Virus record (IMG/VR): IMGVR_UViG_3300009128_000090
Coordinates: 1 to 30,975 of that record
Source of the DNA: a virus
DNA length: 30,975 nt
Reading direction: 5' to 3' (one strand)
Position numbers and translations under genes: made by a program. The first letter of the stretch is position 1. Every line of letters starts with the position of its first letter. A model generated the notes under the pieces. That model was not told the DNA's origin. It saw nothing but the letters and a program-made list of their open reading frames with translations, and ran no database searches. This document shows positions 1 to 30,975 of the stretch, piece after piece.

Positions 1-828
1 TTTTGTATTCTTCTTTTCATCATTACAGCTTGGTATATATTCAACATCAAAATGGTCATTCAATTTACCTTTTGTAGAAAAACTTATTAAAGTTCCATCA
101 TTTAGTGTTTCATATTTAGAATCTTTCGCTTCAATACCACCTAATGGAAATCTACCATTAGATATTATCATATTTGGATTGGAACTTCTACTACCAAAAC
201 GGATACTATTACCAAATCTACCTTCAATAACATAATCACCAATAGAACCAACACCTCTAACATATTCTTCCGATGACATTCCTTTAGTTTCATAACTATC
301 GTTTGGGTCATCAAGTTCTTTTCTATATGGTTTCTGCAATCTTGCAATAGGTAACATACCAATAGTCTTCGGATAACCTGTTAGATATTCCGAATCAGCT
401 TCACCACTGATATTACTATCAACTGTCGTATGCTTTATCTTTTCCATAAGCATATATTCATCTGGATTAAAACTTGGTAAATTTAATGAATTAATTGGAC
501 CAATATAGTAATTCGTATCACCGACTGGAAATTCACACACTAATACTGAATCTCCCCTTGTCGGCGTATCAACCAACCCGCGAAACAGAGGATAATATGG
601 ACCAACACTACTATTTACATCTTCACCATATTTAGTAACATAAATTGCATTGACTATCTTTGAAGATTCAAGATTACCATCTTTTGATTTTTTCGTTACG
701 ATGTCTCCAGAATCAACAACAGAATATACCACATTCGCTGGTATAAATTCAACCGAAAAAGATAATTTTTTATCAACATCTTTGACACCAGATAATACTT
801 TACTAATGTTATCATTGAAAATTGGCAT
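1..828 (-). CDS. Phage virion structural protein, baseplate/tail-like (3' end missing)
   Basis: The frame is open from an ATG at 828 to the left edge of the window, giving 276 codons, so the C-terminus is missing. The start has GGAGAG eight bases upstream and overlaps the region just after the stop of the next gene. The protein has no signal peptide or membrane segment. Its middle (about residues 70-115) alternates short beta-type stretches with the phrase GDSVLVCEFPVGDTNYYIGP, like an OB-fold, and later has IEGRFGNSIRFGSRS (about 203-217), which resembles virion/baseplate-hub proteins of marine T4-like phages. That family link is from memory and moderately sure. A tail-spike or other structural role remains possible. 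Confidence 0.6.
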   Translation of the reverse strand, partial: MPIFNDNISKVLSGVKDVDKKLSFSVEFIPANVVYSVVDSGDIVTKKSKDGNLESSKIVNAIYVTKYGEDVNSSVGPYYPLFRGLVDTPTRGDSVLVCEFPVGDTNYYIGPINSLNLPSFNPDEYMLMEKIKHTTVDSNISGEADSEYLTGYPKTIGMLPIARLQKPYRKELDDPNDSYETKGMSSEEYVRGVGSIGDYVIEGRFGNSIRFGSRSSNPNMIISNGRFPLGGIEAKDSKYETLNDGTLISFSTKGKLNDHFDVEYIPSCNDEKKNTK

Positions 829-832
829 CTAT

Positions 833-1234
833 TTAACTCTCCATAAATCCTTTTGTTTTTTCTTCAAGATTTTCAACTTTATCTTGTTCATTTTGTATTT
901 CGTTTGCAGTTTCTCGTAAAGTTGACATCAATTCTTCTTTTTCTTTATCAGATAGCAATCCACCATCATCGTCACCACTGGTCTGTGATTTCGTAATAAT
1001 TCGTTGAATAACACTGGCAAGTTTAACAAGATGTTCATCATTTTTGATTGCAACTTCCATCATTTCTTTAATGATTGGTAATACCACAACAATATCACCA
1101 GAAGATTTAATATGACTATGTGCTTCTTGAATCAATAAATCAATTTGTGTTTTCTTTAATTTAGCGTTATTGTAAATATCTTCTGTTAAATCTTGGAACG
1201 ATTTGCCACCAAATATTTCTATATCTCTTTCCAT
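833..1234 (-). CDS. Conserved hypothetical phage protein, helical (133 aa)
   Basis: A 133-residue, mostly helical and acidic protein. It starts MERDIEIFGGKSFQDL, has a central segment with regularly spaced hydrophobics (residues 45-80), then an Asp/Gly-rich linker (SGDDDGG) and a C-terminal coiled-coil-like helix rich in Glu and Lys. No catalytic motif is visible. It ends five bases before the start of the structural gene and is probably co-transcribed with it. I recall similar proteins beside structural genes in marine T4-like phages, so a role in particle assembly is a guess. The AT-rich upstream gap holds the terminator of the preceding sigma-factor gene, so this gene likely has its own promoter. 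Confidence 0.8.
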   Translation of the reverse strand: MERDIEIFGGKSFQDLTEDIYNNAKLKKTQIDLLIQEAHSHIKSSGDIVVVLPIIKEMMEVAIKNDEHLVKLASVIQRIITKSQTSGDDDGGLLSDKEKEELMSTLRETANEIQNEQDKVENLEEKTKGFMES

Positions 1235-1297
1235 ATATGAAATCCCTTATATTAGATATTAAAATATAACTTTTCATATATAAATATAAAAAATAAA

Positions 1298-1326
1298 AAA
1301 ACCCCACCAAAAAATGGTGAGGTTTT
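1298..1326 (-). terminator. Rho-independent terminator after the sigma factor gene
   Basis: AAAACC-CACCA (1298-1309, one unpaired C) pairs with TGGTG-A-GGTTTT (1315-1326), leaving a five-base loop. On the minus strand it is followed at once by a run of T. The A/T flanks are symmetrical, so it could also stop plus-strand transcripts. It separates the sigma-factor operon from the structural genes. Confidence 0.85.
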
Positions 1327-1364
1327 CACATCTTCAAATCACTATATATTAAATTATTTAATTA

Positions 1365-2096
1365 TTAAAAAAACATATCAGTATCTTTTTTATTTACAGT
1401 CACATCAACAATTCCATTCAATTCAAACTCTGAAATAATTCTTTGATAGTGGTCCTTAAACACATTCATGACATTCGTGATTCTTGCAGTCTTAACATTT
1501 GTCATCTCCCTAATTAAAATATATAATGATTTTTTATTAAAATTTTCAATTTCACCCCTGCGTTTCATAATTTCAACAATTGCAAATGCAACATCAACAT
1601 CATTTTTTCTTCCAAATAATATTGGTATATTATATTCAAAATATTTAATTATTTCTAACATCAAATCATTCACACGTCGTTCACCATTATTTGTAATATC
1701 TTGTGTTAAAAAATATTCCAATACGGAAACATCATCTGTTATTTTGTATTTCTTATAATTAGAATTATTTACTAATATTAAATAATTCTTTGCAACAACT
1801 GAAAAATAACTGAAAGCCTTGAATCCTTTTGATGCATCATATTTATGTAAATTCATTACCATAAAGGAAACTACTTCTTGTTTTACATCATCAAACCCAC
1901 AATCAAAATAACTAAATTTGAATGTATTTATTATGTTTTCTGCAAGTTTATCGAGTGCATGATGTATTTTTTCTTGATATATTCTATTTCGCTCTGAATG
2001 ATTGTTGGATTGGTTATATTCTATTATTGCATCTTCAACATCTTGACCGAAATATATTCTATTCTTTCGTTTTCTACCCAACTTTTTTTTCCTCAT
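1365..2096 (-). CDS. RNA polymerase sigma factor, T4 gp55-like (late transcription)
   Basis: 243 residues with a very basic N-terminus (MRKKKLGRKRKNR). The segment FDDVKQEVVSFMVMNLHKYDASKGFKAFSYFSVVAKNYLI, read in parts at residues 68-107, is typical of sigma region 2: conserved acidic/aromatic helix, then the KYD-KGF-A-SYFS core-binding and -10-melting segment. A sigma region 4 is not evident, which fits phage late sigma factors of the gp55 class that direct RNA polymerase to late promoters together with a sliding clamp. The start overlaps the upstream gene by 23 bases, and only a weak GAAG precedes it, so translation may be coupled. A dedicated terminator follows. Confidence 0.8.
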   Translation of the reverse strand: MRKKKLGRKRKNRIYFGQDVEDAIIEYNQSNNHSERNRIYQEKIHHALDKLAENIINTFKFSYFDCGFDDVKQEVVSFMVMNLHKYDASKGFKAFSYFSVVAKNYLILVNNSNYKKYKITDDVSVLEYFLTQDITNNGERRVNDLMLEIIKYFEYNIPILFGRKNDVDVAFAIVEIMKRRGEIENFNKKSLYILIREMTNVKTARITNVMNVFKDHYQRIISEFELNGIVDVTVNKKDTDMFF

Positions 2097-2352
2097 CTTC
2101 TTTTTGGAATAAACTATCTAACATTAATTGTAACTCTTTTAATTGGTCAAAAAAGAATCCTGTTTCATCATCTGATTCGTAATGACCTGATGCATCAACG
2201 AGTTTCATTTTTTCTGTTGAATAATTTATTAGTTCATACAGTTTACTAAAAAAGTTTTCATATAAATTTATTCTTTTAAGAGATGATTTTAATAGGTAAA
2301 ACATAAATATTATTATTGCAATTAACAATACTATAATCATTATATATATCAT
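2074..2352 (-). CDS. Small N-terminally anchored membrane protein
   Basis: 92 residues. The first ~20 (IYIMIIVLLIAIIIFMFYLL) form one strong membrane helix, followed by a basic stop (KSSLKR) and a mostly charged C-terminal part ending in Glu/Lys. This predicts a single-pass protein with its C-terminal ~65 residues in the cytoplasm. The start has AGGAG nine bases upstream. The 3' end overlaps the sigma-factor gene by 23 bases, so the two are co-expressed. Function is not recognisable. Candidates such as a spanin or superinfection-exclusion factor are only guesses, and no lipobox is present. Confidence 0.75.
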   Translation of the reverse strand: MIYIMIIVLLIAIIIFMFYLLKSSLKRINLYENFFSKLYELINYSTEKMKLVDASGHYESDDETGFFFDQLKELQLMLDSLFQKEDEEKKVG

Positions 2353-2364
2353 ATCTTTTATCTC

Positions 2365-3117
2365 CTATCCTGGAAAAAGTTCATCGAATTTCTTTTTCAT
2401 ATTATCAACTGTTTTCTGTTCCTCTATCGACTTCGGAACATCGTTTGTTACACTCCCAACATCATCATCAGAAGATAACCAACTCTCATATTCAATACGA
2501 GTTGCAGTTTGGTCGGCCTGATGTACGATATATGGTAAGTTCGATTTCAAACAATTATCTTTATTGAAAGTCTTCAGATATTTCACATTACCCTCATCAT
2601 ACATTCCGTCTGCCAATTGTATTCCTAACATTTCAATGATTGAATATTTAATTCCAAATTGATTCAATATCCACAACCCCCTATCAGGTGGTGTTTGGTA
2701 ATGTATATTTGGATTAGCAACATATATCTTACCTTGATTTTTTCTATGCCACTCTGACGGATTTGGTGTATAATTATCATTATCCAAATCACCAACCTTA
2801 CCCAAATCATGGTGTATTGCTGCAAAAATCAATTCTTCTTTTGTATAATTGATGTTCGCACCATTCTTTTCCCATAACTCAAATAACTGGACTGATAATT
2901 CAATTACATTCAAAATGTGTTCGACATATCCACCAGGATGGCAATTATGGAAATGTTCAGTTCCGGATGCTGGTGCCATCATCATTCTATCTTGGAAATG
3001 GTGGTACATCTTCAACAACTTTTCTCGCCGTTCACTACCATCTTCAAATGTATCTTTAATTATTTGTATTAGTTTTTTCCAATTTTCTTCCAATTGGTCT
3101 GCTGTTAATTGTTTCAT
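2365..3117 (-). CDS. HD-domain phosphohydrolase
   Basis: 250 residues of the HD superfamily, metal-dependent hydrolases that often act on nucleotides or cyclic nucleotides. Visible motif residues in order are His60 and His67 (HPGGYVEH), the signature HHDLGK at 102-107, and a downstream HQAD at 199-202 that supplies the last metal-binding Asp. The N-terminal ~45 residues are a helix resembling the lead-in of YfbR/dGTPase-like HD proteins. ATG at 3117 has AGGAG seven bases upstream. It lies in one operon with the small membrane protein and the late sigma factor. A nucleotide-pool role is plausible given the reductase elsewhere in the window; the substrate cannot be told from sequence. Confidence 0.85.
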   Translation of the reverse strand: MKQLTADQLEENWKKLIQIIKDTFEDGSERREKLLKMYHHFQDRMMMAPASGTEHFHNCHPGGYVEHILNVIELSVQLFELWEKNGANINYTKEELIFAAIHHDLGKVGDLDNDNYTPNPSEWHRKNQGKIYVANPNIHYQTPPDRGLWILNQFGIKYSIIEMLGIQLADGMYDEGNVKYLKTFNKDNCLKSNLPYIVHQADQTATRIEYESWLSSDDDVGSVTNDVPKSIEEQKTVDNMKKKFDELFPG

Positions 3118-3141
3118 AACCTATCTCCTATGTTGTTTCTA

Positions 3142-3558
3142 TTATATTTCAATAAACTTTCCATCAAACTGTATATCTTTCTTAATCCCCATAATTGGAA
3201 CTCTGTTTTGAATTTGTTGTATCCTATCACTAATATCCATATCATTTAATGTATTGATTTTTCCACCAAACATGACAATGTTTCCAGCTTTTACAGGTGG
3301 GTGTTTCAATAACACGGTATTGAAAAATTTCTTCCAACGAAATCGCTGTTTTTCATAATTAACTTTTCCAACCCAAGTATTCCATACAACCCATCCGGTC
3401 GAGCTCAATCCATTTACCAATGATGTATAAAATTCAATCGTAACAATCTTTCGTCGCCAATCTTTACAAATTTTATTATATTCATATGTATATTCTGATG
3501 GTAATACCCCACCGTTCCCATACCTGTCACGCCTAACCTTGATGTAAAAATCAATCAT
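3142..3558 (-). CDS. Hypothetical protein (138 aa)
   Basis: 138 residues, basic, rich in Trp and Tyr (for example WVVWNTWVG and RFRWKKFF), with no membrane helix and no recognised motif. It begins MIDFYIKVRRDRYGNGG and looks like a small alpha/beta domain. Its start overlaps the last codons of the upstream small gene, and no clear Shine-Dalgarno site precedes it, so coupling to that gene is likely. It is followed after 24 bases by the HD hydrolase. I do not recognise a family. Confidence 0.65.
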   Translation of the reverse strand: MIDFYIKVRRDRYGNGGVLPSEYTYEYNKICKDWRRKIVTIEFYTSLVNGLSSTGWVVWNTWVGKVNYEKQRFRWKKFFNTVLLKHPPVKAGNIVMFGGKINTLNDMDISDRIQQIQNRVPIMGIKKDIQFDGKFIEI

Positions 3559-3691
3559 TTTTTTTAGAAATTGGTAAATCTAAATATAAAGCAACATTAT
3601 TAAAAAAATCATTTTCTTTAATACCGGTCAAATCTCCAATGTCTATACACGGTATTTGTTCTATAAAATTTAGATTTATATTATACATCAT
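3551..3691 (-). CDS. Small hypothetical protein overlapping the methyltransferase end
   Basis: The frame can start at a TTG at 3748, deep inside the methyltransferase gene, but a tandem ATGATG at 3691-3686 lies only a few bases before the methyltransferase stop and gives a more economical 46-residue product. It is acidic and contains IDIGDLTGIKENDFFNNVALYLDL. Its 3' end overlaps the next gene by eight bases. The Shine-Dalgarno match is weak (GGATGG), so re-initiation after the methyltransferase is the likely mode of translation. Function unknown. Confidence 0.5.
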   Translation of the reverse strand: MMYNINLNFIEQIPCIDIGDLTGIKENDFFNNVALYLDLPISKKND

Positions 3692-5186
3692 GCCATCCAG
3701 ATTTGTAAAACACAAATATCGGCTCAAATTTCTTATATGTGCCATCAACCTTCACAGAATTTTTTACTTCTTCTGGATTCAATCCTGTCATTGTAGTCAT
3801 CAACATTTTCAACTTACATTTATATTCCATACCAAGACCAACCAATATATCAATACTATCTTGTTCTAATGGATAATACTTATCTTTACCAATTTTTATA
3901 TCAGCTATGTTCCATAACAAATACCTATCGTTCTTCAAATATTTATATGCGGTCTCCAAAGTTGGTCGTAAAAAGTTATCTCTCCAATCTTCATATTCTG
4001 GATAAGACTTGAAAGATTGTTCATCATCATCACTATATTGTTCCCTATCAAAATATGGTGGACTTGTAAATATCAAATCCAACTCACCCTTATATTGTTG
4101 AAAATCGGGATTGTTTCCTATATGTTCTGAACCATCTTGAAATAGGTGATAAGTATTTTTATGTTCTTCCCAAAACGAATTTGTTTCTAACACATCATTG
4201 TTGAAGAAATTTGCAACATATTCATATCTTGTAATACCAAGTTCATCAATAAAATTATCAGTATTCGGGTCTGTTCCAATATAATGTATATTTCGATGTG
4301 ATGTCATTGCACCGAGAATACGACCGCCCCAACCTGCTGACGGGTCGTATATGTGTATCAAATCATCATCTGGAATATGTTTTGTATATTCTTCATAAAT
4401 CCAACGAGCAGTCAATGGTGGAAAATTTACAGCAGGTTGACCAAGACCCAATCTAAATACTTGTATGCCTGATGGAAATATCTTTTGTCCCAAATCAAAT
4501 TCTCTAACGAAATATGTTTTTGTATCATCAATTTCAGAAAGTGGTGGTAAGTTGGTAATATGTTTATCAGTAATCAATCCACTACTGTATAGTTGTTCAA
4601 TTTCAATACAAGTCAAAACAAGATATTGAGGTCTCAATTCTTTTGTCTGTTGAACAACAAAGAAACTCTTATCTCGATTTTCAGTAATCCAATTTATAGC
4701 ACTACCTTCACCATTAATACATTTCGACCAAGAATACATACTGTCACGCTTAAAAGTTCGTCTAATTATTTTATGGAACTTATCTCTATAATCATCTGTA
4801 AAATAATCATAGATTGATGTTGCATTTTTCTTCACACCAATTTTCGTCTTCAACATTGTAGGAAAAAATTGATTTACACCACTCGCAAACTTATTGTAAT
4901 TTTGTATAACATCATATTCACCAGTATCCTCATTCAAACGAAGGAACTGTTTGCTACCTTGATGTAATGGATAATCACGCAATTTCTTGAAGTTTCTTTT
5001 TATCGTTTCAGTATTTTGTCCAATCGTTGGTGGAATTCCAAATTCATCCCATTCTTTCAATATGAACTTACACATATCATCAATCCAATTTATTGTTTCT
5101 TCATCGTTCATCCATAACAACTCATCGAATGTGATATTTATATTGGATTCAAGCAACCTACTTTTTTCATAATAGAACTTTTGCAT
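3681..5186 (-). CDS. DNA methyltransferase (501 aa, TSPPY type)
   Basis: Large amino-methyltransferase transferring a methyl group from S-adenosylmethionine to adenine-N6 or cytosine-N4. The catalytic half is C-terminal: DPSAGWGGRILGA at residues 281-293 is the SAM-binding motif I and TSPPYFDREQYS at 374-385 is the catalytic motif IV. TSPPY rather than DPPY is common in N4-cytosine enzymes, so the base modified is uncertain. The N-terminal ~270 residues match no domain I know and could carry target recognition. There is no strong ribosome binding site, and the start lies three bases after the preceding stop. No restriction endonuclease is nearby, so self-protection or anti-restriction is the likely use. 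Confidence 0.85.
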   Translation of the reverse strand: MQKFYYEKSRLLESNINITFDELLWMNDEETINWIDDMCKFILKEWDEFGIPPTIGQNTETIKRNFKKLRDYPLHQGSKQFLRLNEDTGEYDVIQNYNKFASGVNQFFPTMLKTKIGVKKNATSIYDYFTDDYRDKFHKIIRRTFKRDSMYSWSKCINGEGSAINWITENRDKSFFVVQQTKELRPQYLVLTCIEIEQLYSSGLITDKHITNLPPLSEIDDTKTYFVREFDLGQKIFPSGIQVFRLGLGQPAVNFPPLTARWIYEEYTKHIPDDDLIHIYDPSAGWGGRILGAMTSHRNIHYIGTDPNTDNFIDELGITRYEYVANFFNNDVLETNSFWEEHKNTYHLFQDGSEHIGNNPDFQQYKGELDLIFTSPPYFDREQYSDDDEQSFKSYPEYEDWRDNFLRPTLETAYKYLKNDRYLLWNIADIKIGKDKYYPLEQDSIDILVGLGMEYKCKLKMLMTTMTGLNPEEVKNSVKVDGTYKKFEPIFVFYKSGWHDV

Positions 5187-5188
5187 AT

Positions 5189-5407
5189 TTATTTTTTCAC
5201 AGTCTTCTTTCGTTGATGTCGCTTTTGAGATTTGGATAACTTATTTGATTTATTTTTGGTCTTTGGTTTTGGTGCTTCTTTTTTCACATCACGAACATTT
5301 TCTTTCCAAAGAGATTTTCGCACAAATTCCCATCCCTCTGAATATAGTTGTTCAGCACGACTATCTGTAACCCTCATAATTCGGTCATCCAACATCATTG
5401 TCTTCAT
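5189..5407 (-). CDS. Small basic hypothetical protein (72 aa)
   Basis: 72 residues. The N-terminal half (MKTMMLDDRIMRVTDSRAEQLYSEGWEFV) is an acidic helix of the kind seen in small phage proteins. The C-terminal ~30 residues are almost entirely Lys, Arg, Pro, Ser and Gln, as expected for a nucleic-acid-binding tail. TGGAGG lies five bases before the ATG. It is the first gene behind a conserved promoter at 5443-5472 and is followed after two bases by the methyltransferase. Function unknown. Confidence 0.75.
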   Translation of the reverse strand: MKTMMLDDRIMRVTDSRAEQLYSEGWEFVRKSLWKENVRDVKKEAPKPKTKNKSNKLSKSQKRHQRKKTVKK

Positions 5408-5442
5408 ATAACCTCCAATTTATTTTTTATCTAAACTTATAC

Positions 5443-5472
5443 AAGATACAACATTTATGCTATATAAGTCAA
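5443..5472 (-). promoter_or_regulatory. Conserved promoter, TTGACT-18-TATCTT
   Basis: Minus strand -35 TTGACT (5472-5467) in the conserved block AAAGCTTGACTTATAT, 18-bp spacer, -10 TATCTT (5448-5443). The predicted transcript starts near 5436, about 29 bases before the ATG at 5407. It belongs to the ten-member promoter family of this window. Confidence 0.7.
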
Positions 5473-5485
5473 GCTTTATTTTTAT

Positions 5486-6343
5486 TTATTTCAATTTATA
5501 TTTGATATTCACATCGTCATACGGTATTGATATATCAGAGTTTTCATTTACCCACATTGAGATTGTTTTCTCTGCTGATATTTCATCTATGATTGTGAAA
5601 TTATCATGGTATCGTTTTAATAATTTCTTTACCAATGGATGACGAACAATATCTTTTTCTTTGAATGAGGCTAAACCAACACCTCTAATTCCAGCAAATC
5701 GTTTAATTGCATCTTCTAAACCACTTACTTTCTTTTTCAAATCTGATTGTTCTAAATCACCTGTAATGATGTATTTACTTCTTTCACCAATACGAGTAAC
5801 AAACATCTTGATTTGTTCTGGTGTAGCATTTTGTGCTTCATCAAGTATAACAATTTTATCAGTCAAAGTAATACCTCTCATAAATGCTAACGGTATAACT
5901 AGGATAACACCATCATTCTTCAATACTTCTAAACGATTTTTACCAATGATTTGTTCCATATTGTAATAAAACGACATCATAAATGGTGCAGTCTTCTCAT
6001 CAATATCACCTGGTAAATATCCAATCTTTTCTCCATCAGCTTCTACAAGTGGTTTTACAATTACTATTCCATCAATTGAATTATCTTTCATACCCAACAT
6101 CTTCAAAGCATGATATACTGAAAGATATGTTTTACCACAACCAGCAGGTCCAATACAAAATGTAATATCTTTGGAATCGATGGTGTTGTAAAAGCGTTTT
6201 TGTGCTGGATTCTTGAACTCAATGTTCCATTCCATATTCTTCAAGTCTTTCAATACTTGCCTCTTATTTGTGTTGATGTGATTTTCTAATTGCTTTGATG
6301 TAATAACCTTTTTAGGTGTGTTGTTGTTTTTTGATTTTGACAT
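5486..6343 (-). CDS. phoH: PhoH-like ATPase
   Basis: 285 residues from the ATG at 6343, which has TGGAGG at a good distance; an in-frame ATG 15 codons upstream lacks such a site. Walker A is GPAGCGKT (residues 65-72) and Walker B is KIVILDEAQN (163-172), followed by TRIGERSKYIITGDLEQSDL, the sensor segment of the PhoH family. PhoH proteins are cytoplasmic NTPases with presumed RNA helicase-type activity and are frequent in T4-like and marine phages, where their exact role is unsettled. The C-terminal ~45 residues go beyond the usual core. The next promoter lies just downstream of its stop. Confidence 0.93.
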   Translation of the reverse strand: MSKSKNNNTPKKVITSKQLENHINTNKRQVLKDLKNMEWNIEFKNPAQKRFYNTIDSKDITFCIGPAGCGKTYLSVYHALKMLGMKDNSIDGIVIVKPLVEADGEKIGYLPGDIDEKTAPFMMSFYYNMEQIIGKNRLEVLKNDGVILVIPLAFMRGITLTDKIVILDEAQNATPEQIKMFVTRIGERSKYIITGDLEQSDLKKKVSGLEDAIKRFAGIRGVGLASFKEKDIVRHPLVKKLLKRYHDNFTIIDEISAEKTISMWVNENSDISIPYDDVNIKYKLK

Positions 6344-6416
6344 ATATAATGACCTCCAAAATAGACATAAAATACATTTATCTCTCATCTATAAATATCA
6401 TATATACATCAAAAAA

Positions 6417-6458
6417 ATGAGATAAAGAGTGGAAAATAATATTCCACCCTCATCTCAT
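6417..6458 (-). terminator. Terminator after the small membrane-protein genes
   Basis: ATGAGAT (6417-6423) pairs with ATCTCAT (6452-6458), and GTGGAA (6429-6434) with TTCCAC (6442-6447), with a small internal loop. On the minus strand seven T residues follow. It separates the two small membrane genes from phoH. Confidence 0.8.
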
Positions 6459-6465
6459 AGGTCGG

Positions 6466-6642
6466 TTATTTGTTTTTTGCGATTGCGTCTCTAACTGAAT
6501 AAAGACCAAATGCAATCAACGCTTGGTAAACCCATTCTGGAATCACATATCCGTTTGCTGTTAAACCAGCCGTAACGAATAGAATAACTGATGTCCAAAA
6601 TGTTTTAGAAGTCCACCAACTTTTATCTGCGAAATTAAACAT
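6466..6642 (-). CDS. Small membrane protein (58 aa)
   Basis: 58 residues starting MFNFADKSWWTSKTFW. The ATG at 6642 has AGGAG eight bases upstream; a more upstream in-frame ATG has none. One hydrophobic stretch (about residues 15-32, SVILFVTAGLTANGYVIP) and a second weaker one (AFGLYSV) suggest one or two membrane helices, and the tail is basic. It forms a two-gene operon with the membrane gene just upstream and ends at its own terminator. Two adjacent tiny hydrophobic proteins fit a holin/antiholin pair, but nothing specific proves it. Confidence 0.75.
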   Translation of the reverse strand: MFNFADKSWWTSKTFWTSVILFVTAGLTANGYVIPEWVYQALIAFGLYSVRDAIAKNK

Positions 6643-6658
6643 GTTTTTTTCTCCTATG

Positions 6659-6889
6659 TTATTTCTTATTATACAGTCCAACTAATATCAATAATGCCAA
6701 CAAACCGGCAAATCCATTAGCACCGAAACTGCCAATAAGATTGATAAGATTGGTAACTACACTAACTCCAAATATCGGTGAACCAAATAACACCTCAACG
6801 AGAACGCTAAGTGCTAACAAACCTGTAAATAATTCTATCAGGTTTTTAATCCATCCACCAACAGATGTGAAGATTGTTGTAATATTCAT
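6659..6889 (-). CDS. Small membrane protein with two helices (76 aa)
   Basis: 76 residues with two hydrophobic segments (about 16-36 and 55-72) separated by GVSVVTNLINLIGSFGANG, and a charged KK end. The ATG has AGGAGGAAAGAC in front. I recall proteins with the same LLAL-LIxxLGLYNKK ending from marine T4-like phages, annotated only as hypothetical. It is co-transcribed with the 58-aa membrane protein downstream. Holin-like function is possible but unproven. Confidence 0.75.
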   Translation of the reverse strand: MNITTIFTSVGGWIKNLIELFTGLLALSVLVEVLFGSPIFGVSVVTNLINLIGSFGANGFAGLLALLILVGLYNKK

Positions 6890-6915
6890 GTCTTTCCTCC
6901 TATGTTATTTATGAT

Positions 6916-7125
6916 TTACAATAGCATAACCTTTTGGTGTGGAGATGTTCGGTACTGCCCCGAAGTCTTGCCAGTCTTAACATAACAGTCATTCACAAGT
7001 TTAGTTGGTTTCTGTTCCCACCAACAAAAGTCAATCCAACTGTTCTGTTTTATCGTATCGTAGTTGTGATAACCAACACGAATTTTTTACTTGTTTGTTT
7101 TCAAGGCTCTTTCAGATTATGACAT
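6916..7125 (-). pseudogene. Decayed small gene with two in-frame TAA codons
   Basis: From an ATG at 7125, preceded by AGGGAT, one frame runs 70 codons to a TAA at 6916-6918 but is broken by TAA at codon 3 (7119-7117) and codon 13 (7089-7087). The part after the second stop reads like real protein: RVGYHNYDTIKQNSWID, then FCWWEQKPTKLVND, then a basic end with KTGKTSGQYRTSPHQK. Each stop is one C-to-T change from CAA (Gln). No ATG lies after the second stop except near the end. The best explanation is a pseudogene. The other bases of 6890-7345 hold nothing else I can support. Confidence 0.4.
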
Positions 7126-7345
7126 CACTTTATCCCTATCTGAAATCAGGAGTGATGGACAACATCATTTATGCTGCTGCCATATATTGATATTCGCCAA
7201 TTATTATTCTTGACTTTGATTTGTAAAGTAAATCAATCTACTTGCACCACTATGTCAAAAAACTACCAATCGAATCTATTTCATCCCCAATTGTATCTCT
7301 ATCTAATATAAATATAGAACTTTTTATCAAAACGACGATTTTTTT

Positions 7346-7510
7346 TTAGAAATCAACATCGTCAATAATTTCATCAAAACCACTTTCTTCAATTTCAAGT
7401 ATATATAACGCTTCTCATACACATCCAATATCACCATCTTCAATTGCTGTTTCTAACAGTTCAATAACATTATTAAACTGTTCTTGTGAAATACAAACTT
7501 TATCTTCCAT
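7346..7510 (-). pseudogene. Small acidic gene interrupted by an in-frame TGA
   Basis: ATG at 7510 directly follows the TAG of the gene upstream and has GGGGGAAT in front. The frame encodes MEDKVCISQEQFNNVIELL and on to residue 31, stops at TGA (7417-7415), then continues in the same frame for 22 acidic residues (LEIEESGFDEIIDDVDF) to a TAA at 7346. TGA is one transition from CGA (Arg). Either only the 31-residue product is made, or the gene is broken. Confidence 0.5.
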
Positions 7511-7816
7511 CTATGATTCCCCCACACTACCTTTAATTATATTATCTTTATGTTTCTCTAATTCTTTTTCAAGTTCTTCTAATTCTGTTTTCGCATCATA
7601 AAACTTTTCAATCAGTTCATCAACATACATTCGCTTTTCTGTTCCTTCTTCATCTGATACACCATCACCATAAAGTAATTCACCCAATACTGATGCTATT
7701 TGATTAGATTGCTGAACAAGTTTTATTAGAACTTCTCTATTATCAACAACATTATTATGTATGACATTAATCTTTTCACCAATATCTCGTAAAAGATTTT
7801 TAGTTATCAAATCCAT
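7511..7816 (-). CDS. Hypothetical coiled-coil protein (101 aa)
   Basis: 101 residues, acidic and almost wholly helical. The second half (DAKTELEELEKELEKHKDN) is a clear coiled coil, and the first half has a heptad-like pattern of Ile, Val and Leu. There is no membrane helix. The start lies inside the last codons of the deformylase gene (17-base overlap), so the two are translated together. No family recognised. Confidence 0.75.
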   Translation of the reverse strand: MDLITKNLLRDIGEKINVIHNNVVDNREVLIKLVQQSNQIASVLGELLYGDGVSDEEGTEKRMYVDELIEKFYDAKTELEELEKELEKHKDNIIKGSVGES

Positions 7817-8381
7817 ATTCTATTCTCCACTTTCCAGCATCTATCAATGGTAATGCCTTCTTATATTTCATTGTTTTGGTTTCTGTTCCATTTGTAATTG
7901 TAACTTTATCATTTCTACCAATTTTCTTTTCAGATATAATTGGCGATAATCTATACTCATCATCAAACATTGTTTTACCATCGAGATGCATCAATTCATG
8001 TTGAACAGCTGCACATTCTAAAGAATCCAATCTATCACCGGACTTGAATGTAATATCGTCATCAAGGTTATCTGCTTTAATTGTAATTTCTTCATATCGT
8101 TTTACTTTCACATATTTTCCAGGAAATGATAAACACCCCTCGTTATAGATAAATTGTTCCTCTGAATGTGAAACAACTTCTGGATTAATAAGAACAATTG
8201 GTTCTTTTACAAACACAACACATACTCGCTTGTTTATACCGATTTGGTTTGCTGCCAAACCTACTCCACTTTTATGTGAAGAGAAGTCTTTCAGCACATC
8301 AACTGCAATCTTTTCTCCTTCTTCCATTGATGTAACAGTTTCACATTTTGTTCGTAACTTATTTTTATCCTTAATTATCAT
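7800..8381 (-). CDS. def: Peptide deformylase
   Basis: 193 residues with all three deformylase motifs: GVGLAANQIG (39-48), EGCLSFPG (81-88, metal-ligand Cys83) and HELMHLDG (128-135, HExxH with metal ligands His128 and His132 and catalytic Glu129). The enzyme removes the formyl group from the N-terminal formyl-methionine of new proteins. Phage copies are known from marine T4-like phages. The C-terminal ~50 residues exceed the shortest phage forms. It stands in one operon with a zinc-ribbon protein upstream and a coiled-coil protein downstream. With two initiator-like tRNAs also in the window, the phage seems to invest in initiation and N-terminal processing; that link is inference. Confidence 0.95.
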   Translation of the reverse strand: MIIKDKNKLRTKCETVTSMEEGEKIAVDVLKDFSSHKSGVGLAANQIGINKRVCVVFVKEPIVLINPEVVSHSEEQFIYNEGCLSFPGKYVKVKRYEEITIKADNLDDDITFKSGDRLDSLECAAVQHELMHLDGKTMFDDEYRLSPIISEKKIGRNDKVTITNGTETKTMKYKKALPLIDAGKWRIEYGFDN

Positions 8382-8383
8382 AA

Positions 8384-8833
8384 CTAAACATATTTTCTTT
8401 GTTCTTTGAGTTTTCTGTTTAACTGCTTATTTAATGTTATCAAACCTCGTTTCTTACCAGCATTCTCAATATCTTTGATTTTCTTTTTGATTTCTTTTAT
8501 TTCTCTTTCAGTAATCATATACTTTCGGCGATTTTCTTGTCGGATTTCTTTTTTAGTTTTTCGTTTTTTCTTTGGTTTAGGTTTGATTACTGTTGGTGGT
8601 AATGTTCCTTTCAACTCTGGTTGTTCGTTACCTTTATGAAATACATTACCATCTCTATCAACAAACTCTTTTCTGAAATGCCAACCTGTTGGATAACCTC
8701 TTGATTCACCAGCAAGTTTATCCATTAACTCATCTGGCCAAGTCATTCGGGTAACACATTTCCAACAAGTGACTGCTTTTACATCTTCACCAACATCTGG
8801 AACATAATTGCATCCACACACTTTACATTGCAT
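8384..8833 (-). CDS. Zinc-ribbon protein with basic C-terminus (149 aa)
   Basis: N-terminal CKVCGC (residues 3-8) and CWKC (23-26) give four cysteines in a CxxC-CxxC zinc-ribbon arrangement. A central loop is followed from residue ~80 by a strongly basic stretch (KPKPKKKRKTKKEIRQENRR) and a charged helix. This suggests a small nucleic-acid- or ribosome-binding protein. The ATG at 8833 has GGAG seven bases upstream. It is the first gene after a conserved promoter at 8953-8982, with a leader of about 115 bases, and precedes the deformylase by two bases. Exact function unknown. Confidence 0.75.
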   Translation of the reverse strand: MQCKVCGCNYVPDVGEDVKAVTCWKCVTRMTWPDELMDKLAGESRGYPTGWHFRKEFVDRDGNVFHKGNEQPELKGTLPPTVIKPKPKKKRKTKKEIRQENRRKYMITEREIKEIKKKIKDIENAGKKRGLITLNKQLNRKLKEQRKYV

Positions 8834-8952
8834 ATATCTTACTCCATTCTCTATAAAACTGATATATTCTTCATTGTTCTTTATTTGATTTCTCCACTAT
8901 ATATGGTGTTTTCTATACATACATATATAATCTTTCAAAAAATCACTATAAT

Positions 8953-8982
8953 AATATACGAAAAATATGCAATATAAGTCAA
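8953..8982 (-). promoter_or_regulatory. Conserved promoter, TTGACT-18-TATATT
   Basis: Minus strand -35 TTGACT (8982-8977) in AGCTTGACTTATATTGC, 18-bp spacer, -10 TATATT (8958-8953). It drives the zinc-ribbon and deformylase operon. It is one of the best members of the family. Confidence 0.75.
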
Positions 8983-8993
8983 GCTAAAAATAA

Positions 8994-9029
8994 ATAAAGT
9001 TCCAATCCATCATCAAATCGGAACTTTAT
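8994..9029 (-). terminator. Terminator after the 59-aa gene
   Basis: ATAAAGTTCC (8994-9003) pairs perfectly with GGAACTTTAT (9020-9029), leaving a 16-base loop. On the minus strand TTTATTTTT follows. It lies directly before the promoter of the next operon. Confidence 0.8.
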
Positions 9030-9043
9030 CTATCGAATATAAC

Positions 9044-9223
9044 CTACTTTATTTCTTCAAACTCTGCATCAATTAGTTCATCCAAAATAAAATAATGTGA
9101 TTTATTCTGTAACACCAAGTCACAATTATATGATGACTTCAATTCTTTATGGCCATCAACAATGTTTAACGGTATCTTATCTCTTATCATCCATTTTTTA
9201 TTTTGAAAATCAAGTGTTTCCAT
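9044..9223 (-). CDS. Small hypothetical protein (59 aa)
   Basis: 59 residues beginning METLDFQNKKWMIRDKIP, acidic at the C-terminus (LDELIDAEFEEIK), no membrane helix. AGGTT lies before the ATG, and the gene follows the Hsp20 stop by seven bases, so it is the second gene of that operon and is closed by the terminator at 8994-9029. Function unknown. Confidence 0.65.
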   Translation of the reverse strand: METLDFQNKKWMIRDKIPLNIVDGHKELKSSYNCDLVLQNKSHYFILDELIDAEFEEIK

Positions 9224-9230
9224 TTGTAAC

Positions 9231-9569
9231 CTATTCTACTTTTATTTCAATGTTCTTTGGTTTCATTTCTTCCTTAAATGGAATATCTACCGTAAGAATA
9301 CCATCTTTGATTTTCGCTTTCGTTTTATCAAAGTTTAATTCATCAGAAGTATTAAAACTTTTCTTAAATGATTGTTCATCATCGCGTTCACCTTCAATAA
9401 TGAAAATATCGTTTCTTAATTTCACATTGATGTTCTTCTTATTGTAACCTGGAACTTCCATTGTGATTTTTATTCCATCTTCATTTCTATCAATATCATA
9501 ACCATTATTGTGTCTATACATTAACCAGTCATCATTGAAAAAACCATCTATAATCGATTTATACAACAT
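9231..9569 (-). CDS. Small heat shock protein, Hsp20 family
   Basis: 112 residues from the ATG at 9569, which has AGGAG six bases upstream; the frame extends 18 codons further up without a binding site. The alpha-crystallin domain spans roughly residues 30-105. It has the conserved pieces ITMEVPGYNKKNINVKL and IIEGERDD, then ILTVDIPF, and ends with an IEIKV tail of the I-x-I type used for oligomer contacts. Small heat shock proteins hold unfolded proteins without ATP. Phage copies occur in marine T4-like phages and may help during assembly. A sigma70-like promoter and an inverted repeat lie directly upstream. Confidence 0.92.
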   Translation of the reverse strand: MLYKSIIDGFFNDDWLMYRHNNGYDIDRNEDGIKITMEVPGYNKKNINVKLRNDIFIIEGERDDEQSFKKSFNTSDELNFDKTKAKIKDGILTVDIPFKEEMKPKNIEIKVE

Positions 9570-9612
9570 ATCTATTCTCCTACACTTTGTATTTTTGTTT
9601 TTGTCTTCCATA

Positions 9613-9664
9613 TTGAACAACATCGTTCAACTTCGTATCGTATATAGAACAAAAATCGTGTCAA
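9613..9664 (-). promoter_or_regulatory. Hsp20 promoter with inverted repeat at the start site
   Basis: Minus strand -35 TTGACA (9664-9659), 16-bp spacer, -10 TACGAT (9642-9637). At the predicted start site lies the inverted repeat TTGAAC-N6-GTTCAA (9613-9630), an operator candidate or a leader hairpin. This promoter is different from the TTGACTTAT family. Confidence 0.5.
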
Positions 9665-9683
9665 AGTATTTTGTATGTAATTT

Positions 9684-9752
9684 TGTCAGAATAAAAATGT
9701 CATTATGTCAGTCGTATGACTAATTGACATATATGGTTATGACAATATGACA
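9684..9752. promoter_or_regulatory. TGTCA/TGACA half-site array upstream of Hsp20
   Basis: TGTCA occurs at 9684, 9698 and 9706, and TGACA at 9725, 9740 and 9748. The blocks TGTCATTATGTCA (9698-9710) and TGACAATATGACA (9740-9752) form a large inverted repeat with 11 of 13 positions matching, centred near 9725. The same half-site forms the operators at 20005-20136. Confidence 0.45.
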
Positions 9753-9761
9753 TATACATAC

Positions 9762-10241
9762 CTATTTAGTTTTGTAATCAGAAACTGTGCTTGCAGCCCA
9801 AGAATGTGGTTTAATCTTTCCATTGAAGCCCATGCCTTTGATATAACCAAGGCATGACTGAACAACTTCTGATGACTTATACATTGGATTTGGATTAAGG
9901 TCTGCATGAATTTCTTTCACTTCATAACCAATTGATTCCAGTATAGGATTTAACCAAACAGCAACTTCAACTGCTTGATATGTTTCAGTGAATAATCGTT
10001 GTTGTAAAGATACATAATGATTTCTATCTGTTATTTGTTTTTTGTAATATCCTCTACCACCTTTACCATTCATAAGCATAATAACAGCAACAGTATAAGT
10101 AACTCTGCCTTTTGACCATTGTGAATCTGCACCTACGATAAATTCTAAATCACCAGTTGGTGCATTTGATATGTCAGTTAGAATTGTTTCTTGAAGAACA
10201 TTGATTTCTTCATTATTAAATCTGTGCCATTTTTCTTTCAT
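9762..10241 (-). CDS. DUF458/YkuK-like RNase H-fold protein
   Basis: 159 residues. The N-terminal IVGADSQWSKGRVTYTVAVIML (about 34-55) followed by GKGGRGYYKK matches the start of the DUF458 family (Bacillus YkuK), predicted RNase H-fold nucleases whose first Asp lies in the G-DSQ motif. A second acidic site is EIHADLNPNP (about 109-118), and the end has HSWAAS. The ATG at 10241 has AGGAG eight bases upstream. It directly follows the tRNA array and is probably on the same transcript, so a role with RNA is conceivable. Enzyme activity is a family prediction only. Confidence 0.75.
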   Translation of the reverse strand: MKEKWHRFNNEEINVLQETILTDISNAPTGDLEFIVGADSQWSKGRVTYTVAVIMLMNGKGGRGYYKKQITDRNHYVSLQQRLFTETYQAVEVAVWLNPILESIGYEVKEIHADLNPNPMYKSSEVVQSCLGYIKGMGFNGKIKPHSWAASTVSDYKTK

Positions 10242-10271
10242 TGGTCATCTCCTATATGAATAAATATCTAG

Positions 10272-10344
10272 CAGGCGTAAAAAGAATCGAACTTATATTT
10301 TCTGAGTCAAAGTCAGATGTAATTAACCATTATACCATACGCCC
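10272..10344 (-). tRNA. tRNA-Gln (TTG)
   Basis: Acceptor GGGCGTA/TACGCCT, anticodon stem TCTGA/TCAGA with loop CTTTGAC, T-loop TTCGATT. It reads CAA. Last gene of the array. Confidence 0.88.
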
Positions 10345-10351
10345 ATTTAAG

Positions 10352-10424
10352 CACTCTTGATAGGATTTGAACCTATAACTTACGGTTCGTAGCCGTAGAT
10401 GATTTCCAGTTTCACTACAAGAGC
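10352..10424 (-). tRNA. tRNA-Arg (ACG)
   Basis: Acceptor GCTCTTG/CAAGAGT, anticodon stem TACGG/CCGTA with loop CTACGAA, T-loop TTCAAAT. A34 would need conversion to inosine to read all of CGU/CGC/CGA. Confidence 0.88.
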
Positions 10425-10432
10425 ATTATGAG

Positions 10433-10519
10433 AGGAAGATATGAGATTCGAACTCATGAAACTCGGTTAAGAGTTTTACTCCTTAGCAGGGAGCTGCATT
10501 TCCACTCTGCCAATCTTCC
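10433..10519 (-). tRNA. tRNA-Ser (GCT)
   Basis: Acceptor GGAAGAT/ATCTTCC, anticodon loop CTGCTAA, long variable arm as in class II tRNAs, T-arm ATGAG-TTCGAAT-CTCAT. It reads AGC/AGU. The discriminator would be T, where G is usual for Ser. Confidence 0.85.
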
Positions 10520-10523
10520 GTTG

Positions 10524-10608
10524 TGCGGATAGTAGGACTCGAACCTACACACTCATTACGAATAACAGGGTCTAAGCCTATCGTGTCTTCCAATTCCACC
10601 ATATCCGC
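10524..10608 (-). tRNA. tRNA-Leu (TAG)
   Basis: Acceptor GCGGATA/TATCCGC, anticodon loop CTTAGAC, long variable arm, discriminator A. It reads CUA and other CUN codons. Confidence 0.88.
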
Positions 10609-10613
10609 ATGTG

Positions 10614-10697
10614 TAGTCGTGGAGAGATTTGAACTCTCAAAGTCTTTAAGACTGTCAGATTTTAAGTCTGATGTGTATTCCGTTCCACCACACGACC
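10614..10697 (-). tRNA. tRNA-Leu (TAA)
   Basis: Acceptor GGTCGTG/CACGACT, anticodon loop CTTAAAA between CAGA and TCTG, long variable arm with AGTCTT/AAGACT, discriminator A. It reads UUA, a common codon here. Confidence 0.88.
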
Positions 10698-10702
10698 ATT
10701 AG

Positions 10703-10775
10703 TAGCAAGTGTCGGATTTGAACCGCTCCTCATGCTCCCAAAGCACGCGTGCTTCCAGATTACACCACACTCGCT
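10703..10775 (-). tRNA. tRNA-Pro (TGG)
   Basis: Acceptor AGCGAGT/ACTTGCT, anticodon stem CGTGC/GCATG with loop TTTGGGA, T-loop TTCAAAT. It reads CCA. The A1:T72 start is unusual for bacterial Pro tRNA. Confidence 0.82.
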
Positions 10776-10785
10776 ATATTATTTG

Positions 10786-10858
10786 TACTCCGAATAGGAT
10801 TTAAACCTATACAAACTGTTTAGAAGACAATTATGCTATTCCATTACATCATCGGAGC
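10786..10858 (-). tRNA. tRNA-Arg (TCT)
   Basis: Acceptor GCTCCGA/TCGGAGT, anticodon loop CTTCTAA, T-arm with TTTAAAT loop. It reads AGA, frequent in AT-rich phage genes. Confidence 0.87.
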
Positions 10859-10862
10859 ATTG

Positions 10863-10934
10863 TACCCAAGGAAAGAGTTGAACTTTCGTTTGACGCTTAT
10901 AAGACGCCGGTTCTTACCGTTGAACTACTTGGGC
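10863..10934 (-). tRNA. tRNA-Ile (TAT)
   Basis: Acceptor GCCCAAG/CTTGGGT, anticodon stem GGCGT/GCGTC with loop CTTATAA, discriminator A. It reads AUA directly with U34 instead of the usual lysidine-modified CAT. Confidence 0.85.
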
Positions 10935-10939
10935 AATGG

Positions 10940-11026
10940 CGGAAGATGAGGGACTCGAACCCCCAACGCCTCTCGACGACCGGTTTTCAAGACCGGAGTG
11001 GTCAGCCAATTACACTTTAATCTTCC
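10940..11026 (-). tRNA. tRNA-Ser (TGA)
   Basis: Acceptor GGAAGAT/ATCTTCC, anticodon stem CCGGT/ACCGG with loop CTTGAAA, long variable arm, discriminator G followed by an encoded CCA (10939-10937). It reads UCA. Confidence 0.9.
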
Positions 11027-11031
11027 ATCTG

Positions 11032-11104
11032 TGGCGAAGGTTGGTATCGAACCAACTACGCGAAGCTCTTCAAGCTCCCGCTCTACCATTTGAGCTACAT
11101 CGCC
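11032..11104 (-). tRNA. tRNA-Phe (GAA)
   Basis: Acceptor GGCGATG/CTTCGCC with one T:T mismatch, D-arm GCTC/GAGC, anticodon loop TTGAAGA, T-arm GTTGG/CCAAC. It reads UUU and UUC. Confidence 0.88.
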
Positions 11105-11111
11105 ATTTTTG

Positions 11112-11186
11112 TAGGGATAATTGGATTTGAACCAATGACCAATTGCTTGTAAGGCAATCACTCTGAACCAACTGAGTTATATCCCT
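11112..11186 (-). tRNA. tRNA-Val (TAC)
   Basis: Acceptor AGGGATA/TATCCCT, anticodon stem ATTGC/GCAAT with loop CTTACAA, T-arm ATTGG/CCAAT. It reads GUA. Confidence 0.9.
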
Positions 11187-11191
11187 ATTTG

Positions 11192-11264
11192 TGCTCTGTG
11201 AAAGAATTGAACTTTCTTCTGTTGTTTATCAGACAACTGTTCTACACCGTTGAACTAACAGAGC
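11192..11264 (-). tRNA. tRNA-Ile (GAT)
   Basis: Acceptor GCTCTGT/ACAGAGC, anticodon stem GTTGT/ACAAC with loop CTGATAA, discriminator A. It reads AUC and AUU. Confidence 0.9.
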
Positions 11265-11269
11265 TGTTG

Positions 11270-11341
11270 TGGGTCCACCCGAACTCGAATCGGGAACAGA
11301 GGTTTAAAAGACCACTGATTTACCGGTTAATCTATGAACCC
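11270..11341 (-). tRNA. tRNA-Lys (TTT)
   Basis: Acceptor GGGTTCA/TGGACCC with one G:T pair, anticodon loop CTTTTAA, T-arm CCCGA-TTCGAGT-TCGGG, discriminator A. It reads AAA and AAG. A related, decayed copy lies at 12278-12349. Confidence 0.88.
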
Positions 11342-11346
11342 ATTTG

Positions 11347-11417
11347 CTCACCTACTCCGATTTGAACGGAGAAGACTTGATTAACAGTCAAGCATGATAC
11401 CATTTCATCATAGGTGA
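11347..11417 (-). tRNA. tRNA-Asn (GTT)
   Basis: Acceptor TCACCTA/TAGGTGA, anticodon stem CTTGA/TCAAG with loop CTGTTAA, T-arm CTCCG/CGGAG, discriminator G. Confidence 0.9.
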
Positions 11418-11421
11418 TTTT

Positions 11422-11509
11422 GGTGCCCGACGGGACTTGAACCCGCATATGAGAATAAATCTCCCTGGGTCACATCCAGGTGCATTACCATATCATCTGC
11501 CACAGACAC
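11422..11509 (-). tRNA. tRNA-His (GTG) with an extra variable arm
   Basis: Acceptor GTGTCTG/CGGGCAC with G:T pairs, anticodon stem CCTGG/CCAGG around loop ATGTGAC, T-arm GCGGG-TTCAAGT-CCCGT, discriminator C as required for His. The variable region is 16 bases and can form GAGA/TCTC, a class II-type arm not expected in a His tRNA. The base before position 1 in the gene is T, so G-1 would have to be added after transcription. Confidence 0.75.
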
Positions 11510-11511
11510 AG

Positions 11512-11584
11512 TTGCTGATAAAAGAATCGAACTTTTAATTGTGGATTATGATTCCACCGTGATTACCTATTTCACTAATCAGCA
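11512..11584 (-). tRNA. tRNA-Met, elongator-type (CAT)
   Basis: Acceptor TGCTGAT/ATCAGCA is fully paired including 1:72, anticodon stem GTGGA/TCCAC with loop ATCATAA, T-arm AAAAG/CTTTT. The paired 1:72 argues against an initiator. A lysidine-type Ile(CAT) cannot be excluded, but Ile(TAT) already reads AUA. Confidence 0.8.
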
Positions 11585-11589
11585 ATATG

Positions 11590-11661
11590 AGCTCCATCCA
11601 GGTATCGAACCCGGTTCTTCGGCTTACAAGGCCGTTGCATCACCTTTTATGCTTATGGAGC
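11590..11661 (-). tRNA. tRNA-Thr (TGT)
   Basis: Acceptor GCTCCAT/ATGGAGC, anticodon stem CGGC/GCCG with loop CTTGTAA, T-arm CCGGG-TTCGATA-CCTGG. It reads ACA. Confidence 0.88.
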
Positions 11662-11671
11662 ATTTTGTTCG

Positions 11672-11745
11672 TGGACCTATTCAGATTTGAACTGAAATCA
11701 TCTTCATTGCAAGTGAAGTGCTTTTCCAAATTAAGCTATAAGCCC
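11672..11745 (-). tRNA. tRNA-Ala (TGC)
   Basis: Acceptor GGGCTTA/TAGGTCC with G:T pairs, including G3:T70, the alanine identity pair. Anticodon loop CTTGCAA between TTCA and TGAA, discriminator A. Confidence 0.9.
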
Positions 11746-11749
11746 AATA

Positions 11750-11780
11750 TAATGTTTTTTGGTTAACGGGAGAAACATTA
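11750..11780 (-). other. Hairpin in the tRNA-array spacer
   Basis: TAATGTTT (11750-11757) pairs with AAACATTA (11773-11780), 8 bp with a 15-base loop, between the Ala and Glu tRNAs. The stem core AATGTTT/AAACATT is the same as in the hairpin at 12032-12091. A T-rich stretch follows on the minus strand within the loop side, but there is no clean terminator tail. Confidence 0.5.
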
Positions 11781-11796
11781 TTAAAAAACTCGACAG

Positions 11797-11870
11797 TAGT
11801 CGGTAGGAGACTCGAACTCCTATCATGTGAGTGAAAGTCACATATCCTTTACCTGTTAGACGAACCGACC
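11797..11870 (-). tRNA. tRNA-Glu (TTC)
   Basis: Acceptor GGTCGGT/ACCGACT, anticodon stem TGTGA/TCACA with loop CTTTCAC, T-arm AGGAG/CTCCT, discriminator A. Confidence 0.9.
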
Positions 11871-11875
11871 ATTTG

Positions 11876-11947
11876 CGCCGGTTGAAAGATTTGAACTCTC
11901 ACGAATGGTTTTGGAGACCATCATGCTACCAATTACATCAAACCGAC
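11876..11947 (-). tRNA. tRNA-Trp (CCA)
   Basis: Acceptor GTCGGTT/AACCGGC, anticodon stem ATGGT/ACCAT with loop CTCCAAA, discriminator G typical of Trp. Anticodon CCA reads UGG only, so this gene offers no sign of UGA reassignment. Confidence 0.9.
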
Positions 11948-11952
11948 ATTTG

Positions 11953-12027
11953 CGGGATATATCAGAATCGAACTGACATCTTCTTCCGTGACAGGGAAGT
12001 GTTTTACTCCAATTAAACTAATATCCC
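11953..12027 (-). tRNA. tRNA-Asp (GTC)
   Basis: Acceptor GGGATAT/ATATCCC, anticodon stem CTTCC/GGAAG with loop CTGTCAC, T-loop TTCGATT, discriminator G. Confidence 0.9.
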
Positions 12028-12031
12028 AAAG

Positions 12032-12091
12032 TGAATGTTTTGTTGTTTAGATGTGTATCCATTACAATACCTTACTTGCGGTAAACATTCA
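12032..12091 (-). other. Second spacer hairpin in the tRNA array
   Basis: TGAATGTTT (12032-12040) pairs with AAACATTCA (12083-12091), 9 bp enclosing 42 bases, between the Asp and Tyr tRNAs. The enclosed sequence does not fold into a recognisable tRNA. The stem core equals that at 11750-11780, so both may be processing signals or remnants of one element. Confidence 0.45.
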
Positions 12092-12104
12092 GGAAAACCG
12101 ATTG

Positions 12105-12191
12105 TGCTGGTGGAGGGAATTGAACCCACTCGACCCATTTAAGGGACCGGTTTTACAGACCGGAGTGTCTTCCTTAACACTTTACACCAAC
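12105..12191 (-). tRNA. tRNA-Tyr (GTA)
   Basis: Acceptor GTTGGTG/CACCAGC, anticodon stem CCGGT/ACCGG with loop CTGTAAA, long class II variable arm (CCCTTAAATGGG), discriminator A. The T-stem has one T:T mismatch. Confidence 0.87.
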
Positions 12192-12196
12192 CAACG

Positions 12197-12271
12197 AGGG
12201 TAGTGTCAGATTTGAACTGACGGTTGTATGGATTTGCAATCCATTGTATTTGACCACTCTACCAACTACCC
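12197..12271 (-). tRNA. tRNA-Cys (GCA)
   Basis: Acceptor GGGTAGT/ACTACCC, anticodon stem ATGGA/TCCAT with loop TTGCAAA, T-arm GTCAG/CTGAC, discriminator T as in other Cys tRNAs. Confidence 0.88.
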
Positions 12272-12277
12272 ACGATG

Positions 12278-12349
12278 AGGGATGTTCGGGACTCGAACCT
12301 CGAACAGATGATTAAAAGTCACCTGATTTTCCAGTTAATCTATAGACCC
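12278..12349 (-). pseudogene. Decayed tRNA-Lys (TTT) copy
   Basis: The 5' half (GGGTCTATAGATTAACTGG) and anticodon loop CTTTTAA closely follow the Lys tRNA at 11270-11341. Only three acceptor pairs remain (GGG/CCC), and the T-stem no longer pairs in the normal register. An alternative TGTTCG/CGAACA helix can form instead. It is probably non-functional. Confidence 0.6.
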
Positions 12350-12359
12350 ATATTTTGAG

Positions 12360-12435
12360 ACCATCACATCGGATTCGAACCGATACCGCTTGGGTGGAAG
12401 CCAAGAATGCTAAAACCATTAAACACCAGTGATGG
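12360..12435 (-). tRNA. tRNA-Gly (TCC)
   Basis: Acceptor CCATCAC/GTGATGG, anticodon stem TTGG/CCAA with loop CTTCCAC, T-arm ATCGG/CCGAT, discriminator T typical of Gly. It reads GGA. Confidence 0.87.
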
Positions 12436-12479
12436 TTAACTCAAACAATTCCAACTAAACTCACAATGTCAAAAAACAA

Positions 12480-12516
12480 AAAAACCAACTCAATAAATTT
12501 CATCAAGTTGGTTTTT
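12480..12516 (-). terminator. Terminator after the 50-aa gene
   Basis: AAAAACCAACT (12480-12490) pairs perfectly with AGTTGGTTTTT (12506-12516), 15-base loop, and the minus strand continues TTTTGTTTTTTG. It would separate the 50-aa gene from the 25-gene tRNA array, which must then be read through or have its own promoter. A TTGACA at about 12472-12467 is a weak candidate. Confidence 0.8.
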
Positions 12517-12554
12517 CAAAAGATTTTTATATTTTTATATTTTATCTATCTACT

Positions 12555-12707
12555 TCACCAACTCTCCTGTTTTGGATACGCTGTTGTACCGGTAATTGAA
12601 CTATTATTATTATCAAACGAATGAACGCATTGCCATTGCTCACGACAATTATCGAGTGATAAACATCGTTTCAATCTCGGTTTTTCTATTTTAGATAAAT
12701 CAAACAT
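12555..12707 (-). CDS. Small hypothetical protein (50 aa)
   Basis: 50 residues beginning MFDLSKIEKPRLKRCLSLDN, with three Cys in the first 27 residues (CLSLDNCREQWQC) and a polar C-terminus. AAGGAA lies nine bases before the ATG, and the gene is closed by a strong terminator. It sits alone between the initiator tRNA and the rest of the tRNA array. Function unknown. The Cys pattern could bind a metal, but only three are present. Confidence 0.6.
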   Translation of the reverse strand: MFDLSKIEKPRLKRCLSLDNCREQWQCVHSFDNNNSSITGTTAYPKQESW

Positions 12708-12732
12708 TATTTTTATTTCCTTTGTTATTTAC

Positions 12733-12762
12733 TATTTCTAACTATTAATATATATAAGTCAA
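12733..12762 (-). promoter_or_regulatory. Weak member of the conserved promoter family
   Basis: Minus strand TTGACTTATATATT at 12762 matches the conserved -35 block, but the sequence at the 18-bp spacing (GAAATA) is a poor -10, and the GC before TTGACT is replaced by AA. It would drive the 50-aa gene. Confidence 0.4.
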
Positions 12763-12792
12763 TTCTGAAAAACGATCAACTTTTTTTATTTG

Positions 12793-12866
12793 TTGCGGGA
12801 GAGGGAGTCGAACCCCCGTCGGACAGCTTATGAGACTGTGCTGGAACCTCTCCAGTCCATCCCGCG
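12793..12866 (-). tRNA. Initiator tRNA-fMet (CAT)
   Basis: The acceptor starts CGCGGGA and ends TCCCGC-A-A-CA, so position 1 (C) faces A72, the mismatch that marks bacterial initiator tRNA for formylation. Anticodon loop CTCATAA, T-arm GGGGG-TTCGACT-CCCTC. The anticodon stem ACAGT/GCTGT lacks the classical three G:C pairs. It is the first tRNA behind the promoter at 12958-12987. Confidence 0.85.
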
Positions 12867-12871
12867 ATTTA

Positions 12872-12925
12872 TGGTTGGGGAAACTGATTGCCTTGGACGG
12901 AAGGTCTTATATCAGTCTCTCCCAA
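12872..12925 (-). ncRNA. CCA-ended hairpin RNA next to the initiator tRNA
   Basis: Minus strand 12925-12918 (TTGGGAGA) pairs with 12882-12875 (TTCCCCAA) with one mismatch. CTGAT/ATCAG continues the helix, and CCTT/AAGG closes a six-base loop. CCA follows the closing strand directly (12874-12872). It lies in the leader between promoter and tRNA-fMet. It has an acceptor-like stem plus CCA but no D- or T-arm, so it may be a minimal tRNA-like structure, a tRNA remnant or a leader hairpin. Confidence 0.4.
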
Positions 12926-12957
12926 ATCTATTTTCTATATCAATAATCAACTACTAT

Positions 12958-12987
12958 AATATAAGAAGCTTTTATTATATGAGTCAA
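12958..12987 (-). promoter_or_regulatory. Conserved promoter for the initiator tRNA
   Basis: Minus strand -35 TTGACT (12987-12982) in AAAAGGCTTGACTCATATAA, 18-bp spacer, -10 TATATT (12963-12958). The transcript would begin near 12951, include the CCA-ended hairpin, then tRNA-fMet. Confidence 0.75.
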
Positions 12988-13004
12988 GCCTTTTTTTATT
13001 TTTT

Positions 13005-13628
13005 TTATTTTTCATCAAGAATTTTTAGAATTTCTTTCATCCAATCTTCTTGTATTTTAGATTTTAGGTTCATTGCCCACCAACCCATACCGTTTCCTGG
13101 TGGATGTATTTCTTCACCAACATCTTCAAACATAAATGGTCTACCATTTACGAATGATGTATAAATCTTACTTGACTTACCGGGATGTCCTCCTTCAAAA
13201 TATTCTTTACTACCCATACCCAACCAATTATTTTTACAGTTGTTTGTTCCTAATAGATATGCTTTCGCTTTCTTATTTACAGAACCTTTTGGAACTATCA
13301 ATACAGAATCTTGTTCAAATATCTTTCCAAGTTTCTTCAAATCTTTTTCTAAATTACCGTTATCATCTTTATCAACAATAAAGAATGAAATTTCTTTTGA
13401 TACTTTACCACCTTCAGGATATTTACCAATCAATTTAGTTACACCATATCCCATACTTAATAAGTTACCAAGTAATTTCTTATTACGAGCTTTATTAATT
13501 TTCTTTGTATATTTCTCACCTTCACCACAATCAGCTGCTTTTCTGAATGCCGTCATTGCACCACAGTCATGCTTTTCGTTATGTGACCAAACTCTGGATA
13601 AACTCGATTCATTTATTATATTTTTCAT
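13005..13628 (-). CDS. Conserved hypothetical phage protein (207 aa)
   Basis: 207 residues with NKKLLGNLLSMGYGVTKLIGKYPEGGK (about 48-74), SFFIVDKDD and QDSVLIVPKGS (about 106-116), then KAYLLGTNN. This layout resembles the DUF3293-like proteins of marine T4-like phages, small alpha/beta proteins of unknown role; the match is from memory. There is no membrane helix or catalytic motif I can name. A site AGGAAT precedes the ATG at 13628. It is separated from the next upstream gene by 18 bases and followed by the tRNA promoter. Confidence 0.75.
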   Translation of the reverse strand: MKNIINESSLSRVWSHNEKHDCGAMTAFRKAADCGEGEKYTKKINKARNKKLLGNLLSMGYGVTKLIGKYPEGGKVSKEISFFIVDKDDNGNLEKDLKKLGKIFEQDSVLIVPKGSVNKKAKAYLLGTNNCKNNWLGMGSKEYFEGGHPGKSSKIYTSFVNGRPFMFEDVGEEIHPPGNGMGWWAMNLKSKIQEDWMKEILKILDEK

Positions 13629-13646
13629 TTTACATTTATTCCTAAT

Positions 13647-14153
13647 CTATTTTTTTGATGGTAATGATACACCAACTTTTTTCAATATTTCTTTTAGAGT
13701 ATATGATTTTTCTTTACCCGATTCAACATATTGTTTCCACTTATCTAACAAAGCATAAACTTGTTCAGTAAATATTTTATATTCATCATTATCTAATTGT
13801 TCAATAAATTCACCCGTAAATTTTATATCAAGTTCAACATCTTCTTCGTCGTCAGTTGAATTATGTTGTTGTTCTTTATATCGTGCTTCTAATTCATCTA
13901 AAAATTCTTTATCATAATGGCTCATAAACTTATCAAAATCACTTTGGTAATCCTTATCGTTATATTGATTGCTATCATAATAATCAACATTATCTCCATC
14001 TATAATATCACGAGATTGTAATAGAATTGAAGATGCTGAATTGCAAGCATTTATCATAACATCATCATTATTTTCAATTGCTTTTGTTCCAAGTTCATCA
14101 ATTAATTCGACTGCAAAAAGTATTGCATCTTCTGATACTATTTTATATCTCAT
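13647..14153 (-). CDS. Acidic hypothetical protein (168 aa)
   Basis: 168 residues from the ATG at 14153, which has AGGAG eight bases upstream; the frame offers ATGs five and two codons earlier with worse sites. It is very acidic in the middle (DEEDVELDIKF) and has an N-terminal helix with Ala and Ile repeats. It contains Asp/Asn/Tyr-rich low complexity (YYDSNQYNDKDYQSD) at about 60-75. The last ~20 residues (YTLKEILKKVGVSLPSKK) look like a basic helical end. It overlaps the 48-aa gene upstream by 11 bases. Function unknown. Confidence 0.75.
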   Translation of the reverse strand: MRYKIVSEDAILFAVELIDELGTKAIENNDDVMINACNSASSILLQSRDIIDGDNVDYYDSNQYNDKDYQSDFDKFMSHYDKEFLDELEARYKEQQHNSTDDEEDVELDIKFTGEFIEQLDNDEYKIFTEQVYALLDKWKQYVESGKEKSYTLKEILKKVGVSLPSKK

Positions 14154-14289
14154 CTCCATTCTCCTCATCTTCTTCTTTATTATAAATATCAGACTTTTTC
14201 TTATTGTAGTTCAAATTTTTTTCCAACTGTTCTTCACGATTTTTTCGTAATATTTGACGAACATATGGATTGTTGTTGTTATACCACAT
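14143..14289 (-). CDS. Small charged protein (48 aa)
   Basis: 48 residues: MWYNNNNPYVRQILRKNREE, then alternating Lys, Asn and Glu to an acidic end. Its last 11 bases overlap the start of the 168-aa gene, which uses the GAGGAG inside this gene as its binding site. GAGG precedes its ATG. It is probably a real member of the overlapping small-gene operon; function unknown. Confidence 0.65.
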   Translation of the reverse strand: MWYNNNNPYVRQILRKNREEQLEKNLNYNKKKSDIYNKEEDEENGDEI

Positions 14290-14293
14290 TTTT

Positions 14294-14464
14294 CTATGCC
14301 TCTGCTAAAACTAATTTTTTACCAATTGTTTTATCACAATAATCACTAAAACCATCTTCAAGTAACATCGAAAGTGCTTCAATAATTTTTTCATCAGATG
14401 CTTCTAAATCTTTTTCAGTCAATTGTAATATAGTTTCTTTATGTATATCAAGTGGCATGTTCAT
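14294..14464 (-). CDS. Small acidic protein (56 aa)
   Basis: 56 residues from the ATG at 14464: MNMPLDIHKETILQLTEKDL, then a helical acidic body and KKLVLAEA at the end. GGAAG is seven bases upstream, and the start overlaps the preceding stop as TAATG, showing coupled translation. Function unknown. Confidence 0.7.
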   Translation of the reverse strand: MNMPLDIHKETILQLTEKDLEASDEKIIEALSMLLEDGFSDYCDKTIGKKLVLAEA

Positions 14465-14625
14465 TATAATACTTCCATAAATAACCAAAACAATAAAGAT
14501 ATAACAACAATAACACTTGAAAAACCAATCATTGCTTTATTCCATTGTTTTTCTTTTTTTTCAAGTTTTCGAAAGTATGGTCCAAAATCTTTTCCAACCA
14601 ACTTATCGTTTTTATTTATAACCAT
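14464..14625 (-). CDS. C-terminally anchored small membrane protein (53 aa)
   Basis: 53 residues from the ATG at 14625, which has AAAGGA at a good distance and lies just after the promoter at 14656-14685. The N-terminal 30 residues are highly charged (KKEKQWNK), and the last ~20 (AMIGFSSVIVVISLLFWLFM) form a membrane helix. This predicts a tail-anchored protein with a cytoplasmic head. It is the first gene of the operon running to 13647. Function unknown. Confidence 0.7.
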   Translation of the reverse strand: MVINKNDKLVGKDFGPYFRKLEKKEKQWNKAMIGFSSVIVVISLLFWLFMEVL

Positions 14626-14655
14626 TTTATATTTCCTTTTCTTATCATCTACCAA

Positions 14656-14685
14656 AATTTACGGTGATATTATTATCAAAGTCAA
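14656..14685 (-). promoter_or_regulatory. Conserved promoter, TTGACT-18-TAAATT
   Basis: Minus strand -35 TTGACT (14685-14680) in AATAAAGCTTGACTTTGATA, 18-bp spacer, -10 TAAATT (14661-14656). The start site is about 24 bases before the ATG at 14625. It lies at the 3' end of the upstream gene. Confidence 0.7.
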
Positions 14686-14688
14686 GCT

Positions 14689-14853
14689 TTATTTTTGTCC
14701 ATCCTTAAAAAAGTGATATATCGTTTCAATAAATAATATCAAAGAGAACATAATAAATACTGTTCCAGCTATTCCAAGCAACATCAATGATATAATCAAT
14801 GCAATAGCAAAGATACTAAATCTCAAAATGAAATCTTTAAATTTAGAAAACAT
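14689..14853 (-). CDS. Small membrane protein with two helices (54 aa)
   Basis: 54 residues starting MFSKFKDFILRFSIF. Residues 12-48 are almost continuously hydrophobic and could form two short helices with a Gly turn (LLGIAGTVF). The end is polar (HFFKDGQK). AAGGATGG precedes the ATG, and the gene overlaps the one upstream by 11 bases. Too short for the usual length cut-offs, but well supported by the overlaps. Function unknown. Confidence 0.65.
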   Translation of the reverse strand: MFSKFKDFILRFSIFAIALIISLMLLGIAGTVFIMFSLILFIETIYHFFKDGQK

Positions 14854-15007
14854 TTGGTTTTACCATCCTTTCTTTCAGATAATTATTTTCTTTTTCAAGT
14901 CGAATGACCTCAATCCGTAACATAGTCATTTTACGAGCAGAAATGATTGCTCCTGTTAGTATTCCAACAAATACACCTATACATACACCTATAATTAATT
15001 CCGTCAT
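14843..15007 (-). CDS. Small membrane-anchored coiled-coil protein (54 aa)
   Basis: 54 residues: an N-terminal membrane helix (MTELIIGVCIGVFVGILTGA) followed by a basic coiled coil (RIEVIRLEKENNYLKERM). The ATG overlaps the TGA of the upstream gene, and AAGGAA lies before it. This single-helix-plus-coil form is common among phage lysis and superinfection proteins, but nothing here decides the role. Confidence 0.65.
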   Translation of the reverse strand: MTELIIGVCIGVFVGILTGAIISARKMTMLRIEVIRLEKENNYLKERMVKPNVF

Positions 15008-15138
15008 AATTCGTTCATTTCCTTCGTTATTTGCTGTTTATATTTTTGTCGATATTTCTTATTCAATAGTCTTTTACCAAACTTCTTTTTCTTGAACCAC
15101 TTACATAGTGTCAATGCTTCTTTTCTTATTCTTATCAT
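15004..15138 (-). CDS. Small, very basic protein (44 aa)
   Basis: 44 residues, about 16 of them Lys or Arg: MIRIRKEALTLCKWFKKKKF, continuing with a basic helix and ending MNEL. GGAAAG lies eight bases before the ATG. The stop overlaps the next start in ATGA. It is probably a nucleic-acid-binding peptide. Reality is supported by coupling rather than by homology. The 98 bases upstream (15139-15236) hold no gene I can support. Confidence 0.6.
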   Translation of the reverse strand: MIRIRKEALTLCKWFKKKKFGKRLLNKKYRQKYKQQITKEMNEL

Positions 15139-15236
15139 ATTCGTAACTTTCCATTTCTATTCTTACATAAATATAGTGAATTGTAGAAATACATACTGAA
15201 ACTACAATAAACCATAACCATAATATAATAAAAATA

Positions 15237-15446
15237 TCAATCACAATCAAAATACTTCATACAAGTCATAAGTAAATTATCATAATCACCTGATGTGGCT
15301 TCATTAGTAAATTCTTTTATTTCATCACCAGAAAGACCAGCTCGACGGGCTGCTTTGCTACACCTTCCGAGTATAGCAAAAGCATTCCCATCTTCACCTA
15401 CCAATTTTACTTTGACATCTGGATATTTTATATCGTTATTAGACAT
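15237..15446 (-). CDS. Conserved small phage protein (69 aa)
   Basis: 69 residues from the ATG at 15446, which has AGGAGG in front. The core KVKLVGEDGNAFAILGRCSK, then AARRAGLSGDEIKEF and SGDYDNLLMTC, is one I have seen in many unrelated phage genomes as an uncharacterised small protein. It overlaps the end of the CobS-like gene by eight bases, so the two are co-translated. Function unknown. Confidence 0.8.
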   Translation of the reverse strand: MSNNDIKYPDVKVKLVGEDGNAFAILGRCSKAARRAGLSGDEIKEFTNEATSGDYDNLLMTCMKYFDCD

Positions 15447-16626
15447 TACTTGCCTCCTTAATTTCGTTATCATTAAATAATTCATCATTAGTTCCATCAT
15501 CACAGAATTTTTGGACAATCTGTTTAACGAAAGTTCGTTCTGAATCAATTCCACCAGAATTATCATACTGTGGATAGATACAGACTTCAGATGCTTCTTC
15601 TAATTTGAAACCGTCATATAACAAACCACAAAGTTCAACTGTTGTTCGAGTAGAAATTCCAGAAGTAATACGAGCTGTATCACCATTGGATTCTGAACGA
15701 GTTAGACTTGCGATTTTTGCTACACTTGAAATAACATTCTTATCGACATGTGGAAACATATAAGATAGTAAATCATTTTCCTCATCTTCATTTAGGATGT
15801 CCATTTCTACAACTACAAATCTATCAACAAGTGCTTTATCCAATTGACGAGTGGAAGTATATTCATTTCCGATATTTGCTGTTGCGATAAAAGTAACACC
15901 GTCTGCAACTTTGATAGTTGCTTGACCATCTTGTTCATCTAATCTTAAATACCTTTGACCATAATCTAATACTGTCATAAGAATGTTCCAAGCGTCTGGA
16001 TGAGCTCTTGAAAGTTCATCTAATAGTATAACAGAGTTTGGAGTTTGAATTGCTTTAACAAATAAACTATCAGAAAAGTATGTTCCTTTGCCTTCTTCAA
16101 AATGAGTGTTTCCAATTAGTGTTGCTCGAGGGTCTTGTGTTGAACCCATATTGAAATAAAAATCTGGTCGGTCTAATACATTTGTTAATGTTTTAGCGGC
16201 CATAGTTTTTCCACAACCAGCCTGACCTGTCATCATAATATTTTTACCACGAACTGCTGAACGAATTAGATATTTCCATTTTAGTTCTTTCATCATCAAA
16301 CCACGAGGTTTCAATTTATATGAACTATGAATGAAATCTAATACTTCTGAATGTTCATTTGGAACATCAACTGTTTCATTAACGGTTGTTGGCGTTTCAG
16401 TTTTTGATAACTCTGCCAAAACTTTATCAGTCACACGACGCCAAGAATAACCTGAATTTGTTGAACTGGACTCAAATCGACCAAGAACATAATTACCCTC
16501 ATATGCTCTCCGACGAACACCGGTTCCAATTTCAGAAGTATATTTTGTTCCATCATCAGAAAACGCATTTAAACGATTTCCTGATTTTTCGATGTGAACT
16601 ATAATGTCTGGTAGGTTTTGTTTCAT
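15439..16626 (-). CDS. CobS/MoxR-like AAA+ ATPase
   Basis: 395 residues from the ATG at 16626, which has AAAGGAG upstream. The N-terminal ~90 residues are a separate region with no domain I know. The AAA+ core has Walker A GQAGCGKT (134-141), Walker B SVILLDEL (198-205), and sensor FIATANIG followed by LDKALVDRF. Order and spacing match MoxR/CobS ATPases, which act as remodelling motors with a VWA-domain partner. The CobT-like partner is the next gene upstream. Phages carrying this pair are often labelled cobaltochelatase, but no other cobalamin gene is present, so a general chaperone or particle-maturation role is equally likely. It has its own conserved promoter. Confidence 0.85.
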   Translation of the reverse strand: MKQNLPDIIVHIEKSGNRLNAFSDDGTKYTSEIGTGVRRRAYEGNYVLGRFESSSTNSGYSWRRVTDKVLAELSKTETPTTVNETVDVPNEHSEVLDFIHSSYKLKPRGLMMKELKWKYLIRSAVRGKNIMMTGQAGCGKTMAAKTLTNVLDRPDFYFNMGSTQDPRATLIGNTHFEEGKGTYFSDSLFVKAIQTPNSVILLDELSRAHPDAWNILMTVLDYGQRYLRLDEQDGQATIKVADGVTFIATANIGNEYTSTRQLDKALVDRFVVVEMDILNEDEENDLLSYMFPHVDKNVISSVAKIASLTRSESNGDTARITSGISTRTTVELCGLLYDGFKLEEASEVCIYPQYDNSGGIDSERTFVKQIVQKFCDDGTNDELFNDNEIKEASNV

Positions 16627-16670
16627 AAGGTTTCTCCTTTGTTTATCTTTTATCATTTATCTTACGGTGT

Positions 16671-16700
16671 AAGCTACGACTTTTTTTATACATAAGTCAA
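16671..16700 (-). promoter_or_regulatory. Conserved promoter, TTGACT-18-TAGCTT
   Basis: Minus strand -35 TTGACT (16700-16695) in AAAAAGGCTTGACTTATGTA, 18-bp spacer, -10 TAGCTT (16676-16671). CTTAC-GGT-GTAAG (16661-16673) forms a small inverted repeat overlapping the -10, a possible operator. The CobT-like gene has a near-copy of this promoter at 18762-18791. Confidence 0.7.
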
Positions 16701-16719
16701 GCCTTTTTTTCATTTATTT

Positions 16720-18738
16720 TTATTTATGTGAAAGAAATCGTTTGTTCATACTTTTTGCAACTTCCATCATGTTAGTTGGTTCAATAAAAACTGAATCATT
16801 TCCATACATTGTTTTGAAATCTTGTTGTTCCATTAGTTTCCAATGATTGATTGAGGTAGTATCATTTGTAATGTAATATCCAATAACTTTCAATCCAATC
16901 TTTCTCATTTTATCAACCATCTTTTTAGTATGATTGATTGCTGAATTTCCAGTATAATAAATTTCATTATTACTATACATCGGAGAACCATCTGAATAAT
17001 TTACGAAATAACTATCTTGATTTGAAGTGCCAGGAATTAAATCATTCATAATTGCTTCATAACATAATCCTTCAGGTGTTGTTCCACTACAATCTAATGA
17101 TTGAAATAAATTTCTAACTTTAGATAATTTATCAGTTCTGGAATCAAATACAATCATAATCAATGGAACATTTGAAGAACCTTTATATCTCCCATAAGTG
17201 CTTCTAATTGAAACAACAACATCAATGTTACCAGCCATATCACAAGCTTTAATCATTGCTACTGCTGAAGTCATTGCTTTATTCCATTTTGTTCCATCCA
17301 TTGAACCAGAAGCGTCAATTGAAATATGAAGATAAGCTTTGTTATATTTTTCAACAAATGTTTGACTGAATATATTAGAATTACCAAACCCAAGTTCTGC
17401 TAACATTCGCTTATCAATTTTACCGTTATCTTTACGATTATATTTCAATGAAGTTTCTTCACCTCGAATTTTAAGTTTACGACCTAACATTGTTCCAAGT
17501 CTTAAACCTTCTTCAACAAAATTATATCTTCTACTATAATATTTTTGATTAGATGACTGTGAACACCCGAACATATCGGAATCAATTAAACTTTGAGTTA
17601 ATTTTTTGATAACCAAACATTTAATTCCTTTGGTTGCTTTTGACCAAGAATTTCTTTGATAATCTTTTCCAACTTCTTCATAAGTAGTATTACTTTTATC
17701 CAGTGCTGTAATTTGTTCATTATCTTTTTTAGATAACTTACTTTTTTTCACATCACCTTCAAGAAAATCTTCTTGTTTATCAATTTGTTTTTGTAATTGT
17801 TTTTTCTGATTATCTGATAAATCATTTACTTCTGAACCATTATCGTTCAAAGCTGTTTCATCATTTTCTACATTAGCATTAGTACTTTCAGTTTCATCAT
17901 CAGTAGAACTATCAGAACCACTATCTCCATTTTTCGTTTCATTATCATCGTCATTTTCAGAGTCTTCAATTTTAATTTTATCAATATTATTTAGAATAAC
18001 TTTCACAACATCTAATGCAACTTTTAATACTTCTTTAGTCGAAGTCAATTTTGAAATGTTTCGTAAATTAATTAGTCTATATATTTCAGATAATCCTTTA
18101 AGTGCTTTCAATTGAGTATTTTTATTGTGAAGATTAATAATTCTAAATAAATAACTTTCAATAGTTTCATCACGAGCTTCTGAACTTAATAATCCTTTAT
18201 CAACAATTTTAGAATAAAAATACTTATCATACATTGAATGATAATAACCTTTATAACCAGGAGAAGTAGAAAATATAAAATTATCAATTCTTCTATCTTC
18301 AATATAATTTAGAATATTTTTAGTTAATTTAACCACACCATCTTTTAATACATTTTTAGAATTACCATCTAAATATAATTCATCAGGAATATCCCATTTA
18401 AGATTTTTCAATAATTTGAAATCAGATAATAGAACATGACTTCCTTCGTGTAATGCCAATCCAACAGCCACATCAAAATTTCTATCATTTAGATTGGAAC
18501 CGATGGTAACAGTTTTACCATCAGTATAAGAATTAGCATCTATAAACTGAACAGGTATATTCTTACCAGTAATAATGTTCACAAAATTACTGATTGCTCT
18601 TTTATACCCTGCCAAAGCAACTATATCTTTACCCTTTGGCTTATCTATATTATTCCTACCAAGAAATTCATCGACATCATATTCATTAATTGATGAATCC
18701 CAAAAGGTAGAATTTTTATTTATTTTTATATTTGACAT
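16720..18738 (-). CDS. CobT-like VWA-domain protein with HExxH motif
   Basis: 672 residues. An N-terminal part (about 1-250) carries LALHEGSHVLL (95-105), an HExxH zinc-site motif, and EDRRIDNF (147-154). Residues ~257-310 are an acidic Ser/Asp/Asn-rich linker. The C-terminal part has a VWA domain with MIDAS DASGS (475-479), later TPEGL and FDSRTD. This architecture, peptidase-like head plus acidic linker plus VWA, is that of CobT/VWA partners of MoxR-type ATPases, and the ATPase gene lies immediately downstream. AAGGGAT precedes the ATG. Whether the HExxH is catalytic cannot be told; it may be structural. Confidence 0.85.
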   Translation of the reverse strand: MSNIKINKNSTFWDSSINEYDVDEFLGRNNIDKPKGKDIVALAGYKRAISNFVNIITGKNIPVQFIDANSYTDGKTVTIGSNLNDRNFDVAVGLALHEGSHVLLSDFKLLKNLKWDIPDELYLDGNSKNVLKDGVVKLTKNILNYIEDRRIDNFIFSTSPGYKGYYHSMYDKYFYSKIVDKGLLSSEARDETIESYLFRIINLHNKNTQLKALKGLSEIYRLINLRNISKLTSTKEVLKVALDVVKVILNNIDKIKIEDSENDDDNETKNGDSGSDSSTDDETESTNANVENDETALNDNGSEVNDLSDNQKKQLQKQIDKQEDFLEGDVKKSKLSKKDNEQITALDKSNTTYEEVGKDYQRNSWSKATKGIKCLVIKKLTQSLIDSDMFGCSQSSNQKYYSRRYNFVEEGLRLGTMLGRKLKIRGEETSLKYNRKDNGKIDKRMLAELGFGNSNIFSQTFVEKYNKAYLHISIDASGSMDGTKWNKAMTSAVAMIKACDMAGNIDVVVSIRSTYGRYKGSSNVPLIMIVFDSRTDKLSKVRNLFQSLDCSGTTPEGLCYEAIMNDLIPGTSNQDSYFVNYSDGSPMYSNNEIYYTGNSAINHTKKMVDKMRKIGLKVIGYYITNDTTSINHWKLMEQQDFKTMYGNDSVFIEPTNMMEVAKSMNKRFLSHK

Positions 18739-18761
18739 ATATCCCTTTCATTTTCTATCTA

Positions 18762-18791
18762 AAGCTACAACCTTTTCCATACATAAGTCAA
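18762..18791 (-). promoter_or_regulatory. Conserved promoter, TTGACT-18-TAGCTT
   Basis: Minus strand -35 TTGACT (18791-18786) in AATAAAGCTTGACTTATGTA, 18-bp spacer, -10 TAGCTT (18767-18762). The start site lies about 17 bases before the ATG of the CobT-like gene. It has the same -10 and spacer opening as the CobS-like promoter, so the pair is probably co-regulated. Confidence 0.72.
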
Positions 18792-18811
18792 GCTTTATTT
18801 TCAATTTATTT

Positions 18812-19033
18812 TCAAGGCCTGTCATATTTCCAATGTTGAAGTGTTTTATGTTTATCAGATTTCTTATTAAACCATACAGTCTTAACAAAAGATTGCTGCG
18901 GTATTATTACCAATATCAAATCCAAAATATCATTATATGATGTGCGATATACACACTTAACAATCTCATCACCTCGAACCTCAATATCAATCAACCGACC
19001 ATCATCAGAATTGAATAACTTTGGCAAGACCAT
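18812..19033 (-). CDS. Conserved small phage protein (73 aa or longer, start uncertain)
   Basis: The frame is open from a TTG at 19123 to the TAA at 18812. The N-terminal phrase YSKHAKRASHTDRYGKMVLP looks genuinely coded, but no ATG precedes it and the promoter -10 lies at 19109-19104. The ATG at 19033 gives a safe 73-residue product; a non-ATG start nearer 19090 is likely. The C-terminal half (KCVYRTSYNDILDL, then FVKTVWFNKKSDKHKTL) resembles RelE-fold or DUF4258-like small proteins, though catalytic residues cannot be assigned. Function unknown. Confidence 0.65.
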   Translation of the reverse strand: MVLPKLFNSDDGRLIDIEVRGDEIVKCVYRTSYNDILDLILVIIPQQSFVKTVWFNKKSDKHKTLQHWKYDRP

Positions 19034-19103
19034 CTTTCCATACCTATCAGTATGAGAAGCTCGTTTAGCGTGCTTTGAATATTTTAAGTTATCATATAAT
19101 GTA

Positions 19104-19133
19104 AATATACAAAAGAATAACAATTAAAGTCAA
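19104..19133 (-). promoter_or_regulatory. Conserved promoter, TTGACT-18-TATATT
   Basis: Minus strand -35 TTGACT (19133-19128) preceded by TTTCAC instead of AAAGC, 18-bp spacer, -10 TATATT (19109-19104). It drives the small gene at 18812 and borders the gene-free palindrome region. Confidence 0.68.
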
Positions 19134-19257
19134 GTGAAACTTCTAATTTTTACCACCAAGCATATATATGACAAACGCAAAGAATTGGCCAATTGAGCCA
19201 ATAAGCCAATGGAGTAACTGAAGATTTTATGCTGTCAATGAAATAGAGCATATAGTC

Positions 19258-19284
19258 AATAATAATAATAATAATAATAATAAT
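19258..19284. repeat. (AAT)9 triplet repeat
   Basis: Nine uninterrupted AAT units, 27 bases. It lies at the left part of the gene-free region. It could melt easily, as in an unwinding element, or simply be slippage-prone. Confidence 0.85.
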
Positions 19285-20004
19285 AGTAGCGTGGTGGTGT
19301 GTGTCATTCTGTCATAAGTCCACACATATGGAAAGCAACACGCGCATGCGCGCGTAAAAAGACAATATAAGCTTATATTGCAATGATTGCAATTGATAGC
19401 AAATAGCAAATAGGATAGCAAGCAATATAAATAGCAAATAGCAATAAATGGGTGGGTGTGTGAGGAGGTTTGACTTCGTCAAGTTTTCTGAAAAAATCAT
19501 ATATCACATACATCAGACGAACATCAAAGCTGAAATTTCAGAGCTTCGAAGCTTCAAAGTTATCAGAGCTAATATGAATGTATAGAAAACTTTTAATCGT
19601 TTTTGCCATAGATGAAAAAATAAGCTCAAAATATATGCCGGGTCGACCCACTTAAAGTATCACTTTAACAGCTTGAAAAACTGTTTCAAGTTGCCACCAC
19701 CCTCTTGTAGGCCATTACTTCATTGCATCGATGCAACCAGTCATCCATCGTCGTTTCCCATCAGGACCATAGTCAAGTATCATCCGTCTATTGCACCGTC
19801 GAGGATTGCCTATTTTTCAGAAGCGTGGAACACACTCTATTGGCTTATTGGCTTCATTGGGTTTTCAAAATTTGGTCTATATCAGCACAGTTGATTGGAG
19901 GAGCCTATATGATATAGAATTTTTATATTTCAGAATTTCACATAGATTGGGATGACAAGATTATTACACCTTCAATTTGTTATGTTCTATATGGCCCCGG
20001 AGTG

Positions 20005-20136
20005 TGACATTTTGTCATTGGTGGTGGTCTATATCAAAATGATATATTTGGTTGGGAAATGGTATGACATTTTGTCATTTTGTTCAATCACAGTTTTGGC
20101 AAATTTGATGCACTTGTTGGGTATGACATATTGTCA
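20005..20136. promoter_or_regulatory. Three regularly spaced TGACA-N3-TGTCA operators
   Basis: TGACATTTTGTCA at 20005-20017, ATGACATTTTGTCAT at 20064-20078 (core 20065-20077), TGACATATTGTCA at 20124-20136. Starts of the cores are 60 and 59 bases apart. The second and third are both preceded by TTGGG and GGTATG- or GGTATG-like bases. Symmetry and spacing suggest cooperative binding of a dimeric protein. The same half-site forms the array at 9684-9752. Confidence 0.6.
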
Positions 20137-20320
20137 CACTCATTGCCTTGTATAAATCGACTGCTATGTGTTCTATTGGGTTGTATTTCAGAGTTCTCGA
20201 CGAGCTTGCTGGTGGTATGGTGTCTTGGATTTGGTTACCATATCAAGGAGTTATTAACATTTTTCGATTTTACTATACATAATGTCCATTATCAGTATAA
20301 GCCGTCAAAATAGTCCAAAA

Positions 20321-20347
20321 AAAGCTTGACTTATATCGCCAAGCTTT
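20321..20347 (-). terminator. Terminator of the coiled-coil membrane gene, overlapping a plus-strand promoter
   Basis: AAAGCTTG (20321-20328) and CAAGCTTT (20340-20347) form a perfect 8-bp stem with an 11-base loop. On the minus strand a run of seven T follows (from 20324 leftwards to 20317). It ends transcripts of the gene at 20388-20648. Confidence 0.7.
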
Positions 20348-20355
20348 CGTAAATT
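20326..20355 (+). promoter_or_regulatory. Only plus-strand copy of the conserved promoter
   Basis: Plus strand TTGACT (20326-20331) in AAAAAAAGCTTGACTTATAT, 18-bp spacer, -10 TAAATT (20350-20355). It points into the antisense of the gene at 20388-20648 and towards the broken plus-strand frame at 20769. It overlaps the minus-strand terminator stem. Confidence 0.55.
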
Positions 20356-20387
20356 ATACGATACGCCCTACTTAAAAAATTGACATC

Positions 20388-20648
20388 TTAGAACACCAAT
20401 GCTATTGTTGATACTATAATTGCAGCAATCGATGTTTTCAGTAGGTAGGATGTGAATCGTTGGGAGTCTATTCTGAATTTAGTGTTTTCGTATATATAAT
20501 GTTTCAGGCCTTGTGCTTCTATATTATTCAAATCTTCAAGAGAACCGTAGATGCCATCTTTAATAAGGTCGACTGTTTTATTTACTTTGTCGAGTGTTAT
20601 TTCTACTGTTTTAAGTCGTGTATTAAGTTGTTCATTTGTTGTTGCCAA
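20388..20648 (-). CDS. Coiled-coil protein with C-terminal membrane helix, XhlA-like
   Basis: 86 residues starting at a TTG with GGGAG seven bases upstream. The first ~35 residues form a heptad coiled coil (LNTRLKTVEITLDKVNKTVD), and the last ~18 (KTSIAAIIVSTIALVF) a membrane helix. This order and length match XhlA-type hemolysin/holin-associated proteins and other phage membrane coiled coils; sequence alone does not separate them. It lies alone, with a terminator 40 bases downstream and AT-rich DNA upstream that contains a tandem GGTGTGTTAT repeat (20671-20690). Confidence 0.65.
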   Translation of the reverse strand: MATTNEQLNTRLKTVEITLDKVNKTVDLIKDGIYGSLEDLNNIEAQGLKHYIYENTKFRIDSQRFTSYLLKTSIAAIIVSTIALVF

Positions 20649-20768
20649 TTGAGTTCTCCCTATTTAAGAAGGTGTGTTATGGTGTGTTATGATACACATA
20701 TAAATATCTATCAGCATTCAAAATCCATCAAGTTTTTTTATCAATATCTAAGCACAACAGACAAGGCT

Positions 20769-20930
20769 ATGACATACATCGAATGCTACGAGAACCGTCG
20801 TCCAGCAGTCAATTGCATTCGTGCATCAACAAGGCAAAAAAATGGGCCACCACTGCCAATGCCATAGGGAAGAAAGGAGAAAACCCCAATGCATCTACAA
20901 AGTGTGATGACCCTCTAAACCATCTCTTAT
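20769..20930 (+). pseudogene. Broken plus-strand gene or frameshifted reading frame
   Basis: Plus strand ATG at 20769 opens MTYIECYENRRPAVNCIRAS, and the frame closes at 20867. One frame back, protein-like sequence continues as KKWATTANAIGKKGENPNAS and TKCDDPLNHL up to about 20930, where it runs into the antisense of the next minus gene. The switch lies at seven A residues (A AAA AAT in the first frame), a slippery heptamer. It is either a decayed gene truncated at its 3' end or a -1 frameshift product. No strong ribosome binding site is visible. It is the only plausible coding sequence on the plus strand. Confidence 0.35.
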
Positions 20931-20938
20931 GGCTTTTG

Positions 20939-21205
20939 CTATTTCATCAATTTTGTTTTATACTCATCGAACACTCGAAGAGCATCAGCTGTATTGGCTT
21001 CGTAAACTCCAGTTTTTTTGATAGATTTGATATGGTCTTTGCTACTCATATCAAATAAATTTATCAATGGACCAAAGAATGTATATGTATTAACACCTTC
21101 AGCATGAGTGGTTACTACTGCTTCTACACTATCAGTAGTCTTTGGATTGAATTTTATGTTTATTTTTTCAGTCATTTTATGTCCTTTGTGTTTTTTCTCT
21201 TTCAT
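20939..21205 (-). CDS. Small hypothetical protein (88 or 78 aa)
   Basis: The ATG at 21205 has AAAGGAG four bases before it and gives 88 residues with a basic leader (MKEKKHKGHK). A second ATG at 21175 has its own AAAGGA and gives 78 residues beginning MTEKINIKFNPKTTDSVEAV. The body is a mixed alpha/beta sequence with TYTFFGPLINLFD in the middle and a helical, charged C-terminus. There is no known motif. It follows the 33-aa membrane gene and is in the HAD phosphatase operon. Confidence 0.65.
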   Translation of the reverse strand: MKEKKHKGHKMTEKINIKFNPKTTDSVEAVVTTHAEGVNTYTFFGPLINLFDMSSKDHIKSIKKTGVYEANTADALRVFDEYKTKLMK

Positions 21206-21246
21206 CTTTCTCCTTTTATTTACTACTTTATAAGTTGTATTAAACA

Positions 21247-21348
21247 TTATTGTCCTGGTGGTGTCCAGAATATTTTACCTAACACCATACCAATTGATAA
21301 CGAAAATACTAACATAAATATTCCCATTGTTATTATAGTTCCTAACAT
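21247..21348 (-). CDS. Very small membrane protein (33 aa)
   Basis: 33 residues: MLGTIITMGIFMLVFSLSIG, then a short polar end WTPPGQ. One membrane helix. The ATG at 21348 overlaps the stop of the phosphatase gene as TAATG and has AGGAG seven bases before it, so translation is well supported despite the length. Function unknown. Confidence 0.6.
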   Translation of the reverse strand: MLGTIITMGIFMLVFSLSIGMVLGKIFWTPPGQ

Positions 21349-21830
21349 TAAAAATCTCCTTCTGCTACTTGAAATACTTGAAGTCCGTTACTTCTCCACA
21401 TATCTACAACTTGGTTTCTGTCATCAAAGACAGCAAAAATATCATCTTTGTTTGGAATTAAATCATCTAACCAATGTTGTTTTAAATCTGAATCTTTCAT
21501 AAAGTGAAAATGACCACCGATACTTCTATCAGCTGGACGCATTTTAATAACATCAAATGGAACATCGTGTCTGTCTAACCATTGAGTAGTTGCGTCTTTG
21601 GTGGCTTTTGAACGACCTGAAAAGATGACAATCATAAAACCTTGTGATTTTAACATTTGTGCCATTTTAATAACAGGTGTGTTTGGTAAGTCCAAATCAA
21701 TGTTTTTTGGATCGAAGAATTTATCCCAATCCATTTTACCATTGTCTTTGGTTGAAATAGCTCTTCGTTTGTCAATAAGAGCTAATGTTCCGTCTAAATC
21801 AAAAATAACAATTTTCTTATCTTTACTCAT
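21348..21830 (-). CDS. HAD phosphatase, T4 Pnkp 3'-phosphatase-like
   Basis: 160 residues of the haloacid dehalogenase superfamily: DLDGT at 11-15 (nucleophile Asp11, acid/base Asp13), FSGRS at 71-75, and the C-terminal FDDRNQVVDMWRSNGL (136-151) followed by QVAEGDF. This end closely resembles the C-terminal phosphatase half of T4 polynucleotide kinase/3'-phosphatase, which removes 3'-phosphates from cut RNA or DNA. The kinase half is absent, so it is a stand-alone phosphatase. Repair of tRNAs cut by host nucleases is a plausible use. The -10 ends five bases before the ATG, so the mRNA may be leaderless. Confidence 0.85.
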   Translation of the reverse strand: MSKDKKIVIFDLDGTLALIDKRRAISTKDNGKMDWDKFFDPKNIDLDLPNTPVIKMAQMLKSQGFMIVIFSGRSKATKDATTQWLDRHDVPFDVIKMRPADRSIGGHFHFMKDSDLKQHWLDDLIPNKDDIFAVFDDRNQVVDMWRSNGLQVFQVAEGDF

Positions 21831-21835
21831 AGTAT

Positions 21836-21865
21836 AATATACGGTTATTATTAGCTAAGAGTCAA
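21836..21865 (-). promoter_or_regulatory. Conserved promoter, TTGACT-18-TATATT, at a leaderless start
   Basis: Minus strand -35 TTGACT (21865-21860) in AAAAAAGGGCTTGACTCTTA, 18-bp spacer, -10 TATATT (21841-21836). The ATG of the HAD gene lies six bases after the -10. The A-rich upstream part belongs to the duplicated segment. It is the rightmost member of the family. Confidence 0.68.
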
Positions 21866-21908
21866 GCCCTTTTTTAATAAGCCGAAGATGCCCTACTTTG
21901 TATTCCAT
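21855..21908 (-). pseudogene. Truncated copy of the 38-aa gene at 26133
   Basis: ATG at 21908 gives MEYKVGHLRLIKKGLDS and then TAG inside the promoter spacer. The first 14 residues equal those of the overlapping gene at 26133-26249, after which the duplication ends. It is probably an inert by-product of the duplication. Confidence 0.45.
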
Positions 21909-22182
21909 CATAATCATCACTTGCCCATTCATCATAATCATCAACATCTTCATTGGTTAATAGATGAAAATACTTTCTTAATTCTTCTGCAATCTCACAG
22001 AGCTCATCAACATCTTCCCAATCACTAATAGTGCAATCATTGTTAATACTACCCAACATTCCACCACCGAGATAGTTTTGGTATGCCGTCATCTTCACAC
22101 CATCCCAACCAAGTGATGTTAAATCAATCTCAATTCCACCACCACGACGCGAGTATTCACACCGTAAAGTTATATCTTCAAA
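21866..22182. repeat. Duplicated segment, left copy
   Basis: 317 bases that recur at 26207-26499 with four substitutions and one 24-base deletion there. The deletion lies between short CATAATCATCA repeats, as expected for slippage. The copy includes most of one coding sequence and the start of a second, overlapping one. Confidence 0.92.
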
Positions 22183-22233
22183 GTTTATATTTTTATTATT
22201 CATTTTGTTAAGTTCATTTATGTTTATGTTCAT
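21874..22233 (-). CDS. Hypothetical protein, left paralogue (119 aa)
   Basis: 119 residues. After a private 17-residue Asn-rich start (MNININELNKMNNKNIN) comes FEDITLRCEYSRRGGGIEID and an acidic, aromatic body ending SRASSAY. From FEDI onward it equals the protein at 26215 except for three residues and an eight-residue insert (EWASDDYD or a shifted equivalent). No motif known. The Gly-rich YLGGGMLGSIN and the SRRGGG stretch suggest a small beta domain. The start overlaps the upstream stop as ATGA. Confidence 0.75.
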   Translation of the reverse strand: MNININELNKMNNKNINFEDITLRCEYSRRGGGIEIDLTSLGWDGVKMTAYQNYLGGGMLGSINNDCTISDWEDVDELCEIAEELRKYFHLLTNEDVDDYDEWASDDYDGIQSRASSAY

Positions 22234-22382
22234 TCACCATTATCTAACCCATTTGTATTTAACTCAGCAACAACATCATTCAACTCCCAAAAACAATCAC
22301 GAGCTCGTGAATCTTGTGATGTGTTGTTATCTAAATCATCTCTAATCAATTCTAACTTTATTATCAATTCATTTATATTCAT
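22230..22382 (-). CDS. Small acidic helical protein (50 aa)
   Basis: 50 residues: MNINELIIKLELIRDDLDNN, then SRARDCFWELNDVVAEL and a polar end. AAGGAA lies ten bases before the ATG, and the stop overlaps the next gene in ATGA. Helical, with hydrophobics every three to four residues, so possibly a dimerising helix. Function unknown. Confidence 0.65.
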   Translation of the reverse strand: MNINELIIKLELIRDDLDNNTSQDSRARDCFWELNDVVAELNTNGLDNGE

Positions 22383-22438
22383 TTAATTATTCCTTATCTA
22401 TAATCAGGACCAGTCCAATTGATTCTTCATTATACATA

Positions 22439-22621
22439 CTAATTATTTCCTAAAAATCCATAAACTGGATTATTAAATTCACCATCAAACATACCAATTT
22501 CATCAAAACCGTACAAAACTAACGCGGTTTCTTCTACATCACCACTTTCGGCTACAACTAAATCTGTACCCGTTGGTATATTACCACTATATGTATTTAC
22601 ATCTATTTCTGTAAAAGTCAT
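22439..22621 (-). CDS. Small acidic hypothetical protein (60 aa)
   Basis: 60 residues beginning MTFTEIDVNTYSGNIPTGTD, rich in Asp, Glu, Gly and Phe, with no basic cluster, no Cys and no membrane helix. AGGAG lies nine bases upstream, inside the end of the preceding broken gene. Function unknown. The 56 bases between this gene and the next contain only a 16-codon frame that I do not call. Confidence 0.65.
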   Translation of the reverse strand: MTFTEIDVNTYSGNIPTGTDLVVAESGDVEETALVLYGFDEIGMFDGEFNNPVYGFLGNN

Positions 22622-22622
22622 C

Positions 22623-22771
22623 TTATTTATCTCCTTTTGTGTTTAAATTCTCTTTCATCCGTTCTAAAGCAGCCACAGCTTCTTCTCTTGATTTATACCT
22701 TTAAAAATACAATCATAAAACTTTGAAACTGTTACATTCTTAGGTATTATTAACTTATAAGTCTTTGCCAT
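22623..22771 (-). pseudogene. Small gene with a one-base frameshift
   Basis: ATG at 22771 overlaps the upstream stop (TAATG) and encodes MAKTYKLIIPKNVTVSKFYD, but this frame ends at 22664 after 35 residues. In the next frame the sequence continues YKSREEAVAALERMKENLNT to a TAA at 22623, just before the next gene. The switch lies near TTTTTAAAGG (about 22702-22693). A one-base loss, a sequencing error or frameshifting would explain it. The restored protein would have about 49 residues. Confidence 0.6.
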
Positions 22772-22995
22772 TAGCATTCTCCTTCTAATATTTGTCTAAC
22801 TCCATTAATGTTTACACAATCACAAATATAAACATAAAACCCCGAGGCTAATCCAATCCCTGCTGGAGAGGGATCATCAATAACCCAACCTTGACCCATA
22901 CAATCAGAACAATTCGGATTAGCTACTAATTTCAATTCAGAATCAGAAGCTTTCTCGATCCAATTGTCAATCATTTCACCTGTTATTTTTGCCAT
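22771..22995 (-). CDS. Small Cys-rich, zinc-binding-like protein (74 aa)
   Basis: 74 residues with CSDCMGQGWV (29-38) and CDC (58-60) plus a final Cys. CxxCxGxG is the half-motif of a DnaJ-type zinc finger, here only one complete repeat. The N-terminal part is helical (GEMIDNWIEKASDSELKLV). It overlaps both neighbours as TAATG. Likely a small metal-binding adaptor; role unknown. Confidence 0.7.
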   Translation of the reverse strand: MAKITGEMIDNWIEKASDSELKLVANPNCSDCMGQGWVIDDPSPAGIGLASGFYVYICDCVNINGVRQILEGEC

Positions 22996-23156
22996 TATTT
23001 AAACTCCAAGTTTTCAGTTTGAATCCTCCCCAATGCTGCTCGAATATCTTTTCGAATTTTTTCATCAAAATGGCTCGACCTTGCATCATCATACAATACC
23101 CCTAATAAAAGGTCCCAATCTTCAAACGAAGCTTTAATGGTTACTGTAGCACACAT
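22995..23156 (-). CDS. Small hypothetical protein (53 aa)
   Basis: 53 residues: MCATVTIKASFEDWDLLLGV, then a charged helix (FDEKIRKDIRAALGRI). TAATG overlaps at both ends tie it into the operon. It looks like one short beta strand and two helices. Function unknown. Confidence 0.65.
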   Translation of the reverse strand: MCATVTIKASFEDWDLLLGVLYDDARSSHFDEKIRKDIRAALGRIQTENLEFK

Positions 23157-23302
23157 TATTTATTACCTACGATAGAAAAGGTTTCTATCACAATTACTAA
23201 TAAATAAATACTAAACCATACTACAGATACTAATAGGTAGGTGTCCCAAAAAGAACTAATAAATCTTTTTAGGGTTTTTAGTGATTTCAACTTCATAAGC
23301 AT
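23156..23302 (-). CDS. Small membrane protein (48 aa)
   Basis: 48 residues: basic N-terminus (MLMKLKSLKTLKRF) followed by a membrane helix (LLVSVVWFSIYLLVIVIETF). TGGAGG lies six bases before the ATG. It is the first gene after the intergenic repeat at 23318-23377. Function unknown. Confidence 0.65.
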   Translation of the reverse strand: MLMKLKSLKTLKRFISSFWDTYLLVSVVWFSIYLLVIVIETFSIVGNK

Positions 23303-23317
23303 TTATTGCCTCCATTA

Positions 23318-23377
23318 TTTTATTTTTGTTTTTATCAACAATCAAAATTTACAAATAAGGAATCTATTGTTGTTCAG
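23318..23377 (-). repeat. ~55-bp intergenic element, copy 1
   Basis: The sequence between the stop of one gene (GAACAACAATAG) and the binding site of the next is nearly identical in three places. This copy has TTGATT, 17 bases, then TAAAAT on the minus strand, a usable promoter. CAACAAT/ATTGTTG form an inverted repeat. The copy begins inside the last codons of the gene at 23364. Confidence 0.85.
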
Positions 23378-23603
23378 ATTGTCTTTTTTTATCTAATTTA
23401 AACTCCCCCCAATGGTAAAGAATACTTTGCAGTAACTCTAGTTCAATTCCTTCAGTGGGTTGTTCTAATATAAGAACCTCTGATTTAATATGAATATATC
23501 CTATGTATTTATCATGCTTACGAAATTTACATTGAGCATGAGCTATTACTTCGACAATATTATAATTCTCAACTTCTTTAAAGCCAATATTATAGCCTTC
23601 CAT
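23364..23603 (-). CDS. Hypothetical protein (79 aa)
   Basis: 79 residues: MEGYNIGFKEVENYNIVEVI and a body of alternating strands, one Cys, with a charged end finishing SEQQ, which is encoded by the intergenic repeat. AGGGGG lies five bases before the ATG. It follows the RadC-like gene by nine bases. Function unknown. Confidence 0.7.
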   Translation of the reverse strand: MEGYNIGFKEVENYNIVEVIAHAQCKFRKHDKYIGYIHIKSEVLILEQPTEGIELELLQSILYHWGEFKLDKKRQSEQQ

Positions 23604-23612
23604 TATACCCCC

Positions 23613-24065
23613 TTAAATTAATCCTTTGTCCGCCATACTACTATAACCATCAGTAGTTATAATTACATGATCATGAACTGCAACATCAATAGTAGCACAA
23701 GCTTCCTTTATCTTAGTAGTGATTTTAAGATCATCACCAGAAAAAGTTAAATTACCTGAAGGGTGATTATGAACCAAGAGAACACAAGCAGCCTTATACT
23801 CAATTATCTTTTTAATTATTTCTCTAGGGTAAATAGCACAAGTAGTTAGAGTACCCTGAAAAATACATTCAATCTTGAGTATTTCATTCCGCCCATTTAA
23901 AAAGATAACATAAAATTGTTCCGTATCATTCCCCCGTTCTATAACTTGTCCTCGAATATAATTAAACGCTTGGTCTGAACTCCCTATATATTGCCCGAGC
24001 CCCTTGGTGAAACGCCGTTGGAATTCAGATAGAATAACTTCATCGCTTATTTTATTAACATCCAT
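23613..24065 (-). CDS. RadC-like JAB-domain protein
   Basis: 150 residues from the ATG at 24065, which has AAGGAG in ideal position; an ATG 20 codons upstream (24125) has its site 13 bases away. The JAB/MPN metal site is complete: HNHPSG (residues 99-104 from this start), GDD (110-112) and HDH (131-133), with an upstream Glu region. This is the domain of RadC/YeeS proteins, common on phages and mobile elements. RadC was once thought to act in recombination, but its biochemical function is unproven. The RadC N-terminal helix-hairpin-helix is absent. It lies next to a methyltransferase, an arrangement seen in anti-defence loci. Confidence 0.88.
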   Translation of the reverse strand: MDVNKISDEVILSEFQRRFTKGLGQYIGSSDQAFNYIRGQVIERGNDTEQFYVIFLNGRNEILKIECIFQGTLTTCAIYPREIIKKIIEYKAACVLLVHNHPSGNLTFSGDDLKITTKIKEACATIDVAVHDHVIITTDGYSSMADKGLI

Positions 24066-24155
24066 TTTATTTCTCCTTATTTCTTGAGCTTGTTCTATAT
24101 CATTCCATAAATCTATGTCATTCATCTTCTTATTTATTCTCCTATTTTATTATAT

Positions 24156-24962
24156 CTATATAAATTGTTTTATTATTTTTGATATGTTGTTTTTACTTTT
24201 TTGTTTTTTAAGTACATATATATTATCTCCATAAAAATTTCCATACCCACCTTTTAATTGTCTATAATAATTTACATTATAATTTTTAGTTACTGAACCT
24301 TTTGTTTCTCCATAATCTTTTATTATATGTTGTTTAAGTATATATCCTTTTTTAAGAACCATATTTTTTAATATTTCACCTAATTCTATTTCTTCTGAAT
24401 TTTTATACATATTACCACATGCTAATATGAAATATCCATCTTTTATTAAATATTTATCTACATTATCAATTATTTCATTCCACCATTCTAAAAACTCAAA
24501 AAGTGAATTTTTATTGGACCCATCATTTTCATTATTTGAATATTTTACCATATCCCAATATGGTGGATGTGCTAATATCATTTTTATTTGATTTGTATTT
24601 GGATTAAATGTTCTTGTATCTCCATATTGTATATACTTTTGTTTTGGATTTATGTCATTGATAATACATTTTCTTCCAAGATAATTTGATACTTCATAAT
24701 CAATACCTGACCCACCAAATATACTCCACACGATTTCATCTTTTTTTGTAAATCTATTTATCATTTGATATGGTATTTCTGCTATCCATATTCCATGATG
24801 TTCTGATGATAGTTTTGGTAGATAGTTTCTTTTTGGTATTAAAAAATTACCAAATATTGGCTTATCACTTAATGTGCTAAGCCATCTTGAATTTGTTGTT
24901 ATATCATTAATATATTGTCTCCAATTATCTAAATTTAAATCACTATGTTTTGGTGTTTTCAT
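24156..24962 (-). CDS. DNA methyltransferase (268 aa, HPPYWD type)
   Basis: 268 residues. FGGSGIDYEVSNYLGRKCI (82-100) is the SAM-binding region, with FGGSG in place of the usual FxGxG and NDINP as the acidic follow-up. HPPYWD at 132-137 is the catalytic motif of N4-cytosine or N6-adenine enzymes. The gene is visibly more AT-rich than its neighbours (long runs of T/A, almost only A/T third bases), which suggests recent acquisition. It may be a solitary, protective methyltransferase; no endonuclease is nearby. The ATG at 24962 follows the upstream stop by three bases. Confidence 0.85.
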   Translation of the reverse strand: MKTPKHSDLNLDNWRQYINDITTNSRWLSTLSDKPIFGNFLIPKRNYLPKLSSEHHGIWIAEIPYQMINRFTKKDEIVWSIFGGSGIDYEVSNYLGRKCIINDINPKQKYIQYGDTRTFNPNTNQIKMILAHPPYWDMVKYSNNENDGSNKNSLFEFLEWWNEIIDNVDKYLIKDGYFILACGNMYKNSEEIELGEILKNMVLKKGYILKQHIIKDYGETKGSVTKNYNVNYYRQLKGGYGNFYGDNIYVLKKQKSKNNISKIIKQFI

Positions 24963-24965
24963 TAT

Positions 24966-25721
24966 TTATATCTCCTTAAATACATTTAATTGATTCGGGT
25001 TTAACATTTCATAAGGTACATTAAAACAAGTAGCTGAAACCTCTAATATTCTTCCCCTATCATCGAAAACTTTAACCATAAGCTCTTTTGTTTTCTCATC
25101 CGGGTAAACATGATTAAATACCTGATATTCCCTATCAAATACTAAGTCGGGTTCTTCCTCATCAGTAATACAAACTAATGTTGGACCATCATTTTGTTCT
25201 CTTGAACAATCCTCACAATATCCTTCATCATCTTTCTCTTCATCGGGGCAATATTCTCCACAATAAGAGCAAGAACCTAAGGAATAACATTCAGAACATA
25301 TTTTAGTACTATCCATAATAACGATACCCCCGCAACCAACAGGGTCACAACTAATTCCTTCACATTCATCTGGATAAACCTTGTCTCCGCATTCATCGCA
25401 TTTGTAATAAACTGCTTCATCTATTTCTCCTTCATAATGAAGTTCATTTAATTTCTTAACTAATTGAACAACCAAGCCACCAATCAATATATCGGCGAAA
25501 CCAAATTCTTCTTTCATTAAATCATATACATGAAAAGTTCCATACTCAATATTATGAGGATCTTTCATAAAATCAAGAATCTTTTCTTCGGTATCACAAC
25601 CTAATGCTCCACTAGAATAAATATCTCGGAATTCGCCTTCATTATTAAAAACACAAAAATTCCATTCCCAGATGCAACCATCATAAGCTCCACCTTCATA
25701 ACATATTAATATGTTCTTCAT
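24966..25721 (-). CDS. Cys-rich zinc-binding protein (251 aa)
   Basis: 251 residues. An N-terminal ~100-residue domain with Trp and Gly (GGAYDGCIWEWNFC) is followed by a cysteine block: CDECGDKVYPDECEG (about 108-122), CDPVGCGG, CSECYSLGSCSYCGEYC and CEDC (about 125-173), at least ten cysteines in CxxC pairs, enough for two or three zinc sites. The C-terminal ~75 residues (VFDREYQVFNHVYPDEKTKE) form a beta-rich domain. No family recognised. Such knuckles usually bind nucleic acid or protein. It overlaps the upstream gene by four bases. Confidence 0.75.
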   Translation of the reverse strand: MKNILICYEGGAYDGCIWEWNFCVFNNEGEFRDIYSSGALGCDTEEKILDFMKDPHNIEYGTFHVYDLMKEEFGFADILIGGLVVQLVKKLNELHYEGEIDEAVYYKCDECGDKVYPDECEGISCDPVGCGGIVIMDSTKICSECYSLGSCSYCGEYCPDEEKDDEGYCEDCSREQNDGPTLVCITDEEEPDLVFDREYQVFNHVYPDEKTKELMVKVFDDRGRILEVSATCFNVPYEMLNPNQLNVFKEI

Positions 25722-26044
25722 GCAGGATATTTTTCTAGGATTTCTTTAGGAACGATATCATAATCAGAAGCTAAATAATCATCCCACCATCTAATACCAT
25801 ACGATAATCTCCAAATAGCAAATTTCCCTATAGAATCATCATGTACATAAAACAATACATCATTACGACCCCCGGTTTCAGGAATTGGATTACCATTATC
25901 TGTATCGGGTAAAGTTTTAAACTCCCCTTCATATTGAACACTAAAGCCTTCATCTCTAAAGAAATTTTCAAAGCCTTTAATATCCCCATCAACCAAAGTA
26001 GCAGGCCAAATGGTTAATACATTATAACCATCGTTTTGTTTCAT
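25718..26044 (-). CDS. Hypothetical protein (108 aa)
   Basis: 108 residues beginning MKQNDGYNVLTIWPATLVDG, acidic, with GRNDVLFYVHDDSIGKFAIW in the middle and a Trp/Tyr-rich end (YGIRWWDDYLASDYD). It looks like a small alpha/beta protein. AGGAG lies eight bases before the ATG. It overlaps both the upstream 31-aa gene and the downstream Cys-rich gene as ATGA, showing one translational unit. Function unknown. Confidence 0.75.
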   Translation of the reverse strand: MKQNDGYNVLTIWPATLVDGDIKGFENFFRDEGFSVQYEGEFKTLPDTDNGNPIPETGGRNDVLFYVHDDSIGKFAIWRLSYGIRWWDDYLASDYDIVPKEILEKYPA

Positions 26045-26136
26045 CTGTTTCTCCTTATTATTAAACTAACTACTATTACAGTTAACATCCACAAAATATT
26101 TACCAATACAAATGGGTTTAATAAGTAATTTATCAT
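26041..26136 (-). CDS. Very small membrane protein (31 aa)
   Basis: 31 residues: MINYLLNPFVLVNILWMLTV continuing VVSLIIRRNR, one membrane helix with a basic end. ATGA overlaps on both sides, and AAAGGT lies just before the ATG. Function unknown. Confidence 0.5.
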   Translation of the reverse strand: MINYLLNPFVLVNILWMLTVIVVSLIIRRNR

Positions 26137-26249
26137 ACCTTTTTCATCCTCTTTAAATACTTTTTAACAGTAGGTTTACCTACTTCATTAGAATTCCAAA
26201 CTTCTTGCCCTTTTTTAATAAGCCGAAGATGCCCTACTTTGTATTCCAT
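26133..26249 (-). CDS. Small basic protein overlapping the duplicated gene (38 aa)
   Basis: 38 residues: MEYKVGHLRLIKKGQEVWNS, then EVGKPTVKKYLKRMKKV. It starts inside the 3' end of the gene at 26215 in another frame and stops in an ATGA overlap with the 31-aa gene, which argues that it is real. The Shine-Dalgarno match is weak. Basic and possibly nucleic-acid-binding. Its first 14 codons recur, cut off, at 21855-21908. Confidence 0.45.
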   Translation of the reverse strand: MEYKVGHLRLIKKGQEVWNSNEVGKPTVKKYLKRMKKV

Positions 26250-26499
26250 CATAATCATCAACATCTTCATTGGTTAATAGATGAAAATACTTTCTTAAAT
26301 CTTCTGCAATCTCACAGAGCTCATCAACATCTTCCCAATCACTAATAGTGCAATCATTGTTAATACTACCCAACATTCCACCACCTAGATAGTTTTGGTA
26401 TGCCGTCATCTTCACACCGTCCCAACCAAGTAATGTTAAATCAATCTCAATTCCACCACCACGACGCGAGTATTCACACCGTAAAGTTATATCTTCAAA
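26207..26499. repeat. Duplicated segment, right copy
   Basis: 293 bases matching 21866-22182 with four substitutions and a 24-base deletion. Here the overlapping small gene runs on past the repeat boundary, so this locus is more likely the source and the left one the derived copy. Confidence 0.92.
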
Positions 26500-26526
26500 T
26501 ACTTTTTCTTCTTTAGTTCTTAGCAC
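26215..26526 (-). CDS. Hypothetical protein, right paralogue (103 aa)
   Basis: 103 residues starting at a GTG (26526) with AGAGG upstream, inside the last codons of the 58-aa gene. After a private MLRTKEEKV start the sequence FEDITLRCEYSRRGGGIEID and onward equals the left paralogue at 21874, with three substitutions and eight residues fewer near the C-terminus. The strong conservation with only four base changes shows a recent duplication. Function unknown. Confidence 0.75.
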   Translation of the reverse strand: MLRTKEEKVFEDITLRCEYSRRGGGIEIDLTLLGWDGVKMTAYQNYLGGGMLGSINNDCTISDWEDVDELCEIAEDLRKYFHLLTNEDVDDYDGIQSRASSAY

Positions 26527-26689
26527 TTTTTCTTACCTCTCTTTGTTTTGCAATAAGTTCCTTAGCAAATTTCTTTTTCGCGCCTTTACAATATCTCCCG
26601 GTGAAATAATTGTAATACTTATGAGTCTTAGGAATTTCCTTATTTCCTATAATCTTATCAATATCAAAATAACAACCTTTTATTCTCAT
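26513..26689 (-). CDS. Small basic hypothetical protein (58 aa)
   Basis: 58 residues: MRIKGCYFDIDKIIGNKEIP, then YYNYFTGRYCKGAKKKFAKE and a basic helix. AAAGGA lies eight bases before the ATG. Two Cys only, no clear motif. It is the first gene after the intergenic repeat at 26710-26763. Function unknown. Confidence 0.65.
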   Translation of the reverse strand: MRIKGCYFDIDKIIGNKEIPKTHKYYNYFTGRYCKGAKKKFAKELIAKQREVRKSAKN

Positions 26690-26709
26690 TTTTTTCCTTT
26701 AAAAATTGT

Positions 26710-26763
26710 TTTTGTTTTTATCAACAATCAAAATTTACAAATAAGGAATCTATTGTTGTTCAG
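26710..26763 (-). repeat. ~55-bp intergenic element, copy 2
   Basis: It matches copy 1 from TTTTTGTTTTTATCAACAAT to GTTGTTCAG. On the minus strand TTGATT is kept, but the base run after it gives CAATTT instead of TAAAAT, so the promoter would be weaker. It shares the extra TTAAACTAA with copy 3. Confidence 0.83.
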
Positions 26764-26768
26764 TTAAA

Positions 26769-27347
26769 CTAATTAAACCATTTAATCTCGGGGTTACCTT
26801 GAAAACCTTTAACCCAAACAAACCAAGCATAGGCTACTGCTCCAGCAGAATTTGTAAATTCACCATTAAAAGCACAACCAATTCTTTTACTTGTAACATA
26901 AACAGTACGAGGGGGGTATTTATCAAATAATTCTCTTCTTCCTCGACTCTCAAGAAATTGTAATTTCAGAAACATTGCAACTTTAGCATCAGGACGAATA
27001 ATCTTTAAGGAATGTTCTACAAATTCTTTAGCGTACCTGTAGGGGGGATTAGTAATAATGTCACCCGACCAATGTTCATAATCAAAGAAATCCATTACTA
27101 ATCCATAGCCTCGGTCAATAACATCACTACTGACAACATGTTTAGAATGTTGTTTGAATACTTCACTCAAGTGACCTTCACCACATGCAGGTTCAAGGAT
27201 ATTTTGAAAATCCTCTAATTCCATTAAAAACTTACCTGCTATAGGGTCGGTTGCATAATAATCATTTTGTTCACGCTCATGTTTACTATGGTTACTTGCT
27301 CCTAATGTAGTATAAGTAGATTTCTTATTTCCAGTCCAGTCTTTCAT
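26769..27347 (-). CDS. Adenine-N6 DNA methyltransferase-like protein (192 aa)
   Basis: 192 residues from the ATG at 27347, which has AAGGAG six bases upstream; the frame runs further up only through the tRNA gene. EPACGEGHL (52-60) is the SAM-binding motif I and TNPPYRYA (99-106) the catalytic NPPY motif. The lead-in REQNDYYATDPIAG (25-38) is typical of phage adenine methyltransferases. It is short, close to the catalytic core alone. It could modify DNA or, less likely, RNA. It follows a single initiator-like tRNA gene. Confidence 0.87.
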   Translation of the reverse strand: MKDWTGNKKSTYTTLGASNHSKHEREQNDYYATDPIAGKFLMELEDFQNILEPACGEGHLSEVFKQHSKHVVSSDVIDRGYGLVMDFFDYEHWSGDIITNPPYRYAKEFVEHSLKIIRPDAKVAMFLKLQFLESRGRRELFDKYPPRTVYVTSKRIGCAFNGEFTNSAGAVAYAWFVWVKGFQGNPEIKWFN

Positions 27348-27359
27348 TCTTTCTCCTTG

Positions 27360-27430
27360 TAGCGGGGGCGGGATTTGAACCCGCGTCTCCAGGGCATGAA
27401 CCTGACAAGGAACCCCTCCTCTACCCCGCA
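27360..27430 (-). tRNA. Initiator-like tRNA (CAT)
   Basis: GCGGGG (27429-27424) pairs with CCCCGC (27367-27362). Positions 1 and 72 would both be T, an unpaired end as in initiators. GTCAGG-TTCATGC-CCTGGAG and T-arm GCGGG-TTCAAAT-CCCGC align well with bacterial tRNA-fMet, though the anticodon stem has AGG/CCT instead of GGG/CCC and the loop is TTCATGC. It stands alone, 14.5 kb from the other initiator. Confidence 0.72.
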
Positions 27431-27437
27431 TATCTCA

Positions 27438-27764
27438 TTATAAATTTTCAAATTTCTCAGTCATTAACACTTTATCATGATTGAACTGATGATACTCAAT
27501 AACTTGTTTTTTACAATCAACCACCACGTGATTATCTAAATCTCCGTGAAGCCCTGACCCAATACCAAACCCTGTAGTATTACCCGTTGCTCCAACAGTC
27601 ATCTCATCAAAGATGATCCTTGCTAAGTATTCTTCATCATTCAAACGATGTCCTCTACCAACAACTTCTTTAACTAAATCCCAAATCTTAGCAGAACCCC
27701 AATGTGAATATAACATTACATCGTGTGGATTTTGTTTAATTACAACTTGTGTTCTTGCACCCAT
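27438..27764 (-). CDS. Conserved hypothetical protein (108 aa)
   Basis: 108 residues starting MGARTQVVIKQNPHDVMLYS, with HWGSAKIWDLVKEVV, then YLARIIFDEM (about 45-54) and GIGSGLHGDLDNHVVVD (about 67-83). I recall this MGxRxQV-YLARIIF layout from uncharacterised phage and archaeal proteins. It lacks Cys pairs and membrane helices. AGGAGG lies nine bases before the ATG, and the gene starts at the stop of the one upstream. Function unknown. Confidence 0.8.
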   Translation of the reverse strand: MGARTQVVIKQNPHDVMLYSHWGSAKIWDLVKEVVGRGHRLNDEEYLARIIFDEMTVGATGNTTGFGIGSGLHGDLDNHVVVDCKKQVIEYHQFNHDKVLMTEKFENL

Positions 27765-28042
27765 TACTCAATACCTCCTAGTATCTCTATTTGTCTTTTT
27801 AAATTAATATCCGCTAATAATAAATCTTTCGGCGTAATACCTTCAATTACTCCAGCATTATAATATCTCTTAGCTCGCCTTAATACCGTTTTCCTATTAC
27901 AGATTATATGATATTTTTGTAGATCCTGCTCTATTTTAAACATCAAATTACCCCTTTTAAAATAGAACAATAAAAACATAGTATCAGATAACTCTTTTTC
28001 CGCCAAAACTAAGTAATCATTATCATTAAATTCAATTAACAT
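27764..28042 (-). CDS. Hypothetical protein (92 aa)
   Basis: 92 residues: MLIEFNDNDYLVLAEKELSD, a hydrophobic strand (TMFLLFYFKRG), then a basic helical part (CNRKTVLRRAKRYYNAGVIE) and an acidic end. The middle could be a small DNA-binding fold, but no helix-turn-helix can be assigned with confidence. AGGGGAAA lies just before the ATG. It is the first gene after intergenic element copy 3. Confidence 0.7.
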   Translation of the reverse strand: MLIEFNDNDYLVLAEKELSDTMFLLFYFKRGNLMFKIEQDLQKYHIICNRKTVLRRAKRYYNAGVIEGITPKDLLLADINLKRQIEILGGIE

Positions 28043-28054
28043 AATTTCCCCTTT

Positions 28055-28115
28055 ATTTTATTTTTGTTTTTATCAACAATATAAATTTACAAATAAGGAA
28101 TCTATTGTTGTTCAG
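28055..28115 (-). repeat. ~55-bp intergenic element, copy 3
   Basis: It matches copy 1 over TTATTTTATTTTTGTTTTTATC and onward with one or two changes (CAATATAAATTT instead of CAATCAAAATTT), and shares TTCAGTTAAACTAA with copy 2. It begins in the stop region of the gene at 28102 and ends just before the next binding site. Confidence 0.83.
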
Positions 28116-28359
28116 TTAAACTAACATCTATATTATCCCAGATTAAACTTAATAACCATTCGCTCTCAATTCGAGTATAATTATCCCTCGAAGTATCTTC
28201 AATTTTATACCTGTGTTTGCCATTTTGATGGTAGATGGTTCTACTTATTTTTAAACCTTTCCAAAAATAAGATAACCACTCACCCTTATCAAAAGCAGGT
28301 GCTTTTCTCTTTGATACCCATTCATATATATTTACTTTTAATTCCCTACTTAATTTCAT
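28102..28359 (-). CDS. Hypothetical protein (85 aa)
   Basis: 85 residues: MKLSRELKVNIYEWVSKRKA, basic and Trp-rich (EWLSYFWKGL, SEWLLSLIWD), ending TEQQ encoded by the intergenic repeat. No motif known. The start overlaps the reductase stop as ATGA, so it is translated with it. Its position beside the reductase hints at a linked role, but nothing in the sequence shows one. Confidence 0.7.
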   Translation of the reverse strand: MKLSRELKVNIYEWVSKRKAPAFDKGEWLSYFWKGLKISRTIYHQNGKHRYKIEDTSRDNYTRIESEWLLSLIWDNIDVSLTEQQ

Positions 28360-30350
28360 TTAATTTCCTCTAATTCAACTTTCAATTCACAACTATCGCC
28401 ACTACAGAATTTTTCAATTACTGCTTCACTACCTTTTACTTTCCTAAAAGAAAGATGACTTAAACCATTCAATCTTTTATTGTACTCCTCCTCAGTAATT
28501 TCTTCATAGGGCATTTGAGGGAAAGCTCCCAATTCTAATTTAGGAAGGAAACTAATTCCCTTTAATTGATATTGGAAATAATTTAAAGCATGTACTATAT
28601 CTTTACCCTCTTTTTCGGGGTCAAAAGTAACAGTACAGCTTACTTGATTATCCGCCCAATATTTTTGCATGAAAGCAGCCAAACTTATTTGCTCCCACAT
28701 AGAGGCTTCATTTAAAGTACGTATACCTTCGCCAACATCTACCGGTGTCTCAATTACTACAGTAGAATTCTCACTACCAATAGCCGGTTCAATAGGATAA
28801 CCTGCTTTTCTTAGGGGTTCTATTAAAGGTGAATTTATTGATAACCTAATTCGCCTAATATAAAACCTTGATTCAGGATAATGTAATCCTGGAGTAGCAC
28901 CAGCCAATAGTGAAACTGTCCCTGAAGGTTTAACACTTGAAAGTTTAATACTTCTTGGTATTGCCAACCAATCAGAATACATCTTATCCCAATGTCCTAA
29001 TGTTTTATATCCAGCAGTCAACCACTCCCTTAATGTATGTAAGCCTGCACTATTTATAAATTGTGCAATACCACTAACTGAACAACCTATCCTCCTATTT
29101 CTCAATAATACTCTATTTGTTTCGGGCCAATGAGTCTTTCCTAATGTTACTGTTTTAGCATAGAGGTAAGCGTATTTTAAGGTCCTTAAATAATCCTCTA
29201 AGTTTTCATGGTTATTAGGAAAAGTCTCAACTAAACAACATAATTCGTAAGATTCGAGGCTCTGTTCAAGACAAGGGTTACCCCCTTCAACTCGATGATC
29301 TTTTTTATCTTTACCATTTTTCATTTGAGAATAATTTTTCATATTATCCAACCAAGCAATGCCCGGTTCCCCATTATCAATTATCCTATCAACAACATTG
29401 GTGTAATCCATACCTAGTTCAGCAAAAATGGAATTATTTGAAGTCCAACCATACTGAGCACGATGGGGATTCTCCTGATAGTTTTTAAGGTTAATATATT
29501 CTTCATCAAAAGGATCGCCAAAAACAATTTCCGCAGTTCTACGGACATTACCTGCAACGACACATTTACCAATTAGATTCATAATATCTACGATAGTAGT
29601 AACCGAGATTGGTTCACCCAGATTTTGATTCAATACCTCTCTAATTCCCTCATGTACTTCTTTTAAAGGCTCATAACCACTAGAAACTCCTCCAAAGCCT
29701 TGTATGGGTTCCCCCGCAGCTCTAATTTCATCATAATCAAAAAGGATCTCAGCCGTACCGTGAAAATAACTTTCCAACAATAATTTTACTGAATCTACCC
29801 AACCTTCTCTTGTATCGGGTATGGTGAATAATTCAACAGTTCTTGAAGGGTTAGGTTCCTTAATAATAAGTTTTCCAGCACCTTTAACATCAAACCCAAC
29901 ACCAACCCCTAACATTGAAGCATCCATTAAAAAACAAAAGGGTTTCGCATAATCTTCACTAAGATTTTTAGTAGAAACAAAAGCACAATTATTCAATGTA
30001 GCGAACAATTTCTTTTCTTCCGTTAATAATGTACCCATTGCCCAAAGACCCCTACCTGGGGGTAAAAATTTCATATTGAATATACGATCATACATTTCTT
30101 GTGCTGAATTTTGAGCCTGCCAAGCATTCCAACCTAACTCATAATTTTCAATATGCTTCTTTTGCATATTGTAAGTACCTTCAACTACTCGTCGACAAGT
30201 TTCCCACCACATTTCATTTTTACCATCATCTTTAATACGAGAATAAGTTCGCATATATACCAATTCTCCAAGACCATTGAACCCAAATGGGGGTTTCTTT
30301 CTCTTATATTTTTCTAAGAAATTATTAGATAACTTAAAAGGTTTACTCAT
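28356..30350 (-). CDS. nrdJ: Class II ribonucleoside-triphosphate reductase, adenosylcobalamin-dependent, monomeric
   Basis: 664 residues from the ATG at 30350, which has AGGAGG four bases upstream. It converts ribonucleotides to deoxyribonucleotides using adenosylcobalamin. Motifs in order: FLPPGRGLWAMG (95-106), NNCAFVST (120-127, first active-site Cys122), NPCLEQ (358-363, radical Cys360 with Asn358 and Glu362), CCLVETFP (371-378), PSGTVSLLAG, and a C-terminal CSGDSC pair (649 and 654) for reduction by thioredoxin. This matches the Lactobacillus-type monomeric enzyme in plan, slightly shorter (that one is about 740). It needs host cobalamin. Small genes overlap on both sides. Confidence 0.95.
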   Translation of the reverse strand: MSKPFKLSNNFLEKYKRKKPPFGFNGLGELVYMRTYSRIKDDGKNEMWWETCRRVVEGTYNMQKKHIENYELGWNAWQAQNSAQEMYDRIFNMKFLPPGRGLWAMGTLLTEEKKLFATLNNCAFVSTKNLSEDYAKPFCFLMDASMLGVGVGFDVKGAGKLIIKEPNPSRTVELFTIPDTREGWVDSVKLLLESYFHGTAEILFDYDEIRAAGEPIQGFGGVSSGYEPLKEVHEGIREVLNQNLGEPISVTTIVDIMNLIGKCVVAGNVRRTAEIVFGDPFDEEYINLKNYQENPHRAQYGWTSNNSIFAELGMDYTNVVDRIIDNGEPGIAWLDNMKNYSQMKNGKDKKDHRVEGGNPCLEQSLESYELCCLVETFPNNHENLEDYLRTLKYAYLYAKTVTLGKTHWPETNRVLLRNRRIGCSVSGIAQFINSAGLHTLREWLTAGYKTLGHWDKMYSDWLAIPRSIKLSSVKPSGTVSLLAGATPGLHYPESRFYIRRIRLSINSPLIEPLRKAGYPIEPAIGSENSTVVIETPVDVGEGIRTLNEASMWEQISLAAFMQKYWADNQVSCTVTFDPEKEGKDIVHALNYFQYQLKGISFLPKLELGAFPQMPYEEITEEEYNKRLNGLSHLSFRKVKGSEAVIEKFCSGDSCELKVELEEIK

Positions 30351-30580
30351 TTTTCCTCCTCTAATTCCCAAGTTTCTTTACAATCAGAATTTCCAATAGG
30401 TTGTTCTTCTAATTGTCTTAACCCTAATGGGTTACCTTTTTCATTACAAAGATTATTCTCAATTATATCAATTCTTGGCATAATAAATTTTGCCATTTGT
30501 TTTTTCACTTCTTCCGCTTTTTCTTGAGAAGTAAAAGATTTAGCAAATGCTAATCCTGCAACCACCGTGTATATTTTCAT
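30347..30580 (-). CDS. Hypothetical protein (77 aa)
   Basis: 77 residues: MKIYTVVAGLAFAKSFTSQE, then a charged helix (AEEVKKQMAKFIM) and an acidic end (ETWELEEEK). The start MKIYTVV-AKSFTSQEKAEE is like the small beta-alpha proteins common in phages that begin with a short strand and a helix. Two Cys only. GGAAGGAAA precedes the ATG. Its stop overlaps the reductase start (ATGA), so it may modulate reductase translation; function unknown. Confidence 0.7.
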   Translation of the reverse strand: MKIYTVVAGLAFAKSFTSQEKAEEVKKQMAKFIMPRIDIIENNLCNEKGNPLGLRQLEEQPIGNSDCKETWELEEEK

Positions 30581-30822
30581 TATTTCCTTCCTGCATTATA
30601 CCACATTGCGTACATTTGTTTTTTAGAACATTTCTTAAATCTAGATTTAGGTACATTAAAATGTTTAGCTGCCCATTCCATTAATTCATATTTATGTTTA
30701 TAGGGACAATGTTGATTTATACTCCAACCCATCTTATTTCTCCTTTTCTTTTTGAATATCTTATTATATTTTTTCTCATATTCTTTATTCCAAAGAATAC
30801 GTGATTTATCTCCTTTACCCAT
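30580..30822 (-). CDS. Small phage protein with MGKGDK start (80 aa)
   Basis: 80 residues from the ATG at 30822, which overlaps the upstream stop as TAATG. The first ~25 residues (MGKGDKSRILWNKEYEKKYN) are a widespread short phage peptide that often stands alone. Here it runs without a stop through a basic stretch (KKKRRNK) into a second part, MGWSINQHCPYKHKYELMEW, which has its own AAGGAG seven bases before an ATG at 30732. So a 50-residue shorter product may also be made. Two Cys lie near the C-terminal part. Function unknown. Confidence 0.7.
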   Translation of the reverse strand: MGKGDKSRILWNKEYEKKYNKIFKKKRRNKMGWSINQHCPYKHKYELMEWAAKHFNVPKSRFKKCSKKQMYAMWYNAGRK

Positions 30823-30975
30823 TATTTCGGTGAACATTTAGGGCAAGGACAACTGATCATGTGGACACATGCCCCTGTACCATCGCTTTTAACTCCGGTT
30901 CCTCCACATGAGGGACAATTATCATGTAAACAAGTACCCCCCTCTTCTGAGTCCCAAGCAATAGCATCTATAGAG
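30822..30975 (-). CDS. Zinc-finger-like protein, C-terminal part only
   Basis: The frame is open from the right edge of the window to the TAA at 30822; 51 codons are visible. CLHDNCPSCGGTGVKSDGTG, then ACVH and SCPCPKCSPK, contains seven cysteines, with CxxCxGTG as in DnaJ-type zinc fingers. The start is outside the window. A metal-binding adaptor is likely; function unknown. Confidence 0.7.
   Translation of the reverse strand, partial: SIDAIAWDSEEGGTCLHDNCPSCGGTGVKSDGTGACVHMISCPCPKCSPK

Follow-up and report, generated by a model that had tools for sequence, protein, structure and literature searches.

Introduction

Multi-operator control regions of phages bring several dimer-type operators and outward promoters together in one intergenic region. 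To our knowledge, few large phages have a known origin or master control site, and in most metagenomic phage genomes no such site is annotated. In T4, oriE, oriF and oriG are located near switches in transcription direction, and the minimal oriF and oriG are ~100 bp long and contain a promoter (PMC3016281). A single conserved non-coding element of alphabaculoviruses, the CNE, was shown to be essential (PMC3989284).

Here we analyze a linear IMG/VR virus record of 30,975 bases, referred to as the window, which contains a gene-free region rich in palindromes. The region holds a conserved DNA element of ~105 bp that is shared with other phage contigs, resembles each of these systems in some respects, and may function in replication or in transcriptional control.

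Results

Extent and composition of the gene-free region

All well-supported genes of the window are encoded on the minus strand, including those on both sides of the gene-free region (Table 1). A preliminary description of this DNA had correctly recognized a gene-free stretch, whose true limits make it slightly longer than had been given. It had also been called the only long one, which holds insofar as it is the longest, unless a 2.7-kb tRNA cluster (10242–13004) is counted as well. Two chance ORFs tested within the region had no Pfam match, the region itself had no Rfam match, and a similarity search of the whole region against phages found none. With a GC content of 0.36, compared to 0.32 for the remainder of the window, the region is slightly GC-richer. 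The (AAT)9 run noted earlier is present, falls within the lowest 0.35% of 40-bp GC windows, and is the sole unusually AT-rich stretch of the region. No relatives of either flanking ORF were found in viral_contigs. The distance between the PNKP-phosphatase gene and the VWA gene is 2.6 kb in the window versus 250–640 bp in relatives.

Table 1 Coordinates of the features in and around the gene-free region of the window.
Feature	Position	Strand	Details
ORF, phrog_24108 family	18812–19123	−	Lacks ~40 N-terminal residues of the family profile
Weak predicted phage-class promoter	19097–19145	−	12.9 bits; fires left, in the direction of the 18812 ORF and VWA
Gene-free region	19124–20387		1.26 kb, between the 18812–19123 and 20388–20648 ORFs (from the ORF list)
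Perfect palindrome AATTGGCCAATT	19183–19194		12 bases
Inverted repeat, left arm	19189–19215	+	GCCAAT units, 27 nt
(AAT)9 run	~19258–19285		Lowest 40-bp GC in the region, 10%
Perfect palindrome CGCGCATGCGCG	19341–19352		12 bases
Perfect palindrome CAATATAAGCTTATATTG	19363–19380		18 bases; absent from viral_contigs in an exact search
ATAGCAA repeats	19396–19444	+	n = 5; 0.24 expected
Perfect palindrome CTGAAATTTCAG	19530–19541		12 bases
Perfect palindrome AGCTTCGAAGCT	19542–19553		12 bases
Conserved ~105-bp DNA element	about 19590–19700	−	Box 1 CTTGAAACAGTTTTTC, variable middle, box 2 TTTTTTC-N3-TATGG
Spacer-3 dyad TTAAAGT-ATC-ACTTTAA	19652–19668		Within the conserved element
Perfect palindrome TTGCATCGATGCAA	19723–19736		14 bases; just upstream of the conserved element
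Inverted repeat, right arm	19834–19860	−	89% complementary to 19189–19215; 618 nt between arms
Three exact TGACA-N3-TGTCA sites	20005–20136		Starts at 20005, 20065 and 20124, ~60 bp apart
Spacer-3 dyad TATATCA-AAA-TGATATA	20030–20046		
Strong predicted phage-class promoter	20315–20365	+	39.2 bits; fires right, antisense to the 20388–20648 gene
86-aa gene	20388–20648	−	Weakly XhlA/hemolysin-like (phrog_1193, E = 1.9e-4); hydrophobic C-terminal segment

Several other features of the window and its relatives were recorded. The tRNA cluster comprises 26 tRNA genes (10271–12866) that cover nearly all amino acids, and positions 13005–13628 encode an S-adenosylmethionine lyase family protein (PF23780), likely a counter-defence enzyme. 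Two nearly identical genes at 21874–22233 and 26215–26526 (FEDITLRCEYSRRGGGIEIDL...) point to a recent duplication or recombination. A lone tRNA-Met (27359–27430) overlaps the first codons of a methyltransferase-like ORF (26769–27431), so the start of this ORF was probably misplaced by the mechanical ORF call. The best known-phage match of the ribonucleotide reductase (28356–30371) is Actinomycetia phage DSL-LC01 (48%); contigs L021 and L022 encode this enzyme at 79% identity yet the VWA gene at only 47%, suggesting mosaic exchange. Upstream of the VWA gene, L006 (1108–1240) and L012 (9712–9840) share a non-coding block (GGTTGCG..CCTCAATAT, ACAACGGACAAGGCTT, GCGAGTGGTTGACCA), which had no Rfam match at the gathering threshold and looks like a candidate structured RNA.

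Palindromes and repeats

The one 18-base, one 14-base and four 12-base palindromes reported in the preliminary description all exist. Palindromes of at least 12 bases numbered 6 between positions 19170 and 19770, compared to 0.21 expected, and none of 2000 dinucleotide shuffles reached this count. Across the 31-kb window there are 10 such palindromes, six of which lie within 2% of its length (19183–19736) and four elsewhere. The chance rate assumed earlier for a 12-base palindrome, once per 4,000 positions, was too low, as the local rate is nearer 1 per 2,300. Chance is disfavoured as the source of the cluster.

Dyads were in excess at a spacer of 0 (6 versus 0.53 expected) and at a spacer of 3 (3 versus 0.39 expected, p = 0.004), and occurred at chance level at the other spacers from 1 to 12. 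The RNA fold z-scores were near 0 for both strands of the region. Because the excess is confined to these two spacers and RNA folding is unremarkable, the palindromes look like candidate sites for dimeric proteins that bind at the DNA level rather than RNA hairpins. Most dyads of the region are unlike each other in sequence. TGACA-N3-TGTCA, found three times where 0.002 copies were expected in shuffles, occurs nowhere else in the window. The ACTTAAAGTATYACTTTAA motif is symmetric and by itself occurs in 78 contigs, most of which look unrelated to this phage.

None of 200 shuffles contained an inverted repeat as good as the 27-nt one composed of GCCAAT units. The ATAGCAA iterons proposed earlier are present in five copies, but their spacing is irregular (7, 12, 16, 7). 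The TGACA-N3-TGTCA sites, the inverted repeat, the outward promoters and the conserved element had all been missed.

A conserved ~105-bp element in eleven contigs

The element was discovered by tracing the TTAAAGT-N3-ACTTTAA dyad, which lies in the variable middle of the window's copy, into relatives, where it proved to be part of a longer minus-strand similarity extending from position 19700 to ~19590. A profile built from the first three members detected the element in further contigs bearing VWA and MoxR genes. An IMG/VR pattern scan in which nothing but the two boxes and their approximate distance was specified yielded two more contigs, L272 and L287. In both, the element is again located after a MoxR gene, which had been no part of the scan pattern. 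With held-out nhmmer profiles, the window was recovered at E = 3.4e-10 in 3.6 Mb, and nine of the ten other contigs at E ≤ 5e-8, the match in L010 being weak (0.0027). No other place in these 3.6 Mb scored below E = 1 with the element profile, and the element is single-copy in each of the eleven contigs (the window and ten others), including the 169-kb G001.

In the eleven-way alignment the element reads CTTGA-n-a-n-GGTTTTTC, a variable middle, then CATACATTT, ATTTTT and CTATAG. The T-boxes are spaced by 61–63 bp in the ten relatives and by 60–61 bp in the window, while the middle varies. The end of the element resembles a −10 sequence (TATAGT, TATAAT, TATAAG) with no phage-class −35, and in several members the element terminates in a T-run. 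RNAalifold detected neither consensus pairs nor covariation in the alignment, and the element had no Rfam match. An exact-pattern search of a bacterial and archaeal genome collection found no copy, and a host-derived element was rejected on these grounds. A literature search, partial in coverage, found no paper on the element, which judging from these searches is previously unrecognised. In L272, a perfect DnaA-box sequence (TTATCCACA) is located just after the element (~5880–5895).

In eight contigs (L005/G009, L007, L010/G008, L011, L098, L272, L287 and G001) the element comes just after the MoxR gene, usually past the MoxR terminator, and ahead of the following gene. The other three copies, those of the window, L015 and L057, are located in longer gene-free regions. 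The element is wholly gene-sense in the window; in L015 it faces a convergent gene, and no gene follows it in its direction. Since its position relative to genes is not fixed and no gene lies downstream in L015, the element is not simply the promoter of one gene. Strong tandem repeats directly adjoin it in two contigs, downstream in G009 (19 bp × 3.4; L005 1689–1800) and upstream in L287 (23 bp × 4.6; 5293–5415). Over all relatives, repeats near the element were mildly enriched (11 versus 6 expected, P = 0.04). They differ between relatives or are absent, and evenly spaced direct repeats kept in relatives, as would mark an iteron origin, were not found.

Around the element, L015 and L057 showed a weak palindrome excess (p about 0.02) and the other relatives none. 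The palindrome array is thus particular to this phage, and what the lineage has in common is the element. Over 650 kb of relatives, palindromes other than AT-only ones occurred at 0.17–0.28 per 700 bp and never clustered in groups of more than four. What looked like clusters in L005 and G001 turned out to be (TA)n or mostly coding. Conservation of the palindromes was therefore rejected, as no relative has a comparable non-AT cluster and the 18-mer is absent from viral_contigs. In L006 and L010, dyads related to TTAAAGT-N3-ACTTTAA precede the VWA gene, and in L015 one recurs ~140 bp from the element. The preliminary description had held that a lack of enrichment over shuffled sequence, or related phages with coding sequence across the equivalent region, would speak against the palindrome cluster. 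The enrichment over shuffles is strong and no coding equivalent was found in relatives, so neither was the case.

Predicted promoters at the ends of the region

Promoters of the phage class (AAAAAAGCTTGACTT...TTCGTATATTATAGTGTAA) were predicted using a position-weight matrix trained on 15 sites from relatives and none from the window. All 39 sites scored in four relatives (G001, 8; G003, 7; G008, 10; G009, 14) were gene-sense, a count that includes the 15 training sites, which had been picked from the gene-sense set. The window contains nine sites, eight of them gene-sense, and its plus-strand site at 20325 is the only antisense copy among the 48 promoters scored. Local shuffles of the window yielded 0.3 hits each on average, the highest scoring 12.9 bits. 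The score of the left promoter (19134, minus strand) equals this top value; its TTGACT and TATATT are 18 bp apart. The region thus appears to be bounded by outward-firing predicted promoters, convincing on the right side and less so on the left. Both the outward promoters and the dense palindromes are specific to the window. Transcription from the right promoter would produce RNA antisense to the XhlA-like 86-aa gene.

Discussion

Because of the spacer pattern of its dyads, the lack of an RNA fold, the conserved DNA element and the outward promoters, a role of the region in cis as a DNA site of phage control is well supported at the sequence level. The earlier suggestions were a replication origin, a site for partition or packaging, and an operator set. 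A cis-acting DNA site of some kind agrees with our data, but the choice among these options is not settled, packaging is disfavoured, nothing points to partition, and the palindromes themselves are not conserved.

The single most likely role of the region is, tentatively and at less than even probability, that of a replication origin, which we consider somewhat more likely than a purely transcriptional operator array. The single copy of the element, its mobility relative to genes, its fixed box spacing, and a size and placement like those of T4 origins were counted for an origin, together with the repeats adjoining the element in G009 and L287 and the outward promoters in the window. Against an origin we counted the absence of a skew turn, the slightly raised GC content of the region and its lack of an AT-rich island beyond (AAT)9, the modest repeat enrichment, and the restriction of outward promoters and dense palindromes to the window. 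The GC-skew check proposed in the preliminary description lent no support, as neither GC nor AT skew at fourfold sites turned at the element in G001, G008 or G009, which is a weak test given co-oriented genes and incomplete contigs. DnaB helicase and DNA polymerases of the A, B and III-alpha families were not detected in the relatives searched, so that no replication gene could be linked to the element.

If the region is an origin, a phage or host protein would bind the two T-boxes, which would lie on about the same helix face at a distance of six turns, and the variable middle between them would be looped or bridged. Opening of the DNA, or transcription from the TATAG-like end or the outward promoters, could then provide a replication primer in a manner similar to T4 oriF. 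The palindromes and repeats of this phage might be accessory sites at which host or phage regulators set the timing.

Nearly as much would be accounted for by a region devoted to transcription only, with palindromes as operators of several dimeric regulators and the element, with its T-boxes and TATAG −10-like hexamer, as a complex promoter or enhancer of an early transcript, without a role in replication. We regard this as a serious possibility of distinctly less than even probability. An excess only at spacers 0 and 3 is typical of dimer operators, these dyads lie near phage-class promoters, which are found at both ends of the region, and TTAAAGT-type dyads adjoin promoter-like sequences in L006, L010, L092 and L112. 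The −10-like end of the element also fits, and in L010 a gene with a ribosome site comes directly after the element, with no other promoter seen between them. However, six dyads unlike in sequence would require many regulators, a separate promoter-like sequence follows the element in L007, L011 and L098, and in L015 there is no gene to drive. A more specific proposal is that an uncultured phage lineage uses the element, with its T-boxes six helical turns apart, variable middle and TATAG end, as its replication origin or as a master control site, unlike any described phage origin, and that this phage has surrounded it with an unusually dense dyad array; we consider this less likely than not.

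The enlarged gap between the PNKP-phosphatase and VWA genes, the missing N-terminus of the 18812 ORF, the lack of relatives of both flanking ORFs in viral_contigs and the slightly different GC content would also be expected if foreign or recombined DNA had inserted here and were decaying, with the 18812 gene truncated and the palindromes incidental. This is improbable, as the region carries the conserved element and the promoter class of the lineage, the palindrome excess is far above chance, and decay would not preserve perfect dyads. A pac, cos or att site, serving packaging or recombination, could be single-copy, conserved and non-coding, but is highly improbable: the terminase of G001 is at 120.6 kb and the element at 29.9 kb, ~90 kb apart, the element is situated within a packed operon after MoxR in most relatives, and no integrase was recognised nearby. 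Least plausible of all is a structured non-coding RNA or riboswitch. Sequence conservation outside genes and the terminal T-run of several members would suit such an RNA, whereas the absence of RNAalifold consensus pairs, the fold z-scores near 0 on both strands and the lack of an Rfam match argue against it.

A single-copy, non-coding element that a profile can detect in eleven contigs is a concrete and testable candidate for an origin or master control site, and its rigid box spacing around a variable middle predicts a specific protein–DNA architecture.

Comparison with known systems

Like multi-operator phage control regions, the window combines several dimer-type dyads with outward promoters, as read from its sequence; unlike in those regions, the dyads mostly differ in sequence and no repressor gene was recognised alongside. 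Direct and semi-palindromic repeats in a non-coding region are shared with T4 oriE and PLE-type iteron origins (PMC3016281, PMC8263062), but here the repeats vary between relatives, their spacing is irregular, and no RepA-like initiator was identified. T4 oriF and oriG consist of a promoter and an unwinding element and are primed by an R-loop (PMC3016281). The element differs from them in having no recognised MotA-type box or sequence relationship, and the window shows no clear AT-rich unwinding stretch immediately past it, (AAT)9 following ~300 bp downstream. It resembles them as a single non-coding element of ~100 bp with a −10-like end that, in the window, is located near a switch in transcription direction. 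The alphabaculovirus CNE (PMC3989284) belongs to unrelated viruses and is longer (~155 bp versus ~105 bp), but, like the element described here, it is non-coding, conserved and single, and its conserved clusters keep a fixed spacing.
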